Below, in pieces: positions 1-64,000 of a stretch of 64,000 nucleotides of DNA (positions are counted from its first letter, which is position 1; every line of letters begins with the position of its first letter). The DNA comes from an uncultured Dehalococcoidia bacterium (lineage in GTDB: Bacteria; Chloroflexota; Dehalococcoidia; Lucifugimonadales; Australimonadaceae), in contig OY282355.1 of the NCBI GenBank assembly GCA_958295525.1, positions 843,504 through 907,503 of the forward strand. The letters are read 5' to 3'. The position numbers and the translations under genes are program-made. The notes below the pieces were generated by a model. That model was not told the origin of the DNA. It was given only the letters and a program-made list of their open reading frames with translations, and did no database searches.

Positions 1-678
1 GGCGAGCGCGATGGTGTAGAGCGTTTGCAGGCCGTCGCAGCGGGAGCGCCACGATTGCGCTTCGTCGCGGGAGTTGTAGAAGCCGACGCCGGTCACGGCG
101 AACACGTGATCGGCGCCGCTGTCCGCCGCCGCCGCGAGCCCGTGAATATCCGGGTGAATGCTCTCGCGGGCCTCGCGCCACGTCTCGCCGCCGTCGTCCG
201 TCGCCATCACGCCGCCGACTTCGACGCCGACGTAGACGCGCCCCGGATGCGTGGGCGACGCGGCCATCGAGCGGATGTTGGGCAGGTGCGGGGAGACGGG
301 GAACGTCCAAGTCGCGTAGGTGGGGAGTTCCTTGAAGCCGGCGACTTCCGAGAATTCCCCGTCTCCTATGCGGCTGCGGTAGAGTTTCGCCTCGTCCGCG
401 CCGACGAAGACCGTTCCGTCGAGCGTCACGGCGAGGCTTCGGGCGTCAACGCCGGGGAGCGCGGGCTCCCAGTTCGCCGCCTCCGGCAAGGCGCCTCTGC
501 TGAACACGCCCTGATCGGTCGCGGCCAGCACGCTGTTCCCGTAGACGCAGATGTTTCCCGGCGGGTCGTACCAGCGGACGGCCTCGACGCGCGCGCCGCG
601 GAGGTCATGCCGCTCGATTTCCCACGCGCCGTCCTTCTCGTTCAGCGCGACGATGCCGTCGTTCGTTCCCACGAGCAT
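1..678 (-). CDS. BNR/sialidase-like beta-propeller protein (3-prime end outside window)
   Basis: The minus strand is open from the ATG at 678 to the window edge (226 codons). A purine-rich GGGAGGTGAGC lies just before the ATG. The protein starts MLVGTNDGIVALNEKDG and carries several propeller-blade signatures, such as VFVGADEAKLYRS, RVYVGVEVGGVMATDDGGETW and VFAVTGVGFYNSRDEAQSW, the last two being Asp-box-like (S/T-x-D-x-G-x-T-W) elements of BNR/sortilin-type repeats. No signal peptide is visible, so a cytoplasmic location is likely. Such proteins bind or hydrolyse glycans or act as scaffolds; no catalytic residues can be assigned. It is divergent from hisZ, with repeats between. Confidence 0.7.
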   Translation of the reverse strand, partial: MLVGTNDGIVALNEKDGAWEIERHDLRGARVEAVRWYDPPGNICVYGNSVLAATDQGVFSRGALPEAANWEPALPGVDARSLAVTLDGTVFVGADEAKLYRSRIGDGEFSEVAGFKELPTYATWTFPVSPHLPNIRSMAASPTHPGRVYVGVEVGGVMATDDGGETWREARESIHPDIHGLAAAADSGADHVFAVTGVGFYNSRDEAQSWRSRCDGLQTLYTIALA

Positions 679-740
679 TGCTCACCTCCCGATGACAGAG
701 CGCTAGGAATATACCACGCTTCGTCAAGCATCGCGCCCCC

Positions 741-900
741 CGCCCATCATTCCCGCGTAGGCGGGAGCCTCGCATCCTTGCCGTCATTCCCGCGTAGGCG
801 GGAATCCAGTCGGCGCGCAAGCGCCAATTCCCTCCGTCGTTCCCGCGCAGGCGGGAACCTCGCCCCTGTCCCGTCATTCCCACGAAAGCGGGAATCTCGC
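741..900. repeat. four IR-unit hairpin repeats
   Basis: The 318-base gap between the divergent propeller gene and hisZ holds four IR units (near 745, 783, 836 and 874) with GTAG, GCAG or GAAA loops. A TACAAT -10-like box follows at 963-968, about 28 bases before hisZ; no convincing -35 box is visible. Confidence 0.85.
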
Positions 901-996
901 CCCCGGACGGGGCGCGCCCCCTGCCCCGTCGTTCCCGCATCGTCTTCGCCCCCTGGCGGCGCTACAATAGGCGGCGCGGCGAGCCGCAGGAGCAGC

Positions 997-2400
997 ATGA
1001 GCGGAGCAGGAGAGCAATCGTTGCGGCGTCAGCGGAGCGTCGCGGGCGTTCGCGCGCGGCTAGGGCGGTTCTTGGAGCGCCGCAGCTACGCGGCGGTCTC
1101 GACGCCGATCATCGAACCCACCGATCTTTTCCTCAAGAAGTCCGGCGGGGAACTCGCCGCCCAAATGTATTCGTTCACCGACCCGAGCGGACGCCGCGTG
1201 AGCCTGCGCCCCGAGTTCACGTCGTCGGTCGCGCTCGCGTTCGCCGAGAAACGCCTTCCGGGGCCGCTCCCCCAGCGATGGCGGTACGCCGGGCCGGTCT
1301 TCCGGCGCGAGCGCGGCGGAGACGGAGGCGGCGAGTTCGAGCAGTTGGGCGCCGAGTTGATCGGCGCCGGAAGCGCGGCGGCGGACGCCGAAATCCTGGC
1401 GCTTGCGGCGCAAGGCCTGAGCGCGCTGGGCGTGAGCGGCCACCGCCTGCGAATCGGCCACGTCGGAGCCGCGGCGGCGCTCTACGACGCCCTGGGGCTT
1501 TCGGAGCGCTCCCGCGTGTTCCTGATGGGGCGGCTCGCGGCCCTGCAAACGGGCGAGGAATCGCCGGAAAGCGTGCGCGCCAGCGCCGAGCGCCTCGGGC
1601 TGCTGTCGCCCGACGCCGACGAACGCCTCGCGCGCGTCACGCGCCGAATGTCGCCCGAAGACGCGGAGGAGATGGCGCGCGGGCTCGGCGGGCAAGCGTC
1701 GAGCGGCGCCGCCGGGCAGCGAACCCCCCAGGAGATCCTGCGGCGCTACGTGAAGAAATTGCGGCAGACCGACGAGCCCGGAGCGTTCGACCGCGCAGTG
1801 GCGCTCTCCGGCGAGTTGGCGCGGGCGGCGGGGCCCGCGGAGCGCGCCCGGGAGCGCCTCGCCCGCATCGCGTCGCGCTACGGCGCCCCGGACGGCGCCC
1901 TCGCCCCCCTGAACGAAATGCTGGACGCGCTCGCAATGTACGACCTGCGCGGAACGCCCGCCGCCGTGGACGTCGCCCTCGCTCGCGGGCTCGCGTACTA
2001 CACCGGCGTCGTCTTCGACGTCGAGCACGGCGGAGGCCGGCGGCGGCGCGTCATCGGCGGCGGCGGACGGTGCGACGAACTCGTGAGCGCGCTCGGCGGA
2101 CGGCGCCGCGTCCCCTTGATCGGCTTCGCCTTGACGCTGGACGCGGTCACCGGATTGCTCCCGCCGGACTACGCGGAAGAGGACGCCGACGGCCCGGCGA
2201 CCGCGCTCGTCACCGCGCAGGAAGGCGCGTTCGCGGAGGCCGTGGCGACCGCCGAGCGTTTGCGCGCGCAAGGCATACCGACGGAGTTGGACTTGGAGAG
2301 CGCGAGCGACGCGGCGGCGGCGCGCTACGCCCGCCAAAGGGGCATCGAAACAATTATGCGCGTAGGGCAGGACGGACGTGTCGCCGAACGCTTCATCTAA
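997..2400 (+). CDS. hisZ: ATP phosphoribosyltransferase regulatory subunit HisZ
   Basis: A 467-residue paralogue of the class II histidyl-tRNA synthetase core. In histidine biosynthesis HisZ partners HisG and confers feedback control. Visible signatures: RPEFTS (residues 71-76), the motif-2-like WRYAGPVFRRE (95-105), EQLGAE (115-120), ARGLAYYTG (about 329) and GGGGRCDEL (about 353). Motif 3 reads GFALTLDAV, lacking the arginine of aminoacylating enzymes, so it is not expected to charge tRNA. The last 65 residues resemble an anticodon-binding fold. The open frame extends much further upstream, but ATG 997, preceded by GCAGGAGCAGC, is the sensible start. It overlaps hisG by 23 bases, heading a tightly coupled his operon. 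HisS is the alternative, but the motif losses and hisG overlap favour HisZ. Confidence 0.88.
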   Translation: MSGAGEQSLRRQRSVAGVRARLGRFLERRSYAAVSTPIIEPTDLFLKKSGGELAAQMYSFTDPSGRRVSLRPEFTSSVALAFAEKRLPGPLPQRWRYAGPVFRRERGGDGGGEFEQLGAELIGAGSAAADAEILALAAQGLSALGVSGHRLRIGHVGAAAALYDALGLSERSRVFLMGRLAALQTGEESPESVRASAERLGLLSPDADERLARVTRRMSPEDAEEMARGLGGQASSGAAGQRTPQEILRRYVKKLRQTDEPGAFDRAVALSGELARAAGPAERARERLARIASRYGAPDGALAPLNEMLDALAMYDLRGTPAAVDVALARGLAYYTGVVFDVEHGGGRRRRVIGGGGRCDELVSALGGRRRVPLIGFALTLDAVTGLLPPDYAEEDADGPATALVTAQEGAFAEAVATAERLRAQGIPTELDLESASDAAAARYARQRGIETIMRVGQDGRVAERFI

Positions 2401-3424
2401 CGCCGGCGAGCCCGCCGGACGAGCGCGACTCCGCCTCGCCGCCCCCAGCGACGGCGTGATGCACGAGTTGACGCTCGACTTCCTCAGCGCGAGCGGTATG
2501 CGCGTGCGGAGGCCGAGCGCCCGCGGCTACACGGGAGAAATCGCCGCGGTTCCCGGCGTCGAGGTCGTGTTTCAGCGCAACGCCGACATCACGGCGCGCG
2601 TCGAGGACGGCGACGCCGATATGGGCCTCGTCGGCTTCGACAACTACGCCGAACGGCGGATCGAAGGCGGCGGCTCCGTCGTCGTCATCGAGGCGCTCGG
2701 CTACGGGCGGTGCGAGTTGGTCGTCGCCGTCCCCGACGCCTGGGTCGACGTTGACGCGATGGCCGACCTCGCGGACATCGCCGTCGAGTTCCAAGAGACT
2801 GGGCGCGAGTTGCGCGTCGCCACCAAATACCCGTCGCTCACCCGTCGCTTCCTCCACCGGCACGACGTCAACTACTTCACCCTGGAGGTCTTGTCCGGAG
2901 CCGTCGAGCCCGCGCCCTCCATCGGCTACGCCGACTTCATCGTCGACCTCACGGCGAGCGGGCGGACGCTCAGCGAGAACCGCCTCAAGCGCGTCGCCGA
3001 CGGCGTGGCGCTGGAGTCCGAAGGCGCGCTGATCGCCAACCGCCGGTCGCTGCGCGAGAGCCCGGAGCGCCTGGAGACGGCGCGCGAGATCATCGAGCGC
3101 ATCGAGGCGAGCCGCGCGGCGCAGGAATACCTGCGCGTCACGGCGAACGTCGCCGGGGAAACGGAGGCGGAAGTCGCGGAGAAAGCGCTCGGCTCACGCG
3201 AGGCGCGAGGGCTCAGCGGCCCCACCGTCTCCCGCGTCTACTCCCCGGAAGGGCGGAGCGTCTATTCGGTCACCGCGCTGATCGTGAAGAACGACCTCAC
3301 GGCGGCGGTGGACCACCTCCGCAGCATCGGCGGGGCGTCCGTGAGCGTGTCCGGCCCGGAATACCTGTTCCGCGAGCGGAGTTCCGCGTACCGCCGCCTG
3401 CTCGCCGAGTTGGGGCTAACCTGA
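2378..3424 (+). CDS. hisG: ATP phosphoribosyltransferase HisG, with C-terminal regulatory domain
   Basis: Catalyses the first step of histidine synthesis: ATP + PRPP to phosphoribosyl-ATP. The 348-residue protein starts at GTG 2378 inside the end of hisZ. The N-terminal two-thirds is the periplasmic-binding-protein-like catalytic fold (RLRLAAPSDG at the start; DADMGLVGFDNY; GYADFIVDLTASGRTLSENRL near the PRPP site). The last 75 residues (GPTVSRVYSPEGRSVYSV, ALIVKNDLTAAVDHLRSIGG) fit the ACT/PII-like HisG C-terminal domain found in the long form of the enzyme. Long-form enzymes normally work without HisZ, so this pairing is unusual. The TGA overlaps the hisD ATG by one base. Confidence 0.92.
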   Translation: MSPNASSNAGEPAGRARLRLAAPSDGVMHELTLDFLSASGMRVRRPSARGYTGEIAAVPGVEVVFQRNADITARVEDGDADMGLVGFDNYAERRIEGGGSVVVIEALGYGRCELVVAVPDAWVDVDAMADLADIAVEFQETGRELRVATKYPSLTRRFLHRHDVNYFTLEVLSGAVEPAPSIGYADFIVDLTASGRTLSENRLKRVADGVALESEGALIANRRSLRESPERLETAREIIERIEASRAAQEYLRVTANVAGETEAEVAEKALGSREARGLSGPTVSRVYSPEGRSVYSVTALIVKNDLTAAVDHLRSIGGASVSVSGPEYLFRERSSAYRRLLAELGLT

Positions 3425-4731
3425 TGCGAATCGTCCGCGGCAAGGATGCGGCGCTCGCGGCGCTGACCCGGACGCCCGGCTTCGAAGAGCCGTACTCGCC
3501 CCCCGCGGCCGTGGAGCGCGCGGCGGCGGCCTCCGGCGAGCCCCTCACCGCGGCGCAAGCCGTCGCCCGCATCGTGGCCGACGTCCGCGAGCGCGGCGAC
3601 GCGGCTGCGCGGGAGCACACGCTTCGCCTGGACGGCGTCCAACTCGGCGCGCTCGAGATCCCCCGGTCCGATTGGGAGGACGCGGCGCGATGCGTCGGCG
3701 CGGAGTTGCGCTCCGCGCTCGCGCTCGCGGCCCGCCGCATCCGCGCCTTCCACGAAGCCTCGATGCCCGCCGAATGGCGCGACGCCGCCGCCGGATACGG
3801 CCTGCGCTGCGTTCCGATAGAGCGGGTGGGTCTGTACGTCCCCGGAGGCTCCGCGGCCTACCCCTCCACCGTGCTGATGTCGGCGGTTCCGGCGCGCGTC
3901 GCGGGAGTCGCGGAGATCATCGTCTGCACGCCGAACCCCGCCCCTATCACGCTCGCGGCGGCGCTGGAGGCCGGCGTCGACCGGCTGTTCGCCGTCGGCG
4001 GCGCGCAAGCGGTCGCGGCGATGGCCTTCGGAACCGAAAGCGTCCCCCGCGTCGACAAGTTGTGCGGGCCGGGCAACGTGTTCGTGTCGCTCGCCAAGCG
4101 TCAGGTCTACGGCTGCGTTGACATAGACGGCCTCTACGGCCCCACGGAAACGATGGTGATCGCCGACGAGACCGCCGACCCGGCCACGGCGGCGGCGGAC
4201 TTGCTCGCGCAAGCGGAGCACGACGCGCTCGCGTCGCCCGTGCTCGTCGCCGTGGGCGAAGCCGTCGCGCAATCTATCGTCGCCGAGACGGAGCGTCAGG
4301 CGGCGGACTTGGAGCGTGAGGCGATTGCGCGCGCGGCGCTTTCCGGGCAAGGCGTGGCGGCGGTCGTGGCGAATGTCGAGGAAGCGCTGGAGATCGCCGA
4401 CGCCTTCGCGCCGGAGCACCTCTGCCTGCTGGTCGAGGACGCCGAGCGCTATGTGGAGAGCGTCCGCAACGCGGGAGGAATTTTCGTAGGCGAGACCTCC
4501 CCGGAAGCGCTTGGCGACTACACGGCGGGGCCGAGCCACGTAATGCCGACGGGCGCCACGGCGCGGTTCGCGTCGAGTTTGGGCGTTCACGCTTTTCTGA
4601 AATACGTCCCCGTCATCGCGCTGCCGTCCGCCGCGCTGCGGGAAATCGGCCCGGCCGCCGCCGCAATCGCGCGGGCCGAGGGGCTGGGCGGGCACGCGCG
4701 CGCCGCGGCGATGCGCTTGGAGGGGCGGTGA
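3424..4731 (+). CDS. hisD: histidinol dehydrogenase
   Basis: Zinc enzyme catalysing the last two oxidations of histidine synthesis (histidinol to histidine, two NAD+). The 435 residues match the usual family length. Diagnostic segments: the NAD region YVPGGSAAYPSTVLM, CGPGNVFVSLAKRQVYG, YGPTETMVIADE, the zinc-site QAEHD segment, the catalytic Glu-His pair in APEHLCLL, and GPSHVMPTGATARFASSLG. Start ATG 3424 overlaps the hisG stop by one base and the stop overlaps the hisC start by one base, so translation of hisZGDC is very likely coupled. Confidence 0.96.
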   Translation: MRIVRGKDAALAALTRTPGFEEPYSPPAAVERAAAASGEPLTAAQAVARIVADVRERGDAAAREHTLRLDGVQLGALEIPRSDWEDAARCVGAELRSALALAARRIRAFHEASMPAEWRDAAAGYGLRCVPIERVGLYVPGGSAAYPSTVLMSAVPARVAGVAEIIVCTPNPAPITLAAALEAGVDRLFAVGGAQAVAAMAFGTESVPRVDKLCGPGNVFVSLAKRQVYGCVDIDGLYGPTETMVIADETADPATAAADLLAQAEHDALASPVLVAVGEAVAQSIVAETERQAADLEREAIARAALSGQGVAAVVANVEEALEIADAFAPEHLCLLVEDAERYVESVRNAGGIFVGETSPEALGDYTAGPSHVMPTGATARFASSLGVHAFLKYVPVIALPSAALREIGPAAAAIARAEGLGGHARAAAMRLEGR

Positions 4732-5819
4732 TGGCGCGCGGCGCGGCGGAATTCCTGCAAGCGCATTGGCGCGGCCTCGACCCCTACGACGCCGCCGAGC
4801 CGCCGGAAACGCTCGCCGAGCGCGCCGGCGTCGCCGAGGAAGCGGTCGTCAAACTCAACGCCAACGAGAACCCTTACGGGCCGTCGCCCAAAGCGTTGGA
4901 CGCGCTCCGCAAGGGCGGCCGCATAGCCGTCTACCCCGACCCCGCGCAGACCGCGATGCGGCGCGCCCTCGCCGCCTACACGGGAGCGCCGCCCGGCCAA
5001 ATCGTCGTCGGAAACGGAAGCGACGAGATCATAGACCTCGTGTTCCGCTCCGTCCTCGCCCCCGGCGACCGCATCGTCAACACGCCGCCCACCTTCGGAA
5101 TGTACGACGTCATCGCGCATATCTGCGGCGCGTCCGTCATCGCGGCGGAGCGCAACGAGCGCTTCGAATTGGACGTCCAACGCACGCTCGACGCGGCGGA
5201 GGGCGCGAAACTCATCGCGCTCGCATCCCCGAACAACCCCTCCGGCAACGCCTCGCCCCAAGCGGACATCGAGCGCATCCTCGAGGCGGATTGCATCGTT
5301 ATGGTGGACGAGGCGTACGCCGAATTCGCCGGGCGCAGCGTCATTCCTCTCATCCGGCGCCATCCCAACCTCATCGCGCTGCGGACGATGAGCAAGTGGG
5401 CGGGGCTCGCGGGGCTGCGCGTCGGCTACGGCGTGATGGACGCGGCGATGGCCGACGCCCTGATGCGCGGCAAGCCCCCCTACAACGTGTCGCAAACGGC
5501 GGAGACTGCCTTGCTCGCGTCGCTCGACGACGCGGCGCTGCTGAATGAGCGCGCCGCCCTGATCGTGCAAGAGCGCGAGCGTATGACGGCCCTCCTCGCC
5601 GCGCTGCCGGGAGTGGAGCCGCTGCCCTCGGAAGCGAACTTCCTCCTCTGCCGTATGCCGCGGGGACGCGGCAAGGCGGCCTACGACGGCCTCGCGGCGC
5701 GCGGCGTCTCCGTGCGCTACTACCCCAAAGCCCCGCTCGCGGACTGCCTCCGCATCAGCGTCGGAACTCCCTCCGACACCGACAGACTCGTCGCCGCCCT
5801 AGAATCCGCGCTAGGGTAA
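4731..5819 (+). CDS. hisC: histidinol-phosphate aminotransferase
   Basis: Class I/II PLP aminotransferase of 362 residues converting imidazole-acetol phosphate to histidinol phosphate with glutamate. Visible: LNANENPYGPSPKAL near the N-terminus, GNGSDEIIDL in the PLP phosphate region, ASPNNPSGN, the PLP-contacting DEAYAEFAG, and TMSKWAGLAGLRVGYG, where K is the Schiff-base lysine. A GTG lies one codon earlier; ATG 4731 overlapping the hisD TGA is preferred. It is the last gene of the overlapped his block. Confidence 0.95.
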   Translation: MARGAAEFLQAHWRGLDPYDAAEPPETLAERAGVAEEAVVKLNANENPYGPSPKALDALRKGGRIAVYPDPAQTAMRRALAAYTGAPPGQIVVGNGSDEIIDLVFRSVLAPGDRIVNTPPTFGMYDVIAHICGASVIAAERNERFELDVQRTLDAAEGAKLIALASPNNPSGNASPQADIERILEADCIVMVDEAYAEFAGRSVIPLIRRHPNLIALRTMSKWAGLAGLRVGYGVMDAAMADALMRGKPPYNVSQTAETALLASLDDAALLNERAALIVQERERMTALLAALPGVEPLPSEANFLLCRMPRGRGKAAYDGLAARGVSVRYYPKAPLADCLRISVGTPSDTDRLVAALESALG

Positions 5820-5881
5820 GGCGAGGCGCCGCATGCGGAACCTGGGCATCGGACTAGGTAGTAGAATGGCGTAAGACGGCC

Positions 5882-6400
5882 ATGAAGGAGCAAGCGATGG
5901 CGATGAAACTGGGCGGCGAGACTCGCCAGCGCGAACCGGCGCAGCGAAAGAGGCAGCCCAAGATGATAGAGGGACACGATACGCATCGTGACCGCCTCCT
6001 GCGCCACGCCGCCGAGATGCTGGACAAGCGTGACCGCCTGCAAGCCTCGGAAAAGATATGGGGCGCGGTCGCTCACGCGGTCAAACAGGTCGCGCGGCGG
6101 CGCAAGTGGCCGTGCTACTCCCACGAGGACTTGCGCGACGTCGCCCGTTACCTGAGCGACAAAGGCGCTTACCTGAGCCAGCCCGACGAAATCTACGCGC
6201 TCTTCACAGCGGCGGAGTTGTACCACACGAACTTCTACGCCGACACGAGGCCGGTGGCTGACATCCGCGTAGGGTTGCGGAACGCCACGCGCTTGGTGTC
6301 TCTCCTGACCAAGTTGGACGAGGACTTGCCTCTGTCTCTCGCCCCTCCGCGCGGGCGCGACTATGACGGCTACGCAAAGAGGCATAGGAAAGCGGCGTAG
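5882..6400 (+). CDS. PaREP1/HEPN-like helical protein
   Basis: A 172-residue protein with a basic N-terminal tail followed by an all-helical domain. The segment LLRHAAEMLDKRDRLQASEKIWGAVAHAVKQVARRR resembles the PaREP1/PaREP8 (HEPN-superfamily) signature, in which a helix pair is followed by an ASEKxWGAxAHA motif. Many HEPN proteins bind nucleotides or RNA, but no canonical RxxxxH RNase motif is seen here, so activity is not assigned. A TAGAAT -10-like box at 5862-5867 would give a very short leader before ATG 5882. It interrupts the histidine genes between hisC and hisB, which suggests insertion of an accessory gene. Confidence 0.7.
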   Translation: MKEQAMAMKLGGETRQREPAQRKRQPKMIEGHDTHRDRLLRHAAEMLDKRDRLQASEKIWGAVAHAVKQVARRRKWPCYSHEDLRDVARYLSDKGAYLSQPDEIYALFTAAELYHTNFYADTRPVADIRVGLRNATRLVSLLTKLDEDLPLSLAPPRGRDYDGYAKRHRKAA

Positions 6401-6563
6401 GCGCCCAGCGGGAAGGTAGGCGCGTCGGCTTTGGCCGTCATCGGATATCTTCCGCGTTCGGGCGCGCCCGCCGCCTAATCGCCCTTGCCGCGCAGGCGCG
6501 AACCCTTGACCACCGCCTTCCCTGCGGGCGGAATGGATGCCCCGAAAGCAACCCACGGAGGCG

Positions 6564-7163
6564 ATGATCTTGCGAACGGGAACATACAGCCGGACGACAG
6601 GCGAGACCGACGTGTCCGTCCGCATCGGACTCGACGGAACGGGCGCGAGCGCAATCGCCACGGGCAACGGCATGCTCGACCACCTGCTCCATCAGTTGAG
6701 TAGGCACGGCCTGTTCGACCTGGAGATCAAAGCGTCGGGCGACAGCGCCCTCACGGGATGGCACCACACCGTGGAGGACTGCGGCATCGCGTTGGGGCGG
6801 GCGTTCGCCGACGCGATCGGCGGCGGCGCGGGGATCCGGCGCATGGGGCACGCCCTCACGCCGCTTGACGAGGCGCTGGCGCGCGTCGCCGTGGACGTTA
6901 GCGGGCGCGGCTACGCCGTCGTGGATTTGGGAATCAGCGGAACGACCATCGCCGGCCTGCCCGGCGACCTTGTGCGCCACTTCCTAGAGTCGTTCGCCGT
7001 CGAGGCGCGCATCACGCTGCACGTCGAAGCGCTGCGCGGCGTGAACGCCCACCACAAGGCGGAGGCCGCCTTCAAGGGCTTGGCGAAAGCCCTCCGCGAC
7101 GCCGTCGAAATAGACCCGCGCGGCGGAACCAGCGCCCCCAGCACAAAAGGCGTCATCGGCTAG
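6564..7163 (+). CDS. hisB: imidazoleglycerol-phosphate dehydratase
   Basis: Dehydrates imidazoleglycerol phosphate to imidazole-acetol phosphate, the substrate of HisC. Manganese-site motifs are intact: GMLDHLLHQLSRHG, WHHTVEDCGIALG and NAHHKAEAAFKGLAKAL. About 199 residues, the size of monofunctional HisB (no phosphatase domain). Start is uncertain: ATG 6537 is in frame, ATG 6564 gives the family-like N-terminus MILRTGTYSRTTGET, and TTG 6570 has the best spacing (8 bases) from GGAGG at 6557-6561. It is separated from hisC by about 740 bases and the PaREP1-like gene, so it may have its own promoter. Confidence 0.94.
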   Translation: MILRTGTYSRTTGETDVSVRIGLDGTGASAIATGNGMLDHLLHQLSRHGLFDLEIKASGDSALTGWHHTVEDCGIALGRAFADAIGGGAGIRRMGHALTPLDEALARVAVDVSGRGYAVVDLGISGTTIAGLPGDLVRHFLESFAVEARITLHVEALRGVNAHHKAEAAFKGLAKALRDAVEIDPRGGTSAPSTKGVIG

Positions 7164-7179
7164 CGCCTGCTCTTCTATC

Positions 7180-7375
7180 GTCATTCCCGCGCAGGCGGGA
7201 ATCTCGCCCCCCTGCCGTCATTCCCGCGCAGGCGGGAATCCAGAGGCGCCCCAGCGCCGGACGAGGCGCGTAGCGCCTCGTCTCCAAAGCGCCCCACGCG
7301 CCACGTCATTCCCCCGCGTAGGCGGGAACCTCGCCCCCCTACCGTCATTCCCGCGCAGGCGGGAATCCCGCCCCC
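7180..7375. repeat. IR units and one composite repeat
   Basis: The 395-base gap before the terminase-like gene is mostly repeat. IR units occur near 7182, 7217, 7306 and 7344. The 7217 and 7306 units bracket a composite core with hairpins GGCGC-GCGCC and AGGCGC-GCGCCT and the CACGCGCCACGTCATTCC junction shared with other composite copies. Confidence 0.85.
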
Positions 7376-7558
7376 TCCCCTTCCCCTGTAGCCATCCTTA
7401 TGACAGCGCCCTATTGCAATTTGCATAACGCCACGCCACAATGTCATATAACGAACGCGGCGCTATCCCGTCATTCCTACGCAACCGCCACGCCCCGCCC
7501 ACCGCCCCGCCGTTCCCCACGCAGCGAAAAACCCGCAAGAAAAGGAGGCCGCGACGCG

Positions 7559-9238
7559 ATGATCCCTACCCCCAACGTCCCATTCGCGCAATACCGCGAC
7601 GACCCCGTCGCCTTCGTCCGCGACGTCCTCCCCGACGCCGGAGCGCCCTACGCCAAGCAGCGCGACATCCTCGAACTCCTCGCCCACCAACGCCACGTCT
7701 CCGTCGTCGGTTGCTACGCCTCCGGCAAAGACTGGACCGCCGCCCGCGCCGTCCTCTGGTGGCTCGAAACCCGCCCCCACGCCAAAGTCGTCGTCACCGG
7801 CCCAACCCAGCGCCAAGTCGAGGAGATCGTCTGGCGCGAAATGCGGATCGCCTACAAAGCCGCGTCCGTCCCCCTCTCCGGCAAAATGCTCCGCCGACGC
7901 TACGAAATCGACGACGACCGCTTCGCCATCGGATTCTCCACCAACAGGCCGGAGAACCTGCAGGGCTTCCACTCCCCCAACCTGATGGTCGTGGTCACCG
8001 AAGCCCACGCGATGAGGCCCGACTTCGAGGAAGCCCTCAGGCGCCTCAACCCCACTCGCGTCCTCCTCACCGGCAACGCCCTCTCCTCCACCGGCGAGTT
8101 CTACGAGTCGCACCGCGCCGGACGAGGCCGCTACCGCCGCGTCCGAATCTCCGCTTACGACACGCCCGTCTTCACCGGCGAGCCTATCGACGTGCCCGGC
8201 CTGATGACGGAGACCGACATCGCCGAGCGCGAGGAGGACTACGGCGCCGACCATCCGCTCTATCTGGCCGGCGTGCTCGCGCTGTTCCCCGACGCGCAGG
8301 ACGATTCGCTCATCGGGCGCCAGGCCGTCGAAGACGCGATGGAGGAGTCGGCGCCGGCGGGCGAGGGCGCGCCTACGGAAGATGAGGACGCCCGCGAGCC
8401 CGTCTACATCGGCGTCGACGTCGCGCGGTTCGGATTCGACAAGTCGGCGCTCGTGGCAAGGCGCGGGCAGCGCGTCATCGCGTCCAAAGCGTTCACAAAG
8501 ATGGACACGATGCGGCTTGCCTACGAGGCGACGGAGATGGCGCGTGAACTCAACGCGGAGGCGGTGTTCGTGGACGAAACCGGCGTCGGCGGGGGCGTCG
8601 TTGACCGTCTGCGCGAGTTGGGCTCGCCCGTCCACGGCGTGCAATTCGGCGGGAAGGCGCCGCATCGCGCAAGGTTCGCCAACCTCCGCTCCGAGATCTT
8701 CTGGGAGTTGCGCCGCCTCCTGAACGACCGCCTCATCGCCTTGCCGAACGACGATCACCTCGCGGGGCAACTGCTGTCGTTCCGCTACGACGTGTCGAGT
8801 TCCGGGCAAGTGCGGTTGGAGAGCAAGAAGGATATGCGCGGGCGCGGCCTGCCGTCGCCGGACAAAGCCGACGCGCTTGCGATGGCGTTTATGCGCCCGC
8901 CGTCCCTCCAGATTTGGACGGGCAACGAGCCCTTCCTGCGCTCGCCGCGCCTGCCTGCCGGCGTCCCCCTCCCTCCGCGCTCCGCCCCCCATGGGGATCA
9001 TCATTCCCGCGTAGGCGGGAATCCAGGAATCCAGGACGCAGACGGCGCCTCGCCGCCCAACGGCGCCGCAAGTGCGGACGGCGCCGAGGCGCCTCATGAC
9101 CGTCATTCCCGCGAAGGCGGGAATCCCGCATCCCCGTCCCCCAACGGCGCATCCGCATCCCCTGACGCGGAAGCGGAAGCCGCAGCCGCAGCCGCCTACG
9201 CCGAGGAAATCGCCCGCAACAGGTTCTTCGTAGGATGA
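7559..9238 (+). CDS. lone terminase-large-subunit-like ATPase/nuclease, repeats in frame
   Basis: A 559-residue protein resembling phage terminase large subunits (DNA-packaging ATPase plus RNase H-fold nuclease). N-terminal ATPase: Walker-A-like GCYASGKDWTAA (about residue 51) and Walker-B-like LMVVVTEAHA (about 143-152), then LLTGNALSSTGEFYES as a coupling motif. C-terminal nuclease: GVDVARFGFDKSAL (about 283) and AVFVDETGVGGGVVDRL, with DKADALAMAF near its end. ATG 7559 follows AAAGGAGG at 7541-7548; the open frame upstream is repeat read-through. The tail (about 480-525) includes two IR units translated in frame as HSRVGGNP and HSREGGNP. No portal, capsid or integrase genes are nearby, so it is not part of a recognisable prophage. 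Confidence 0.82.
   Translation: MIPTPNVPFAQYRDDPVAFVRDVLPDAGAPYAKQRDILELLAHQRHVSVVGCYASGKDWTAARAVLWWLETRPHAKVVVTGPTQRQVEEIVWREMRIAYKAASVPLSGKMLRRRYEIDDDRFAIGFSTNRPENLQGFHSPNLMVVVTEAHAMRPDFEEALRRLNPTRVLLTGNALSSTGEFYESHRAGRGRYRRVRISAYDTPVFTGEPIDVPGLMTETDIAEREEDYGADHPLYLAGVLALFPDAQDDSLIGRQAVEDAMEESAPAGEGAPTEDEDAREPVYIGVDVARFGFDKSALVARRGQRVIASKAFTKMDTMRLAYEATEMARELNAEAVFVDETGVGGGVVDRLRELGSPVHGVQFGGKAPHRARFANLRSEIFWELRRLLNDRLIALPNDDHLAGQLLSFRYDVSSSGQVRLESKKDMRGRGLPSPDKADALAMAFMRPPSLQIWTGNEPFLRSPRLPAGVPLPPRSAPHGDHHSRVGGNPGIQDADGASPPNGAASADGAEAPHDRHSREGGNPASPSPNGASASPDAEAEAAAAAAYAEEIARNRFFVG
8998..9131. repeat. two IR units inside the terminase-like reading frame
   Basis: IR units at about 8999-9022 and 9102-9125 lie inside the coding sequence and keep the frame, encoding a linker-like Ala/Gly/Asp/Pro-rich tail. 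Confidence 0.9.
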
Positions 9239-9257
9239 GCGCCGCGCCGGACAATAA

Positions 9258-9560
9258 CCGTCATTCCCGCGTAGGCGGGAATCCCGCATCCCATAACGCC
9301 TCGCCCGCAAACGACGGCGCAAGTGCGGACGGCGCCTCGCCAGACAGTAACCGTCATTCCCGCGCAGGCGGGAATCCAGGGGCGCGCAAGCGCCGGACGG
9401 GGCGCGCAGCGCCCCGTCTCCAAACCACCCCACGCGCCGCGTCATTCCCGCAAAAGCGGGAACCTACTGGGAGCGCATCCACGCGCCCTGCCCTGCGCGA
9501 GGCGGCATCCGCCGCCCGCATCCTGGATTCCCGCGTAGGCGGGAACCGCCCCGCCCATCC
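9258..9560. repeat. IR units and composite repeat downstream of terminase gene
   Basis: The 398-base gap between the terminase-like gene and the ABC transporter holds IR units near 9258, 9353, 9439 and 9525. The segment 9352-9478 is a clean composite element: IR unit, GGCGCGCAAGCGCC hairpin, GGGGCGCGCAGCGCCCC hairpin, CACGCGCCGCGTC, a second IR unit with a GCAAAAGC centre, then CCTACTGGG. A TACAAT box at 9594-9599 follows. Confidence 0.88.
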
Positions 9561-9636
9561 TCGCCTCTCTCCCCCTAGCGCCGCAATATCCTATACAATG
9601 CTCTCGCGCAGCAACCAGCGCCCCAGGAGGCATCAG

Positions 9637-10344
9637 TTGTCCGACATCATAGCCGCGCGCGGCGTGGTCAAAACGTACCATGCCGGCGAAATAGAAGTTC
9701 ACGCCCTCCAGGGCATAGACCTCCAAATCCCCAAAGGCCAGATGGTCGCCGTGATGGGCCCGTCCGGCTCCGGCAAAACGACCCTCCTCAACACCTTCTC
9801 CGGCATAGACGACGTCAGCGGGGGCGAGGTGTTCATAGACGGCGCGTCCATCCACGCGATGTCCGACCGCGAGCGCACCCGCTTCCGCGCCTCCAGCATG
9901 GGCTTCGTCTTTCAGTCCTACAACCTGCTGCCCGTGCTCACCGGCGCGGAGAACGTCGAACTTCCGCTGCTTCTCGCGGGCTGGGGCGCGGCGAAAGCGC
10001 GGGCCCGCGCCCTCGAGATGCTGGATATGGTCGAACTCGCCGATCAGGCCGGGAAGCGCCCCGCCGAAATGTCGGGCGGCCAGCAGCAACGCATCACCAT
10101 CGCCCGCTCCCTCGTCAACGACCCCGCCATCGTCTGGGCCGACGAGCCCACGGGCGCCCTCGACAGCGAAACCGGAACGCACATAATGGACCTCCTCTGC
10201 AGCCTCAACGCCGAGCGCGCCCAAACGTTCGTCCTGGTGACCCACGACTCCACCGTCGCGTCACGCGCGGGACGCCTCGTCAGAATGCGCGACGGCCACG
10301 TCGAGAGCGACGAAATGATCACCGCCGACGGCGCGGGGCGGTAG
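9637..10344 (+). CDS. MacB/LolD-type ABC transporter ATP-binding protein
   Basis: 235-residue ATPase of the MacB/LolD (type VII ABC) family, which powers FtsX-like permeases. Walker A GPSGSGKTTLLN, Q-loop FVFQSYNLLPVLTG, signature MSGGQQQR, Walker B IVWADEPTGALDS and H-loop LVTHD are all intact. The TTG at 9637 is preferred as start because AGGAGG at 9625-9630 lies 6 bases upstream and the protein then has the family length; an in-frame ATG at 9598 overlaps the TACAAT box. The permease gene starts 3 bases after the stop, so they form one transporter. Confidence 0.9.
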   Translation: MSDIIAARGVVKTYHAGEIEVHALQGIDLQIPKGQMVAVMGPSGSGKTTLLNTFSGIDDVSGGEVFIDGASIHAMSDRERTRFRASSMGFVFQSYNLLPVLTGAENVELPLLLAGWGAAKARARALEMLDMVELADQAGKRPAEMSGGQQQRITIARSLVNDPAIVWADEPTGALDSETGTHIMDLLCSLNAERAQTFVLVTHDSTVASRAGRLVRMRDGHVESDEMITADGAGR

Positions 10345-10347
10345 GCG

Positions 10348-13300
10348 ATGGAATCCCTCTTCGGCGTCCCCGTCGGCCCCCTCACCGTCGCCCTCTCCGT
10401 CGTTTTCGCCGTCGCGCTGGCCGTCACCGCCTTCTTCGCCGTCCGGAGCCCCGTCGTCTTCAAGATGGCCCTCCGGAACATCCCGCGGCGGCGCGCCCAA
10501 ACCGTCCTCATCGTGCTCGGCCTGATGCTGGCGACTCTCCTCTTCTCCGCGTCGTTCGCCACCGGCGACACGCTCACCCGCTCCTTCCGCGCCCAGGCCG
10601 TCCAGCAACTCGGACTCCTTGACGTCCTCGTCTCCTTCGAAGAGCAGGACCCATCCGGCGCGCCCGCGCCCTTCCCGCAGGAAGCCGCCGACGCCGTCCG
10701 CAATGCGACGGCGAACGCTCCGGTGGACGCCGTCGCCCCCGTCCTCAGCGTTCACGCGCCCGCCGTCTCTCCCTCCTCCCGCCGCAACCTGCCCGTCGTC
10801 GCCGTGCTGGGGATCGACCCCGCCTACGCAGGCGGCTTCGGCGCCTACCGCGGCGCGGACGGGCGCGAACTCGCCGTCGGCGACCTATCGTCCGGCGAGG
10901 CGCACCTCAGCGACGACGCGGCGAGCGAACTGCGCGCCGAGCCCGGCGACGAATTCGCCGTCTACCTCGATCAAACCCCCGTAACGCTCCGGGTGGCGGG
11001 CGTGTTCACGGAGGGCGGCAGTTCCCACTCCCCCGCGCCCCAAGCCGTGATGCGCCTCGCCGACGCGCAGGAAATCCTCGGCGAGCAGGGCAAGATCAAC
11101 TACGTCTACGTCTCCGTGAACGGCGGGCCCATCGCGGGCGGAACGAACGAGGCCAACACCCAGGCCGCGCTCGAATCGTTCGCGGACGTCCGTTCCGAGC
11201 GCGGCCTCGAGTCCAACGCCGTCAAGGAGGACGCCATAGAGGCAGCCGACGCCCAGGGCGCGGGCATCGCCAACTTCTTCCTCATCTTCGGCGCCTTCTC
11301 CATTATGGCCGGCATTCTCCTGATCGCCCTCATCTTCGTGATGCTCGCCGCCGAGCGCAAACGGGAACTCGGCATCGCCCGGGCGGTGGCGGCCCAGCGC
11401 TCGCACGTCGTCCGCCTCTTCACGTTCGAGGGCGCCGTCTACTCGCTCCTCGCCGCCGCCGTCGGCAGCGGGCTCGGCGTGGTCGTCGGCCTCCTGATGG
11501 TGCGGATTATGGCCGCCGCCTTCGGAGCCGCCGTCGAAGGGCTGACCATCTCGTTCTCCTTCCGCTGGCAGAGCCTCGTGCTCGCCTACACGCTTGGAAT
11601 GGTCGTCACCTACGTCGTCGTCATCCTCTCCGCCTGGCGCGTCAGCGCCCTCAACATTGTCCGCGCCGTCCGCGACATCCCGGAGCCGCCCCACGAAGGC
11701 CACCGCATCCGCGAGTGGTGGGCGGGCGCCTGCGTTCCCTACGCGAACGGCTGGCGCGACCTCCTCCGCTTCCGCGTCCACCGAACGCTCGCCTTCTGGC
11801 TCCTCGCAGGCCCGTGGGCGTTCGCCAAACTCGCGGGCGCGCTCTTTATGTCCGGCTATCTGATGACGCTCGCCGGCGGCTGGCTCGTCAACGGAGGCAT
11901 CGAATCGGAGCAAGAATGGCAGTTCCTGCTCGGGCTCTCGCTCGTCTGCATCGGCGTTCCCTTCGTGCTCCGCCACGCCTTCCGCGTCTCCGAGCGGCTC
12001 GTCTACACCGCCGCCGGCGCGCTCCTCATCGCCCTTTGGATGGTGGACTGGAACTGGCAGGCGCTCGGCGTGCCCGAACTGCAGGCCGGTATCCAAATCT
12101 TCATCGTCTCCGCAGGCGCGCTCGTCATCGGCGCGATCTGGATCGTGATGTACAACTCGCGCTTCCTGGCCAGCGCCGCGACCGCCGTGATGGGCAGGGG
12201 CGCGCTCTCCCCCGTCATCCGCACCGCCGTCGCCTACCCGATGGCCAGTATGTTCCGCACCGGAATGACCCTGTCGATGTTCTCGCTCGTCATCTTCACC
12301 CTCACCGTCGTCGCCTTCATCAGCGCGGCGTTCGGCTCCGCTTTCAACGACACCCGGCGCGCGTCGGGCGGCTTCGACATCGCCGCGAGCGTCAGTTTCT
12401 CCAACCCCATTTCCGACATCGGCGCCCGCATCGAGGCGTCTCCGAATCTCGACCGCAGCGAATTCGTCGCAATAGGCGGCGTCGGCGGCCTCCCCGTCCG
12501 CATCCGGCAGGCCGGCACGGAGCAGGAGGCGCAAGACTGGTTCGTGACCGGGGTGGACCGCGCCTACGCCGAACACACGACGCACGGCTTCAGCCTAATG
12601 GACGACCGCTACGCGACCGCCCGCGACGTCTGGCTCGCCCTCGCCGGAGACGAGAACGCCGCCGTCGTCAGGTCAACCCTCATCCCCGGGTCGGGCGGCC
12701 CCGGCGGCCCGCAACTCGACTTCCAATTGGAAGGCGTCTCGCTGACCGACGACCAACTGCCCGAGGTCTACGTGGAGGTCGCCCCGCATTCCGCAATGTC
12801 CGCCCTGTCGGGGGAAACGGCGCCGCGCTTCCGCGTCATCGGCGTTATTGACGACGGCGCCGTCTTCGCCGCCGACTTCACGGGCGGCGCGGGCGGCCCC
12901 GGCGTCACCGTGATCACCGGCCAGCAAGCCCTCGCGGAAGTCGCCGGAACGGACTTGCCGCTCACCGGCTACGACTTCACGCTGAGCGACCCCGCCCGCG
13001 CAGAAGACCTCGCCATCGCGGTCGAGGACGAATTCGTCGAGAACGGGCTGGACGCGATCGACCTCGCCAGCACGCTGCGGAGTTTCAACTCCGCCTCGAA
13101 CACCTTCTTCCAACTCCTGCAAGGCTTTATGGGGCTTGGCCTCGTCGTGGGGATCGCGGCGCTTGGGGTCATCGCGGCGCGCTCCGTCGTCGAGCGGCGC
13201 GTTCAGATCGGCGTGCTCCGCGCCGTTGGCTTCCGCGCCGGAATGGTGCAAATCGCGTTCCTGCTGGAATCGTCGTTCATCGCGCTGCTCGGCATCGCCG

Positions 13301-13506
13301 TCGGGCTCGCGCTTGGATTCGGCCTCTCCGCGGGCATCATCAACCAGATCGGCGAGACGACTCCGGGCATCTCCTACATCATTCCCTGGACGACGATCTC
13401 CATCGTCGTGGGCGTCGGCTTCTTCGCCTCGCTCCTCACCACCTACCTGCCTGCGCGGCAAGCCTCCCGCATCTACCCCGCCGAGGCCCTCCGCTCCGAC
13501 GAATAG
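10348..13506 (+). CDS. FtsX-family ABC transporter permease, large double-domain form
   Basis: 1052-residue permease. A first membrane helix (about 10-32) is followed by the FtsX-family entry RNIPRRRAQTVLIVLGLMLA, an extracytoplasmic MacB-type domain (about 80-300), three helices with AAERKRELGIARAVAAQRSHV (about 335-352), a central membrane region with several helices (about 490-600), a second RTAVAYPMASMFRTGMTLSM entry with a second extracytoplasmic domain, and a final FtsX domain with VVERRVQIGVLRAVGFRAGMV (about 945) and two helices. The double FtsX layout is typical of lipid/peptide exporters in Gram-positive and Chloroflexota-type cells. Substrate is not predictable. It is coupled to the ATPase just upstream. 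Confidence 0.88.
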   Translation: MESLFGVPVGPLTVALSVVFAVALAVTAFFAVRSPVVFKMALRNIPRRRAQTVLIVLGLMLATLLFSASFATGDTLTRSFRAQAVQQLGLLDVLVSFEEQDPSGAPAPFPQEAADAVRNATANAPVDAVAPVLSVHAPAVSPSSRRNLPVVAVLGIDPAYAGGFGAYRGADGRELAVGDLSSGEAHLSDDAASELRAEPGDEFAVYLDQTPVTLRVAGVFTEGGSSHSPAPQAVMRLADAQEILGEQGKINYVYVSVNGGPIAGGTNEANTQAALESFADVRSERGLESNAVKEDAIEAADAQGAGIANFFLIFGAFSIMAGILLIALIFVMLAAERKRELGIARAVAAQRSHVVRLFTFEGAVYSLLAAAVGSGLGVVVGLLMVRIMAAAFGAAVEGLTISFSFRWQSLVLAYTLGMVVTYVVVILSAWRVSALNIVRAVRDIPEPPHEGHRIREWWAGACVPYANGWRDLLRFRVHRTLAFWLLAGPWAFAKLAGALFMSGYLMTLAGGWLVNGGIESEQEWQFLLGLSLVCIGVPFVLRHAFRVSERLVYTAAGALLIALWMVDWNWQALGVPELQAGIQIFIVSAGALVIGAIWIVMYNSRFLASAATAVMGRGALSPVIRTAVAYPMASMFRTGMTLSMFSLVIFTLTVVAFISAAFGSAFNDTRRASGGFDIAASVSFSNPISDIGARIEASPNLDRSEFVAIGGVGGLPVRIRQAGTEQEAQDWFVTGVDRAYAEHTTHGFSLMDDRYATARDVWLALAGDENAAVVRSTLIPGSGGPGGPQLDFQLEGVSLTDDQLPEVYVEVAPHSAMSALSGETAPRFRVIGVIDDGAVFAADFTGGAGGPGVTVITGQQALAEVAGTDLPLTGYDFTLSDPARAEDLAIAVEDEFVENGLDAIDLASTLRSFNSASNTFFQLLQGFMGLGLVVGIAALGVIAARSVVERRVQIGVLRAVGFRAGMVQIAFLLESSFIALLGIAVGLALGFGLSAGIINQIGETTPGISYIIPWTTISIVVGVGFFASLLTTYLPARQASRIYPAEALRSDE

Positions 13507-13528
13507 GCGCCGCCCCCCGCCTACGCGG

Positions 13529-13556
13529 TTCCCGCGCAGGCGGGAATCTCGCCCCC
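13529..13556. repeat. single IR unit upstream of duplicated promoter module
   Basis: One IR unit lies directly before the promoter module at 13572-13601. The same arrangement recurs at 16827-16896. Confidence 0.8.
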
Positions 13557-13571
13557 TGACGCGGCAGCGCG

Positions 13572-13601
13572 TTGCGGAGCGCGCCCCGCCTGCGGTACCC
13601 T
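13572..13601 (+). promoter_or_regulatory. promoter of DUF5678/retropepsin pair (copy 1 of duplicated module)
   Basis: TTGCGG (13572-13577), an 18-base spacer and TACCCT (13596-13601), followed 27 bases later by ATG 13629. The whole segment from the preceding IR unit to the first codons is nearly identical to 16831-16946, where the -10 box reads TATGCT. Confidence 0.55.
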
Positions 13602-13628
13602 GAGCGAAACGGCCACGCGAGGCGACCA

Positions 13629-14000
13629 ATGACGACGACGAAGCGCAAGGCGACTGCAAGCAGCATCCCGCCCGACGCCGACCCAGGCGTCCCGCCCGAC
13701 GTGCACGCGCTCCTCATGGCGAATCCGCCCAGCGAAGAGGAAAAGGCGCAGTGGCTGGAGAATATGCGCCAGTCGCGCCGCGACGACCTCTACCTCGACA
13801 GCATCAAGGAGCGCGTCCTCGCTGAGCGCGGCGACTGCTGGATCGCGGCCTACAAAGGCGAAGTCGTGGCGCAGGCGGACACGTGGCAAGCCCTCTACGA
13901 CTCCCTCGACGAGCAGGGCATCCCCCGCGACAAGGCCGTCCGTCGGCATTTCCAGAAGGAACCGAGGCCGATCAAGACGAGCCGCTGGCGATGGCGATAG
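13629..14000 (+). CDS. DUF5678-like small protein
   Basis: 123-residue protein. The N-terminal half is polar and probably disordered. The C-terminal part, ERGDCWIAAYKGEVVAQADTWQALYDSLDEQGIPRDKAV, matches the pattern of DUF5678 (W-x-A-x-x-x-G-E-V-x-A followed by a helix and GIP), a small domain of unknown function. ATG 13629 is chosen because the frame upstream is repeat and promoter sequence. It overlaps the next gene by 10 bases, so the two products are probably made together; such small-protein plus protease-fold pairs may act as regulator and effector, which is an inference. Confidence 0.72.
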   Translation: MTTTKRKATASSIPPDADPGVPPDVHALLMANPPSEEEKAQWLENMRQSRRDDLYLDSIKERVLAERGDCWIAAYKGEVVAQADTWQALYDSLDEQGIPRDKAVRRHFQKEPRPIKTSRWRWR

Positions 14001-14470
14001 AAGGGCGCTGGGAGAGGAAGTACTCCGAGCCTGCTCCGCATGTCGATGGGTACGTCAAGATAGCCCGGCTAGGAGTCGCAGGCGACGTGCGCTTCCTGGT
14101 CGACACCGGCGCGGACGCGACGTCGCTTCAGCCGGATGATGCGCGCGCTCTACGCATCGACCCAAGCCAACTCACGCCGCAAGTTTTCGTCGAGAGCGTC
14201 GGAGGACTGGCTTCCTATATGCGGGAGCCTGCCTCCGTCTGGTTGTTCGATGCGGCCGCTAACGCTTGGCGCATCTTCGCCATTATGATCGAAATCTACG
14301 CTGGAGAGGAAGACGACGGCGAGATCCCCTCCTTGCTTGGCCTCGACGTGCTCAACCGCTGCCGGTGCGCTATAGACGCCTCCGCCGGAAGCGTGTTGCT
14401 GGATCCGGTAATCGTGGACGAGGCCAGCGGCTCCGTCTACTACCCGCCATCCGTTCGGCGATTGGGCTAG
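13991..14470 (+). CDS. retropepsin-like aspartic protease
   Basis: 159-residue single-domain protein. The hallmark is FLVDTGADATSL at about residues 36-47, the D-T-G-A active-site loop of clan AA aspartic proteases, with the later hydrophobic-hydrophobic-G element in SLLGLDVLNRCRCAID (about 117-132). As in retroviral proteases a dimer would supply both aspartates. No signal peptide or membrane anchor is present, so it is probably cytoplasmic. The start overlaps the DUF5678 gene by 10 bases. Natural substrate unknown; the partner protein is the obvious candidate. Confidence 0.8.
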   Translation: MAIEGRWERKYSEPAPHVDGYVKIARLGVAGDVRFLVDTGADATSLQPDDARALRIDPSQLTPQVFVESVGGLASYMREPASVWLFDAAANAWRIFAIMIEIYAGEEDDGEIPSLLGLDVLNRCRCAIDASAGSVLLDPVIVDEASGSVYYPPSVRRLG

Positions 14471-14480
14471 CGCAACCCCC

Positions 14481-15314
14481 CTACCCCACCTCGATCACGA
14501 TCCGGCAATGGTCGCTCGGCCCCCACACCTTCGGATCGTTCATCGCATGCACGCGCACGCTCTCATCGAAGCCGCGCGACGTGAACACATAGTCGAGTTG
14601 GTTCTGTGCGGTTTCAGGCGTCTGGCGATTCGTGTGGAAAGTCGGGACATTACAAGTTGAAAGCGGAACGTCAGGGGACGGAGGATCCGCCTTCCTGCCG
14701 CCGTCGCCCGCCCGAGGGCCTACGAACTCCATGCCGATGGCGGTCATCCGGTCGAAAATCGTTTGCGCCCGGGCAGGCGTCTCCAGCGTGCTCTCTTCCC
14801 TCGCCCCGTAGATTGTGTTGAGGTCGCCCGCCGCGATGATGCGAGGCGCCTTTGGCCAGCCGCCGATGAACCCGGAGAGGTCGGATATGATGCGGTGCAC
14901 GGACGCATCGGAATATATGGTTTCGTTGTCAGCGTGCGGGTGCGGGGACTGCCAGCGCCCGTACATCGAAACGACGATGAACGGGTCGCCTTCCTTCAGC
15001 GGCGTCACTCGCGCCGCCGCGAGCGTCGCGGGGTCGCTGACCGCGATTTCGTTTTCCTCTACGCTCAGTACGGGAAGATGAACAGGGTCGAACCACTCGA
15101 CCTTGACGCGGTCAGGACGGAGGTTGGCGACCGCCGGCCAACGGTCGCACTCGGCCCAATCCCAATGCCGATCGCTCCCGCCAAGCGCGCCTGTCATTTG
15201 CGCCGCCGCGCCCTGCCCCACTTCCTGCAGAAGCGCAACGTCTGCGCCCATCGTTTGGAGCGCGGGGTAAGCATCCGGACTCCTGTTGATGTTCCAGCAC
15301 ACGATCTTGGTCAA
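14481..15314 (-). CDS. endonuclease/exonuclease/phosphatase family protein
   Basis: 277-residue EEP-superfamily metal hydrolase. Conserved elements: CWNINRS at the N-terminus (Asn metal ligand), ALLQEVG (Glu metal ligand), VVSMYGRW, IIAAGDLNTIYG (Asp-Leu-Asn) and the C-terminal DYVFTSRGF and GPSDHCRIVIEV (Asp-His pair). The family includes DNA-repair nucleases and phosphodiesterases; the substrate cannot be told. The start is TTG at 15314, preceded at good spacing by AAGGAG. It lies 18 bases after the YgiT-type gene on the same strand, so they are probably co-transcribed, and it converges with the retropepsin gene. Confidence 0.85.
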   Translation of the reverse strand: MTKIVCWNINRSPDAYPALQTMGADVALLQEVGQGAAAQMTGALGGSDRHWDWAECDRWPAVANLRPDRVKVEWFDPVHLPVLSVEENEIAVSDPATLAAARVTPLKEGDPFIVVSMYGRWQSPHPHADNETIYSDASVHRIISDLSGFIGGWPKAPRIIAAGDLNTIYGAREESTLETPARAQTIFDRMTAIGMEFVGPRAGDGGRKADPPSPDVPLSTCNVPTFHTNRQTPETAQNQLDYVFTSRGFDESVRVHAMNDPKVWGPSDHCRIVIEVG

Positions 15315-15332
15315 CGGCGTCTCCTTCCCGCC

Positions 15333-15566
15333 CTACGAGGCGAAGTCGAGCGTATCCATGCGGGTGGACTCCGCAGGCGCGGCGCCGCTGCGAATGAGCG
15401 CGCGCGTCCGTTCCGTCGTCTCGCGAGTGAAGACGGGCTCGCCGCAGCGGGCGCACACGGTCGACGGGATTCCCCGCACAAGGACGTATCGCCCGTCAAC
15501 GTGGAAGACCTTCTCCACGTTGTCCTCGCGGCTCTTCTCGTGGCGGCAGACCGCGCATACGAACAT
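15333..15566 (-). CDS. YgiT/MqsA-type zinc-finger protein
   Basis: 77-residue protein with two CxxC knuckles, CAVCRHE and CARCGEPVF, spaced as in the N-terminal zinc domain of MqsA (YgiT) antitoxins. The DNA-binding HTH half of MqsA is absent, as in the many stand-alone YgiT-type proteins next to DUF4258 toxins. The internal ATG at 15566 is taken because GTAAGGAGACGTTG precedes it; a GTG at 15596 would add 10 residues. No DUF4258 or MqsR-like toxin is visible, so it may be an orphan or the partner of the downstream EEP gene. Confidence 0.75.
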   Translation of the reverse strand: MFVCAVCRHEKSREDNVEKVFHVDGRYVLVRGIPSTVCARCGEPVFTRETTERTRALIRSGAAPAESTRMDTLDFAS

Positions 15567-15626
15567 CAACGTCTCCTTACCGTATCGGCTATCCACTCAT
15601 CGGTTCGTAGATTGTACCCGCCCTAC

Positions 15627-15721
15627 TGAGGCCTTTGCATACCCCAAACCGCCTAGACAGGAATCCGGCAGGGCGGCGTGAAAGCGCCGCTCCGCTCTCA
15701 CCCCACGCGCCACGTCATTCC
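15627..15721. repeat. second repeat family, copy 1
   Basis: About 85 bases starting CTACTGAGGCCTTTGCATAC and running into a CACGTCATTCC end are repeated at 17054-17150 with few differences. This copy ends exactly where the IS481 element begins. Confidence 0.85.
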
Positions 15722-16770
15722 TGTAGATGTTAGGTAATTCGTTGACAGAATTGGCCCGGCGAACAGGCCATCTGGAGACGAACATGCGCGACAACCGCAA
15801 CGACCGGACCATCGAGCGCAACTACACCCAAAAGTGGCGCTTCCTCATCAGCGAGTACCTCCTCGTCAAGGCCAAGAGGCACCCCAAGTTCCGCTTCCTC
15901 CAGGACTTCTACGCCTTCCACGGCGTCAACCGCCAGACCTTCGCCAAATACTACAACCGCTACCTCGCCTCCGGCGGCGACCCCAGCGCGCTCCTGCCCG
16001 CCAAGCGCGGCCCGCGCTGGCGAACACGCCGCACCCTCCCCTTCATCGAGCAGCTCGTCCTCGCTCACCGGCGCAAGGGCAACAACCGCTACGAAATCTT
16101 CGCTATCCTCAAGCCCACCCTCGGCGAGAACACGCCGAAGCCCACCACCATCTACGCCATCTGCGAACGCCACGGCCTCAACCGGTTGACCCCTCCCATG
16201 CAGCAGTCCAAACGCCGGATCATCAAGACCCGCGCCGGGGAGTTGGGGCATCTCGACTGCCACTACCTCGGCAAAGACCAGATCGTGGGGAGCGCGCGGC
16301 GCCGCTACATCGTGTGCGTGCTGGACTCCTGCACGCGGCTGGCCTGGGCGGAGGTGGTGGACGATCTGCGGAGCCTGAGCGTGATGTTCGCGGCGCTCAA
16401 GGGGATCAACGCGCTGAACGCGGAGTACGGGGTGAGGTTCGAGGCGCTGCTGACGGACAACGGGCCGGAGGTGGCGTCGCGGGCGAACGCGGCGGGGCAT
16501 CCGATGGAGCGGTTGCTCGTGGAGTTGGGGATCAAGCATCGGTACACGCGGCCGTATCGCCCGCAGACGAATGGGAAGGTGGAGCGGTTTTGGCGGACGC
16601 TGAACGAGGACGTGCTGGAGGGGACGACGTTCGAGACGGCGGAGGAGTTGAAGGAGGAGTTGGGGCTGTACCTGCTGTACTACAACACGGAGAGGCCGCA
16701 TCAGGGTCTGGGTGGCAGGACGCCCCTCCAAGCCCTGCAGGATCTGTCAACGAATTAGTTGACATCTACA
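15722..16770 (+). mobile_element. complete IS481-family insertion sequence
   Basis: 1049-bp element bounded by 27-bp terminal inverted repeats at 15722-15748 and 16744-16770, both starting TGTAGATGT and ending TTCGTTGACAG, with three mismatches. It is flanked by a direct 5-bp repeat ATTCC (15717-15721 and 16771-16775). Removing the element and one ATTCC restores a perfect IR unit, so the target was one of the dispersed hairpin repeats. It carries a single intact transposase gene. Confidence 0.93.
15784..16758 (+). CDS. IS481-family DDE transposase
   Basis: 324-residue transposase. N-terminal helix-turn-helix region (about 1-110, with FLQDFYAFHGVNRQTFAKY), then the integrase core: GHLDCHYLGKD gives the first Asp, LLTDNGPEVASR the second, and RPYRPQTNGKVERFWRTL the catalytic Glu; YYNTERPHQGLGGRTPLQAL is the typical IS481 C-terminus. 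ATG 15784 follows CTGGAGACGAAC and is preferred over starts nearer the terminal repeat. The frame is intact and the stop lies inside the right terminal repeat, so the element may be active. Third-position use changes from C-rich to G-rich near 16290. Confidence 0.92.
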   Translation: MRDNRNDRTIERNYTQKWRFLISEYLLVKAKRHPKFRFLQDFYAFHGVNRQTFAKYYNRYLASGGDPSALLPAKRGPRWRTRRTLPFIEQLVLAHRRKGNNRYEIFAILKPTLGENTPKPTTIYAICERHGLNRLTPPMQQSKRRIIKTRAGELGHLDCHYLGKDQIVGSARRRYIVCVLDSCTRLAWAEVVDDLRSLSVMFAALKGINALNAEYGVRFEALLTDNGPEVASRANAAGHPMERLLVELGIKHRYTRPYRPQTNGKVERFWRTLNEDVLEGTTFETAEELKEELGLYLLYYNTERPHQGLGGRTPLQALQDLSTN

Positions 16771-16852
16771 ATTCCCGCGTAGGCGGGAATCCAGTCGGCG
16801 CGCAGCGCGAATTCCCTCCGTCGTTCCCGCGGAGGCGGGAACCTCGCCCCCT
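16771..16852. repeat. IR units, the first interrupted by the IS
   Basis: The right half of the IR unit split by the IS is at 16771-16795, and a second unit lies at 16818-16842. The 470-base stretch from the IS to icmF also contains the promoter module, the small membrane-protein gene and further repeats. Confidence 0.9.
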
Positions 16853-16866
16853 GACGGGGCAGCGCG

Positions 16867-16896
16867 TTGCGGAGCGCACCCCGCCTGCGATATGCT
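16867..16896 (+). promoter_or_regulatory. promoter module copy 2
   Basis: TTGCGG (16867-16872), an 18-base spacer and TATGCT (16891-16896). Sequence from about 16831 to 16946 is near-identical to 13532-13650, including the start codon region of the downstream gene. Confidence 0.55.
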
Positions 16897-16924
16897 GAGC
16901 GAAACGGCCACGCGAGGCGAACCA

Positions 16925-17059
16925 ATGACGATGACGAAGTGCAAGGCGGTCGTAAGAACTGCACTGAAGGCGCTCCGCTGGGGCGTGATCATCGTTTGCA
17001 TTGGTATTGGTGTGTACATAGCGCTGTGGAATATCGCAGTATCCATCTCAGACTACTGA
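16925..17059 (+). CDS. small single-pass membrane protein
   Basis: 44 codons from ATG 16925 to TGA 17057. A basic N-terminus (MTMTKCKAVVRTALKALRWG) is followed by a hydrophobic helix, VIIVCIGIGVYIALWNIAV, and a short SISDY tail. The first eight codons and upstream 90 bases resemble those of the DUF5678 gene at 13629, while the rest is unrelated. This suggests a young gene formed behind a copied promoter and start. Its stop codon lies in the start of the second repeat family. Whether it is translated is uncertain. Confidence 0.45.
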   Translation: MTMTKCKAVVRTALKALRWGVIIVCIGIGVYIALWNIAVSISDY

Positions 17060-17215
17060 GGCCTTTGCATACCCCAAAACCGCCTAGACAGGAATCCGGC
17101 AGGGCGGCGCGAAAGCACCGCTCCACTTCACCCCAGAGCCACGTCGTTCCCGCGAAAGCGGGAACCTCGCCCCTGTCCTATCGTCGTTCCTGCGTAGGCG
17201 GGAATCCAGAGGCTC
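17054..17215. repeat. second repeat family copy 2, plus two IR units
   Basis: 17054-17140 matches 15627-15710. IR units follow near 17144 and 17187, so the segment after the small ORF up to the icmF stop is all repeat. Confidence 0.85.
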
Positions 17216-17228
17216 GGCGCCCCCATCC

Positions 17229-20200
17229 CTACATGCTTGGCCGGAAGCGGCCCCAGACTTCCCAAAGAGCGTAGGTGATCTGCCCGACGGTGGCGTGCTC
17301 CACCGCATCCACCAACGTCTCGAAAACATTGGCGTCCGCAGAGAGCGCAGCGGCCTGCAAGCGGGCGAGCGCGGTCTTGGCGCCCCGGGCATGCGCGCGC
17401 TTGAAAGCTCGAGTGCGGGCGGCCTGCGCGCGCTTCTCCCTCATCGGAATGTGGACGAGTTCGCCGAGCGGCCTCTCGGCGCCGGGGTTGACGAGATAGT
17501 TGACGCCCACGATCTTGCGGCGCCCTTCCCGCATCGCCTTCCGCTCCTGCAGCGCCTCCTCCTGAATCGCCGTGCGGAAGTATTCGTTCTCGATTGCGGG
17601 CAGCGCCCCGCCCTGCCGGTCGATCTCGAGGAAGATGCGCCGCACCTCGCGCTCGACGGCGGCCTCGAGGTAGGCGAGGCCGTAGGCGCCCTGATGCAAA
17701 TTCTCCGTATAGAGGAAATCGCCGCTCTCCACGAGCGGAATCTGCTGGCTTCCCATCGCCAGCAGCGCGTCGTCCTCTTGCGGCGTCGTGTACGTCTCCT
17801 TGTAGGAGTTGGTGTGCAGCGAGTTCGTGTTGTTGTGGAGGGCGCGCTCCGCCTGCAGCGCGACGCGGGTGAGGTTGTGCAAGGGCTCGGAATCCTGCAG
17901 CGACCGCCCTGAGGTTTGGCTGTGAAACTTGAGCGCGAGCCCCGGCCCTTCGACGCCGTAGCGGCGTTTGAGCGCGACCGCCCAGACGCGGCGGGCGACT
18001 CTCCCCAGCACGTTGAACTCCAATTCGGAGCCGGAGGTGAAGAAGAACGAAAGCCGCCGCGTGAACTCTTCAATAGGAAGCCCGCGGGCGCGCAGCGCCT
18101 CGACGTACGTGAGGCCGTTGGCGAGCGTGAACGCGAGTTCCTGCACGGGGTTCGCGCCCGCCTCGCCGATATGGTAGCCGGAGATCGAAAGCGGATGCCA
18201 GCCGGGCGCCTCCCGCATCAGGTGCTCCGTCATATCGCCGATGAGCCGGAGCGACGGCTCCAGCGGAAAGAGCGCCTCGTTCTGCGCCTGCGCCTCTTTC
18301 AGAATGTCCGCCTGCACCGTGCCCCGCAGCGACTTCCAATCGAATCCCCGGCGGCGCGCGGCGGCGAGATACATCGCCATCAGCGTCGGCGCAGGCCCGT
18401 TGATCGTCATTGAAACGGACGTGCGCCCCAAGTCGAAGCCGTCGTAGAGGCGCAGCATATCGTCCAGCGTGTCAACGGCGACCCCGCCCTCCCCGACTTT
18501 GGCGAGCGCGCCCGGCTCGTCGGAGTCGAGGCCGTAGAGCGTGAGCGAGTCGAACGCGGTGGAGAGCCGCGGCGCGCCGTGCCCGGCCGCGAGCAGATGA
18601 AAGCGCGCGTTGGTCGTCTCCGGCAAGCCGAGCCCCGCGAACATTCGGATGGGGTCCTCGTCGCGGCGGCGATGCCGGTACGCCCCTTCTGTGAACGGGA
18701 ACGCCCCCGGAATGTTCTGCGTATAGAGGTAGCGGACGACCTGCTTCGGCCCGGCGTCGCGGTCGGGCAGCGCGAGCACGGGCGCCCAAATGCCCGTCGT
18801 CGTCTCCCGGGCGACCGGAACGCGGCCCTCCGGCCCGTCGCGGTAGGCGACGCCGTCCTCCACGACGGCGTCCGAGAGGTCGCCGTCGAATCCGTGGACG
18901 CGCCAAATGCGGTCGAACTCGCCCTGGTAGTCGCGGGCGGCCTTGCCCTCCGCCGCGAGCGACGCCTCCGCCTCGCCCTCCGCGTAATACGCTTCCTGCG
19001 CCTCCACGACCTCGCCCAGATAGCCCCGGCGCGAAAACGGCAGCGGAGGCGGAACCGCCGGCGGCGTCAGCGCCGACGCCCGCAAGGCGAGGCCGGAGCG
19101 GGCGGCGATCTCCTCGAACAGCGCGGTCACGCCCGGGTCGCCGAAGCGCTTGGCCTCCGTGAGGAAAAACGCCTGCCCGCCCGAAACGAAACGCCTAACG
19201 CGGGCGGCGCGCGCGTCCGCTTGCGGAAAGTCGCGCTTGTTCATCACGACGACGTCGGCGCGGCTCAGCAGCGCCTCTTTCTCCAACTGCACGTCGCTCC
19301 CGTACTCCGGCGTCATGCAGAAAACCGATGCGTCCGCGACCGGCGCGACCCCCAAGTCGTTCTGCCCCAGCCCGACCGACTCCACGAGAACGAGCGCGAA
19401 CCCTCCGGCGCGCAATTCAGCCGCCAGCGGCGCGGCTTTCGCCTCCGTAGACTCGCCGGGCCGGACGGTCACGGAGCGGACGAAGACCCGGGGCGAGTAG
19501 CAATGCGTCATTCGGATGCGGTCGCCCAGCGTCGGGTCCATCGTCAGCACGGCGACGTTCCCGTCGGCGGAGCGCAGAAACCGCAGAAGCAATTCGTCTA
19601 TGAGCGTGCTCTTCCCTGCCCCGCCGCGTCCGCCGATCCCCCAGACCGCCGCCCCCCCATCGGCGGGCGCGGGCGCAGGCCGCGCCCCTTCCCACTCGAT
19701 GGCCGTCAGCCGGCGCGCAAGCCTCCGAAACGCCCCCTCGCCGCCCTTCGTCATTCCCGCGTAGGCGGGAATCTCGCCCGGACCCGCGCCCCCGCCAGCG
19801 CTTCCCGCCCCGTCCGCATCCCCCTCCGTCATTCCCGCGTAGGCGGGAATCTCGCCTTCCCGCCGCTCCCGCGCCGCCTCGACGGCGATGGCCGTCATAT
19901 CGCGCGCGGCGTCGGCCAGATCGAGCGGCGGCCGGTACACCTTCGCCACGCCCATCCGCAAGAGCGGAGCGACTTCGCGCTCCAGAATCGTCCCGCCCCC
20001 GCCCGCGAACAGCGGAACGTCGCCGACGCCGTATCGCTCCTGCTGCGCCAGCGTTTCGCGCAGAAACGACGTGTGCCCGCCGTTGTACGTGCTCACCGCC
20101 ACGCCGATGGCGTCCTCCTCGGACGCGGCTTTGGCGATCTGGTCCGCGCTCTTGTTGAAGCCGATGTAGACGGCCTCCGCGCCCTGCGCCCGCAGAATGC

Positions 20201-20276
20201 GCGTGATGGCGGCCGCGGCCACGTCGTGGCCGTCGCAAATGGGAGTGGCGATGACAAACCGCGGGGGGCGCTCCAT
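17229..20276 (-). CDS. icmF: fused isobutyryl-CoA mutase (B12-dependent), IR units in frame
   Basis: 1015-residue adenosylcobalamin-dependent mutase interconverting isobutyryl-CoA and n-butyryl-CoA, fused to its own G-protein chaperone. Order: B12-binding domain (1-135; DGHD at 15-18 with the cobalt-ligating His17, VSTYNGGH, GGGG), linker, MeaB-like GTPase (P-loop GRGGAGKS 216-223, VMNKRD), then the mutase TIM barrel (PFTEGAYRHRRRDEDPIRMF; GTVQADILKEAQAQN; NSYKETYTTP). The F of DPIRMFAG and Q of GTVQAD are those expected for isobutyryl- rather than methylmalonyl-CoA. The linker (about 140-179) holds two IR units translated as GEIPAYAGMT. A TATACT box ends 10 bases before the ATG, so the mRNA leader is nearly absent. 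Confidence 0.92.
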   Translation of the reverse strand: MERPPRFVIATPICDGHDVAAAAITRILRAQGAEAVYIGFNKSADQIAKAASEEDAIGVAVSTYNGGHTSFLRETLAQQERYGVGDVPLFAGGGGTILEREVAPLLRMGVAKVYRPPLDLADAARDMTAIAVEAARERREGEIPAYAGMTEGDADGAGSAGGGAGPGEIPAYAGMTKGGEGAFRRLARRLTAIEWEGARPAPAPADGGAAVWGIGGRGGAGKSTLIDELLLRFLRSADGNVAVLTMDPTLGDRIRMTHCYSPRVFVRSVTVRPGESTEAKAAPLAAELRAGGFALVLVESVGLGQNDLGVAPVADASVFCMTPEYGSDVQLEKEALLSRADVVVMNKRDFPQADARAARVRRFVSGGQAFFLTEAKRFGDPGVTALFEEIAARSGLALRASALTPPAVPPPLPFSRRGYLGEVVEAQEAYYAEGEAEASLAAEGKAARDYQGEFDRIWRVHGFDGDLSDAVVEDGVAYRDGPEGRVPVARETTTGIWAPVLALPDRDAGPKQVVRYLYTQNIPGAFPFTEGAYRHRRRDEDPIRMFAGLGLPETTNARFHLLAAGHGAPRLSTAFDSLTLYGLDSDEPGALAKVGEGGVAVDTLDDMLRLYDGFDLGRTSVSMTINGPAPTLMAMYLAAARRRGFDWKSLRGTVQADILKEAQAQNEALFPLEPSLRLIGDMTEHLMREAPGWHPLSISGYHIGEAGANPVQELAFTLANGLTYVEALRARGLPIEEFTRRLSFFFTSGSELEFNVLGRVARRVWAVALKRRYGVEGPGLALKFHSQTSGRSLQDSEPLHNLTRVALQAERALHNNTNSLHTNSYKETYTTPQEDDALLAMGSQQIPLVESGDFLYTENLHQGAYGLAYLEAAVEREVRRIFLEIDRQGGALPAIENEYFRTAIQEEALQERKAMREGRRKIVGVNYLVNPGAERPLGELVHIPMREKRAQAARTRAFKRAHARGAKTALARLQAAALSADANVFETLVDAVEHATVGQITYALWEVWGRFRPSM
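19748..19857. repeat. two IR units inside icmF
   Basis: IR units at about 19749-19775 and 19827-19853 lie in frame inside the linker between the B12 and GTPase domains of icmF. Each reads GEIPAYAGMT on the coding strand. Confidence 0.93.
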
Positions 20277-20286
20277 AGCGTTAGAG

Positions 20287-20292
20287 AGTATA
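20287..20292 (-). promoter_or_regulatory. -10 box of icmF
   Basis: TATACT on the minus strand ends 10 bases upstream of the icmF ATG; initiation about 7 bases downstream would leave a leader of about 3 bases and no room for a Shine-Dalgarno site. No good -35 box is visible. Confidence 0.45.
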
Positions 20293-20343
20293 CCCCGCCG
20301 CCGCCCCCCGCCCGATTGCCCGCCGGATCCGGTGAAAAAGGGG

Positions 20344-20372
20344 TTGCATCGCGGCGCGGCCAGTCGTATGAT
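20344..20372 (+). promoter_or_regulatory. sigma-70-type promoter of the phd-vapC pair
   Basis: TTGCAT (20344-20349), a 17-base spacer and TATGAT (20367-20372), both close to consensus. Transcription would start near 20379, upstream of both candidate antitoxin starts (GTG 20396 and ATG 20462). Confidence 0.7.
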
Positions 20373-20461
20373 GTAGTCACAAAGGAGCGCTTACGGTGAC
20401 TACCTGCAGTCTGCGGGGAGTCAAGGCGGCGGCGAAACGAATAGGCCCCTTGGAGGCAACG

Positions 20462-20716
20462 ATGGTCACCTACGGAGTGCGCGAGTTCAAAGCGAAGGTC
20501 AGCGAGGTTCTCCATGACGTGGAGAGCGGCGAGGAAGTCATTATCACAAAGCGGGGCAAGCCCTGCGGCAAGTTGACGCCGGTGGAAGACGCCGGAAACA
20601 CGAAACTCCCGCTCTCCGCCCTCCGGGAGTTGCTGCCCAACTTGCCCGACGCCGACGACGAGGACTTCCTGGAGGCCAAGAAGATCTGGGAGCCCCAGGC
20701 GCCGGACGACTTGTAG
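20462..20716 (+). CDS. Phd/YefM-type antitoxin
   Basis: 84-residue antitoxin. MVTYGVREFKAKVSEVLHDV followed by GEEVIITKRGKPCGKLTPV is the classic Phd/YefM DNA-binding N-terminal fold; the acidic C-terminus (PDADDEDFLEAKKIWEP) would wrap the toxin. ATG 20462 has GGAGG at 20453-20457. An in-frame GTG at 20396 with AAAGGAG upstream would add 22 residues and cannot be excluded. It lies 6 bases before the PIN gene, and Phd dimers normally repress this operon. Confidence 0.88.
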   Translation: MVTYGVREFKAKVSEVLHDVESGEEVIITKRGKPCGKLTPVEDAGNTKLPLSALRELLPNLPDADDEDFLEAKKIWEPQAPDDL

Positions 20717-20722
20717 CGCGCC

Positions 20723-21127
20723 ATGCAAAGCAGCGCATCCCTCTACGTCGTGGACACCAACGCGGTCTGGTGGTACATCAAGTCCCCCGCGCGCCTTTCG
20801 CCAGCAGCGGCCGCCGCCTTCCTGCTGGCGGAAACGGGGAACGCCATCCTGATCGTGCCCGCGATCGTGGTCGCGGAACTCTACTACGTCTCCGCCAAGC
20901 ACGGCCAGCCGTACACGGCTCTCGAACTGCTGAACGCGTTGGAGTCGGTTCGCGGCGTGCGCGTCTCAGACCTCGGCAGAGCGCAACTCGAGTTGCTCGA
21001 CCGCTTCGCCGGCATCCCGGAGATGCACGACCGCCTCATCGCCGCCGAAGGCGTGGCGCTCGGCGCGCCGGTGGTCACGAGCGACAAGGCCGTCGCCGCC
21101 GAGCCTCAGGTTCAAGTCGTCTGGTGA
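20723..21127 (+). CDS. PIN-domain ribonuclease toxin (VapC-like)
   Basis: 134-residue PIN domain. Metal-binding acidic residues are in place: VVDTNAVWW (first Asp, about residue 10), VVAELYYVSAKHG (Glu), MHDRLIAAEG (Asp) and VVTSDKAV (fourth Asp). VapC-type toxins cleave tRNA or rRNA; the neighbouring Phd-type protein is the cognate antitoxin. Start ATG 20723 follows the antitoxin stop by 6 bases. Confidence 0.88.
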   Translation: MQSSASLYVVDTNAVWWYIKSPARLSPAAAAAFLLAETGNAILIVPAIVVAELYYVSAKHGQPYTALELLNALESVRGVRVSDLGRAQLELLDRFAGIPEMHDRLIAAEGVALGAPVVTSDKAVAAEPQVQVVW

Positions 21128-21194
21128 TCCGCCGCATCGAACCCCCCTGCGCGCGCGGCCCGGCCATCCCCTAGCCTCCCCTTCCCCCCTGGCG

Positions 21195-21200
21195 TATACT
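21195..21200 (+). promoter_or_regulatory. -10 box giving a leaderless ABC operon mRNA
   Basis: TATACT is followed by exactly 7 bases (GCCGCCT) and then ATG 21208, placing the transcript start at or next to the start codon. The same geometry occurs at 43218 and 38997. Confidence 0.5.
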
Positions 21201-21207
21201 GCCGCCT

Positions 21208-22110
21208 ATGCCCCCGCTCCTCGAAGCCCGCAGCCTCACGAAGCGTTACGGCGGCGTTGTCGCGCTCGACGACGTCACGTTCGACGTGCAGGAAGGCGTG
21301 ACCGGATTGCTTGGGCCGAACGGCGCGGGCAAGAGCACCGCGATGAAACTGTTCCTCGGCCTCATCCGCCCCACCTCCGGCGCCGCCTCCATCCTCGGCG
21401 AGGAGCCCTACCGCTCCATTGACGTCCGCTCCCGCATCGGCTATATGCCGGAGAACGAGTCCCTCCCCAAGAGCGTGGCCGCGTCCGAATTCCTGATGCA
21501 TATGGCGCAGGTCAGCGGCCTGCCGCCCGCGCACGCGCGCACCCGCGCCGCCGACGTCCTCCGACACGTCGGCCTCCACGAGGAGCGCTACCGCCCGATG
21601 GGCGAATACTCCACCGGAATGAAGCAGCGCGTCAAACTCGCGCAAGCCATCGTCCACGACCCCGTCCTCGTGCTCCTCGACGAGCCCACCGCCGGCCTCG
21701 ACCCGGAGGGGCGCCAGGAAATGCTCCGCCTTATCCGGCGCACCGCCGGAGCGTTCGGGATCAGCGTGATGCTCTCCACCCACCTCATGGGCGACGTCGA
21801 GCGCACCGCCGACGCCGTCATCGTGCTGGAGTCCGGCGTCCTCTCCCACCAAGACGCCGTGGCCAAACTCACCGAAGAGACGGAAACCCTGCTCGTCGAG
21901 GTCGCCGACCGCCGCGAGGAGTTCGCCGCCGCGCTCGCCGCGAAGGGCGCGCAGGCCCAAGACGACGGGCAAACGTTTATGTTGGAGAACGCCGGCGAGG
22001 ACGACTACGACCGCATCCGCGACGCCGCCGTCGAGTCCGGCGCCCGCATCCGGCGCCTCTCCCCCGAACGGCGAGCGCTCACCGACATATTCAGGAGCGC
22101 TCCCCAATGA
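21208..22110 (+). CDS. ABC-2 type transporter ATP-binding protein
   Basis: 300-residue ATPase. Walker A LLGPNGAGKSTAMKLF, signature YSTGMKQRVKLAQAIVHDP, Walker B LVLLDEPTAGLDPEG and H-loop LSTHLMGDVE are intact; the last 80 residues form the regulatory tail common in the CcmA/NatA-like subfamily. The ATG overlaps no upstream gene and follows a -10 box by 7 bases. The stop overlaps the permease ATG by 4 bases. First gene of a four-gene ABC operon (21208-24636); exported substrate unknown. Confidence 0.9.
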   Translation: MPPLLEARSLTKRYGGVVALDDVTFDVQEGVTGLLGPNGAGKSTAMKLFLGLIRPTSGAASILGEEPYRSIDVRSRIGYMPENESLPKSVAASEFLMHMAQVSGLPPAHARTRAADVLRHVGLHEERYRPMGEYSTGMKQRVKLAQAIVHDPVLVLLDEPTAGLDPEGRQEMLRLIRRTAGAFGISVMLSTHLMGDVERTADAVIVLESGVLSHQDAVAKLTEETETLLVEVADRREEFAAALAAKGAQAQDDGQTFMLENAGEDDYDRIRDAAVESGARIRRLSPERRALTDIFRSAPQ

Positions 22111-22994
22111 CGACAGGCGAGGCGCAGGTCTACGATCTCAGGTATCAGCGCTACTCCGGCCCGCGCGAGGGGCGGGGCAGGTCGCGCCGCGCAGTCTTCG
22201 AAAACGGCGTCCGCGCCGTGCTCGGCGTCGGGCGCGGCGGTCGCGCCAAGATCCTGCCCGCCCTCCTCTTCATCAGCGCGATGACCCCCGCCCTCGTCTT
22301 CGTCGTCATCCTATCCCTCGCCGGCGACGCCGCCTCCGGCTTCATCCCCGACGCGGGCGACTACTACAACATCGTCAGGATCGTGCTCATCCTCTTCGCC
22401 GCGATAATGGCTCCCGAGTTGCTTATCCCCGATCGGCGCGAAAATCTGCTGCCGCTCTACTTCGTGCGCCCGCTCACCCCCGTCGACTACCTGACGATGC
22501 GCTTCCTCGCATTCTTCGTCATAACCCTCGCGCTCGTCTACTCCGGCCAAATCGTCCTCCAAGCCGGACTCATCCTCACGTCGGACGCTCCGCTCGACTA
22601 CCTCCGCGACAACTGGGCGGACGGCCCCCGCATCCTGCTGGTCGGCGCGGCCATCGCCCTCTTCGCCTCCGTCGCGCCGTTGGCCGTGGCCGCCTTCACC
22701 ACCCGCCGCGCCTACGCCGCCGTTTTCGTCATCGCCGCTTGGATGCTGCTCTCCATCGCCGCCGACACCGCTCTCGTTATCGAGAACAGCGGCGTGCCCG
22801 ACCAAGTCGCGCTGATCCACGCGGGGCAAATCACCGAGAGCATCAACGACCTGGTCTTCGACCGGACGATGGAGGGCCCGTCCGGAGAAGCCATCGCCCG
22901 CCTGCACGCCGCTTGGCCGGTCGCCGCCTACGTCCTCTGGACGGGCATCCCCGCCTTGCTGCTGTGGAGCCGCTACCGGAGGCTGCGCCTATGA
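22107..22994 (+). CDS. ABC-2 type transporter permease
   Basis: 295-residue integral membrane protein. After a charged N-terminus (YDLRYQRYSGPREGRGRSRR) there are about six hydrophobic helices, including ILPALLFISAMTPALVFVVI and ILLVGAAIALFASVAPLAV. The YxxYxGxREGR start is common in ABC-2 permeases paired with NatA-like ATPases. It overlaps the upstream ATPase and the downstream ATPase by 4 bases each. Confidence 0.85.
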   Translation: MTTGEAQVYDLRYQRYSGPREGRGRSRRAVFENGVRAVLGVGRGGRAKILPALLFISAMTPALVFVVILSLAGDAASGFIPDAGDYYNIVRIVLILFAAIMAPELLIPDRRENLLPLYFVRPLTPVDYLTMRFLAFFVITLALVYSGQIVLQAGLILTSDAPLDYLRDNWADGPRILLVGAAIALFASVAPLAVAAFTTRRAYAAVFVIAAWMLLSIAADTALVIENSGVPDQVALIHAGQITESINDLVFDRTMEGPSGEAIARLHAAWPVAAYVLWTGIPALLLWSRYRRLRL

Positions 22995-23914
22995 GCGCGG
23001 CGTCCGCTTTCAGCGTCGAGGCGCAGGCCGTCTCCAAGTGGTACGGCAGCGTCGTCGCCGTCAACGACGTCTCGTTCGGCGTGGAGCCCGGCGTCACCGG
23101 CATACTCGGGCCGAACGGCGCAGGCAAGACGACCCTCCTCAACCTGATGTGCGGGCTCGTCCGCCCCTCCAGCGGCGCCGTCCGCGTGCTCGGCGAGGAG
23201 GTCGAGGGCAACACCCAACTCTACCGGCGGCTCGGCGTGATGCCGGAGCACGACGCCCTCTACTCCTTTATGACCGGCCGCGAATTCGTCCGAATGGCTG
23301 CGCGCCTGCAGGACGTCCGCGACGAAAGCGCAGTGGACAGAGCAATCGAGGCCGCGAACCTCGTCGACGCGCAGGACAGGCAAACCGGAACCTACTCGCG
23401 CGGTATGCGCCAGCGCATCCGCCTCGCCGCCACGCTCGTCCACGACCCCCAAGTCCTCCTCCTCGACGAACCCCTGAACGGCACCGACCCGCGCCAGCGC
23501 GTCGAATTCGCCGGCCTCGTCGCCCGCCTCTCCGCCGAAGGCAAAACCATCCTCATCTCCTCCCATATCCTCGAGGAAGTCGAGTCTCTCGCCGATCGCA
23601 TCCTCCTCGTCGTGAGCGGCAAACTCGCGGCCTCCGGCAACTTCCACGCCATCCGCGAGAAACTCGACGAGCGTCCGTTCAAAGTCCGCGTCGCCGCCTC
23701 CAAGCAGCGCGAAATGGCGTCCGCCCTCGTCGGGCTCGACTGCGTGCTCTCCGTAACGCTGGAGGGCGACGGCGTCGAGACGCTCACGAGCAACCTCGCC
23801 GAATTCCAGCGCTCAGTCCCCCAAGTCGCGCAGCGCATCGGAAGCCGCCTCTACCGCGTCGAGCCCCTCGACGATTCCCTCGAAAGCGTCTTCTCCTACG
23901 TGGTGAACCAATGA
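22991..23914 (+). CDS. second ABC-2 type ATP-binding protein
   Basis: 307-residue ATPase. Walker A ILGPNGAGKTTLLNLM, signature YSRGMRQRIRLAATLVHDP, Walker B VLLLDEPLNGTDPRQ and ISSHILEEVE H-loop. Long open sequence upstream in the same frame is a shadow of the permease; ATG 22991, overlapping the permease stop by 4 bases, is the proper start. Paralogue of the first ATPase of the operon. Confidence 0.9.
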   Translation: MSAASAFSVEAQAVSKWYGSVVAVNDVSFGVEPGVTGILGPNGAGKTTLLNLMCGLVRPSSGAVRVLGEEVEGNTQLYRRLGVMPEHDALYSFMTGREFVRMAARLQDVRDESAVDRAIEAANLVDAQDRQTGTYSRGMRQRIRLAATLVHDPQVLLLDEPLNGTDPRQRVEFAGLVARLSAEGKTILISSHILEEVESLADRILLVVSGKLAASGNFHAIREKLDERPFKVRVAASKQREMASALVGLDCVLSVTLEGDGVETLTSNLAEFQRSVPQVAQRIGSRLYRVEPLDDSLESVFSYVVNQ

Positions 23915-24636
23915 CCGCCGCGCTGTTCAGCCTCGCCCTCCGCCAAGCGTTCACCCGCCGCAAACTTGCGCTGCTCGCCATCCTCGCCCTGCTGCCCCTG
24001 GGATTCGCCGCCTTCCAGCGAACCATAGACCCCTCCGGCGGCGCCGACGGCATGCTCAACGGCGTGTTCGACACCCTGATGCTCTCCATCACGCTCCCCC
24101 TCACCGTGATGACGCTTGCGACCGGCGCGTTCGGCAACGAAATCGAAGACCGCACGCTCAGCCTCCTCACCACCAAACCCGTCCCCCGCGCCGCCATCGT
24201 GCTCGCCAAAATCGCCGCGACCGTCGCCGTCGCAGGCCCGCTCGCCGCCGCCGTCGCCGCCCTCATAACGATAATGGCCCACGACGGCGGAGCCGCGCAA
24301 GGAGCCGCGGTCGGCGCCGCAGGCGCGCTCATCGCCGTCGTAACCTACGCATCGCTCTTCACCTGGGCCGGGCTCGTCACCACCCGCGCGCTCGCCTTCG
24401 GCCTCATCTACGTGCTGCTCTGGGAAGGGCTGCTCGTAAGCATCCTAGAAGGGCTGCGCTACCTCAGCGTGCGCGGCTACACGCTGGGCGCGCTCGCAGG
24501 GCTGGACGGCGCCGCGTTCTCCGCCTTCTCCCCCGACGCCATCGAACTCCCCGCCGCGCTCATCGGCGCCGCCGCCGCGACCCTCCTCTTCTTCCTCCTC
24601 GCCCTCCGCCGCCTCGTCCGCATGGACGTTCCGTAA
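23911..24636 (+). CDS. second ABC-2 type permease
   Basis: 241 residues with six predicted helices: LALLAILALLPLGFAAF, DTLMLSITLPLTVMTLATGA, AATVAVAGPLAAAVAALITI, GAAGALIAVVTYASLFTWAG, FGLIYVLLWEGLLVSILEG and ALIGAAAATLLFFLLAL. The EIEDRTLSLLTTKPVPR loop is typical of ABC-2 permeases. It closes the two-ATPase, two-permease operon; a heteromeric exporter or two related exporters are both possible. Confidence 0.86.
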   Translation: MTAALFSLALRQAFTRRKLALLAILALLPLGFAAFQRTIDPSGGADGMLNGVFDTLMLSITLPLTVMTLATGAFGNEIEDRTLSLLTTKPVPRAAIVLAKIAATVAVAGPLAAAVAALITIMAHDGGAAQGAAVGAAGALIAVVTYASLFTWAGLVTTRALAFGLIYVLLWEGLLVSILEGLRYLSVRGYTLGALAGLDGAAFSAFSPDAIELPAALIGAAAATLLFFLLALRRLVRMDVP

Positions 24637-24642
24637 CGCGGT

Positions 24643-24921
24643 ATGACTGCCTACGCATACCCTTGCGTCATCGAGCCCGACGGAGACGGCGGCTTCCTCG
24701 CCGTTTTCCCTGACGTTCCCGAGGCCATCACCGGCGGACGCGGACGCTCAGAGGCGGCGGCGATGGCGGAGGACGCGCTCGCAACCGCGCTCGCAGGATA
24801 CGCGCGCGCGAAGCGGCCTATCCCCGCCCCCCGCGCCCCTGCCCCCGGGCAAGTCCTCGTCGCCGTTCCGCCGGTCGCCGCCGCCAAACTCGCGCCCTCC
24901 GCGCCGTCGGACGAAACTTGA
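24643..24921 (+). CDS. HicB-like antitoxin domain, no HicA seen
   Basis: 92-residue protein. YPCVIEPDGDGGFLAVFPDVPEAITGGRGRSEAAAMAEDAL is the partial RNase H-like HicB fold (YxxxxExDGDGxFxAxFPDxPE). The C-terminal part is Pro/Ala-rich without a clear HTH or ribbon-helix-helix. No HicA mRNA-interferase gene is adjacent. It starts 6 bases after the ABC permease stop, so it may ride on that operon. Orphan HicB proteins are common, and function here is unknown. Confidence 0.72.
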   Translation: MTAYAYPCVIEPDGDGGFLAVFPDVPEAITGGRGRSEAAAMAEDALATALAGYARAKRPIPAPRAPAPGQVLVAVPPVAAAKLAPSAPSDET

Positions 24922-24980
24922 TCATCGAAGACGCCGCGGCCTGAAGCCGCAAGCCTGCGGCCCCGAAAGGAGTCCCCCCC

Positions 24981-26036
24981 ATGTTCAACGGCGTCAAAGT
25001 CATAGACGTTCACGGGCACCACTCCACGCCCGCCCAGTTCCGCGCCTACGCCTACAACCTCATCGCCCTCCGCTCTCCCTCCGGCGGCGGACTGCAGATC
25101 CCCGAGAAGGCGATGGAGGAAGCCCAAGCGCGACACCTCGGCATGATGGACGAGCGCAACGTCGACCTCCAGTTCATCTCCCCGCGCCCCGTCGCAATGA
25201 TGCACTGGGAGATGCCGCATATCGTTGAGCACTGGACGCGCGTGACGAACGACGTCATCCGCCAAACCTGCGAAATGCACCCCGACAGGTTCGCCGGAGT
25301 CGCGCAACTCCCGCAGGTCGGCGTGGACTACGCGAACGACACGAGCGGCTGCCTCGCCGAATTCGAGCGCGCCGTCGGCGAACTGGGCTTCGTCGCCGCC
25401 ACCGTCAACCCCGACCCGGGCGGCGACCGCCGCGCCCCGGGAATGAACGACCCCTACTGGTTCCCCCTCTACCGCAAGTCCGTCGAACTCCAAGCCCCGC
25501 TCATCGTCCACGCCTCTATCTCCCGCGACCCCCGCCTCGCCATCATCTCCCACAGTTACCAATACAACTTTATGACCGAGCAGGCGCTCGCCACCCAACT
25601 CTTGGAGCAGAGCGACGTGTTCGACAAGTTCCCCGCCCTCAAGATACTCGTCTGCCACTGCGGGGGCGCGCTCAGCCGGTTCATCCCCCGCGCCGCGTCG
25701 TCCGGCGTCGCGGGCGGCGGACAGGTCGGCATTGACAACCGCGCAACCCCAGCCCACGAGAACGAGCAGCGGACTTGGCCCGACAACCTCTTCTTCGACA
25801 CCTGCGCCTACGACAAGGACTACCTCGCCGCCGCCATCAAGCACAAGGGCGTCGCGCAAATGTGCTTCGGCACCGAATCGCCCGGCAGCGGCACCGGCGT
25901 CCTCAATCCCGACACCGGGCGCCCCTCCGACGATATGCTCCCCGTCCTCGACTCCATCGCCTTCCTCACCGACGACGACAAGCGCAACCTCATCCACGAC
26001 AACGCCCTCCGCGTCTTCCCCCTCTTCCCCGGCTGA
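24981..26036 (+). CDS. amidohydrolase-2 family protein, LigJ-like (4-oxalomesaconate hydratase type)
   Basis: 351-residue metal-dependent hydrolase. It begins VKVIDVHGHHSTPAQF (metal-binding HxH), and continues LQFISPRPVAMMHWE, AGVAQLPQVGVDYAN, VNPDPGGDRRAPGMNDPYW, PLIVHASISRDPR, LVCHCGGALSRF, and FGTESPGSGTGVLNPDTGRPSDDM. The order and wording follow LigJ, which hydrates 4-oxalomesaconate in the protocatechuate 4,5-cleavage pathway. GAAAGGAGTCC precedes ATG 24981. The RraA/LigK-like aldolase at 29379 could supply the next step. Other amidohydrolase-2 roles such as decarboxylation remain possible. Confidence 0.82.
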   Translation: MFNGVKVIDVHGHHSTPAQFRAYAYNLIALRSPSGGGLQIPEKAMEEAQARHLGMMDERNVDLQFISPRPVAMMHWEMPHIVEHWTRVTNDVIRQTCEMHPDRFAGVAQLPQVGVDYANDTSGCLAEFERAVGELGFVAATVNPDPGGDRRAPGMNDPYWFPLYRKSVELQAPLIVHASISRDPRLAIISHSYQYNFMTEQALATQLLEQSDVFDKFPALKILVCHCGGALSRFIPRAASSGVAGGGQVGIDNRATPAHENEQRTWPDNLFFDTCAYDKDYLAAAIKHKGVAQMCFGTESPGSGTGVLNPDTGRPSDDMLPVLDSIAFLTDDDKRNLIHDNALRVFPLFPG

Positions 26037-26075
26037 CCCCCGCCCCCTGACCGGGCGCCCCTTGCCTTCTGCCTA

Positions 26076-26226
26076 TCGTCATTCCCGCGCAGGCGGGAAT
26101 CCAGTGGCGCGCAAGCGCCGGACGGAGCGCGTAGCGCATCGTCTCCAAAGCGCCCCACGCGCCACGCCCTGACTGCGAAAGCAGGAACCTACTGGGGCAT
26201 CGTCATTCCCGCGTAGGCGGGAACTT
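26076..26226. repeat. composite repeat plus IR units
   Basis: Composite element: IR unit at 26078-26100, GGCGCGCAAGCGCC hairpin, CGGAGCGCGTAGCGCATCG segment, CACGCGCCACG, a degenerate second unit (CTGCGAAAGCAGG) and CCTACTGGGGC. Another IR unit follows at 26201-26224, directly before the DUF433 promoter region. Confidence 0.87.
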
Positions 26227-26275
26227 ACCTGAACCGTGCGCGATTTCTGCTATTATTGATGTGGGAGAGCAAGCG

Positions 26276-26605
26276 ATGACCTTACAGACGGCAGCGGATT
26301 TCCCGCCTATGGTGGCGGATAGCGACGGCGCCGTTCGCGTCGGCGGGACGCGGATCACGCTTGACGTCCTCGCGGCGCATTTCGAGGCGGGCGCAACCCC
26401 TGAGGAGGTCGTCGAGCAACTGGACGCGCTGAGCCTCGCGGACGTCTACCTCGTTCGCGGCTACTGCTTACGCCGCCCAGACGACGTGCAAGAGTACCTG
26501 CGGGCGCGTTCCGAACGGGCGGAGCGCATCCGGGCACAGATCGAGTCCGAGTCCGGGTCCGCGGAATTCGTCGGGGAAATCCTTGCGCGCGCCGGCGAGG
26601 AATAG
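26276..26605 (+). CDS. DUF433-type putative antitoxin
   Basis: 109 residues. The core GAVRVGGTRITLDVLAAHFEAGATPEEVVEQLDALSLADVY is the DUF433 winged-HTH signature (G-G-T-R-I followed by TPEEVxxxxxxLxxxDVY), associated with VapB-like antitoxins. ATG 26276 has GGGAGAGC upstream; a GTG at 26261 is an alternative. TATTAT at 26251-26256 is a likely -10 box. It is 6 bases ahead of the DUF5615 gene. Confidence 0.85.
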   Translation: MTLQTAADFPPMVADSDGAVRVGGTRITLDVLAAHFEAGATPEEVVEQLDALSLADVYLVRGYCLRRPDDVQEYLRARSERAERIRAQIESESGSAEFVGEILARAGEE

Positions 26606-26611
26606 CCTCCT

Positions 26612-26953
26612 TTGCTGCGGTTCCTGGCGGACGAGAACATAGAATCTGCGCTGGTGCAAGCAGTTCGACGCGACCATCGCATAGACATCGTGCGCGCTCA
26701 GGATGCAGGTTTGTCAGGGGTGGACGATCCAACGCTCCTCGCATGGGCTGCTGCCGAAGAGCGCGTAGTGGTCACGCATGACCTTGATACGATGCCGCGC
26801 CACGCGCGCGATCGGGCGGAGGCGGGCTTGCCGATGCGGGGCGTGATTGAAATCCCGCAGCAGTACAACATCGGAAAGGCCGCGGATGAGTTGACGCTGC
26901 TTGCGCATTGCAGCCGCGAGGAAGAGTGGGCAGGGCGCGTCGCATACCTATGA
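26612..26953 (+). CDS. DUF5615 PIN-like toxin
   Basis: 113 residues starting at TTG 26612. LRFLADENIESALVQAVRR, DIVRAQDAGLSGVDDPTLLAWAA, and ERVVVTHDLDTMP carry the acidic residues of the DUF5615 PIN-like nuclease fold (DENI and THD motifs). The DUF433/DUF5615 pairing is a well-known predicted toxin-antitoxin arrangement, which supports both calls. Confidence 0.85.
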   Translation: MLRFLADENIESALVQAVRRDHRIDIVRAQDAGLSGVDDPTLLAWAAAEERVVVTHDLDTMPRHARDRAEAGLPMRGVIEIPQQYNIGKAADELTLLAHCSREEEWAGRVAYL

Positions 26954-26994
26954 CGCGAGCCTTCCCGCCCCCATCGCCTCCCTCTGCCGTCATC

Positions 26995-27240
26995 CCCGCC
27001 CCCTTGCCCATCGTCATTCCCGCCGTAGGCGGAATCTCGCCATCTGTTTTGCGTAAAGCCAGCCTCTCTTCGCCCCTGCCCTACCCTGCCGCATCTCCGC
27101 GTTACTCCCCTACCGTCATTCCCACCCACCCGCCTCGTCATTCCCGCGAAGGCGGGAATCTCGCATCCCCTGACGCCTCGCCGGGCGCCGCAAGCGCCCA
27201 TGCGCCACGTCATTCCCGCGAAAGGGGAACCTACTGGGCC
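26995..27240. repeat. degenerate IR units and a shared TGTTTTGCGTAAA segment
   Basis: The 368-base gap before tpiA holds a damaged unit near 27012, another at 27136-27160 and a composite tail at 27205-27238 (CATGCGCCACGTCATTCCCG and CCTACTGGG). 27045-27093 matches 38588-38638. A TACAAT box at 27267-27272 may drive tpiA. Confidence 0.75.
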
Positions 27241-27321
27241 ATGCGCCGCTCTCAGAAAATCAAGCGTACAATAGGAATGCGCTGCTTCCTCGCCGAAGCG
27301 GTCAGCGCGTAGGGAGTCATC

Positions 27322-28083
27322 GTGCGCATCCCGTTCGTCGCAGGCAATTGGAAGATGAATCCGCCCACGATTGCGGAGGCCGCCGCGCTCGCGTCGGACA
27401 CGGCGAGCGCCGTTGGCGGAATCGCAGGCGCGACGCGCGTCGTCTGCCCGCCGTCCGCCGCGCTGCAAGCGGTCGCCCGGGCGCTCGAGGGGTCGCCGGT
27501 GGAGGTCGGGGCGCAGAATATGCACCACGAGGCGAAAGGCGCGTTCACGGGCGAACTCGCCGCCTCGATGCTGACGGGGCTCTGCTCTTGCGTCATCCTC
27601 GGCCACTCGGAGCGGCGCCAACTCTTCGGCGAGACGGACGATTTCGTGAACGCGAAAGTCCGCGCCGCGCTCGCCGCCGGACTGACGCCCATCCTCTGCG
27701 TCGGCGAGACGCTGGACGAGCGTGACGCGGGGGGCGCGGAGGAGGTCGTTCGGCGGCGCCTCGCGGCGGGGTTGGACGGCGTCGGCACGGGCGATGCGGT
27801 CGGCGTCGTGATCGCCTACGAGCCGGTGTGGGCGATAGGGACGGGCAGAGCGGCGACGCCTGAGATCGCGCAGGAGATGGCCGCCGTTGCGCGGGGGCAG
27901 GTTGCAGCGCTTTTCGGGAGCGCGGCGGCGGACGAGGTTCGCGTTCTGTACGGCGGAAGCGTGAGCCCCGGCAACGCGGCGAGCATCGCGGCGCAGCCCG
28001 ACGTGGACGGCGCGCTCGTCGGCGGCGCAAGCCTCGCCGCGGGCGACTTCGCCGCCATTACGCAAGCGTTCGCCTCCGCCTGA
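27322..28083 (+). CDS. tpiA: triosephosphate isomerase
   Basis: 253-residue glycolytic enzyme interconverting dihydroxyacetone phosphate and glyceraldehyde 3-phosphate. Catalytic residues are present: Lys in AGNWKMNPP, His in ILGHSERRQLFGE, and Glu in IAYEPVWAIGTGRAATPE; GGSVSPGNAASI binds the phosphate. Start GTG 27322 gives the usual N-terminus RIPFVAGNWKMN. It stands apart from other glycolytic genes, between repeats and miaA. Confidence 0.96.
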   Translation: MRIPFVAGNWKMNPPTIAEAAALASDTASAVGGIAGATRVVCPPSAALQAVARALEGSPVEVGAQNMHHEAKGAFTGELAASMLTGLCSCVILGHSERRQLFGETDDFVNAKVRAALAAGLTPILCVGETLDERDAGGAEEVVRRRLAAGLDGVGTGDAVGVVIAYEPVWAIGTGRAATPEIAQEMAAVARGQVAALFGSAAADEVRVLYGGSVSPGNAASIAAQPDVDGALVGGASLAAGDFAAITQAFASA

Positions 28084-28099
28084 CGACGCCCCTTGCGCA

Positions 28100-28165
28100 G
28101 CCTACCGTCATTTCCCCTGCCCCGTCGTTCCCGCGTAGGCGGGAACCTCGCCCGCTGGGAGCGGC
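28100..28165. repeat. IR unit between tpiA and miaA
   Basis: One good IR unit (28124-28150) and a degenerate start near 28105 lie in the short gap. Confidence 0.75.
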
Positions 28166-28211
28166 GCCGGGCGCGTCCGCCTTACTCGAAGTCCCTGGCG
28201 GCAGCCCAGCG

Positions 28212-29132
28212 ATGACCGGCCCCGTCCTGTTCATCGTCGGGCCGACGGCGAGCGGCAAGACCGCCGCCGCGCTCGACCTCGCCGCCCGCATCCGACCTCG
28301 CGCCCGAATGGAAATCGTCAACGCCGACAGCCGTCAAGTCTACCGGGGCATGTCCGTCGGCACGGCGAAACCTACGCCCGACGACCTCGCCGCCGTTCCG
28401 CACCATCTCATTGACGCCGCCGCGCCCGACGATACGTACAGCCTCGCCCGCTACCTCGCCGACGCCCGCTCCGCGATCGACGCCATTGCGGCGCGGGGCG
28501 CCCTTCCGGTCGTCGGCGGCGGGACGGGGCAATACGTCTGGGGGCTTGCGGAAGGCTGGCAAGCGCCCGCCGTGCCCCCGGACGCGGCGCTGCGGGCGGA
28601 ACTGCATGCGGAGGCGGAGCGATTAGGCTCCCCTGCGCTGTACGAGCGTTTGCGGTCGGCGGATCCGGACGCGGCGGACGCGATAGATCCGCGCAACGTC
28701 CGGCGCGTGATTCGCGCACTCGAGGTCTTCCAAGCGACGGGCGAGCCGTTCTCGCGTCAACGGCGGCGGGACGCTCCGGATTTCACGCCCGTTATGCTAG
28801 GGCTCGCCACCGAACGCGGAGCGCTGCGCGAGCGCGCCGACGCCCGCGTGGACGCGATGCTGCGCGCCGGATGGGTCGAGGAAACCCGCGAACTGCTGCG
28901 ATGCGGCTACGGGCCCGAACTCCCTGCGTTCTCCGCCGTCGGCTACCGCGAGGTCACGGCGCATATCAGAGGCGAGTTGACGCTGGAGGAAACGGCGGAG
29001 CGCGTGAAAACGGCCACTCATCGCCTCATCCGCCGCCAGCGCGCGTGGTTCAAGCCAACCGACGAGCGCATCGCGTGGAGCGCCGACGGCGCCGCGCTCG
29101 TCCAGCGGGCGCTTTCGCTCCTTCCTTCTTGA
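28212..29132 (+). CDS. miaA: tRNA dimethylallyltransferase
   Basis: 306-residue enzyme that prenylates A37 of tRNAs reading UNN codons. P-loop VGPTASGKTAAALDLA, then NADSRQVYRGMSVGTAKPT (catalytic Asp and substrate binding), HHLIDAA, LPVVGGGTGQYVWGL, DPRNVRRVIRALEVF and the C-terminal RLIRRQRAWFKPTDE. Length and motif order are normal. ATG 28212 has only a weak ribosome site (CAGCCCAGCG). Confidence 0.95.
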   Translation: MTGPVLFIVGPTASGKTAAALDLAARIRPRARMEIVNADSRQVYRGMSVGTAKPTPDDLAAVPHHLIDAAAPDDTYSLARYLADARSAIDAIAARGALPVVGGGTGQYVWGLAEGWQAPAVPPDAALRAELHAEAERLGSPALYERLRSADPDAADAIDPRNVRRVIRALEVFQATGEPFSRQRRRDAPDFTPVMLGLATERGALRERADARVDAMLRAGWVEETRELLRCGYGPELPAFSAVGYREVTAHIRGELTLEETAERVKTATHRLIRRQRAWFKPTDERIAWSADGAALVQRALSLLPS

Positions 29133-29151
29133 CGCGGTCAGATAGACCTGC

Positions 29152-29275
29152 CTCCGTCATTCCCGCGCAGGCGGGAATCCAAGCAGGCGCGTAAGCGCCT
29201 AGACGGGCGCGCAGCGCCCTGTCTCCAAATTCCCAAACGCGCCGCGTCCCTCCCGCGACGGTGGGAATCTACCCC
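29152..29275. repeat. composite repeat element
   Basis: IR unit at 29156-29180, GGCGCGTAAGCGCC hairpin, CGGGCGCGCAGCGCCCTG hairpin, GCGCCGCGTCCCTCCCGCG and a decayed second unit ending GGTGGGAATC. Confidence 0.82.
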
Positions 29276-29378
29276 CATCCCGCCCCGCCGCCCTTGACGA
29301 TTCGCCCGCCGTTCCCGCATCCTAGTCGCCGCCCGCCGCCCCGCGCGGCGGAGCGACATCCGCAACGAGAGAGGCGTT

Positions 29379-30053
29379 ATGGCAGGCTACCTCGACCCCA
29401 ACGACCCCGTAGTGCAGGCGTTCGCCAAGTTGGGCACGACGCCCGTGAGCGACGCGATGGACAGGCTCGGCCTCGCCGGCCAAGCCTTCGGCATCAAGCC
29501 CGTCGACCGCGAATTCACCCTCTGCGGGCGCGCCCACACCGTCCGCAACGAGCCGATGACCGCCGGACACAAGGGCGAGAGCGTCGGCGACTACATCGAC
29601 GAAGTCGCCCCCGGCCACGTCGTCGTCATAGACAACGGCGGGCGCCTCGACGCCACCGTCTGGGGCGACATCCTCACGATAATGGCCGACCGCAACAACC
29701 TCGGCGGCACCGTGATCCACGGCGTCTGCCGCGACTCCAACCGCGCGCTCAAACTCAACTACCCCATCTTCTCCCGCGGAACCTATATGCGGACGGGCAA
29801 AGACCGCGTGCGCGCCGACGCCTACCAGGAGCCCGTCTCGCTCGGCGAAATCCGCGTCCTCCCCGGCGACCTCATTCTCGGCGACGGCGACGGCGCGCTC
29901 GTCATCGCAAAGGAGCACGAGCAGGCCGTGCTGCAGGCCGCGCAGGAGATAGACGCCGCCGAAGAGCGCATCCGCAACGAAATAGCGAAAGGCGGCCGCC
30001 TCGACGACGCCCGGGAAAAGTTCAAGTACCACTCCCTCCAAAGCAGGGCGTAA
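29379..30053 (+). CDS. RraA/LigK-like aldolase
   Basis: 224 residues of the RraA fold. GHVVVIDNGGRLDATVWGDIL and GGTVIHGVCRDSNRAL match the metal/pyruvate-binding segments (G-D and R-D) of 4-carboxy-4-hydroxy-2-oxoadipate aldolases and oxaloacetate decarboxylases; LILGDGDGALVIAKE is the usual C-terminal strand. The conserved Arg and Asp of GVCRDS favour catalytic activity over the RNase E-inhibitor role of E. coli RraA. Preceding bases CGAGAGAGGCGTT give a weak ribosome site for ATG 29379. A link to the LigJ-like gene 3.3 kb upstream is an inference. Confidence 0.84.
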   Translation: MAGYLDPNDPVVQAFAKLGTTPVSDAMDRLGLAGQAFGIKPVDREFTLCGRAHTVRNEPMTAGHKGESVGDYIDEVAPGHVVVIDNGGRLDATVWGDILTIMADRNNLGGTVIHGVCRDSNRALKLNYPIFSRGTYMRTGKDRVRADAYQEPVSLGEIRVLPGDLILGDGDGALVIAKEHEQAVLQAAQEIDAAEERIRNEIAKGGRLDDAREKFKYHSLQSRA

Positions 30054-30061
30054 GAGACGAC

Positions 30062-30362
30062 TCCCGTCGTTCCCGCGAAAGCGGGAATGACGGAGCCCCA
30101 GTAGGTTCCCGCGTAGGCGGGCGTGGCTGCGGGGGCGCTTTGGAGACGGGGCGCGTTGCGCCCCGTCCGGGGCGAGGTTCCCGCCTGCGCGGGAGTACGG
30201 AGCGCCTGTGCCCATCATTCCCGTGCGCCCTACCGTCATTCCCGCGTAGGCGGGAATCCAGAGGCGCGCAGCACCGGATGGGGCGCAAGCCCCGTCTCCA
30301 CATTATCCCCGTGGCCACGTCATTCCCGCGAAAGCGGGAACCTACTGGGGACGCCTCCATCG
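30062..30362. repeat. tandem pair of composite repeats in opposite orientation
   Basis: 30070-30195 is a reversed composite (CCCAGTAGGTTCCCG ... GGGGCGCGTTGCGCCCCG) and 30234-30352 a forward one (IR unit, hairpins, GTGGCCACGTC, IR unit with GAAA centre, CCTACTGGGG). Together they form a large imperfect palindrome in the 789-base gap after the RraA-like gene. Confidence 0.85.
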
Positions 30363-30398
30363 CGCAGGCGAGGAGGCGCCGTCCGGTCATAGCAAGAA

Positions 30399-30530
30399 CC
30401 CCCTTGTCTGCGGATGAGTAGGCTTGCGACAACCGGACCCAACGCGCGGAACGACAAGGGGGCGCAGCGCGCCCACCAATCACAAAATCGTTCCGCGCCG
30501 TATTCGTCGGCGTGTCCCGGTTGTCGCAAG
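30399..30530. other. nested inverted repeat; candidate structured RNA or small palindromic element
   Basis: Two perfect stems nest here: CTTGCGACAACCGG (30423-30436) with its complement at 30517-30530, and GCGCGGAACG (30444-30453) with 30489-30498. Inside is a hairpin GGGCGC-AGC-GCGCCC (about 30460-30474). A competing stem pairs CCCCCTTGTC (30399-30408) with GACAAGGGGG (30453-30462), so two exclusive folds are possible. It is unrelated to the IR units and contains no convincing ORF. Confidence 0.6.
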
Positions 30531-30654
30531 GAGAACTATACCGCAAATCGCGCGTGGACGCCGCCGCCTCTCCTCCAAAGTCTTTTGCCTAACGGCTATG
30601 CGCTCCGCTCCGCCTTCTTGCCAAGCCTCTCTCCCCATCGGGTAGGAGGGCAAG

Positions 30655-30842
30655 CAATTCCCGCCTACGCGGGAATGACGATGCAAGGGCGCGGGGGCGG
30701 CGATGCGCCGCGCGCCCTGTCTGGGGACGAGATTCCCGCCTACGCGGGAATGACGTGGGAGGGTCCCAGTAGGTTCCCGCTTTCGCGGGCAGGGCGTGGC
30801 GCCGGGGGCGCTTTGGAGATGGGGCGCGCAGCGCCCCGTCAA
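30655..30842. repeat. IR units and reversed composite repeat
   Basis: IR units near 30657 and 30731, then a reversed composite (CCCAGTAGGTTCCCG at 30765 to GGGGCGCGCAGCGCCCCGTC at 30840) that abuts the stop codon of the acyl-CoA synthetase gene. Confidence 0.85.
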
Positions 30843-32396
30843 TCACCCCCCGAACCGCGCCCGCAATTCCCCCTTCAGAACCTTGCCCAGCGCGTTGCGG
30901 GGCAATTCCTCGACGAAAAAGACGCGCTCAGGCCGCTTGAAACGGGCAAGCGATTCGCAAGCGGCCAGCAGCGACTCCTCCGTCGGCGCCCCGTCCGCCG
31001 TCGGAACGACGACCGCCGCGACCGCCTCGCCCCACGTCTCGTCAGGAAGGCCAATGACCGCGCACTCCTCGACGCCCGCGCAGCCGTGCAGCAACTGCTC
31101 GACCTCCTCCGGCGCGACCATCTCGCCGCCGCGTTTGACGAAATCTTTGGCGCGCCCCGAAAGGTGAATATAGCCGTCCTCGTCCTTGTAGCCGAGGTCG
31201 CCGGTGTAGAGCCAGCCGCCGCGCGACGCCTCCGCCGTCGCCTCCGGCTGCCCCCAATAGCCGCGCATCAGGCGCGGGCCGCGGGCCGCGATCTCCCCTT
31301 GCTCCCCAACGCCCGCCTCGCTCCCATCCTCGCGGACGATGCGAACCTCGACGTCCGGGAGAGGCTTGCCGATGCTCGCCAAGCGGCGCCGGCGTTTCGC
31401 CGCGACTTCCGGCGGGCCGCTGAGGTCGTGATCCTCCGGCGGCACCATCGCTATCGTGGAGCCGGTCTCGGTCTGCCCGAACGCATTGATGAATTGGACG
31501 CCGGGGAGCCGCGCCACCGCACGCTCGATGAGCGGGGGCGGCATCGGCGCGCCGCCGTAGGTGAGTACGCGCAACGACGAAAGGTCGGCGTTGGGGAAGG
31601 CGGGATGATCGATCAACTGCTTGAGCATCGTCGGAACGACGAGCGCCCGCGCGATCCGGTGACGCTCCGCCAGCGCGAGCCACTCGCCCGCCTCGAACTG
31701 CCGCTGCAGAACGATGACGCGCCCGCCGTAGACCCCCGCGAGCGCGGCCTGCAACCCCGCGACGTGATAGAGCGGCAGCGTCAGCAGCGTCCGCTCCTCG
31801 GCGTCCGGGTCGGGCGGCTCCACGTTGGCGAGCATAAACGAGGTGAAACTCTCGTGGGAAAGCATCGCCGCTTTCGGCTGCCCGGTGGTGCCCGCCGTGA
31901 AAAGAAGCGCGGCGGTGTCCTCCGGCGCGCCCTCAGGGAAAATCGCTTCCTCCGCGCCGCCCTCATCCATCAGCGTTTGGTAAGCGCGCCAGCCGTCGGG
32001 CGGCTCGCCGCCGTCAACGGCGAAAACGGAGGCCGACGCCGCGTCGCCCCGCAATTGCTCGATGAGCGGCGCGTACCGCTCGCCCGCGATGACCGCCTTC
32101 GGCGCGGCGTTCCGCAGCGGGTAGCCGATCTCCTCGCCGCGTCCGCGAAAGTTCAGCGGCGCGTAGACGGCGTCCAGCCGCGCGGCGGCGAAATACGCCT
32201 CGAAATGCAGCGGCGTGTTCACGTCCATCACCGCAACGCGGTCGCCCGGCCCGACGCCTCCCGCCGCGAGCGCGTTGGCGAGGCGATTGGCGCGCTCGGC
32301 GAGTTCCGCGTAGGTCAGCGCCCCGCCCCCGGAGACGACGGCTGCCCTGTCCGGCGCGATCGCGGCGGCGATGACGAGAATGTCGTGCGTATGCAA
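30843..32396 (-). CDS. AMP-forming acyl-CoA synthetase
   Basis: 517-residue member of the ANL (adenylate-forming) superfamily, activating a carboxylic acid with ATP and CoA. P-loop-like LLFTAGTTGQPKAAMLSH, A5 motif NAFGQTETGS, A7-A8 region GWLYTGDLGYKDEDGYIH and LSGRAKDFVKRGGEMVAPEE, and the C-terminal A10 lysine in PRNALGKVLKGEL are all present. TTG 32396 is the start, with GGAGGAG 6 bases upstream. Two enoyl-CoA hydratases lie upstream on the same strand, so the cluster probably activates and degrades a fatty or aromatic acid; the acid is not predictable. Confidence 0.9.
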   Translation of the reverse strand: MHTHDILVIAAAIAPDRAAVVSGGGALTYAELAERANRLANALAAGGVGPGDRVAVMDVNTPLHFEAYFAAARLDAVYAPLNFRGRGEEIGYPLRNAAPKAVIAGERYAPLIEQLRGDAASASVFAVDGGEPPDGWRAYQTLMDEGGAEEAIFPEGAPEDTAALLFTAGTTGQPKAAMLSHESFTSFMLANVEPPDPDAEERTLLTLPLYHVAGLQAALAGVYGGRVIVLQRQFEAGEWLALAERHRIARALVVPTMLKQLIDHPAFPNADLSSLRVLTYGGAPMPPPLIERAVARLPGVQFINAFGQTETGSTIAMVPPEDHDLSGPPEVAAKRRRRLASIGKPLPDVEVRIVREDGSEAGVGEQGEIAARGPRLMRGYWGQPEATAEASRGGWLYTGDLGYKDEDGYIHLSGRAKDFVKRGGEMVAPEEVEQLLHGCAGVEECAVIGLPDETWGEAVAAVVVPTADGAPTEESLLAACESLARFKRPERVFFVEELPRNALGKVLKGELRARFGG

Positions 32397-32420
32397 AGGC
32401 GGTCTCCTCCGTGTCGGCGC

Positions 32421-32510
32421 TGGATTCCCGCCTACGCGGGAATGACAGTTTGGATGCCGGAATGGCGGTTGGCTGCGGGATTCCCGCCTACGCGGGAATG
32501 ACGGTTGGCT
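32421..32510. repeat. two IR units between co-directional catabolic genes
   Basis: IR units at 32422-32446 and 32478-32503 fill the 114-base gap between the enoyl-CoA hydratase stop and the acyl-CoA synthetase start. Confidence 0.88.
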
Positions 32511-33227
32511 CTAGCCTAGCCGAGCGGCAAGCCGCCGTTCAAGCCGCAGCCCCTCGCCAAGCGTCATATCCGCGCCCTCGTTGACGGCGCGCTTCACGAG
32601 CGCAAGCGCGTCCGGCGGCGCCGACGCAACGGCGCGCAGCCGCTCCTCCGCCTCGCGCAGCAGCCGCTCGCGGGGAACGACCCAGTCCGCGAACCCGGCG
32701 CGATGCGCTTCCTGCGCGGAGACGCGCCTGCCCGTGAGCGCCGCCTCCATTGCGCGAGGCAATCCAATGATGCGCGGAAGCGTTTGCGTCCCCCCCGCCG
32801 CCGGAATGAGCCCAAGCGACGCCTCCGGCAAGGCGAACACCGCGTCGGACGAGACGATTCGGAGGTCGCAGAGCGCGGCGATCTCGAGGCCGGAGCCGAA
32901 GCAGACGCCGTGCGCCGCCGCCATCGTCGGCTTCGGCAAGTCCAATAGCGCGCCCCACAGGTCGCGCGCCCACCGCGCATAGCGGGCGGCGGCCTGCGAC
33001 GGCGACGAGCCGAACTCCGCGAGATCCGCCCCCGCGCAGAAACCGCGCTCGCCCGCCCCCGCCACGAGCAGCCCGCGAACGTCCGGGTCGTCCCGCGCGG
33101 CGGTCAGCGCTTCCCAGAACTCGTCCCGCATCCGCAGGTTGAAAGCGTTGACCGCGTCCGGGCGGTTCAGCGTGATCACGGCTGCGCCGTCCCGCTTCTC
33201 GTAGCGCAGCGCGAGGAAGCCGCTCAT
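32511..33227 (-). CDS. enoyl-CoA hydratase/isomerase family protein
   Basis: 238-residue crotonase-fold protein. Oxyanion-hole segments: ERGFCAGADLAEFG and HGVCFGSGLEIAALCDLRI. The Glu in DAVFALPEASLGLIPAAGGTQTLPR fits the first catalytic glutamate position. Longer open sequence upstream in the frame is a shadow; ATG 33227 overlaps the neighbouring hydratase stop by 4 bases (ATGA). Likely acts in beta-oxidation with the adjacent synthetase. Confidence 0.88.
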   Translation of the reverse strand: MSGFLALRYEKRDGAAVITLNRPDAVNAFNLRMRDEFWEALTAARDDPDVRGLLVAGAGERGFCAGADLAEFGSSPSQAAARYARWARDLWGALLDLPKPTMAAAHGVCFGSGLEIAALCDLRIVSSDAVFALPEASLGLIPAAGGTQTLPRIIGLPRAMEAALTGRRVSAQEAHRAGFADWVVPRERLLREAEERLRAVASAPPDALALVKRAVNEGADMTLGEGLRLERRLAARLG

Positions 33228-33907
33228 CGCCCCTCGAATCGCGGCAGTCTCTTCTCCAGAAAACTGCGAACGCCCTCGGCGCGGTCGGCGGTCGCGTGCA
33301 GCAGAACGCTCAGGTCGGCCTCGAGGCGGAGGCCGTCGCGCAACGGAAGATCGGCGGACGCGGCGACGGCCTCCTTCACGTACTGCGCCGCGATGGGGCC
33401 CGCGCCGGCGATGGCCAGCGCAACGCGCTCCGCGTCCGCCTCGCTCGCGGCGCCTTGCGCGAGGCCGATGCGAACCGCCTCGTCCACGTCCGGCGCATCT
33501 CCCGCGAGCAGCATCCGCATCGCGGCGCCGCGCCCGACGGCGCGGGGAAGCCGCTGCGTGCCGCCGTGCCGGGGCGTCCGCCCGCCGCGCGCCTGCGCCA
33601 TCCGAAACGCCGCCGCCGCCCCTGCGAAACGAACGTCGGCGGCCAGCGCGAACTCCAGCGCCTCGTCGAAGCACGGGCCGCCGACCCACGCGACGACGGG
33701 AATGCGAAGCGCGGCGAGCGCCTCGACCAGGCCGGCGTCCGGATCCGCCCGCAGCGCCGCTCCCACTGCCTCCCAATCACCCGACACGAAAAGAACGCGC
33801 GCGTCCGGGTCGGCGTCCAGTTCGCGGAGGGCGTCCGCGAGCGCGAACGCGCCCTGCCCAACGGCGAGGGCGAGCCGGGCGGTTGCGTCGCGTATTTCGA
33901 TGAGCAT
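33224..33907 (-). CDS. divergent enoyl-CoA hydratase-fold protein
   Basis: 227-residue crotonase-fold protein, translationally coupled to the hydratase that follows. The first oxyanion segment is replaced by RVLFVSGDWEAVGAA, lacking the usual FxAGxD, and the second reads VGGPCFDEALEFALAADVRFAG rather than GxxxGGG. The GGTQRLPRAVG segment is retained. The changes suggest altered chemistry or a non-catalytic partner; this is an inference. Start ATG 33907. Confidence 0.78.
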   Translation of the reverse strand: MLIEIRDATARLALAVGQGAFALADALRELDADPDARVLFVSGDWEAVGAALRADPDAGLVEALAALRIPVVAWVGGPCFDEALEFALAADVRFAGAAAAFRMAQARGGRTPRHGGTQRLPRAVGRGAAMRMLLAGDAPDVDEAVRIGLAQGAASEADAERVALAIAGAGPIAAQYVKEAVAASADLPLRDGLRLEADLSVLLHATADRAEGVRSFLEKRLPRFEGR

Positions 33908-33949
33908 AGCGCGTCCTGCGGCGCGGCGGACTGAGCGTAGTCCTCGGCC

Positions 33950-34402
33950 CTAGCCCTCCGCCGTCAGCAGCGGGCCGCCCCACTCGCCGACGCGCTCCGG
34001 CGCGAGCCGCTCGAGGTCGGGGAGAAGGTCGAAGTCGGCGTCGGTCGAGACGACGCGCGAGACGCCTACCCTTCGCGCCACCGCCGCGTGAACGAGGTCG
34101 CGGGAACTAACGCCGGGGTAATCGTCGGCGAGCAGCGCGGCGCGCGCGACGTCTTCCGCCCGCACCGGTTCGATGCGCCCTTCCAGCAGTTCCGCGAAAT
34201 CCTTGAACAACTCCCTCCCCAAGCCCCACCGCCGCACCGAGCGATAGCGATGGATCAGTTCCTGCATAACCTCCGCGTCCGTGAGGAACGCGCGCGGATG
34301 CGCGGCGACCATCGCCATCACCTCGATGCACGGCGCCTTCAGCGGATGGTCCGCCCCGGCGGCGTACATCGGAACGTTCGCGTCTACGAGAACCGGCGCC
34401 AA
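33950..34402 (-). CDS. VapC-type PIN toxin
   Basis: 150 residues starting at TTG 34402. PIN acidic residues: VLVDANVPMYAAG, TDAEVMQELIHRY, VSSRDLVHAAVARRVG and VVSTDADFDLLP. Predicted tRNA/rRNA-cleaving ribonuclease. It lies 12 bases after the ribbon-helix-helix gene on the same strand. Confidence 0.87.
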   Translation of the reverse strand: MAPVLVDANVPMYAAGADHPLKAPCIEVMAMVAAHPRAFLTDAEVMQELIHRYRSVRRWGLGRELFKDFAELLEGRIEPVRAEDVARAALLADDYPGVSSRDLVHAAVARRVGVSRVVSTDADFDLLPDLERLAPERVGEWGGPLLTAEG

Positions 34403-34414
34403 GCGAATCCGAAC

Positions 34415-34696
34415 CTACGCGCCGGCGCCGGTCTCGACGGGCTCGCCGAAGGCGCCGAGGAGCCCGTACTTGTCGTCCAACTGGCGCTTGAGGACATCGG
34501 GGTCGGGCATCGCCTCGCCGTTCAGGTTGACGAGCCGCTCGAAGGCGCGCTTGCGCCGCTGGCGCGAAATCTCCTCGTAGGCGTCGTCTATGAGCGAGCG
34601 CACGACGTCGGAGACCGGCGCGCCCTTGGTTTGCGCCATCTCTTCGAGCCGCGAGCGCCGCGCGTCGTCAAGCCGCACTTCCAGCCGCGTCGTCAT
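34415..34696 (-). CDS. ribbon-helix-helix antitoxin (VapB/CopG-like)
   Basis: 93 residues. TTRLEVRLDDARRSRLEEMA and APVSDVVRSLIDDAYEE form a beta strand plus two helices typical of CopG/Arc-type DNA-binding domains; the rest is charged and would bind the PIN toxin. ATG 34696 has GGAGG upstream on the minus strand. Likely autorepressor of the pair. Confidence 0.85.
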   Translation of the reverse strand: MTTRLEVRLDDARRSRLEEMAQTKGAPVSDVVRSLIDDAYEEISRQRRKRAFERLVNLNGEAMPDPDVLKRQLDDKYGLLGAFGEPVETGAGA

Positions 34697-34909
34697 AGCC
34701 GTTCCTCCGTGTACGGAAGGTTATGCACGGATAATAGCATACGGCGGCGGCGCAAGCAAGCCCCCTGTACTCACTGGCTTCGCCGTATTTGGGCGCAGCG
34801 CCTGGAGGCGGCCTCGCAACCCCCCGCTGCTCCTGCTTATTGCACGAGCGCACCCCTTGACGCGGCGCGGGCGGATTCGTATCGTGCGGGAAGTTCCGTC
34901 CCGGCGTCC

Positions 34910-35040
34910 CCCCCTGTCCCGTCGTTCCCGCGTAGGCGGAACCCTCGTCCCTTTGTCCCGTCGTTCCCGCGTAAGCGGGATCCTCGCCCCCTGTCCTGTC
35001 GTTCCCGCGTAGGCGGGAACCTCGCCCCCGAACGCGGCGC
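34910..35040. repeat. three IR units upstream of prs
   Basis: Units near 34919, 34960 and 35000 share CCGTCGTTCCCGCGTAGGCG cores. The gap 34697-35128 otherwise shows only a TAGAAT -10-like box near 35073 and a GC-rich GGCGGCGGCGCCATCCGCCGCC hairpin before prs. Confidence 0.82.
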
Positions 35041-35128
35041 GCGGATCCAAGCCGCCCTTCCGCGCATTCGTGTAGAATTGGCGGCGGCGCCATCCGCCGC
35101 CGACCACCCTGCCAGCCCGGAGCGCAGA

Positions 35129-36091
35129 ATGCCCCTCTACGAAGAACTCAAAATCTTCTCCGGCAACTCCAACCCGTCCCTCGCCTCCGCCGTCGCCGGC
35201 TACCTCGGCTCCCCCCTCAGCGCCCTGCAGGCTTTCAAATTCAGCAACGACAACACGTTCGTCCGCATCCACGAGAACGTCCGCCAGCGCGACGTCTTCC
35301 TTATGCAGTCCTTCTCCGTGCCGGTCAACGACCACGTGATGGAGATGCTGATAATGATAGACGCCGCCAAGCGCGCCTCGGCGGGGCGCATCACGGCGGT
35401 CATCCCTTACTACGGCTACGGACGCACCGACAAGAAAGACCAGCCCCGCGTGCCGATCACCGCCCGCCTCATCGCCGACCTGCTCACCACCGCCGGCGCC
35501 GACCGCGTCCTCACGATGGACCTCCACGCAGGCCAAATCCAAGGCTTCTTCAACATTCCGGTGGACGAACTCACCGCGATGCCCATCATCGTCGACCACT
35601 TCAAGACTCTCCAACTGAAAAACCCCGTCGTCGTCGCGGTGGACATCGGCATATCCAAGCGCGCCCGCGATATGGCCGAGCAACTCGAGGCGCCCCTCGC
35701 CATCATCGAGAAGCGCCGCACCGGCAACGACGACAAAAGCGAACTGCTGAACGTCATCGGCGAGGTCGAGGGCAAGACGGCCATCCTTATGGACGACGAG
35801 GTGGACACCGGCGGAACGATGGTGAACGCCGCCGCCGCGCTCGAGAACGCGGGCGTCATCGGCGTCTACGCCACGTCCACGCACGCCGTCCTCTCCGGCG
35901 GCGCCGCGGAGCGCCTCAAGAACGGCCCCGTCCGCAGTTACGTCTGCACCGACACCATCCCCCTCCCGCCGGGCAAGATGAACGGCGGCGTCAAAATCGT
36001 CTCCATCGCCCCGCTCTTGGGAGAAGCCATCCTCCGCATCCACACTGGAACGTCCGTCGGCGCGATGTTCCAGAAGCAAACGTATGCCTGA
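35129..36091 (+). CDS. prs: ribose-phosphate pyrophosphokinase
   Basis: 320-residue PRPP synthase (ribose 5-phosphate + ATP), supplying HisG and nucleotide synthesis. LKIFSGNSNPSLASAVA, the flexible loop YYGYGRTDKKDQPRVPITARL, metal-site LTMDLHAGQIQGFFNIPVDE and the PRPP loop LMDDEVDTGGTMVNAA are clear (the usual DDIVDTGGT here has E for I). The long in-frame upstream sequence is shadow; ATG 35129 with GGAGCGCAGA before it is the family start. The stop overlaps the DUF3090 start by 8 bases. Confidence 0.95.
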   Translation: MPLYEELKIFSGNSNPSLASAVAGYLGSPLSALQAFKFSNDNTFVRIHENVRQRDVFLMQSFSVPVNDHVMEMLIMIDAAKRASAGRITAVIPYYGYGRTDKKDQPRVPITARLIADLLTTAGADRVLTMDLHAGQIQGFFNIPVDELTAMPIIVDHFKTLQLKNPVVVAVDIGISKRARDMAEQLEAPLAIIEKRRTGNDDKSELLNVIGEVEGKTAILMDDEVDTGGTMVNAAAALENAGVIGVYATSTHAVLSGGAAERLKNGPVRSYVCTDTIPLPPGKMNGGVKIVSIAPLLGEAILRIHTGTSVGAMFQKQTYA

Positions 36092-36572
36092 CGACCGCGT
36101 GTACGCCCGCCACGACCTCGGCGTCTGCTCCCTGGTGGAGCCGGAGTCCGTCGGCCCGCCCGGCCAGCGCTTCTTCCGCATCCGCGCCGCCGGAGAGAAC
36201 GGCTCCGCCCTCCTCTGGCTCGAAAAGGAGGAACTCCGCGAACTCGCCTCGGCGGTCAAGCGCATCCTCGGCTCCTCCGTCCGCGCCACCGGCGAGCCCG
36301 TCGCCGCCGCCAGCCCCAACGACCGCGCCGACTTCAACCATAAGGTCACCGCCCTCTCCATCGGCCACGACCGCGACTCCGCGCGCTATATGGTGCTCGC
36401 CCACTGCTCCGACGAGGAAGGCGACGCCATCGCCCTCTGGCTGGAGCGCGACTCGCTGGATTGGCTCGCCGACCGCGCGTTCGAGGTCTGCGACGCCGGA
36501 CGCCCGCGCTGCGCCTTCTGCGGGGCGCCCCTCGCCGACGCCGCCCGCCACGCCTGCCCCCGCTCCAACTGA
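36084..36572 (+). CDS. DUF3090 family protein
   Basis: 162 residues. FFRIRAAGENGSALLWLEKEELRELASAVKR and SIGHDRDSARYMVLAHCSDEE match the DUF3090 layout, ending in a small zinc-knuckle-like CAFCGAPL...HACPRSN. DUF3090 genes usually neighbour SCO1664-type kinases, as here (next start 2 bases after the stop), mostly in Actinobacteria. The function is unknown. It overlaps prs by 8 bases, so the three genes are probably one operon. Confidence 0.85.
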   Translation: MPDDRVYARHDLGVCSLVEPESVGPPGQRFFRIRAAGENGSALLWLEKEELRELASAVKRILGSSVRATGEPVAAASPNDRADFNHKVTALSIGHDRDSARYMVLAHCSDEEGDAIALWLERDSLDWLADRAFEVCDAGRPRCAFCGAPLADAARHACPRSN

Positions 36573-36574
36573 CG

Positions 36575-37348
36575 ATGACGCTCTACGCCCACTACCCCTA
36601 CGCCGAACTGGCGCAGGGACGCCACGACGTGCCCCCATCGTCCCCCAACGCCGAGGCGTTCGTCCGCGAGGCGGAGATCGGCGACGGCTGGCTGCATCCC
36701 GCCGCATCCAATTACACGTTCGTCGCCCGGCTCGCGCTCGACGGCAAGGAGGGGTGGGGCGTCTACAAGCCGCAGGCCGGCGAGCGCCCGCTGCGCGACT
36801 TCCCGCCCGGCACGCTCCACCGGCGCGAACGCGCGGCCTACGAGTTCTCCAAAGCGCTCGGCTGGGGACTAATTCCGCCGACTACGACCCGCGAGGGCGA
36901 AGCGGGCGAGGGCTCCCTTCAACTGTTCGTCCCCCACGACCCGCAAGCCAACTTCTTCACGCTGCGGGACGACCATTGCGAGGAATCTTTCCGCCTCGCC
37001 GTCTTCGATCTGCTCGCCAACAACGCCGACCGCAAGGGCGGGCACTGCTTCCCAGGGCCGGACGGGCGAGTCTGGGCCGTGGACAACGGCCTGACCTTCC
37101 ATGAGGAGCCGAAACTGCGGACGGTGATCTGGGATTTCTCAGGCGAGGCCGTCCCGTCCAACTTGCTGGCCGACGCGGAGCGCGCGCTCCGCGAGTTGGA
37201 CGAAGGCAGAGCCTGCGCGGACGCGCTCGCCGGTCTCCTGGCGCCCGCCGAACTGGACGCCCTCCGCGAGCGCATGCGGCGCCTGCTCGCCGATCCTGCG
37301 ATGCCGTCGCCCCGCACGCGCCGCGACCTCCCCTGGCCGTGGCTGTGA
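36575..37348 (+). CDS. SCO1664-family kinase-like protein
   Basis: 257 residues related to PI3/4-kinase-like proteins of the SCO1664 family. YTFVARLALDGKEGWGVYKPQAGERPL supplies the nucleotide-binding lysine, FRLAVFDLLANNADRKGGHCF the catalytic loop (D-x-x-x-N-N-A-D-R), and VWAVDNGLTFHEEPKLRTVIW the metal-binding aspartate. The substrate is unknown; it may phosphorylate a protein or a small molecule. ATG 36575 immediately follows the DUF3090 stop. Longer open sequence upstream is shadow. Confidence 0.83.
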   Translation: MTLYAHYPYAELAQGRHDVPPSSPNAEAFVREAEIGDGWLHPAASNYTFVARLALDGKEGWGVYKPQAGERPLRDFPPGTLHRRERAAYEFSKALGWGLIPPTTTREGEAGEGSLQLFVPHDPQANFFTLRDDHCEESFRLAVFDLLANNADRKGGHCFPGPDGRVWAVDNGLTFHEEPKLRTVIWDFSGEAVPSNLLADAERALRELDEGRACADALAGLLAPAELDALRERMRRLLADPAMPSPRTRRDLPWPWL

Positions 37349-37508
37349 GCGGGCGGTTTCGCTGCACAAACCCTATCGCCCGCTCGGTCGGCGACGCCTA
37401 GCGAGGGGCAAGCCGGGTTCGCTTCTCTTGCGGCCGCGCCCGCAGCCATTGGCGCGAGCATATCGACTATCCAAGACATCCCGGCGGAGGGGCGCCTCAG
37501 CGCCTCGG

Positions 37509-38459
37509 TCAGCCTCTCGGCGGAGCGGGAGGCGCGGGCGCGTCCGAAGGCTGGCCTCTGCCGAGGAGACTCGCGGCGCGGCGGCGCAGTTCGCGGATGG
37601 GATACGTCTTGGGCGCGACGCCGGAGGTCAGTTGTCCGACCGTTTCGCGCCTGCCGAGGATCATCGCGCCGCGCCACCGGCGCAACTCGCTGGGGCGCGG
37701 CGCGGCGTCCGGCGACGCGGCGAACGTCTCGAACGGCGCCCACTCTTTGGCGCGGGCGTTCCGAAGCGCCGCCGCGCCTCCCGCTTCCTGAACGGCGAGG
37801 ATTCCGGCGGCCAAGTCCCATACCCACGGGCCGTTGAAAATTGCGTAGTCGAACACGCCCAGCGCCGCCATCGCCGTTTCGTAGCCCGCGCTGCCCGTGT
37901 TCCGCAAGTCGCCCAAGCGTCGGCGCAAGTTCCGGTGATGCGTGAACATCCGCAGAAAGTAGCCCGGGACGGACGCCATGCGGCGCGGCGGATCGGACGG
38001 CTCGACGGCGAGCGGACGGCCATCCTCGAACGCTCCGCCGCCGCGGCGCGCGTGAACGACGCGCCCCTCGATTCCGCCGACGCGCGGAATGTAGATCGCG
38101 CCCGCAGCCGGCGCGCCGCGCTCCAGCGCGCACACCATGCAGGCGAACATCGGCAAGCCGTGCAGGAAGTTCGTCGTGCCGTCCAGCGGATCCACGACCC
38201 AAGTCACCTCGCGCGGCTCGTCGGATTCCGACTCAGTCTCCTCGGTTACGACGCCGTGCTCGGGGAAGCGGCGGGCGAGTTCGGCGCGGAGGCGCTCGTC
38301 GGCGGCGCGGTCGGCGTCGGTCACCGGGTTGCGGTTGTTCGCCGACTTGTAGTCCACGCTCAACGGCTGATCGAAGTAGCGCATAAGGACGGCGCCCGCG
38401 TCGCGGACGAGGCCGCATGCCTGCGTTTCCATCTCGCTGAGTTGAGCGTCGTCGAGCAT
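37509..38459 (-). CDS. inositol-monophosphatase family phosphatase
   Basis: 316 residues of the lithium-sensitive sugar phosphatase fold. Metal sites: NPVTDADRAADE, VVTEETES, WVVDPLDGTTNFLHG and the late WVWDLAAGILAVQEAGG. Known members hydrolyse inositol phosphates, PAP, fructose bisphosphate or histidinol phosphate. No histidinol-phosphatase gene is seen near the his operon, so this is one candidate for that role. The C-terminal 50 residues are Arg/Pro-rich. It converges with SCO1664. Confidence 0.88.
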   Translation of the reverse strand: MLDDAQLSEMETQACGLVRDAGAVLMRYFDQPLSVDYKSANNRNPVTDADRAADERLRAELARRFPEHGVVTEETESESDEPREVTWVVDPLDGTTNFLHGLPMFACMVCALERGAPAAGAIYIPRVGGIEGRVVHARRGGGAFEDGRPLAVEPSDPPRRMASVPGYFLRMFTHHRNLRRRLGDLRNTGSAGYETAMAALGVFDYAIFNGPWVWDLAAGILAVQEAGGAAALRNARAKEWAPFETFAASPDAAPRPSELRRWRGAMILGRRETVGQLTSGVAPKTYPIRELRRRAASLLGRGQPSDAPAPPAPPRG

Positions 38460-38554
38460 TCGGCCTGCCTGCGCCCGCCGCTGGGGGCGGACGCGAACGA
38501 TGAGATTCGCCCGCGATTGTACAACAGCGCGAGCTCGCCCTCCCTTGCCTCGCC

Positions 38555-38895
38555 CTGCCCGCGCAGGCGGGAATCCAGTCGGCGCGCCGTCTGTTTTGCG
38601 TAAATCAAGCCTCTCTCTGTCTCTACCCTACCCTGCCGCGCCCACATCATCCCCGGATTCCTGGATTCCCGGGTAGGCGGGAATCCAGGACAGGGCGCGC
38701 CCCGGCAGTGGCCCCGCATGCGCGTGGAGGCGCTCCCAGTAGGTTCCCGCTTTCGCAGTCAGGGCGTGGCGCGTGGGGCGCTAGGGAGACGGGGCGCTGC
38801 ACGCCTCATCCGGCGCTACGCGCCTCTGGGTTCCCGCCTTCGCGGGAATGACGTGGCAAGAGGGGGCGAGATTCCCGCCTGCGCGGGAATGACGG
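38555..38895. repeat. IR units, TGTTTTGCG segment and reversed composite repeat
   Basis: The 550-base gap before the dehydrogenase gene contains IR units near 38560 and 38665, the 38588-38638 segment shared with 27045-27093, and a reversed composite at 38735-38890 (CCCAGTAGGTTCCCG, GGGCGCTAGGGAGACGGGGCG, then two IR units). Confidence 0.83.
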
Positions 38896-38996
38896 GCAAG
38901 AGGCAGGAACGGCGATGCGCTGCGCCGTCTCCTTTCGCAGGGCGCTCCTTCGCAGGGCGGCCTTGTCTCTTTATAGCGGGCGCTGCGCGCTTGTGC

Positions 38997-39002
38997 GATG
39001 AT
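38997..39002 (+). promoter_or_regulatory. -10 box giving a leaderless dehydrogenase mRNA
   Basis: GATGAT followed by 7 bases (GCGGCCT) and ATG 39010, the same geometry as at 21195 and 43218. This favours ATG 39010 over the ATGs at 38998 and 39001 that overlap the box. Confidence 0.4.
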
Positions 39003-39009
39003 GCGGCCT

Positions 39010-39873
39010 ATGACCACCGTGGGATTCGTCGGGCTGGGGCGGATGGGGAAGCCGATGGCGCTGCGCCTGCTGCGGGCGGGGTTCGCCGTCGTCGCGCTTT
39101 CGCGGTCGCGCGCGCCGGTCGAGGAGGTCGCCGCGGCCGGCGCGGAGGAAGGCGCGTCGCTCGCCGACGTCGCGGGGCGGGCCGAGATCGTTTGCACGTG
39201 CCTGCCGGACGTCGCGGCGTCGCGCAGCGCGTACCTGGGCGCGGACGGCCTCGCGGCGAACGCTCGGGCGGGGCGGACGTTCGTCGAGCACGGCACGATT
39301 GCGCCGTCGCTGGCGGTCGAGGTTCGGGATGCGCTGGCGCTGCGGGGCGCGGGCTACGTGGACGCGCCCGTCTCCGGGGGCGTGGAGCGCGCCGAAAGCG
39401 GAACGCTCACGATTATGGCGGGCGGGTCGGCGCGGGACTTCGAGGCGGCGCGTCCGGCGCTGGAGGCTATGGGGTCGGCGATTCATCACGCGGGGCCCGT
39501 GGGTCAGGGCAGTCTGATGAAATTGACGAATCAGTTGCTGGTGGGCGTCCATACGCTTGCCGCGTGCGAGGGGTTCGCATTCGGAGAGGCGGCGGGCGCG
39601 GACGGGGCGCAGTTGGGGGATGCGCTGAGGTCGTCGTGGGGAGCGAGCGCGATGCTGGCGCGGAACTGGCCGCTGCTGCTGTCGGGCGATTACGGCTCGC
39701 TCGCGCCGGTGCGTCTGCTTGCGAAAGACCTCGGCCTTGTGGAGGACGCGGCGCGCGAGTTGGGGGTATCGCTGCCGCTGGCGCAACGCGCGCGGGCGCT
39801 GTTCGACGAGGCGATGGCGCGCGGCTTAGGCGAGGATGACGTGGCGTCGATGATTCGGGTCGTGATGGGCTAG
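39010..39873 (+). CDS. NAD(P)-dependent oxidoreductase, 3-hydroxyisobutyrate dehydrogenase family
   Basis: 287 residues. Rossmann motif VGFVGLGRMGKPMALRLLRAG at the N-terminus, DAPVSGGVERAESGTLTIMAGG substrate-binding region, and the catalytic lysine in GQGSLMKLTNQLL. Beta-hydroxyacid dehydrogenases of this family act on 3-hydroxyisobutyrate, tartronate semialdehyde and others; with icmF in the window a role in valine/isobutyrate metabolism is plausible. Start at ATG 39010 because of the -10 geometry. Confidence 0.88.
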   Translation: MTTVGFVGLGRMGKPMALRLLRAGFAVVALSRSRAPVEEVAAAGAEEGASLADVAGRAEIVCTCLPDVAASRSAYLGADGLAANARAGRTFVEHGTIAPSLAVEVRDALALRGAGYVDAPVSGGVERAESGTLTIMAGGSARDFEAARPALEAMGSAIHHAGPVGQGSLMKLTNQLLVGVHTLAACEGFAFGEAAGADGAQLGDALRSSWGASAMLARNWPLLLSGDYGSLAPVRLLAKDLGLVEDAARELGVSLPLAQRARALFDEAMARGLGEDDVASMIRVVMG

Positions 39874-39904
39874 GAAAGAGAGAGGGCTGCCCTGCCCCCC
39901 TCCT

Positions 39905-39940
39905 CCTTCGTCATTCCTGCGTAGGCGGGAATCTCGTCCC
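39905..39940. repeat. IR unit between convergent genes
   Basis: One IR unit (CATTCCTGCGTAGGCGGGAA) near 39911 in the gap between the dehydrogenase and the propeller lipoprotein. Confidence 0.8.
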
Positions 39941-40023
39941 CCTGCCCTAGCAATCGGCGAGGGCGCGCAAGCGGCGCAGGTCGCGCATCGCCGCTGCCCG
40001 CATACACCGAATTGCGCTGATGC

Positions 40024-41274
40024 TCATTGGGGAACCTCCGTCCATTCAAATTCGCCAAACCCGTCGGGCAATGGCTCGGCCTTTGCGGCTGTCCACCGAT
40101 TATTGGATATGTCGTCCCATCTTACCAGAGCGCGTAGGTCAGACCCGTCGGGATTCATTGTGAAAAGTTTGACTCCATTGAGATCATCGGGAAGCAGCGC
40201 TGCAATCCGTGAGCCATCCGGAGACCACGTAGCATACGCGCCAGGGCCTGCATCCATAACCTTCATTCCGGATCCATCAGCATCGACAACTAAGAAAGGG
40301 CTGCGTTGGATAAGAATTTTAGAACCATCAGGCGACCACGAGAGCCACCTGCCACGCGGGTCCTCTAATCGCGGGTCGTCTAATGTTGAATACGCCGTCG
40401 CTATTTGCGGAATAGTCGCTATGTCAGTTAAGCCAGATCCATCAGGGTAAACGGTCGCAATAGACTCTACCTCTTGCTCACGGCGGATGAAGGCTATACG
40501 CTCGCCATCAGGTGACCACGCTGGCAAACTTTCCGATTTGAATAAGCGAATTGCTTCTGAACTCTCAATGTCAATCACATAGAGAAAGCCAACAGGCTTT
40601 GGTATTGAATTTCCATCAATTGACCCATCTGGCCTGACGATCAATTTAGCCCATTCATTTCCGAAAAACACAATCATTTGACCGTTGGGGGACCACACGA
40701 TCGGGTGGTGATCCAATCCGACCAGAGGCGCTACTCTGGTTGCTCTCTTTTCATCACTGCGCACCAAGAACAAACCATCGCTTCGATGTTCTGGGGCAGC
40801 GTTATCGTCATAAGATCTGAACGCAATACGCGAGCCGTCGGGCGACAAGACGGGGTCGTAGGCCGCATAATGATCTTCAGCGAAACGCTTATTATTGGCG
40901 CCGTCAATCGACACTGTCTGGACGGTGTATATCCTGTCACCTAAAATCCCTCTACAGGAATACCGGGTGAAACCGACAAGCCCACCGGATGAAACGCTTA
41001 TCGCGTGCTCAAGGCCAAGCTCCCCTCTGGCGTGAGGGAGAATGCTTAAATTCACGCCGTCGCTAGCGACGACATATATGCGCCTATCCGCATTAAAGAC
41101 AACATGCTCTTCTGTCGACCAGATAGGAGGCATAGGGTATTGGGCGTGCCTGCCTGCAAGATGCCCCTGATAGCCTCTCGGCGCGCACCCGCAAGCAGGT
41201 GGAACGAGAGCCAAAGCCAGCAGCAAGAGCATAAAGGGAGAGCCTAATATGGCCTTTTGCATGAAGAATTTCAT
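40024..41274 (-). CDS. TolB/WD40-like beta-propeller lipoprotein, lower GC
   Basis: 416 residues. N-terminal hydrophobic helix ILGSPFMLLLLALALVPPACGC has a lipobox-like PPAC. At least five propeller blades carry the PD40 signature, for example YDPVLSPDGSRIAFRS, HPIVWSPNGQMIVFF, LPAWSPDGERIAFIRR, WLSWSPDGSKILI and ATWSPDGSRIAALL. Such proteins sit on the outer face of the membrane and bind proteins or glycans. Base composition is visibly lower in GC (near 50%) than neighbours, suggesting recent transfer. It starts 4 bases inside the preceding small lipoprotein gene, so the two are coupled. Confidence 0.85.
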   Translation of the reverse strand: MKFFMQKAILGSPFMLLLLALALVPPACGCAPRGYQGHLAGRHAQYPMPPIWSTEEHVVFNADRRIYVVASDGVNLSILPHARGELGLEHAISVSSGGLVGFTRYSCRGILGDRIYTVQTVSIDGANNKRFAEDHYAAYDPVLSPDGSRIAFRSYDDNAAPEHRSDGLFLVRSDEKRATRVAPLVGLDHHPIVWSPNGQMIVFFGNEWAKLIVRPDGSIDGNSIPKPVGFLYVIDIESSEAIRLFKSESLPAWSPDGERIAFIRREQEVESIATVYPDGSGLTDIATIPQIATAYSTLDDPRLEDPRGRWLSWSPDGSKILIQRSPFLVVDADGSGMKVMDAGPGAYATWSPDGSRIAALLPDDLNGVKLFTMNPDGSDLRALVRWDDISNNRWTAAKAEPLPDGFGEFEWTEVPQ

Positions 41275-41471
41275 CGAACAACGCCTTGATGCAAAGCGTA
41301 TATCGCTAATACATCAAACGGATGCGGTGAGCAACCGGGTTCGCTCCCGTCGCAAGGCGGCGGCGCGGGGGCGGAGGCGGGCGCTAGCGTCGGCGTAGGA
41401 GAGGCGCAAGCGAGCGCCCCAACCAGTGCAACGCAACCCGCCAGCGCCTGCATTCGTATGACAAGGGCCAT
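41271..41471 (-). CDS. short lipoprotein coupled to the propeller gene
   Basis: 66 residues: MALVIRMQALAGCVALVGALAC is a lipoprotein signal (LVGALAC lipobox), then a Pro/Ala linker and CDGSEPGCSPHPFDVLAIYALHQ. GGAGAGG precedes ATG 41471 and a strong minus-strand promoter lies at 41514-41542. The 3-prime end overlaps the propeller ATG (ATGA). It may be the remnant of a longer lipoprotein or a leader product; no function assigned. Confidence 0.6.
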   Translation of the reverse strand: MALVIRMQALAGCVALVGALACASPTPTLAPASAPAPPPCDGSEPGCSPHPFDVLAIYALHQGVVR

Positions 41472-41513
41472 CAGATCCTCTCCCTAACGACAGACCCGTT
41501 TCCGCATAGCGCA

Positions 41514-41542
41514 ACCATAGGCGGCGCGGCGGCGCAAGTCAA
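41514..41542 (-). promoter_or_regulatory. sigma-70-type promoter for the lipoprotein/propeller pair
   Basis: On the minus strand TTGACT (41537-41542), a 17-base spacer and TATGGT (41514-41519). It is divergent from the promoter at 41558, leaving only about 15 bases between the two -35 boxes. Confidence 0.72.
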
Positions 41543-41557
41543 TCGCGGCGGGGCGGT

Positions 41558-41586
41558 TTGACGCGCGGCGCGCGCGATTCTAGACT
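41558..41586 (+). promoter_or_regulatory. sigma-70-type promoter for the zinc dehydrogenase
   Basis: TTGACG (41558-41563), a 17-base spacer and TAGACT (41581-41586), followed by GAGGAGGT (41611-41618) and ATG 41625. Confidence 0.75.
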
Positions 41587-41624
41587 GCCCCCCTACCCTC
41601 ACAATGAGCGGAGGAGGTCGCGCT

Positions 41625-42716
41625 ATGGCGGAGCAGTGCGTCGCGGCGGTGTTCGTCGGGCCGGAGCGCCCGTTGGAGTTGCAAGCGTTCCCCGTGCCGG
41701 ACGTCGGGCCGGACAACGCGCTCGTGAAGATGAGCATGGCGGCGGTTTGCGGAACGGACGCGCACAACTGGTACAACCCGGACGCCCCCTGCCCCATCGT
41801 GTGGGGGCACGAAAACATCGGCGTGATCGCCGCGCTGGGCGCGAACGTCCGGACGGACTCGCTCGGCGAGCCGCTGCGCGAGGGCGACCGCGTGCTGTTC
41901 CACTCGGCGCCGTGCGGCCACTGCTACAACTGCCTGATGGGGCTGCGCTGCGCGAACGCCATCCACTACGGCAACTCGCGCGTCGACCCGTCGTCGGAAA
42001 CGATGCTGCGCGGCGGTTTCGGGCAGTACCTCCTCCTCGAGCCGCATCCGGCGATCCTCCGCGTCCCCGACGATATGACGACGGAGCGCGCGCTGATGTC
42101 CGTGATTGGCAACCACACGACGATGAGCGGCTTGCGGAAGATCAACGCGCCTGACCCGGGCGACACGGTCGTGATTCAGGGCAGCGGCCCGATTGGAATG
42201 GGCGCGCTCGTGCAGGCGAAGGCGCGCGGCGCGGCGCATGCGATTATGATCGGCGCGCCCGCCCACCGCCTCGCGCTCGCCCGCGAACTCGGCGCCGACG
42301 AAACGATCGACCTCGCGGAGTTCCCGACGCCGGAGTCCCGCATCGAGCGCGTCCGCGAACTGACGGGGCGCGGACCCGACCTCGTGGTCGAGGCGTCGGG
42401 AGCGCGCACGTCCGTGCACGAGGGCCTGCAGATGGTCCGCTACGGCGGCAAATACCTCGTCATCGGCCTCATCTTGCCGACGTCGGTCGAGATGGATCCG
42501 TCGCGCATCGCGGCGAAAGACCTCGCAATCGCAGGCGTCGTCGGCGCCAAAGTCGAGAACATCATCCGCTCGATGCGCCTTATGCGAACGCGCATAGACG
42601 TTCCGGTCGAGAAGATGATCACGCACCAGTACCCCCTGGCGCAAGTGAACGAAGCGCTGCAGTCGCACGTGGACTTGTCGGCGATGGTTCCGGTGGTGAA
42701 CCACGCGATGGCCTGA
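41625..42716 (+). CDS. zinc-dependent alcohol dehydrogenase (MDR family)
   Basis: 363 residues. Catalytic zinc ligands: VCGTDAHNW (Cys) and IVWGHENIGVI (His-Glu); structural zinc region CGHCYNCLMGLRC; Rossmann segment VVIQGSGPIGMGALVQAKARGA. Typical NAD(P)-dependent medium-chain dehydrogenase acting on alcohols or polyols; the substrate is not evident. ATG 41625 lies 6 bases after GAGGAGGT, so the earlier in-frame ATG at 41604 is rejected. Confidence 0.9.
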   Translation: MAEQCVAAVFVGPERPLELQAFPVPDVGPDNALVKMSMAAVCGTDAHNWYNPDAPCPIVWGHENIGVIAALGANVRTDSLGEPLREGDRVLFHSAPCGHCYNCLMGLRCANAIHYGNSRVDPSSETMLRGGFGQYLLLEPHPAILRVPDDMTTERALMSVIGNHTTMSGLRKINAPDPGDTVVIQGSGPIGMGALVQAKARGAAHAIMIGAPAHRLALARELGADETIDLAEFPTPESRIERVRELTGRGPDLVVEASGARTSVHEGLQMVRYGGKYLVIGLILPTSVEMDPSRIAAKDLAIAGVVGAKVENIIRSMRLMRTRIDVPVEKMITHQYPLAQVNEALQSHVDLSAMVPVVNHAMA

Positions 42717-42777
42717 CCCCGCCGAGCGGGGCGCCGTATCGCGCCGTACGGGACACGCCGTACATGGAGATTCGTTT

Positions 42778-43002
42778 ATGGCCATAAGGCTAACCTGGTA
42801 TTGCGAGGCGTGCGACTTTGAGGACGTGGTTGATCAGGAGCCCTTGCGGGAACTCCTATCGCGCGAGCGAAGCGGCATGTCGATCCATAACAAATACAGA
42901 AACGTGCCGCTCAGCGAATACCCGGCGCCTGAATGCGGCCTATGCGGACAGAAAATGCGCCTGCGCCGTCGCGCCCCCGTCCCGGGCTACAACTTCTGGT
43001 AG
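42778..43002 (+). CDS. small zinc-ribbon protein of unknown function
   Basis: 74 residues with two cysteine pairs, WYCEACDFED near the start and ECGLCGQKMRLRRR near the end, a plausible zinc ribbon, and a basic tail. GGAG at 42765-42768 precedes ATG 42778. I do not recognise the family. It is probably co-directional cargo of the dehydrogenase gene 62 bases upstream. Confidence 0.55.
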   Translation: MAIRLTWYCEACDFEDVVDQEPLRELLSRERSGMSIHNKYRNVPLSEYPAPECGLCGQKMRLRRRAPVPGYNFW

Positions 43003-43019
43003 CTCCGCTCGCCATTCAT

Positions 43020-43160
43020 GCCCTGCCCCGTCATTCCCGCGCAGGCGGGACGGGCGCTTCCAGTAGGTTCCCGCCTGCGCGGGAATGACGGGGCAAAGTA
43101 CGCGGGAACGACGGGCAAGAGGGGGCGGGATTCCCGCCTTCGCGGGAATGACGAGGGCAA
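43020..43160. repeat. three IR units
   Basis: Units near 43029, 43063 and 43128, in both orientations, between the zinc-ribbon gene and the molybdopterin hydroxylase gene. Confidence 0.85.
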
Positions 43161-43217
43161 GGGGGGCGCTGCGCGGGAGAAGGGGCGCTGCGCGCGCCAA
43201 GCGGCGCTCCGTTCGCG

Positions 43218-43223
43218 TAGAAT
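43218..43223 (+). promoter_or_regulatory. -10 box giving a leaderless hydroxylase mRNA
   Basis: TAGAAT followed by 7 bases (GGCCGCT) and ATG 43231. The alternative ATG at 43222 overlaps the box, supporting the downstream start. Confidence 0.5.
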
Positions 43224-43230
43224 GGCCGCT

Positions 43231-45531
43231 ATGACCGATTCGCCTTACACTGGCAAGCCCATTCTCCGGCAGGAGGACGACCGCCTTCTGCGGGGCGCGG
43301 GCGCGTTCACGGCGGACATTGCGCCCGACGGAGCAGCCCACGCCGCCATCGTCCGCAGCCCGCACGCGCACGCCCGGATCGAGCGCGTGGACACGAGCGC
43401 GGCGCTCGCGGCGCCGGGCGTTCTCGCCGTCATTACGGGCGGCGACCCGGGCGCGGACGCCGTGCTCGAAAGCATCGGGCGCCCGGGGATGACCATCGAG
43501 CCCGGGGGGGCGCACCCGGTTCTCGCGCAGGGGCGCGCCCTCTACGCCGGGCAGCCGGTGGCCGCGCTCGCCGCCGAAACCGCGGCCCAAGCCGCGGACG
43601 CCGCCGCGCTGATCGAGGTCGCCTATCAGCCGCTGGAGGCGGTGAACGATCTGGAGGCCGCCGCGTCGGGCAAGCATCCGCCGCTGCATCCCGAAATGGG
43701 GTCGAACGTCGGCGCGCGGCAGCGGGCGGGGTCGGGCGAGGCCGAGGAGGCGTTCGCGCAGGCGCACCGCGTCGTCTCCGGGGAGTTCGTCATTCCGCGC
43801 CTCGCTCCGATTCCCCTAGAAGGGCGCGCCTGCATCGCCGAATTCGACGCGGCGTCCGGCGACTTGCTCTTTCGCTCCTCCAACCAGTCGCCTCACGACA
43901 CGCGGCATCACATTGAGGAGGCGCTCGACCTGCCGGGGCACGTGCGCGTCGTCACGCCCGACGTCGGCGGGGGATTCGGCCACAAGCATCACGTCTATCC
44001 CGACGAGGCCGCCGTCATTCTGCTCGCCCGCCGTCTGGGGCGCCCTGTCAAGTGGGTGGAGGACCGGGGCGAGAACATTCACTCCGCCCACGCGCGCGGC
44101 CTTGAGGCGTCCGTTCACGCCGCCGTCGCGGAGGATGGGCGCATCCTCGCGCTCAGAGCGCGCTTTCTCTCGGATTTGGGCGCCTATTGGATCAGCGGCG
44201 CGTTCACTTCGCCGGACAACGCGGCCAAGCGCATCACCGGCCCCTACCACGTGCCCGCCTACGAAGGCGAGCAATTGTGCGTAATGACGAACCGCCCGCC
44301 GATCACGTCTTACCGGGGCGCGGGGCAGCCCGAGGGCACGTTCTGCATGGAGCGCATCCTCGACCTCATCGCCGTCGAACTGGGCCTCGACCCCATCGCC
44401 GTCCGCCGCCGCAATCTCATTCCGCCGGACGCCTTCCCCTACACGACGGCGTCCGGCACGCCCTACGTGGACGGCGACTACGAGCCGGTGCTCGACCACG
44501 CGCTCGCCGCCGCGGACTACGACGGCCTTCTCGCGCGCCGCGAGCGGGAGCGCGGGGAGGGGCGGCTCGCCGGCGTCGGCGTGGCGCTCTCCACCAAGGG
44601 CTCCGGGGGAACCGGGGGCGACGCCGCGCGCTCCAGCGCCGCCGAGGTCGGCGTCGGCCTCGACGGGCGCGTCCGCCTCCTCACCGACATTTCGCCGCAC
44701 GGGCAAGGCAACGCGACCACGTTCGCGCAGGTCGCCGCCGACATTCTGGGCGTCGCGCCGGACGACGTGGCCGTTCTTCACGGCGACAGCGACGCCATCG
44801 AGCCGTTCGGCCCCGGGGCGGGCACCTACGCGAGCCGGGGGCTCGTCATCGGGGGGCACGCGGTTCATCTCGCCGCTCGGCAGACGCGCGACAAACTCCT
44901 CGATGCGGCCTCGCATCTGCTCGAGACGCCGCAAGACGACCTTGTTCTCGCCGACGGCGCGGCGGCCTCGCGCTCCGACCCTTCGCGCTCGGTTCCGCTG
45001 GGGCGGCTGGCCGCGCTCGCGGGCAACGCGGAGGCGGGCTTGCGCCACTACACGGTGTTCACGCTGCCGCCGGGCTCCTTCGCCTTCGCCGCGCATCTGG
45101 CCTACGTCGAGATCGACCGCGAGTCGGGCGCGGTTCACGTTCGCGGCTTCACCGCCGTCCACGACGTAGGGAACCTCATCAACCCGCTGATTGTGCACGG
45201 GCAGATTCACGGCGGGGTCGCGCAAGGATTCGGGGAGGCGCTCACGGAGGCGGTTTCCTACGCCGCGGACGGGCGCCCCCGCGAGTGGTCGCTGATGGAC
45301 TACGCCGTTCCGCTGGCCGAAGACCTTCCGCAGTTCGCCGTGGAGACACGCGCGACGGAGGCGCGGAACGGCGCGCTCGGGGTTCGCGGCATCGGCGAGA
45401 TGCCGTCCGTGGCGAGCCCTGCGGCGATCGCCAACGCCGTCCACGACGCGCTGCGCTTCGCGGGCGCTCCGCCCGTGGATATGCCGTTCACGCCGGAGCG
45501 CGTCTGGCGCTCGTTGCGGCAGGCGGGCTAG
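43231..45531 (+). CDS. xanthine dehydrogenase/CoxL-family molybdopterin-binding subunit
   Basis: 766-residue large subunit of a molybdenum hydroxylase. Early LRQEDDRLLRGAGAFTADI, then TPDVGGGFGHKHHVYPDE (molybdopterin contact), the active-site loop SYRGAGQPEGTF (form II type, not the AYRCSFR of true CO dehydrogenase), a GQGNATTFAQVAADILG segment, and the catalytic Glu in VRGIGEMPSVASPAAIANAV. Such subunits oxidise CO, aldehydes, purines or aromatic heterocycles with FAD and Fe-S partner subunits. No partner gene is next to it, which is unusual. Upstream in-frame sequence is repeat read-through. Confidence 0.9.
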   Translation: MTDSPYTGKPILRQEDDRLLRGAGAFTADIAPDGAAHAAIVRSPHAHARIERVDTSAALAAPGVLAVITGGDPGADAVLESIGRPGMTIEPGGAHPVLAQGRALYAGQPVAALAAETAAQAADAAALIEVAYQPLEAVNDLEAAASGKHPPLHPEMGSNVGARQRAGSGEAEEAFAQAHRVVSGEFVIPRLAPIPLEGRACIAEFDAASGDLLFRSSNQSPHDTRHHIEEALDLPGHVRVVTPDVGGGFGHKHHVYPDEAAVILLARRLGRPVKWVEDRGENIHSAHARGLEASVHAAVAEDGRILALRARFLSDLGAYWISGAFTSPDNAAKRITGPYHVPAYEGEQLCVMTNRPPITSYRGAGQPEGTFCMERILDLIAVELGLDPIAVRRRNLIPPDAFPYTTASGTPYVDGDYEPVLDHALAAADYDGLLARRERERGEGRLAGVGVALSTKGSGGTGGDAARSSAAEVGVGLDGRVRLLTDISPHGQGNATTFAQVAADILGVAPDDVAVLHGDSDAIEPFGPGAGTYASRGLVIGGHAVHLAARQTRDKLLDAASHLLETPQDDLVLADGAAASRSDPSRSVPLGRLAALAGNAEAGLRHYTVFTLPPGSFAFAAHLAYVEIDRESGAVHVRGFTAVHDVGNLINPLIVHGQIHGGVAQGFGEALTEAVSYAADGRPREWSLMDYAVPLAEDLPQFAVETRATEARNGALGVRGIGEMPSVASPAAIANAVHDALRFAGAPPVDMPFTPERVWRSLRQAG

Positions 45532-45537
45532 CGCGCC

Positions 45538-45755
45538 TCTGGATTCCCGCCTACGCGGGGAATAACGAGGCAGGGGGCGAGATTCCCGCCTACGCGGGAA
45601 TGACGGGCAAGGGGGGGCGAGGTTCGCGGCTACGCGGGGACGGCGGGACAAGGGGGCGATAGGTTCCCGCTTTCGCGGGAATGACGAATTGGAGGCGGGG
45701 ACGACGGGGCAAGGGGGCGGGATCCGCGGCTGCGCGGGAATGGCGATGCGCCGCA
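45538..45755. repeat. five IR units, some degenerate
   Basis: Units near 45542, 45582, 45622, 45660 and 45718 fill most of the 293 bases before the glycosyltransferase gene. A TATAAT box follows at 45787-45792. Confidence 0.85.
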
Positions 45756-45786
45756 TTCGCGGGAGCGGCAACCGATGAGGGTAGGG

Positions 45787-45792
45787 TATAAT
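45787..45792 (+). promoter_or_regulatory. -10 box of the GT39-like gene
   Basis: Perfect TATAAT about 33 bases before GTG 45825; no clear -35 box. Confidence 0.45.
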
Positions 45793-45824
45793 CGTCGCCG
45801 CCAAACCAAGCGCAGCGCTGAATT

Positions 45825-48158
45825 GTGACGCTCATCAGACATATCCTCTCCTCCTTCTCTCCGAAAAATTGCGGCGCGCGCTTGCGGATGGCTATGAGGA
45901 TGCTTGCGCCGCACTGGGGCGCCCTGCTCGCGCTCGCGCTGTTCTTGGCCGCAGGGCTCGCCGTCCTCGACGACTACGGGGTTACGGTGGACGAGCCGAC
46001 GCAGAGAAGATTCGCAGCAGCGACGCTCACGCATTTGCTGGGAGGCGCCGACGCGCTGCCCGACGCCAGCGACAGATTCTACGGGACGGCGTTCGAGGCG
46101 CCGCTTCTGCTCGTTGAGCGCGCTTTCGGTCTACAGGCCCCCCGGGAGGTTTACCTCTCCCGCCATCTGCTAACCCATTTGGTCTTTCTGACTGGCGGAC
46201 TGTTCGCGTATCTTCTCGCCCGCCGGCTGCTCAACCATAACGTGCTTGCGCTCATCGCAATGCTGATGCTCCTCTTGCATCCGCGCCTGTACGCGCACTC
46301 GTTTTTCAATAGTAAAGACATTCCGTTTCTCGTGATGTTCATCATTGCGCTCTATCTGGCGCATCGGGCGTTCAGAAGAGACAGGGTTTCCGCGTTCGTT
46401 CTGCTGGGCGCTGGGGTTGGGTTGCTCGTCAATCTCCGCATTATGGGCGTCGTTCTGCTCGCGGCGATTCCCGCGATGCGGGCGCTCGACCTGGTTTTCG
46501 CGCAAGGATGGGCGGAGCGCAAGCGCGTCATTCTCACGACGGGGGCGTTCACGCTGGCTGGCGGCCTCACAGCCTATGTTCTATCGCCGTACCTCTGGGG
46601 CGACCCGGCCGGACGCTCCATTGAGTGGTGGACAACGTTCTCCAATCATCCAAATATCCTGCGCGGGTTATTCCGCGGGATGTTGTATCCGAGCGATCTC
46701 ATCCCTTCGGACTACATCCCGGTTTGGTTCTCCATCACGAGTCTCCCGTTCAGTCTGCTGCTGGGCGTGATTGGCGCCGCCGCGGTCATCGCGGGATGCG
46801 TTAGGGCGCCCGTTCGGGCGCTTCGGAACACGCGCATGCGCTTCGGCTTGCTCACGGCTGGTTGCTTCATCTTGCCTATCCTCGTCGTGATTCTGCTGGA
46901 TGCCAACGTCTACGACGGATGGCGGCAGATGTACTTTTTGTGGGCGCCGTTTTCCCTCCTCGCCGCGTTCGGGCTGCGATGGATCGCCGCAGCGCTTGGT
47001 CAAGCGCGCCTGCGGGCGGCGGTCTACGGGGCGGCGGGGGCGGGGTTAGCCGCGACTCTCCTATCAATGGCGTTGATTCATCCGAATCAGCATATCTACT
47101 TCAACTTCTTCGTGGACAGAACAACCCCGGAACATCTCGGCGCTCAGTACACGATGGACTACTGGAAGCATCCGACGCGGCAAGCGCTCGAATGGCTGCT
47201 CGACCAAAACCCATCCGCTCCGGTGAAGGTGAATCATTCCGGCTTCAGTAGACTGGTGGGACGCAACGCGGAGATTCTGCCCGAAGCGGCCAGGGAGCGC
47301 GTGTTCACCGCGCCGGACGCCGAGGCGCTCATTATCGCGTACGGGCCTGTGGCGGACGAGTATCGAGCACTCTACGCGCTGAAAGTCTACGGCAGCACGG
47401 TCGCGTCCCTCTATGAGAAAGCCGACCTGCGGGCAGCCTACGCTGCGGTCAGGGCGAGCGAGCCGGCGCTCCGCTCCGTTTTCGACGTCCATCACGTGAA
47501 CGGCGCGCTCGTCTACGTTAAGGAACCTTGCAGCGAGGCCGATGCAACCGGCGGCTACTTCCAGTTGTGGGTCGTTCCTGAGCATGAATCCGATCTGACC
47601 GGCGTATGGGCGCGGCGCGGATACGAGGACCGCAGTTTCCTCTTTTCCGGGCACGGCGCGGTTTTCGACGGGAAGTGCGTCGCTTCCGTTCCTCTGCCAT
47701 CCTATTCCGTCGCCTCCGTCCGGTTGGGGCAATGGCCGCTGGGGTCGACAGGCGACGAAACGCCGTTATGGGAGTCCAGCGCCGTGTTGGAGCCGGACGC
47801 GTGGCGGGCGGCGCACCGGGCCGCCGTCGCCGGAGAGCCGCTGGCGCGCTCGGTGTTCGATCTGTATCTCAACGACGGCGCGCTGGTCTACGTGAAGGAG
47901 CCGTGCACACCGACGGACACGGAGACGCGATTCTTCCTGCACGTCGTTCCTGAGCGGGTGGACGATTTGCCGAGAGAGCGTCGGGGTCACGGGTTCGATA
48001 ATCTGGATTTCGACTTCTTTCTGCGCGGCGGGCATTTCGATGGGAAGTGCCTGGCTCGCGTCCCGCTCCCCGGCTACGCCATCGCGTCTGTCCGAACGGG
48101 GCAGTTCGTCGGCGGGGAAGGCGAATTGTGGCGCACGGAGTTCGCGGTTAGGCGATAG
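45825..48158 (+). CDS. GT39-like membrane glycosyltransferase with duplicated C-terminal domain
   Basis: 777 residues. The N-terminal half has about ten membrane helices and the acidic loop DDYGVTVDEPTQRRF after the first helix, the place of the catalytic Asp in PMT/ArnT-type (GT-C) glycosyltransferases that use polyprenyl-linked sugars. The C-terminal 260 residues are soluble and contain two copies of a domain of about 110 residues: RSVFDVHHVNGALVYVKEPC ... FDGKCVASVPLPSY and RSVFDLYLNDGALVYVKEPC ... FDGKCLARVPLPGY. Start GTG 45825 is uncertain; ATG 45888 is a later choice. Acceptor and sugar are unknown. Confidence 0.8.
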   Translation: MTLIRHILSSFSPKNCGARLRMAMRMLAPHWGALLALALFLAAGLAVLDDYGVTVDEPTQRRFAAATLTHLLGGADALPDASDRFYGTAFEAPLLLVERAFGLQAPREVYLSRHLLTHLVFLTGGLFAYLLARRLLNHNVLALIAMLMLLLHPRLYAHSFFNSKDIPFLVMFIIALYLAHRAFRRDRVSAFVLLGAGVGLLVNLRIMGVVLLAAIPAMRALDLVFAQGWAERKRVILTTGAFTLAGGLTAYVLSPYLWGDPAGRSIEWWTTFSNHPNILRGLFRGMLYPSDLIPSDYIPVWFSITSLPFSLLLGVIGAAAVIAGCVRAPVRALRNTRMRFGLLTAGCFILPILVVILLDANVYDGWRQMYFLWAPFSLLAAFGLRWIAAALGQARLRAAVYGAAGAGLAATLLSMALIHPNQHIYFNFFVDRTTPEHLGAQYTMDYWKHPTRQALEWLLDQNPSAPVKVNHSGFSRLVGRNAEILPEAARERVFTAPDAEALIIAYGPVADEYRALYALKVYGSTVASLYEKADLRAAYAAVRASEPALRSVFDVHHVNGALVYVKEPCSEADATGGYFQLWVVPEHESDLTGVWARRGYEDRSFLFSGHGAVFDGKCVASVPLPSYSVASVRLGQWPLGSTGDETPLWESSAVLEPDAWRAAHRAAVAGEPLARSVFDLYLNDGALVYVKEPCTPTDTETRFFLHVVPERVDDLPRERRGHGFDNLDFDFFLRGGHFDGKCLARVPLPGYAIASVRTGQFVGGEGELWRTEFAVRR

Positions 48159-48325
48159 GTTCCCGCTTTCGCGGGAATGACGGAGGTGGGGCGAGGTTTC
48201 GCGGCTGCGCGGGAATGACGATGAGAGGGCGGGGACGACGGGCAAGGGGGCGAGATTCCCGCCTGCGCGGGGATGGCGGGCAAGGGGCGAGGTTCGCGCC
48301 TGCGCGGGAATGACGATGAGGGGGC
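48155..48325. repeat. four IR units between convergent genes
   Basis: Units near 48159, 48194, 48254 and 48290 occupy the space between the glycosyltransferase and RCC1-like stop codons. Confidence 0.85.
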
Positions 48326-48347
48326 TGCAGGGTCGCGTTGTGGATGG

Positions 48348-50312
48348 CTAGCCGGTCAAGCGGCCTACTGCGAATCGCTCGCCGGCGGGGGGACGCCCTA
48401 GCCCCCAGCATACGAGGCTTCCGTCGGGCCGCAAGGCGCAAGAGTCTTGCCAACTGCAACTGATGGCGGTGAATCGCTCGCCCTCGGGCGGCGACGCTTG
48501 CCCCACGCTATCGTCCCCCCAACACACCGGGCTCCCGTCGGGCCGCAGCGCGCAGGCGTGGGGGCCGCCAATGAAGGCGGGGGGGCCGCCGACGCTGATA
48601 GACGTGAACCGCTCGTCCCGGGGCGCCGACAACTGACCTAATGAATTATCTCCCCAACACACGGGAGAGCCGTCGGAACGCAGCGCGCATGCATGGCCGA
48701 CTCCAACGCTGATCATCGCAAACCGCTCCCCTCCGATCGGTCGGAGTTGCGGAACGCGAAGCGTCGCTTCTTCAGGCAGCGACGCTTGCCCTTCCTCGTT
48801 GCCCCCCCAGCACACGGCGGAGCCGTTGGAGCGCAGACCGCAGGCGTTGCTCAACCCGACGCTGATAGACGTGAACCGCTCGTCCTCAGGCGGAGACAAG
48901 TCGCCCCAGGTGTCTTCTGTCGCTCCCCAGCATAGGGCGGAACCGTCGGCGCGCAACGCGCACGTATGAAAGCCGCTCGTGCTGATCGATAGGAACCGTT
49001 CGCCTTCCACCCGCCGCACTTCCGAGTAGATAGACGAGTCTCCCCAGCAGACGGGGCTTCCGTCGTCCCGCAGCGCGCAGGTGTGGAAGAGTCCGCTGCT
49101 GATGGATGCGAAGCGTTCGTCATCGGGGGGCTGCGCCCCTATTCCCGTCCAACAGACGGGGCTTCCGTCGGCGCGCAGCCCGCACTTATGCCCTCCGCCG
49201 TTGCTGAGCGCCGTGAACCGCTCATCAGCCGACGGCAACGCTGACGGGCCTCCCCAGCAGACGGGGCTTCCGTCGGCGCGCAGCCCGCACGCGAACCCGC
49301 CTCCGGCGCTGATCGCCGCGAACCGCTCGCCTTCCGGCGGAGACGAGGCGCCGAAACTATCGAACCCCCAGCAAACCGGGCTGCCGTCTTGCCGAAGGGC
49401 GCAGGTGTCCAATGCTCCGCTGTCGATCGCCGCGAAATTCTCGTTTTCCGGAGGAGCGATCTTGTCGGTGTCTCCCCAGCAAACAGGGGCTCCGTCGGGC
49501 CGGAGCGCGCAGGCGTGTCCTTGTCCGGCGCTGACCGTTATGAATCGTTCGTCCTCCGCCGGGGGCGCCCTGCCGACGTCACGGGGCTCCCATCCCCAAC
49601 AAACGAGCGTCTCGTCGGGCCGGAGCGCGCACGTGCGCGCGTCCCCTGCGCTGATCATCGTAAATTGCTCGCCCTCGGGCGGCGACGCTTGCCCTTCGTT
49701 GTCGTCCCCCCAACACACCGGGCTCCCGTCGAGGCGCAGCGCGCAGGTATGGGACAAGTAGTAAGACACGCCTCCGCTGGTGATCGCCATAAACCGCTCG
49801 CCCTCGGGCGGCGACGCTTGCCCCGCGCTATCGTCCCCCCAACACACCGGGCTCCCGTCGGGACGCAGCGCGCAAGTGTGGGTAAGGCCGCTGCTGATCG
49901 TCGTAAATTGCTCGCCCTCGGGCGGCGACGCTTGGCCGGATTCGTTCCATCCCCAGCAGACCGGGCTCCCGTCCGGCCTCAGCGCGCAGGCATGGTTTCC
50001 GCCGCTGCTCAGCGTCGTTGCATCGAGCGCGGGAGCGACCGGGGCAGGCGTGAAAGCGGCGGGCGCAAGGGAGGCGGAGGGGCTTGGAGCCGGCGTAAGC
50101 CCGCCGACGGGGCTTGCGGCGGGCGCGGGCGTGGCGGAGGGACTTGCGGCGGGCGCGGCGACTGCGGATGCGGTCGGCGGCATGGGAGACGGCGCGCCTC
50201 GCGCCGTAGCAGGCGCGGAGGGAACGCCGGCGGGCGTCGGTCCGGAGTCGCAGGCGGCGACGGCGGCGAGGAGCGCGACAGCAGCGAGAACAGGGACGGC
50301 GAATTGGAGCAT
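48348..50312 (-). CDS. RCC1-like repeat lipoprotein (14 repeats)
   Basis: 654 residues. Signal MLQFAVPVLAAVALLAAVAAC ends in a lipobox, then a Pro/Ala/Ser linker, then 14 repeats of about 38 residues with the core CALRPDGSPVCWG. Each repeat carries two cysteines, which could form a disulfide in every blade; the layout suggests two seven-bladed RCC1/BLIP-II-like propellers. The ATG at 50312 is preferred over the upstream start at 50354 because it gives the lipoprotein signal. Likely a surface protein for binding or adhesion; ligand unknown. Confidence 0.85.
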   Translation of the reverse strand: MLQFAVPVLAAVALLAAVAACDSGPTPAGVPSAPATARGAPSPMPPTASAVAAPAASPSATPAPAASPVGGLTPAPSPSASLAPAAFTPAPVAPALDATTLSSGGNHACALRPDGSPVCWGWNESGQASPPEGEQFTTISSGLTHTCALRPDGSPVCWGDDSAGQASPPEGERFMAITSGGVSYYLSHTCALRLDGSPVCWGDDNEGQASPPEGEQFTMISAGDARTCALRPDETLVCWGWEPRDVGRAPPAEDERFITVSAGQGHACALRPDGAPVCWGDTDKIAPPENENFAAIDSGALDTCALRQDGSPVCWGFDSFGASSPPEGERFAAISAGGGFACGLRADGSPVCWGGPSALPSADERFTALSNGGGHKCGLRADGSPVCWTGIGAQPPDDERFASISSGLFHTCALRDDGSPVCWGDSSIYSEVRRVEGERFLSISTSGFHTCALRADGSALCWGATEDTWGDLSPPEDERFTSISVGLSNACGLRSNGSAVCWGGNEEGQASLPEEATLRVPQLRPIGGERFAMISVGVGHACALRSDGSPVCWGDNSLGQLSAPRDERFTSISVGGPPAFIGGPHACALRPDGSPVCWGDDSVGQASPPEGERFTAISCSWQDSCALRPDGSLVCWGLGRPPAGERFAVGRLTG

Positions 50313-50364
50313 ATGAGGGAGTGTAGCGCTTGCGGTATCGCCGTCGAGACGCACGGGACGGGGG

Positions 50365-50520
50365 GCGGGTTTTCCGCCTGCGCGGGAACGACGAATTGGA
50401 GTAGGTTCCCGCTTTCGCAGGCAGGGCGTGGCGGGTGGGCGATTTGGAGACGGGGCACTACGCGCCCCGTCCGGCGCTTGCGCGCCTCTGGATTCCCGCC
50501 TGCGCGGGAATGACGGTCAT
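50365..50520. repeat. reversed composite repeat and IR units
   Basis: An IR-like unit near 50367, then a reversed composite from AGTAGGTTCCCGC (50400) through GGGGCACTACGCGCCCCG to the IR unit at 50492-50514. It is the mirror of the composite that follows the terminase-like gene at 9352-9478. Confidence 0.87.
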
Positions 50521-50535
50521 TGTCCGGCGCGGCGC

Positions 50536-50622
50536 TCATCCTACGAAGAACCTGTTGCGGGCGATTTCTTTGGCGTAGGCGGCCGCGGCGGCGGCTTCCG
50601 CGTCCGTGTCCGCGTCCGGGGA
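50536..50622 (-). pseudogene. fragment of the terminase-like gene 3-prime end
   Basis: On the minus strand the last codons of the terminase-like gene are repeated: an Ala-rich tail followed by YAKEIARNRFFVG and TGA, against YAEEIARNRFFVG in the gene at 7559-9238. Homology continues past the stop (GCGCCGCGCCGGACAA) into IR units on both sides, including the in-frame unit upstream (50628-50652). No other part of the gene is present, so this is a remnant carried or left behind with the repeat. Confidence 0.85.
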
Positions 50623-50713
50623 TGCGGGATTCCCGCCTGCGCGGGAATGACGGAGGTGGGGGGGATGACGGGCAGGGGGGCGCGGGGACGACGGGGCGCG
50701 GGCGTTGGCGGCG

Positions 50714-50743
50714 TTGACGAACGCGCGCGCGTTCGGCTACCCT
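50714..50743 (+). promoter_or_regulatory. promoter of tRNA-Lys
   Basis: TTGACG (50714-50719), an 18-base spacer and TACCCT (50738-50743); the tRNA begins 10 bases after the -10 box. Confidence 0.65.
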
Positions 50744-50752
50744 TGAGGGAGT

Positions 50753-50829
<77 letters not shown>

Positions 50830-50887
50830 AATTGTCCGTTCTCCCGGCTTCCCCGCAACGCTAGGCGAAAACGTCAGGAGGCGCGTT

Positions 50888-51622
50888 ATGGCGACGGCGC
50901 GGTTCGGCTTCCTCAGCGCCAACTTCCGCAGAGGGCCCCACTACGACGACTTCCTGCGCCTCATGCCCGGCGAGGCCGACGTCGAGATCATTCCGTTGGG
51001 CCTGTGGCGCGAGTCGCTGTACGATCTCAAGGGCAAGACGCAGGAGCATATCGAGCGGACGACCGCGCTCGCGGCGGAGCATCAGTGGGACGCCGTCGCG
51101 CTGATGGGCGCGCCGATGCAGGTTCAGAACCCGGAGCATATTCACGCGCTCCGCGCCGTGCTCGGCATTCCCGCAACGACCGCTCTCGAGGCGGGCGCGG
51201 CGGCGGTCAAGGCGTTCGGCGCAAGCCGCATCCTGCTCCTCACGCCGTTCGACGACGGGCTGAACGCTTTGCTGCGCGACTTCCTCGCCGCCGAGGGGCT
51301 GGACGCCGCCGTTCCCGCCGCGAACCGCGACGACACCCGGCGCGAGGACGTCGCGTCCACGGAGCGGATGAGCGCCGACGAGGTGCGCCGGCTGGCGTCG
51401 GACGCTTTCGCCGAAGCGCCTGACGCCGAGGCCGTCTATTTCCAGGGCGCGCCGCTCAATCCCCTCCCCGCGCTGGAGCGGATCGAAGCCGACTTGGGCG
51501 TTCCCGTCGTGGCCAGCAATCCGGCGATGTTTTGGCACGCCGCCGGGCTTATCGGCGCCCGCCTCCCCTCGGATGTTCCCGGCTGCGGCAGGCTGCTGCG
51601 CGAGTGGCCGGAGCCGCGCTGA
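50888..51622 (+). CDS. Asp/Glu racemase-superfamily protein lacking the usual cysteines
   Basis: 244 residues resembling maleate isomerase/arylmalonate decarboxylase-type proteins: FGFLSANFRRGPHYDDFLRL at the start, DAVALMGAPMQV, GIPATTALEAGAAAVKAFGASRILLLTPF, and GVPVVASNPAMFWHAAGL near the C-terminus. The two loops that normally carry the catalytic cysteines read MGAPMQVQ and FQGAPLNPL; the only cysteine is in VPGCGRLL at the end. It may be catalytically altered. CAGGAGGCGCGTT precedes ATG 50888. Confidence 0.78.
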   Translation: MATARFGFLSANFRRGPHYDDFLRLMPGEADVEIIPLGLWRESLYDLKGKTQEHIERTTALAAEHQWDAVALMGAPMQVQNPEHIHALRAVLGIPATTALEAGAAAVKAFGASRILLLTPFDDGLNALLRDFLAAEGLDAAVPAANRDDTRREDVASTERMSADEVRRLASDAFAEAPDAEAVYFQGAPLNPLPALERIEADLGVPVVASNPAMFWHAAGLIGARLPSDVPGCGRLLREWPEPR

Positions 51623-51776
51623 GCCGCGCTCGCCGGAGCGTTCGCAACATTCCCGCATATCGCTCAAGGAGAACGTATCGAGTCGCGGGCTGCGCGGGCG
51701 CAAATTGCCGCGGCGCCCCCGCTTGGCTTGCGGCCGGCGCTACGCTTACAGCGGCATTTGCTTAGGAGGGCGCGTT

Positions 51777-52742
51777 ATGACGACCATCGTTACAGGCGGG
51801 CTGGGGTTCATCGGAGCGCACGCGGTTCGGGCGTTCGCGGAGGCGGGAGAGCGCGTCGTCGCCACGTCTTACGAGAGCGCGCGGGTTCCGTCGTTCCTGC
51901 AGCCGCATATCGGCGCGGGGGTGACGGTCGAGCAGTGCGACGTGAGCGAGCCCGGCGCAGTCGAGGCGCTCGCGCGGAAGCACGGGGCGGACGGCGTCGT
52001 CCATCTCGCCATTCACCGGCGCGCCTCCGCCGATCCGGGCGAGGACATTCGCGTGAATATGGACAAACTGTCGCGGATGCTGGACGGCGCGCTGGCGGCG
52101 GGCGTCCGCCGCGTCTGCTGGGCGTCCAACGGGGCGATTTTCGCGGAACTGCCGGAGGGCCCGTTTCACGAGGAGACGCCGACGCTCCTCACGGGGCGCG
52201 TGCAGCCGGGGGCGTTCAAGAAGGCGTGGGAGGCGCTCGCCCACAACTACGCGAACAACTATGCGGCGAGCGCGGGCACGGAGGTCGTCTCGATGCGGAT
52301 CAGCGGGGTGTTCGGCCCGACGTACCGCTCGATGCTGAATCTGCCGAGCCGCTTGTGCCATGCGGCGTCACAGGGCGACGCGCCGGACTTTTCGGAGCGT
52401 TTCGGCGGCGTTCCGTTCGCCGAGGATACGTTCGATCTGACCTACGCGCCCGACGTCGCGGAGGCGATTCGCTCGCTGCAACTTGCGCCGGCGCTCGCGC
52501 ACCGCGTCTACAACGTTGGGCGGGGCGAGACGGCGACCGCCGCCGAATTGGTCGAGGCCGTCCGCGCCGTCAAACCGGAATTCGAGGCGCCGCTCCAGCC
52601 CGGACGCAGCGCGCGCTACCGCCCGAACGCTTTTCTCGCCAACGAGCGTATCACGGGGGAGACGGGCTGGCGTCCGGCGCATACGATTTCCGGCGCCGTC
52701 GCCGATTACGTCGCGTGGCTGGACTCCGGCGAGGAGTTTTGA
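51777..52742 (+). CDS. NAD-dependent epimerase/dehydratase family protein
   Basis: 321-residue extended SDR. Rossmann motif IVTGGLGFIGAHAVRAFAEAG, DGVVHLAIHRRAS and VSMRISGVFGPTYRSML segments, and VYNVGRGETATAAELVEAV near the C-terminus. The usual YxxxK pair is not evident; the corresponding stretch reads PGAFKKAWEALAHNY. AGGAGG at 51764-51769 fixes ATG 51777; open sequence upstream belongs to the intergenic region. Sugar-nucleotide epimerase or hydroxysteroid-type reductase are possible roles. Confidence 0.82.
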   Translation: MTTIVTGGLGFIGAHAVRAFAEAGERVVATSYESARVPSFLQPHIGAGVTVEQCDVSEPGAVEALARKHGADGVVHLAIHRRASADPGEDIRVNMDKLSRMLDGALAAGVRRVCWASNGAIFAELPEGPFHEETPTLLTGRVQPGAFKKAWEALAHNYANNYAASAGTEVVSMRISGVFGPTYRSMLNLPSRLCHAASQGDAPDFSERFGGVPFAEDTFDLTYAPDVAEAIRSLQLAPALAHRVYNVGRGETATAAELVEAVRAVKPEFEAPLQPGRSARYRPNAFLANERITGETGWRPAHTISGAVADYVAWLDSGEEF

Positions 52743-52858
52743 TCATTTTGATCAAGGGGCGCCGCTGAGGAAAGGCGAGGGTGAGTTGGGGCCGCCGCCC
52801 GCGCAGCGCCCGGCGCCTCCCTACCCTACTTATGCGCGAGGCGGACGCGGAGCGCCCC

Positions 52859-53827
52859 CTACGACGCGAGCGACACGGCGTCGCAGTCTTGCGGGTTGAT
52901 GTCCGGGCGCAAGGAGTTGAAGACGAGGAAGCGGAGCGCGCCGTCCGGCGAGCGTTCGCCGTATTCGACCTCCACGGCGAGCGTCGGTTCGCACCAATGG
53001 GAGAAGAGGCCGGTTTGCGGCTCCGCCGTGAACGGGCATTCGGCGGCGTGACGCTGCGCGAGCATTTCTTGGAGGAACCGCGGGTCGCCGCGGCCCGCGC
53101 CTCCGCCCGCCGCCCCCGCGAACCGCAAGCGTCCGCCCTCGAACACGCCCAAGAGCAGCGAGTCGAACGGCTGATCGTTGCCGCCGAAGGTGTAGCCGCC
53201 GACGACGAGATTCGCCGTGCGGGCGTGCTTCGTGGCGAGCCAGTGGCGCGAGCGTTTGCCCGGCTCGTAGAGGCTGTGCTTGTCTTTGGCGACGATCCCG
53301 TGCAGCCCGAGTTCCCGGGCGGCGGCGTACATCGCCACGCCTTCCCCCTCCTCGAAGTGGCAGACGTGGGTGGATGCGTTGGGGCGGACGGCCTCGTGCA
53401 GAATTCCCTTGCGCTCGTAGAGCGGCGTGTCCAGCAGCGGCCTTCCGTTGAGATGGAGAATGTCGAACACTTCGTAGTTGACGGGCGTGAGCAGGCGGGG
53501 CTGCGGCCCGCCGAGCAGCCGCTCGACGACGGCATGGCGCTGCGGGACGCCGTCGTCGTCGAGCGCGACCATTTCGCCGTCGAGCACGGCGTCCGCGCCG
53601 CCGACGGCCTGCAGCAGCGAGTCGGCGATTTCGGGGAAGGCGTGCGCGACGTCGTCTCCGCTCCGCGTCCGCATCCGCGCCCTTCCCTGACTGACGATGG
53701 CGATGACGCGGATGCCCTCCCACTTGATCTCGCACAGGCGGTCGGACGAGTCCGCCGGTTCGGGCGAGTGCGTGGGCAGCATCGGCCGGATGAGATCGAG
53801 AGCGAGCGTCGGGCGTCCGCCGGACAT
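52859..53827 (-). CDS. ligD: ATP-dependent DNA ligase, LigD ligase-domain type
   Basis: 322 residues holding only the nucleotidyltransferase and OB domains of LigD. The adenylated lysine lies in CEIKWEGIRV (Lys35), where most relatives have KxDG. Further motifs: DAVLDGEMVALDDDG, GLHGIVAKDKHSLYEPGKRS with WLATKHARTANLVVGG, and PTLAVEVEYGERSPDG in the OB domain. The polymerase and phosphoesterase domains of larger LigD proteins are absent here. It begins 2 bases after the ku stop on the same strand, forming a two-gene non-homologous end-joining operon. Confidence 0.9.
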   Translation of the reverse strand: MSGGRPTLALDLIRPMLPTHSPEPADSSDRLCEIKWEGIRVIAIVSQGRARMRTRSGDDVAHAFPEIADSLLQAVGGADAVLDGEMVALDDDGVPQRHAVVERLLGGPQPRLLTPVNYEVFDILHLNGRPLLDTPLYERKGILHEAVRPNASTHVCHFEEGEGVAMYAAARELGLHGIVAKDKHSLYEPGKRSRHWLATKHARTANLVVGGYTFGGNDQPFDSLLLGVFEGGRLRFAGAAGGGAGRGDPRFLQEMLAQRHAAECPFTAEPQTGLFSHWCEPTLAVEVEYGERSPDGALRFLVFNSLRPDINPQDCDAVSLAS

Positions 53828-53829
53828 TC

Positions 53830-54678
53830 CTAAGACGCCTTTCTCGCCCGGCGTTTCGGCGCGGCGGGGGCTTCCTCGGCTTCCTCAGGGGCGGCGAGCG
53901 CGGGCTGCGCCCGGGCGGCCTCAATGGACGCGCGGAGCGCCTCCATCAGATCGCGCACCTTGCCCTGCGGAGCCTCGGGGGCGGCGGAGACGGGCGCGCC
54001 GGAGCCCAGTTTCGCCTCGATCACCTGCTGCAGCGCGCCGCGGTATTCGTCGCGGTATTCCTGCGGCTCGAACGCTCCGGTGAGTTGGTCGATCAGCATC
54101 ACGGCCATTTGGAGTTCGGCGTCGCTCACTGCGGTCTCGCCCGGGAAGTCGAGTTCCGCCGTGCTGCGTATCTCGTCGGGATAGAACATCGTCTCCATCA
54201 CGAGCCCGTCCTGATAGGGGCGGATGAGGCAGAGATGCTCCTTCTGACGAAGCGCGACTTTGGCCACGGCGACGCGGTCGGTCGTCTCCAGCGCCTTCTT
54301 GAGAAGCGCGAACGGCTTGGCGCCGACGCTTTCCGGCTCGATGTAGTAACTCTTCTCGTAGTGGACGGGGTCGACCGCGCGGATGTCCACGAAGCGGACG
54401 ATGTCTATCGTGTGGGCGCTCTTGAGCGGAAGGCTCTCGAAGTCCTCCTCCTCCATCACGAGGTACTCGTCCTTGGCGAACTCGAAGCCGCGCACAACCT
54501 CGCCGTAGGCGACCTCCTCCTCGTGGTGGGGGCACCAGCGCTTCTGCTTCAGGCGCGAGCGGCAGGATTCGTGCAACTGCACGAACGAGATGTCTTTGCT
54601 TTCAGTGGCGACGTACAGTTTCATCGGGATGGCGACCATCCCGAAACTGATCGCGCCTTTCCATATTGAACGCGCCAT
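53830..54678 (-). CDS. ku: non-homologous end-joining protein Ku
   Basis: 282 residues. MARSIWKGAISFGMVAIPMKLYVATESKDISF is the bacterial Ku start, followed by CRSRLKQKRWCPHHEEEV, ALRQKEHLCLIRPYQDGLVMETMFYPDEIR and a Lys/Arg-rich C-terminus after an Ala/Glu linker (KRRARKAS), which in other species contacts DNA. Ku rings thread onto broken ends and recruit LigD. GAGGAG precedes the ATG, and a promoter lies at 54710-54739. Confidence 0.95.
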   Translation of the reverse strand: MARSIWKGAISFGMVAIPMKLYVATESKDISFVQLHESCRSRLKQKRWCPHHEEEVAYGEVVRGFEFAKDEYLVMEEEDFESLPLKSAHTIDIVRFVDIRAVDPVHYEKSYYIEPESVGAKPFALLKKALETTDRVAVAKVALRQKEHLCLIRPYQDGLVMETMFYPDEIRSTAELDFPGETAVSDAELQMAVMLIDQLTGAFEPQEYRDEYRGALQQVIEAKLGSGAPVSAAPEAPQGKVRDLMEALRASIEAARAQPALAAPEEAEEAPAAPKRRARKAS

Positions 54679-54709
54679 AGGCGACTCCTCGAACTCCGCG
54701 GGCGAGTCT

Positions 54710-54739
54710 AGTGTAGGCGCGGGCGGCGCGGGCGGTCAA
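54710..54739 (-). promoter_or_regulatory. promoter of the ku-ligD operon
   Basis: Minus strand TTGACC (54734-54739), an 18-base spacer and TACACT (54710-54715), giving a leader of about 25 bases before the ku ATG at 54678. Confidence 0.65.
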
Positions 54740-54773
54740 CGGGAATTTGGCGCAGGAACGACGGGGCAAGCCC

Positions 54774-55445
54774 CAGTAGATTCCCGCCTGCGCGGGAATG
54801 ACGGGGCAAAGGGGCGAGGTTCCCGCCTACGCGGGAATGACGGGGCAAGGGGCGCTGCGCGCCGATCTGGATTCCCGCCTGCGCGGGAATGACGGAGGCA
54901 GGGGCGAGATTCCCGCCTGCGCGGGAATGACGGCACAGGGGGCGCGGCCGCATATGCGGGAATGACGGGGCAAGGGGGGCGCTGCGCGCCGACTGGATTC
55001 CCGCCTGCGCGGGAATGACGGGGCAAGGGGCGAGATTCCCGCCTGCGCGGGAATGACGGGGGCGGGGCGGGGTTCCCGCCTGCGCGGGAATGACGGGGCA
55101 AGGGGGGTGAGGTTCCCGCCTACGCGGGAATGACGGGGGCAAGGGGGGGCGCTGCGCGCCGACTGGATTCCCGCCTTCGCGGGAATGACGGAGGGCAAGG
55201 GGGGCGCTTGCGCGCCGACTGGATTCCCGCCTGCGCGGGAATGACGGGGCAAGGGGGGCGCTGCGCGCCGACTGGATTCCCGCCTGCGCGGGAATGACGG
55301 CACAGGAGGGGGGCGAGGTTCCCGCCTGCGCGGGAATGACGGGGGCGGGGCGGGGTTCCCGCCTTCGCGGGCAGGGCGGGGGCAAGGGGGGGGGGGGGGC
55401 TGTGCGCCGACTGGATTCCCGCCTGCGCGGGAATGACGGCACAGG
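54774..55445. repeat. dense array of about 15 IR units
   Basis: Fourteen full units and one partial, all in the same orientation (GATTCCCGCCTGCGCGGGAATGACGG-like cores), are separated by 10 to 35 bases of G-rich linker; five or six linkers share GGGGCGCTGCGCGCCGACTG. Spacing and linkers are too variable for a CRISPR array. This fills most of the 930 bases between ku and the amidohydrolase gene. Confidence 0.92.
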
Positions 55446-55465
55446 GGGGCAAGGGAGGGCAAGGG

Positions 55466-55515
55466 TTCCGCGCTGCAATTCGAGCGGAATTCAGTGAAAT
55501 TCCGCGAAATTCCGC
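55466..55515. promoter_or_regulatory. cluster of TTCCGC half-sites, candidate operator
   Basis: TTCCGC occurs at 55466, 55500 and 55510 and as its complement at 55484. GCGGAATT (55484-55491) and AATTCCGC (55498-55505) form a perfect palindrome with a 6-base spacer, and GAAATTCCGC is directly repeated (55496-55505, 55506-55515). The cluster lies just upstream of the -35 box at 55523. Confidence 0.55.
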
Positions 55516-55522
55516 CTTGCTA

Positions 55523-55550
55523 TTGACACAACGGCGGCGATTCCTGCTAT
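55523..55550 (+). promoter_or_regulatory. sigma-70-type promoter for the amidohydrolase gene
   Basis: Perfect TTGACA (55523-55528), a 16-base spacer and TGCTAT (55545-55550). The ATG follows at 55609 with AGGAGGGA at 55597-55604. It could also serve the TRAP transporter genes that follow. Confidence 0.75.
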
Positions 55551-55608
55551 GGTGCGCTTTGCGCGCGGCGCCCGGCGGCGCGTCGGCAGGCCGACAGGAG
55601 GGAGCGCG

Positions 55609-56715
55609 ATGGCGAACTTGGAAGTCGTGATAGACGGCGACGGCCACATCTTCGAGGATGCGGAGGGGATTCGCAGACATCTGCGGAGTCCGCTGAGGGA
55701 CGCGAACATTCCCAAACTGCTGGGCGTCTTTCCGCAGTTGGACCACCTCCACCACGGGCTGATGCGGAACCCGGAGGACGCCTTCGGGGTCAGCAATGGG
55801 GTTTTCAAAGACCCGGGCGTCGGCGGCTGGGGCGAGTTTATGGACAAGGCGGGCGTCGAGTCCGCGGTGCTCTACCCCACGGGCGGGCTCTCCTACGGGA
55901 AGATCATCGACCTCGATTTCGCCATTCTGGCGTGCCAGGCGTACAACGACTGGATCACGGACGCCTATTCGGACAAGGACGGCCGCCTCCATCCCGTCGC
56001 GCTGATTCCGATGCAGGAGCCGGACGCGGCGGTGGAGGAGTTGCGCCGCGCCGTCAACGACTTGGGGATGTGCGGGGCGATGCTGCCCTCGACGGGGCTG
56101 ATGACGCACCTCGGCGCGAAGACGTATTGGCCGGTGTACGCGGAAGCCGAGCGGCTCGGCGTTCCGCTGGCGATTCACGGCGGGGCGCACCACGATCTGG
56201 GGATGAACACGATGAACGTGTTCGCCGCGACGCACGCCATTGGCCACCCCGTGGGCATTATGATCTGCCTCGCGGCGATGCTCTTCAACGGCGTTTTCGA
56301 GCGGTTCCCCGGCCTGAGGGTCGGCTTTTTGGAGGGCGGAGTCGGCTGGTTCCTGATGGCGCTGGAGCGTTTCAACGGCTCTTACGAGGCGTTCACTCCC
56401 TACGACCCGCGCGGCGAATTGCTGGCGCTGCCGGAGGGGATGAGCGTCCGCGACTACATCGTCAGCCTCTGCAAGCAGGGGCGCATCCGCGTGGGGGTCG
56501 AGGGCGACGAGCCCGCGCTCTCCTACGCCGTCCACACTGCGGGGCCCGAGGCGTTCATCTTCTCGTCGGACTTTCCGCACGAGGTGAACCTCGGCAGCAT
56601 CCGCCACGAAATCGAGGAGTTGATCGAGATCGAGGAACTCGCGCCGGAGGAGAAGGAGGCGATTCTCTGGAAGAATTCGCTGGACTTCTACAACCTCCGT
56701 TCCGTCGCGGCCTGA
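55609..56715 (+). CDS. amidohydrolase-2 family protein
   Basis: 368 residues. VVIDGDGHIFED supplies a metal-site DGH, followed by YNDWITDAYSDKDGRLHPVALIPMQEPDAAVEELRRA, PLAIHGGAHHDLG, LRVGFLEGGVGWFLMALERF and IFSSDFPHEVNLG, typical of the ACMSD/amidohydrolase-2 family (decarboxylases and C-C hydrolases using one metal). The promoter, operator-like sites and following TRAP transporter genes suggest catabolism of the imported acid. The substrate is unknown. Confidence 0.87.
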   Translation: MANLEVVIDGDGHIFEDAEGIRRHLRSPLRDANIPKLLGVFPQLDHLHHGLMRNPEDAFGVSNGVFKDPGVGGWGEFMDKAGVESAVLYPTGGLSYGKIIDLDFAILACQAYNDWITDAYSDKDGRLHPVALIPMQEPDAAVEELRRAVNDLGMCGAMLPSTGLMTHLGAKTYWPVYAEAERLGVPLAIHGGAHHDLGMNTMNVFAATHAIGHPVGIMICLAAMLFNGVFERFPGLRVGFLEGGVGWFLMALERFNGSYEAFTPYDPRGELLALPEGMSVRDYIVSLCKQGRIRVGVEGDEPALSYAVHTAGPEAFIFSSDFPHEVNLGSIRHEIEELIEIEELAPEEKEAILWKNSLDFYNLRSVAA

Positions 56716-56787
56716 GCCGCGCGGGGCCCGAATTCCGGACGCATCCAAGCCTCAACCGCGTTCCCTAAAGCGCATCCAGGAGGAGAC

Positions 56788-57936
56788 ATGAAAGTCAGCA
56801 GGATTATGACCGCGATCGCAGCCTTTGCGGCGTTGGGATTGGCCGCCGCGTGCGGAACCGACCCCACCGCCACGCCGCGCCCAACCGACACGCCCCGCCC
56901 TACGCCGACGGCGATGATGGCCGAGCCGACGGCGATGATGACTGACCCGACGGCGATGCCGACGGCGATGATGGAGGCGGACGAGCCGGTCACGCTCACG
57001 ATGATCGACGCCTTCCCGCCGGTGCTGGACATTTCGCAGGGCACGCTCTTCTTCATTGACGAGGTGGAGCGGCAGTCCGGCGGCACGGTTATGATCGACC
57101 GCGTCGGCGGGCCGGAGGTCACGCACTCGCTCGAGCAGTTCGACCCGACCGTCAACGGGGTGTACGACTCCATCGCCACGGTCGGCGCGTATCACACGGA
57201 CGCTACGACGCTCGGGCTCGGGGAGAACGTCGCGGCGAACTACACGCGCATCGCCGACAACTACGGCCCTCGCGAGTCGTGCGGCCTGTTCGACGCGCTG
57301 GAGGCGGTCTACGCGCCGCTCGGGATGCAGTTCGTCGGCTCCTTCGCGGGCGGCTGGGGCGCGAGGCTTTGGACGGTCGACCCCATCCGCGAGGTGGCCG
57401 ACTTGGACGGCGTGCATCTGCGCGCCGCGACGATCTATCAGCCGTTCCTGCACGCCTACGGGGCGACCTCAACGCCGCTGCAGTTCTCCGAGATCTACCC
57501 GGCGCTGGAGAAGGGCGTGATCAAGGGGCTCTACTGGGGCGGCGCGGGCGCGCTGGCGGGCAAGTGGGACGAGGTGCTGAAGTACCAGTACCCGGACTCG
57601 CTCGCGGGCGGCGGCGGCGTCTCCTTCATCGTCAACCAGGCCAGTTGGGACGCGATGTCGGAGAAGCAGCAGCAGGCCGTGCGCGACGCGGTTGCCGCGA
57701 CGTCCGTCTTCCAAACGGAGCACATGAACGGCGTCGAGATCAACGAAGTGGACACCTTGGTGGAGCGCGGCGTCGAGAAGATCGAATGGCCGGACGACCT
57801 GGCCTCCACGTGGAGCAACGACCACTACGACAAGATCATCGAGGATTTCATCGTCACGCCCAACCCGACGCTGGGGCAGCCGCTCGCCGACGCGATCCGT
57901 TGCGTCAACAACATCATCCTGCCGGACAGGCAGTAG
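56788..57936 (+). CDS. dctP: TRAP transporter substrate-binding lipoprotein (DctP type)
   Basis: 382 residues. Lipoprotein signal MKVSRIMTAIAAFAALGLAAAC, a Thr/Pro/Ala/Met linker with repeated PTAMM units (about 30-62), then the DctP fold: TLFFIDEVERQSGGTVMID, LDGVHLRAATIYQPFLHAYGA, PLQFSEIYPALEKGVIKGLYWGG and VNQASWDAMSEKQQQAVRDAV. It captures an organic acid for the DctQM membrane subunits. AGGAGGAGAC precedes ATG 56788. Only 72 bases follow the amidohydrolase stop, but 535 bases of repeat array separate it from dctQ. Confidence 0.92.
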   Translation: MKVSRIMTAIAAFAALGLAAACGTDPTATPRPTDTPRPTPTAMMAEPTAMMTDPTAMPTAMMEADEPVTLTMIDAFPPVLDISQGTLFFIDEVERQSGGTVMIDRVGGPEVTHSLEQFDPTVNGVYDSIATVGAYHTDATTLGLGENVAANYTRIADNYGPRESCGLFDALEAVYAPLGMQFVGSFAGGWGARLWTVDPIREVADLDGVHLRAATIYQPFLHAYGATSTPLQFSEIYPALEKGVIKGLYWGGAGALAGKWDEVLKYQYPDSLAGGGGVSFIVNQASWDAMSEKQQQAVRDAVAATSVFQTEHMNGVEINEVDTLVERGVEKIEWPDDLASTWSNDHYDKIIEDFIVTPNPTLGQPLADAIRCVNNIILPDRQ

Positions 57937-57999
57937 AAACGAACCGGATGAGGTGGGCGCCGCCGTTTGCGGCGGCGCCCACCCCCCCCCCGCCAGGGG

Positions 58000-58462
58000 G
58001 CGAGATTCCCGCCTACGCGGGAATGACGGGGCATGAGGGGCGCTGCGCGCCGACTGGATTCCCGCCTACGCGGGAATGACGGTGAAGGGGTAGGTTCCCG
58101 CCTACGCGGGAATGACGGGACAAGGGGTAGGTTCCCGCCTCGCGGGAAATGACGGTGAAGGGGTAGGTTCCCGCCTCGCGGGAATGACGGCAGAGAGCAG
58201 GGGACGCGGCTGCGCGCCCCTTCGGGGGCGAGATTCCCGCCTGCGCGGGAATGACGGTAGAAGGGGTAGGTTCCCGCCTACGCGGGAATGACGGGGCATG
58301 AGGGGGTGCTGCGCCCCGACTGGGGGCGAGATTCCCGCCTACGCGGGAATGACGGTGAAAGGGTGGGTTCCCGCCTACGCGGGAATGACGGCAGAAGGTA
58401 GGGGACGCGGCTGCGCCCCGTCCGGGGGCGAGATTCCCGCCTACGCGGGAATGACGGCAGAG
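58000..58462. repeat. array of ten IR units between dctP and dctQ
   Basis: Ten units, all in one orientation, begin near 58005, 58060, 58091, 58130, 58165, 58229, 58268, 58328, 58366 and 58430. Two have a shortened loop (CCTCGCGGG). The array lies inside the TRAP transporter operon and reaches within about 20 bases of the dctQ start. Confidence 0.92.
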
Positions 58463-58471
58463 AGCAAGGGC

Positions 58472-59107
58472 ATGGCGGACGCCGTGGAAACAACGCAAAG
58501 CGTCGCGGAGCAGCCGAAAGGCGCCGTGACGCGTCTTGTCACGCTGCTGATGGACATTTCCGCCGCGCAGATGCGCCGCCGCGCCCGAGCCTCCTGGCCG
58601 ATGCGAATCTTCGATTGGGTGATCGACATTTCGGCGTTCGCGGGGGCGCTCATCGTGCTCTACGTGGCCGGCGCCACGGGGCTGAACGTGCTGCTGCGGT
58701 TTCTCCCCTGGACCGACCCGCCGAACTGGGCGCTGCCCACCACCGAATTCAGCCTGCTGTACCTCACTTTCCTCGCCGCGCCCGTCGTGCTGCGCCGCGA
58801 GGGTCACGTGCGTATGACCGCCATCACCGAGCGGCTCGGCCATTCGCCGCGCCTCTGGCTCTACATCATCGGCTCGGCGCTCTCCGCCGTCGTCTGCGGC
58901 GTGCTCGGCTGGAACACGCTCGATAAGACGCTGGAGGAGATCCAGAAGGGCGCGGTGCTGCTTTCGGGCATCGCAGTCCCCAGGGCCGGAGTGACTTGGA
59001 TCATCCCCTACGGCTTCGCGCTGCTGACGATTCAGTTCCTCCGTATGGGCGTCAACGCTTTTCGCGCGAAGGTCTACACGTCGGCGGCTGAGGAGGCGGG
59101 CGTCTAG
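58472..59107 (+). CDS. dctQ: TRAP transporter small membrane subunit (DctQ type)
   Basis: 211 residues with four membrane helices: FDWVIDISAFAGALIVLYVA, FSLLYLTFLAAPVVLRREGH (with the DctQ-typical RREGHVRMT loop), LWLYIIGSALSAVVCGVLGW and ITWIIPYGFALLTIQFLRMG-like final helix (VTWIIPYGFALLTIQFLRMG). ATG 58472 lies soon after the repeat array; the open frame further upstream is repeat read-through. The dctM ATG follows after 9 bases. Confidence 0.88.
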   Translation: MADAVETTQSVAEQPKGAVTRLVTLLMDISAAQMRRRARASWPMRIFDWVIDISAFAGALIVLYVAGATGLNVLLRFLPWTDPPNWALPTTEFSLLYLTFLAAPVVLRREGHVRMTAITERLGHSPRLWLYIIGSALSAVVCGVLGWNTLDKTLEEIQKGAVLLSGIAVPRAGVTWIIPYGFALLTIQFLRMGVNAFRAKVYTSAAEEAGV

Positions 59108-59116
59108 CGCCCTCGC

Positions 59117-60445
59117 ATGGAACTCTTCGGGATCGAATTCGCGTGGTGGCTCACGCTCATCATCTTCTTCGCGCTGCTGCTCGCGCTGATGTCGACGGGG
59201 ATGCCGGTGGCCATCGCGTTCGCCCTGCTGAACATCGTCGGACTCATCCTCATCGTGGACGATCTCAAGGGGCTGCGCCTGCTACCGGGGAGCGTCTATA
59301 GATCGGTGGCGACGTTCAACCTGCTCGCCATTCCGATGTTCTTCCTGCTGGGCGAGGTGCTGTTCCAGTCGCGCGTCATCGGCTTGACGATAGACGTGAT
59401 GGACCGGTGGATCGGCAAAGTGCGCGCGCGCTTGCTGTTCACCTCGCTGGGCGCGGGGACGATTCTCGCCACGCTGAGCGGCGCGGGCATGGCCGACACC
59501 GCGCTTTTGGGCACGACGCTGCACCCGGAAATGGAGAAGCGCGGCTACGAGCGCAGGATCTCGCTCGGCACGATTATGTCGTCCGGGCTGCTCGCCGCGA
59601 TCATTCCGCCCAGCGCGCTCGCCGTCCTCGTGGGGAGCCTCGCGGAGGTCTCCATCGCGCGCCTGCTTCTCGCCGGATTCCTTCCCGGCTTGATGATGGC
59701 GACCGTCTACGCCGTCTACATTTGGATCCGCGTGCGGCTGAACCCCGGCCTCGCGCCGCCCTACACCGGCGAAGTGGTGACTTGGCGGCATCGATTCGTG
59801 GGGCTCGCGCAGATCAGCCCGCTCGGCATCATTGTGCTGATGGTGATGGGCTTCATCCTCTTCGGCGTGACGACGCCGAGCGAGGCCGCGGCCACCGGCG
59901 CCATCGGCGCGTTCATCGTCGCCGCGCTCTACCGGCGCCTCACGTTCAAGGTCATCAAGGACTCGCTCTACGGCACGCTCTACATCGGCGGGATGATCTT
60001 CTTCATCATCACGGGCGCGGTGGCGCTCGGCCAGTTGCTCGCCTTCACGGGCGCGACCCGGGAGTTCCTCTCCTTCATCGTGGAGTTGGGGCTCTCCGCC
60101 GTGATGCTCGTCATCATCGTGCAACTCGCCGTGCTCATCCTCGGCTTCTTCATCGACCAACTCTCGATAATGCTCGTGGCGATTCCGGTGCTCGTCCCCA
60201 TCATCGAGCCGCTGGGGATAGACCCCGTGTGGTTCTGGGTGCTCTTTCTGATGAACATCTCCATCGGCGCGATCACGCCGCCGTTCGGGATGATGCTCTT
60301 CGCGCTCAAGGGCGTCGTTCCGCAAGCGTCTATGGGCGACCTTTACCGCGCGAGCATTCCGTTCGTGCTGCTGGACATCGTCGCCGTCGGCTTGGTCATC
60401 GCGTTCCCGCAGATCGCCACCTGGCTGCCGAGCCTGGCGCTCTAG
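59117..60445 (+). CDS. dctM: TRAP transporter large membrane subunit (DctM type)
   Basis: 442 residues, about twelve membrane helices, the ion-coupled permease of the system. STGMPVAIAFALLNIVG, GLLAAIIPPSALAVLVGSLAEVSI, VTTPSEAAATGAIGAFIVA, IDQLSIMLVAIPVLVPI and MNISIGAITPPFGMMLFALKG are strong DctM signatures. It is directly downstream of dctQ. GAGGAGG at about 59089-59095 lies a little far from ATG 59117 but may contribute. Confidence 0.93.
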   Translation: MELFGIEFAWWLTLIIFFALLLALMSTGMPVAIAFALLNIVGLILIVDDLKGLRLLPGSVYRSVATFNLLAIPMFFLLGEVLFQSRVIGLTIDVMDRWIGKVRARLLFTSLGAGTILATLSGAGMADTALLGTTLHPEMEKRGYERRISLGTIMSSGLLAAIIPPSALAVLVGSLAEVSIARLLLAGFLPGLMMATVYAVYIWIRVRLNPGLAPPYTGEVVTWRHRFVGLAQISPLGIIVLMVMGFILFGVTTPSEAAATGAIGAFIVAALYRRLTFKVIKDSLYGTLYIGGMIFFIITGAVALGQLLAFTGATREFLSFIVELGLSAVMLVIIVQLAVLILGFFIDQLSIMLVAIPVLVPIIEPLGIDPVWFWVLFLMNISIGAITPPFGMMLFALKGVVPQASMGDLYRASIPFVLLDIVAVGLVIAFPQIATWLPSLAL

Positions 60446-60459
60446 GCGCTGGGCGGCGT

Positions 60460-61464
60460 ATGTCCACCCAACTCTCCGGCGCGCTCATCGCGCTTCTCGT
60501 GCCCGTATGCTTCGGCAGCGGGATGGTGCTCGCCCGCGTCGGCCTCGTTCACGTTCCGTCGGGCGCGGGCAACTTCTTTTCGCTCGTCGTCGGCTGGGCG
60601 CTCGTCGCGTCGGTGACGGCGATTCTTTACCCGGAGGCTTTGTTCGGCATATCGCTCGGCGCGTTCGGATGGCTTGCGATGATCGGCATTGTCAACTTCC
60701 CTATCGGGCGGTTTATGAACTTCGCCAGCATCAGGCATCTGGGGGTGCTCAAGGCCAACCCGATCTTGGCGATGGCGCCTATCGTCTCCGCGTTCGAGGG
60801 AGCCGTTTTTCTCGGCGAGCGCATCAGTTGGGCGATTGGCGCGGGCACGGTTCTCGCCGTCTCCGGGGTCATCATCGTCGTCTACGGGGAAGTGACCGCG
60901 CGCGGCGGCAGGTCGGCGCCTGTTCCCGCCGTCGCCGTCGCGGGGCGCGGCGCAAAGCCGCCCGGCCTCTTGGAGCGGCGGCCGCGCCTGCTGGGCTACC
61001 TCGCCGCCGCGTGCGCCGCCGTCGCCTACGGCACCGTCCCCTTGCTGGGGCGCATCGCGGTGACGGGCGAGGCGGGGAACATTCCGCTCATTGGGCGTTT
61101 CGCATCCGACGCGCCGACGCTGCCGCTCGTCTCCGCGACGTACACGATGCTGATCGGCTTCATTGTGATGGGGCTTTTCGCGTCGCCCTCCATTCCGGGC
61201 GCGCTGCGGGCGCCGCGGCGGTCGCTGCTGTTCGTCGCGCTGGGGGGCCTAGCGATGTCCACCGGCGTCTCGCTGCTGTATTTGGCGCTGAGCCGGGCGC
61301 CGGTGGTGGTCGTCTCGCCGGTGTTCGCGCTCAACGCATTCGTCGCGCTCGTGCTGGCGCACTTCTTTCTGCAGCGCTTGGAACGCATCACGCCGCCGCT
61401 CGTCGTGGGGACGTTCTTCGTCGTCGCGGGCGTCATCGCGGTCATCCTCGGCGCGAACGCCTGA
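60460..61464 (+). CDS. EamA/DMT-superfamily transporter
   Basis: 334 residues with ten membrane helices arranged as two EamA halves: ALIALLVPVCFGSGMVLARV opens the first and GYLAAACAAVAYGTVPLLGR the second; each half ends with VLAVSGVIIVVYGE-like or FFVVAGVIAVILGA helices. DMT transporters move metabolites. ATG 60460 follows the dctM stop by 14 bases, so it is likely in the same operon. Upstream in-frame sequence is a shadow of dctM. Confidence 0.88.
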   Translation: MSTQLSGALIALLVPVCFGSGMVLARVGLVHVPSGAGNFFSLVVGWALVASVTAILYPEALFGISLGAFGWLAMIGIVNFPIGRFMNFASIRHLGVLKANPILAMAPIVSAFEGAVFLGERISWAIGAGTVLAVSGVIIVVYGEVTARGGRSAPVPAVAVAGRGAKPPGLLERRPRLLGYLAAACAAVAYGTVPLLGRIAVTGEAGNIPLIGRFASDAPTLPLVSATYTMLIGFIVMGLFASPSIPGALRAPRRSLLFVALGGLAMSTGVSLLYLALSRAPVVVVSPVFALNAFVALVLAHFFLQRLERITPPLVVGTFFVVAGVIAVILGANA

Positions 61465-61544
61465 GGGCGAGGTTGGCGACGGCGGCGGCGGCGGACTCCC
61501 CTACCCGCCCGCGCGCTCAGCAGGCGCCCTGTACGCCGCACGTC

Positions 61545-61573
61545 CTGGATTCCCGCCTTCGCGGGAATGACGG
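61545..61573. repeat. IR unit between convergent genes
   Basis: One unit near 61548-61570 between the EamA gene and the MBL-fold gene. Confidence 0.8.
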
Positions 61574-61602
61574 CTATTGACAGGTCGGGCGGCAGGCGCG
61601 CG

Positions 61603-62379
61603 CTATTGGAAGCGGGCGGGGGTTTGCTCTTCCAGCCCGAGCATTACGAACGGAGGGCGCGGCTCGGGGTTGATGGAGACGTTGGGGTCGGCCAGGTCGA
61701 GGCCGAGGAAGGCGAGTTCGCGGGATGCGAGATGCTCGACGGCGCCGCTTTTGAGGACGCGGAACGGGCGGTCGTGGCCGGGGTAGATGATCTCGGCTTC
61801 GCCGAGCACGCGCTCGATGCTGCGGCGCGCGTCCTCCTCGCTCCAGAAGACGTGGGCGTTGATTTTGGTGACGGCGACTCGCGCGCTCGCCACGCCGTCG
61901 CCGGTCACGGCGACGGGCCCGTCGTCGGTGTCCACGACGAGGGCCATCGTTCCGGCGGAGTGGCCGGGCGTATGGAGGACACGGACGCCGCGCTCGACCT
62001 CGTGGCCGTCCTCCACCTCGCGCAGGTTGGGGATCGTGTCCAGCATCGCGGTCGTCCAGCGGGGGGTGGCCCAGTCGTTGGGGTGCGGATTACGGGCGTA
62101 TTTGCGCTCCCACTCGTGGATGAGGACTTCTGCGTTGGGGAAGACGTCGTAGTTTTGGGCGTGGTCCCAATGGGCGTGGGTCATCACGGCGACGTGGACG
62201 TCGGAGGGGCCTAGGCCGCGCTCGTAGAGGGCGGCGAGGAGGGCGCGGCGTCTGCCGACGTGGCCGGTGTCCACGACGATGTTGCGCTCGCCGCGCACGA
62301 GCAGCGTGCTGCAGAAGCCGACGGATCCGTAGTTGGTGGCGACGGACTCTCCGTGCAGCAGGGCCTCGACGCTAGGCAT
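61603..62379 (-). CDS. metallo-beta-lactamase-fold hydrolase
   Basis: 258 residues. MBL metal motifs: VMTHAHWDHAQNYDVFP (HxHxDH), LHTPGHSAGTMALVVDT (His), TGDGV (Asp) and YPGHDRPF (His). The family spans thioesterases, lactonases and glyoxalase-like enzymes. ATG 62379 follows GAGGAGAAT; the long open frame upstream is an antisense shadow of the amidohydrolase gene. It is divergent from that gene. Confidence 0.88.
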   Translation of the reverse strand: MPSVEALLHGESVATNYGSVGFCSTLLVRGERNIVVDTGHVGRRRALLAALYERGLGPSDVHVAVMTHAHWDHAQNYDVFPNAEVLIHEWERKYARNPHPNDWATPRWTTAMLDTIPNLREVEDGHEVERGVRVLHTPGHSAGTMALVVDTDDGPVAVTGDGVASARVAVTKINAHVFWSEEDARRSIERVLGEAEIIYPGHDRPFRVLKSGAVEHLASRELAFLGLDLADPNVSINPEPRPPFVMLGLEEQTPARFQ

Positions 62380-62451
62380 AGGCGCATTCTCCTCGCAGAC
62401 CTCGCGGACTGTTCGACGTCTCCCATTGTACTTTGCGTAACTTCCATGCCC

Positions 62452-62475
62452 CAGCAGGTTCCCGCCTACGCGGTC
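62452..62475. repeat. partial IR unit in divergent promoter region
   Basis: CAGCAGGTTCCCGCCTACGCGG is a truncated composite end between the divergent MBL-fold and amidohydrolase genes. Confidence 0.65.
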
Positions 62476-62601
62476 AGGACGGGGCGGCGAATCGCGGCGC
62501 ATTGGGCGTGGGTATTGCGGAATCGCGCGTTGGGGCGTACATTCGCCCAGACGTTCCGCAAGGCGCGGGCATTCCGGCAAGGCGCAAGGGAGAAGCAAGG
62601 C

Positions 62602-63633
62602 ATGGCAGTCATAGACGCTGACGCGCACGTGGTGGAGTCGGAGCGCACGTGGGACTTCATTCCGGAGGAGTCGCAGCATCTGCGGCCCATCGTGCTGCTC
62701 CCGAAAGAAGGGTACAAGTCGCCCGCGCCGGAGTTTTGGTACATAGATTCCCGCGCCTTCACGAAAGGCGTGAACGTGGGGCTGGATACGGACGAGGCGA
62801 CGCGGGAGGCGAGCGACATCGCCAAGCGGCTGGCGCATATGGACGAGTTGGGCGTGAGCACGCACGTGCTGTATCCCAGCATTTTCCTGCGCCCGCTCGC
62901 CACGCACCCGGAGGTTGACCTCGCGCTGGCGCAGGGCTACAACCGCTGGCTGGCGGATATTCACCGGCAGGGCGGCGGACGGCTGCGGTGGGCGGTCGTG
63001 CTGCCCACGATGTCGCTCGACAAGTGCCTCGAGGAGTTGCAGTTCGGCAAGGACAACGGCGCGTGCGCGGTGTTTATGCGCGGAATCGAAGGGCCGCACC
63101 GGCTGAGCGACCCGTATCTGGCGCCGGTGTGGGAGGAGGCGCAGCGGCTCGATCTGCCGGTGTGCATCCACGCGGCGACGGGGAATTTCGCGTTCTACGA
63201 TTACTTCGGGCGCGACGCGGGATTCTCGACGTTCAAGTTGTCGGGCGTCGGCGCGTTTCACGACATTGTGATGAAGGATATGCACGTGCGGTTTCCCGAC
63301 TTGCGGTGGGGGTTCGTCGAGTTGAGCGCGTCGTGGCTGCCCTACGCGATGAACGACTTGTCTCTGCGGTTCGAGAAGCGCGGGAAGGCGTGGCCGGGGC
63401 GCGAGTTGCTGGAGGAGCGCAATATCTGGGTGGCGGCGCAGACCGCCGACGATTTGGACTACATCATTGAATGCGCGGGGGAAGACCACATCGTGCTGGG
63501 CACGGACTACGGCCACAACGACACGTCGACCGAGTTGCACGCGCTCCGCAACCTCAGGGAGAACGGGGGGCTGGACGACGCGGTCGCGGACAAGATTTTG
63601 GAGCGCAACCCGACGCGGCTCTACGCGCTTTAG
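62602..63633 (+). CDS. amidohydrolase-2 family protein
   Basis: 343 residues. VIDADAHVVESERTWDFI gives the DADAHV metal site typical of this subfamily; then LDELGVSTHVLYPS-like MDELGVSTHVLYPSIFLRP, LPVCIHAATGNFAFYDYF, LRWGFVELSASWLPYAMNDL and HIVLGTDYGHNDTS with the catalytic Asp. GGGAGAAGC lies before ATG 62602. Third amidohydrolase-2 gene of the window; it precedes a TctC-type binding protein, again pairing hydrolase with solute uptake. Confidence 0.88.
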   Translation: MAVIDADAHVVESERTWDFIPEESQHLRPIVLLPKEGYKSPAPEFWYIDSRAFTKGVNVGLDTDEATREASDIAKRLAHMDELGVSTHVLYPSIFLRPLATHPEVDLALAQGYNRWLADIHRQGGGRLRWAVVLPTMSLDKCLEELQFGKDNGACAVFMRGIEGPHRLSDPYLAPVWEEAQRLDLPVCIHAATGNFAFYDYFGRDAGFSTFKLSGVGAFHDIVMKDMHVRFPDLRWGFVELSASWLPYAMNDLSLRFEKRGKAWPGRELLEERNIWVAAQTADDLDYIIECAGEDHIVLGTDYGHNDTSTELHALRNLRENGGLDDAVADKILERNPTRLYAL

Positions 63634-63674
63634 CGGGCGAGCCGGCAACGGAAGAACAGAGGGAGGACGTTCGT

Positions 63675-64000
63675 ATGAAAAGCATCGCCACGGTCAACCG
63701 CAGGCTCGGTTTCGTCCTGCTCGCCGCGTCCGCGTTGCTGCTCGCCGTGTTCGGCGCGGCGGCGTGCAGGGACAGCGGGCCGGAGTTCCCGGAGCGCGAC
63801 ATTAAGTGGTTCGTGGGATTCAACGCCGGCGGCGGATTCGACGTCGCAAGCCGGGCCATCGCGGAGGCGATGAGCGACGAGTTGGGCGTGAACGTGGTGG
63901 TGGAGAACATTCCCGGCGGCGGCGGGCGCAGGGCGGCGCAGGACATTTACCGGGGCGAGCCGGACGGCTACGCGGTCTCCATTATGAATATGCCGAACCA
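63675..64000 (+). CDS. TctC/Bug-family substrate-binding lipoprotein (3-prime end outside window)
   Basis: The first 108 codons are present. Signal FVLLAASALLLAVFGAAAC with lipobox, then FPERDIKWFVGFNAGGGFDVASRAIAEAMSDELG and VVVENIPGGGGRRAAQDIYRGEPDGYAVSIMNMP, the hallmark start of tripartite tricarboxylate transporter binding proteins (Bug family). GGGAGGACG precedes ATG 63675. Membrane subunits would be expected beyond the window. Confidence 0.9.
   Translation, partial: MKSIATVNRRLGFVLLAASALLLAVFGAAACRDSGPEFPERDIKWFVGFNAGGGFDVASRAIAEAMSDELGVNVVVENIPGGGGRRAAQDIYRGEPDGYAVSIMNMPN

Follow-up and report, generated by a model that had tools for sequence, protein, structure and literature searches.

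A short stretch of minus-strand DNA at 50.4–50.7 kb of the window (the whole 64,000-nucleotide stretch analysed here, from genome G000) repeats the end of a terminase gene that lies elsewhere in the window, and this raises the question of how the end of a gene came to stand by itself among palindromic repeats. The features concerned are as follows.

7183..7366, plus strand: palindrome array 5' of the terminase gene
7559..9238, plus strand: intact, stand-alone gene for a terminase large subunit (TerL; ATPase and RNase H-like nuclease; PHROG_2, E 8.6e-42)
9003..9124, plus strand: two in-frame dRS3-like units (9003-9022 and 9105-9124), translated as HSRVGGNP and RHSREGGNP
9154..9238, plus strand: gene tail, ending in ...AYAEEIARNRFFVG and a stop, common to 15 other places in the genome
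9263..9546, plus strand: post-stop palindrome array and composite repeat, with the first palindrome at 9263-9282
50396..50511, minus strand: composite repeat 3' of the solo tail, consisting of a palindrome, GGCGCGCAAGCGCC... and a second palindrome
50490..50653, minus strand: solo terminase tail, consisting of an in-frame palindrome, the final codons, the stop and a palindrome
50492-50511: post-stop palindrome of the solo tail, located by pattern scan
50536..50577, minus strand: last 13 codons, YAKEIARNRFFVG and a stop, one residue off the gene at 7559-9238
50629-50648: in-frame palindrome unit of the solo tail, located by pattern scan
50753..50829, plus strand: tRNA-Lys(CTT) adjoining the solo tail
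54780..55453, strand not given: dense 13-unit palindrome array at a synteny breakpoint

Self-alignment of the window gave a match of 164 bp at 83% identity (E 4.7e-52) between 50490-50653 on the minus strand and the terminase 3' end at 9100-9284, with 93% identity around the stop codon (50512-50610 against 9164-9262, E 7.5e-37) and with the final 41 bases of the conserved core the same in the window gene and the solo fragment. The minus-strand copy of the gene end, including final codons, stop and flanking repeat, which was first proposed in a sequence-only reading of the window, is thus real. It is not the exact repeat that was described: the final codons, the stop and the palindromes recur, but the C-terminus reads YAEEIARNRFFVG in the gene at 7559-9238 and YAKEIARNRFFVG in the fragment (a single residue change, YAKEI against YAEEI), and a unit of about 100 bp that separates the first palindrome from the composite repeat after the gene is absent from the fragment. 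The same reading had considered that 50.4–50.7 kb might be a conserved ancestral site; the solo-tail site at the tRNA-Lys is not ancestral, because the congener G002 has the same tRNA-Lys with neither tail nor array alongside. At the 3' end of this tRNA-Lys, G003 and G004 carry DNA that differs from that of G000 and G002, which we read as an apparently integrated element. By itself, the solo fragment is a relic.

We searched the 2.51-Mb genome and 15 relatives for the last 23 bases of the tail, allowing up to three mismatches. The genome held both further terminase copies and further tail fragments, with 16 tail occurrences in G000, whereas none was found in the 15 relatives with this search. 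Eight are the ends of intact TerL genes (at 136, 361, 715, 852, 1006, 1283, 1786 and 2278 kb, the window gene being that at 852 kb) and eight are solo tails (at 378, 402, 458, 474, 894, 1187, 1980 and 2313 kb, the window fragment being that at 894 kb). The 5' end of the main terminase subfamily occurs seven times in the genome, each time with a gene, and no solo 5' end of this subfamily was found there. Mapping of the borders tied the solo tails to the repeat in part: four of the eight (458, 474, 894 and 2313 kb) start exactly at a palindrome unit, while the other four start away from a palindrome, three of them at one shared start base (CGCCCGCAACAGG). Terminase C-terminal coding sequence is readable in frame upstream in four solo tails. 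An intact orthologous gene at a solo-tail site was not found in the congeners.

The TerL profile matches solved terminases (Gene 2 protein 4idh and others, E 2.6e-13), and the closest phage matches share about 33% identity. The Walker A lysine, the acidic EAH motif and the three RNase H-like nuclease aspartate motifs are intact in all full copies that were aligned. Housekeeping genes flank the copies (among others radical SAM, ketosynthase, DapF and TldD), and the families listed for 71 TerL neighbours include no structural phage family. A prophage around the terminase was ruled out, as the neighbours are chromosomal and form no contiguous phage gene cluster. In the terminase tree, in which the frameshifted row L139 is unreliable, seven G000 copies form one clade (100/100 support) and the window copy represents a separate lineage. 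The clade copies have dS values of 0.26–0.39 and dN/dS ratios of 0.06–0.13, and the scattered copies have therefore been kept as proteins under strong purifying selection. G025, which belongs to another genus of the same order, has its own six-copy clade (100/100 support, dN/dS 0.08–0.35). Each congener has 4–10 TerL matches, and a cultured relative, Candidatus Lucifugimonas marina, also encodes a terminase of this family. The congeners have several terminase sites in common among themselves, at about 90% identity, and for all eight G000 copies no orthologue of the flanking genes lies beside a congener TerL, i.e., there are no shared sites. In congener terminases (L057 in G001; split matches in G002–G005), the ATPase and nuclease domains are separated by in-frame inserts, and the insert of L057 resembles a translated palindrome repeat.

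The palindrome has the neisserial dRS3 pattern, ATTCCC-N8-GGGAAT, and is present at least 609 times in G000 (609 exact matches to one form). The same exact form occurs 15–78 times in the congeners and is absent from G025; G029, an order-level relative without this terminase family, has about 500 copies of the dRS3-like palindrome (500 in the exact form). Inside the window, 58 near-consensus units fall into 23 clusters. Every gene copy has units 68–191 bp upstream, in frame near its 3' end and 21–109 bp past its stop, but this array location is only modestly informative because about half of the intergenic gaps in the window (16 of 31) hold palindromes. Past the breakpoint at 54.8–55.4 kb, the genes of the congener G004 are different ones, followed by a TerL gene. 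Palindrome and terminase are uncoupled across the order, with 500 palindromes and no TerL in G029 and seven TerL matches and no palindromes in G025, so that the palindrome is not a terminus peculiar to a terminase element. A REP-RAYT-like coupling of palindrome and terminase was likewise ruled out at the order level by these two genomes.

G025 contains an intergenic unit of about 550 bp in about 40 copies with 91–95% identity (L111–L116, L264–L283), flanked by another palindrome family. Six of these copies precede TerL, most stand without a terminase, and the copied block ends only a few bases from the TerL stop codon. The unit has a predicted fold with almost no covariation; matches to known RNA families were weak and far under gathering scores, and such an assignment was rejected.

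Genes for further phage-type head proteins are located elsewhere on the G000 chromosome.

G000:C1:462418-463425 (L226:12263-13438): orphan portal gene (PF04860, E 2e-65)
G000:C1:2225576-2228008 (L240:6577-9009): prohead protease gene (PF04586, E 1e-9), an 82-aa gene and an HK97-type capsid gene (PF05065, E 4e-9)

G000 and each of five congeners have one portal gene and one capsid gene. The G000 portal gene, whose neighbours are a pyruvate-ferredoxin oxidoreductase gene and RDD/nucleotidyltransferase/EF-G genes, is syntenic in G000, G002 and G004 and is 86–87% identical among them, compared with 72–82% for the adjoining genes. Solo terminase tails flank the orphan portal, about 4 kb away on one side and 11 kb on the other. 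The protease-capsid locus is a small isolated cluster with a similar-looking gene order in G002–G005. Among the 59 genomes surveyed, the portal is present in 18 of the 19 that bear the terminase. G050 and G012 have TerL, portal and capsid side by side; in G050 there are also genes for an adaptor and a tail terminator, followed by a ribosomal L25 gene, and a tail-terminator lies near the capsid match in G025, G044, G047 and G054. The one tail-terminator family searched had no match in G000.

Our preferred reading, which we hold with moderate confidence, is that the fragment is a solo 3' 'scar' of a dispersed TerL family that is part of a domesticated set resembling a gene transfer agent (GTA). 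The solo tails are most likely scars of recombination between a palindrome and the in-frame palindrome that deleted the gene body. Three palindrome sites are relevant here: site a 5' of the gene, site b in frame near its 3' end and site c past the stop. Recombination between a and b would remove start and body and leave the tail between palindromes, much as in a solo LTR, whereas recombination between a and c would remove the whole gene without a trace, and no pairing of palindromes would yield a solo 5' end. The asymmetry between solo 3' ends and missing solo 5' ends is expected because palindromes stand before the gene, late in its frame and after it, and none stands between the 5' end and the body. 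Recombination between a and b would thus account both for this asymmetry and for the four solo tails that start at a palindrome; the start base shared by three of the remaining tails is not predicted by simple recombination and marks a limit of the model. Repeat-mediated deletion had been one of the options of the sequence-only reading, and it fits the asymmetry better than copying does, although no relative was found to have the gene at a solo site. The terminases are predicted most likely still to package DNA together with the products of the portal and protease-capsid genes, which are single and appear to be inherited vertically, but the terminase copies may have a function other than packaging. 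Candidate routes by which whole copies could have arrived at new sites are imported or packaged DNA recombining at the arrays, or some enzyme.

A possible but doubtful alternative treats the tail as a repeat unit of the arrays in its own right, comparable to the neisserial RS units between dRS3 elements, that was captured as the terminase C-terminus, in which case the gene would not be the seed of the solo tails. The restriction of the tail to G000 is consistent with such a capture, as are the start base common to three solo tails and the different ends of the other terminases (...VQVWW and ...LGVW in congeners, mostly ...IWV/IWT in other families). The tail is also more alike across copies than the rest of the gene, with 11–12 of 13 codons the same when the window copy is compared with the seven others, as against only about 47% of codons in the cores. 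However, comparable identity over 13 codons is reached in about 3% of core windows, for which reason homogenisation of the tail by gene conversion is likewise not proven, and the in-frame terminase C-terminal coding sequence upstream in four solo tails argues against capture.

Dispersal driven by the terminase itself appears improbable. The nuclease/ATPase would here cut and move its own gene together with the flanking repeat, as a terminase-encoding mobile element of which the solo tails would be non-autonomous relatives. The intact Walker A, acidic and RNase H motifs, the independent bursts in G000 and G025 and the G000 sites that are not in common with congeners can be cited in favour, and so can the G025 block that ends at the TerL stop and the 550-bp unit that precedes TerL in six of its roughly 40 occurrences. 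Against this, no inverted termini or target-site duplications could be defined around the copies, whose borders sit inside palindrome arrays; the palindrome family varies by lineage and exists without the terminase in G029; and the conserved single portal and capsid genes favour a packaging role. These points, together with the uncoupling of palindrome and TerL across the order, speak against the bounded, terminase-driven mobile unit that had been envisaged from the sequence. The broader suggestion that gene tail and repeat travel or recombine as a unit holds insofar as terminase and tail occur in multiple dispersed copies amid repeats, but a unit with definable bounds did not emerge.

We consider it very unlikely that a SAR202 packaging terminase spreads its own gene in a transposase-like manner, with the copies and solo tails representing packaging starts or a terminase-encoded mobile element. 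A simple one-off duplication of the gene end, for which the single pair visible within the window might be taken, is hardly credible and is refuted by the copy number, as the chromosome carries eight gene ends and as many solo tails.

The combined pattern suggests a putative domesticated GTA-like set whose terminase was unlinked, multiplied and moved round the chromosome of SAR202-type Chloroflexota, with the solo tails as a record of how terminase copies come and go. The multi-copy, position-changing terminase, set against the single stationary portal and capsid genes of these SAR202-related bacteria, is the point worth pursuing. The literature searched contained nothing relevant on terminases that stand alone or occur in several copies, nor on SAR202 terminase and portal, and no report of a GTA in SAR202.

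In a solo LTR, a single end of a larger element persists with a recombining repeat at its flank. The solo tails are alike in that one end of a larger element is left beside a recombining repeat, and differ in that this repeat is a short dispersed palindrome rather than the terminal repeat of the element and in that half of the solo tails have no left palindrome. The arrays resemble the neisserial dRS3/NIME arrays, in which ATTCCC-N8-GGGAAT units occur in hundreds per genome and alternate with longer units, and for which a role in gene insertion and deletion has been suggested (PMC3898611). On the opposite strand, the commonest G000 palindrome form fits the Nf1-target dRS3 subtype ATTCCCRCCTRCGCGGRAAK (PMC3898611). 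Unlike in the neisserial case, the host belongs to the Chloroflexota and units lie within a phage terminase reading frame.

With respect to the genomic criteria for GTAs (PMC9662315), G000 encodes caudoviricete-derived head and packaging proteins (TerL of PHROG_2, portal, protease and capsid) that are endogenized at several loci (TerL at eight loci, portal at 462 kb, protease-capsid at 2.23 Mb). For mostly vertical inheritance, a further criterion (PMC9662315), the observations are portal synteny in G000, G002 and G004 and a shared-looking capsid gene order in G002–G005, while TerL itself shifts position. Other criteria of that source are tail or connector genes for a caudovirion-like particle and particles that deliver random host DNA to other cells. 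The pattern conforms to the genomic criteria, for a putative system that is known here from its genes. The GTAs RcGTA, BaGTA and BhGTA, which are classed as viriforms, likewise combine a Caudoviricete-type TerL, portal, prohead protease and HK97-type capsid, and their genes are chromosomally fixed at several loci, vertically inherited and without a prophage around them, as far as the available parts of the two sources describe them (PMC9662315, PMC11841831). These parts describe no multi-copy terminase, and a multi-copy terminase is unusual for GTAs. The present set differs from GTAs in its eight scattered terminase copies and species-specific bursts, and in being known from genes and not from particles or transfer. 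If the set works, it would represent a GTA in an abundant lineage of the ocean and of sponges that is mostly uncultured. Independent multiplication of its terminase in two or more genera would then run counter to the view, stressed in the available part of PMC11841831, that GTAs give their own genes no preference.
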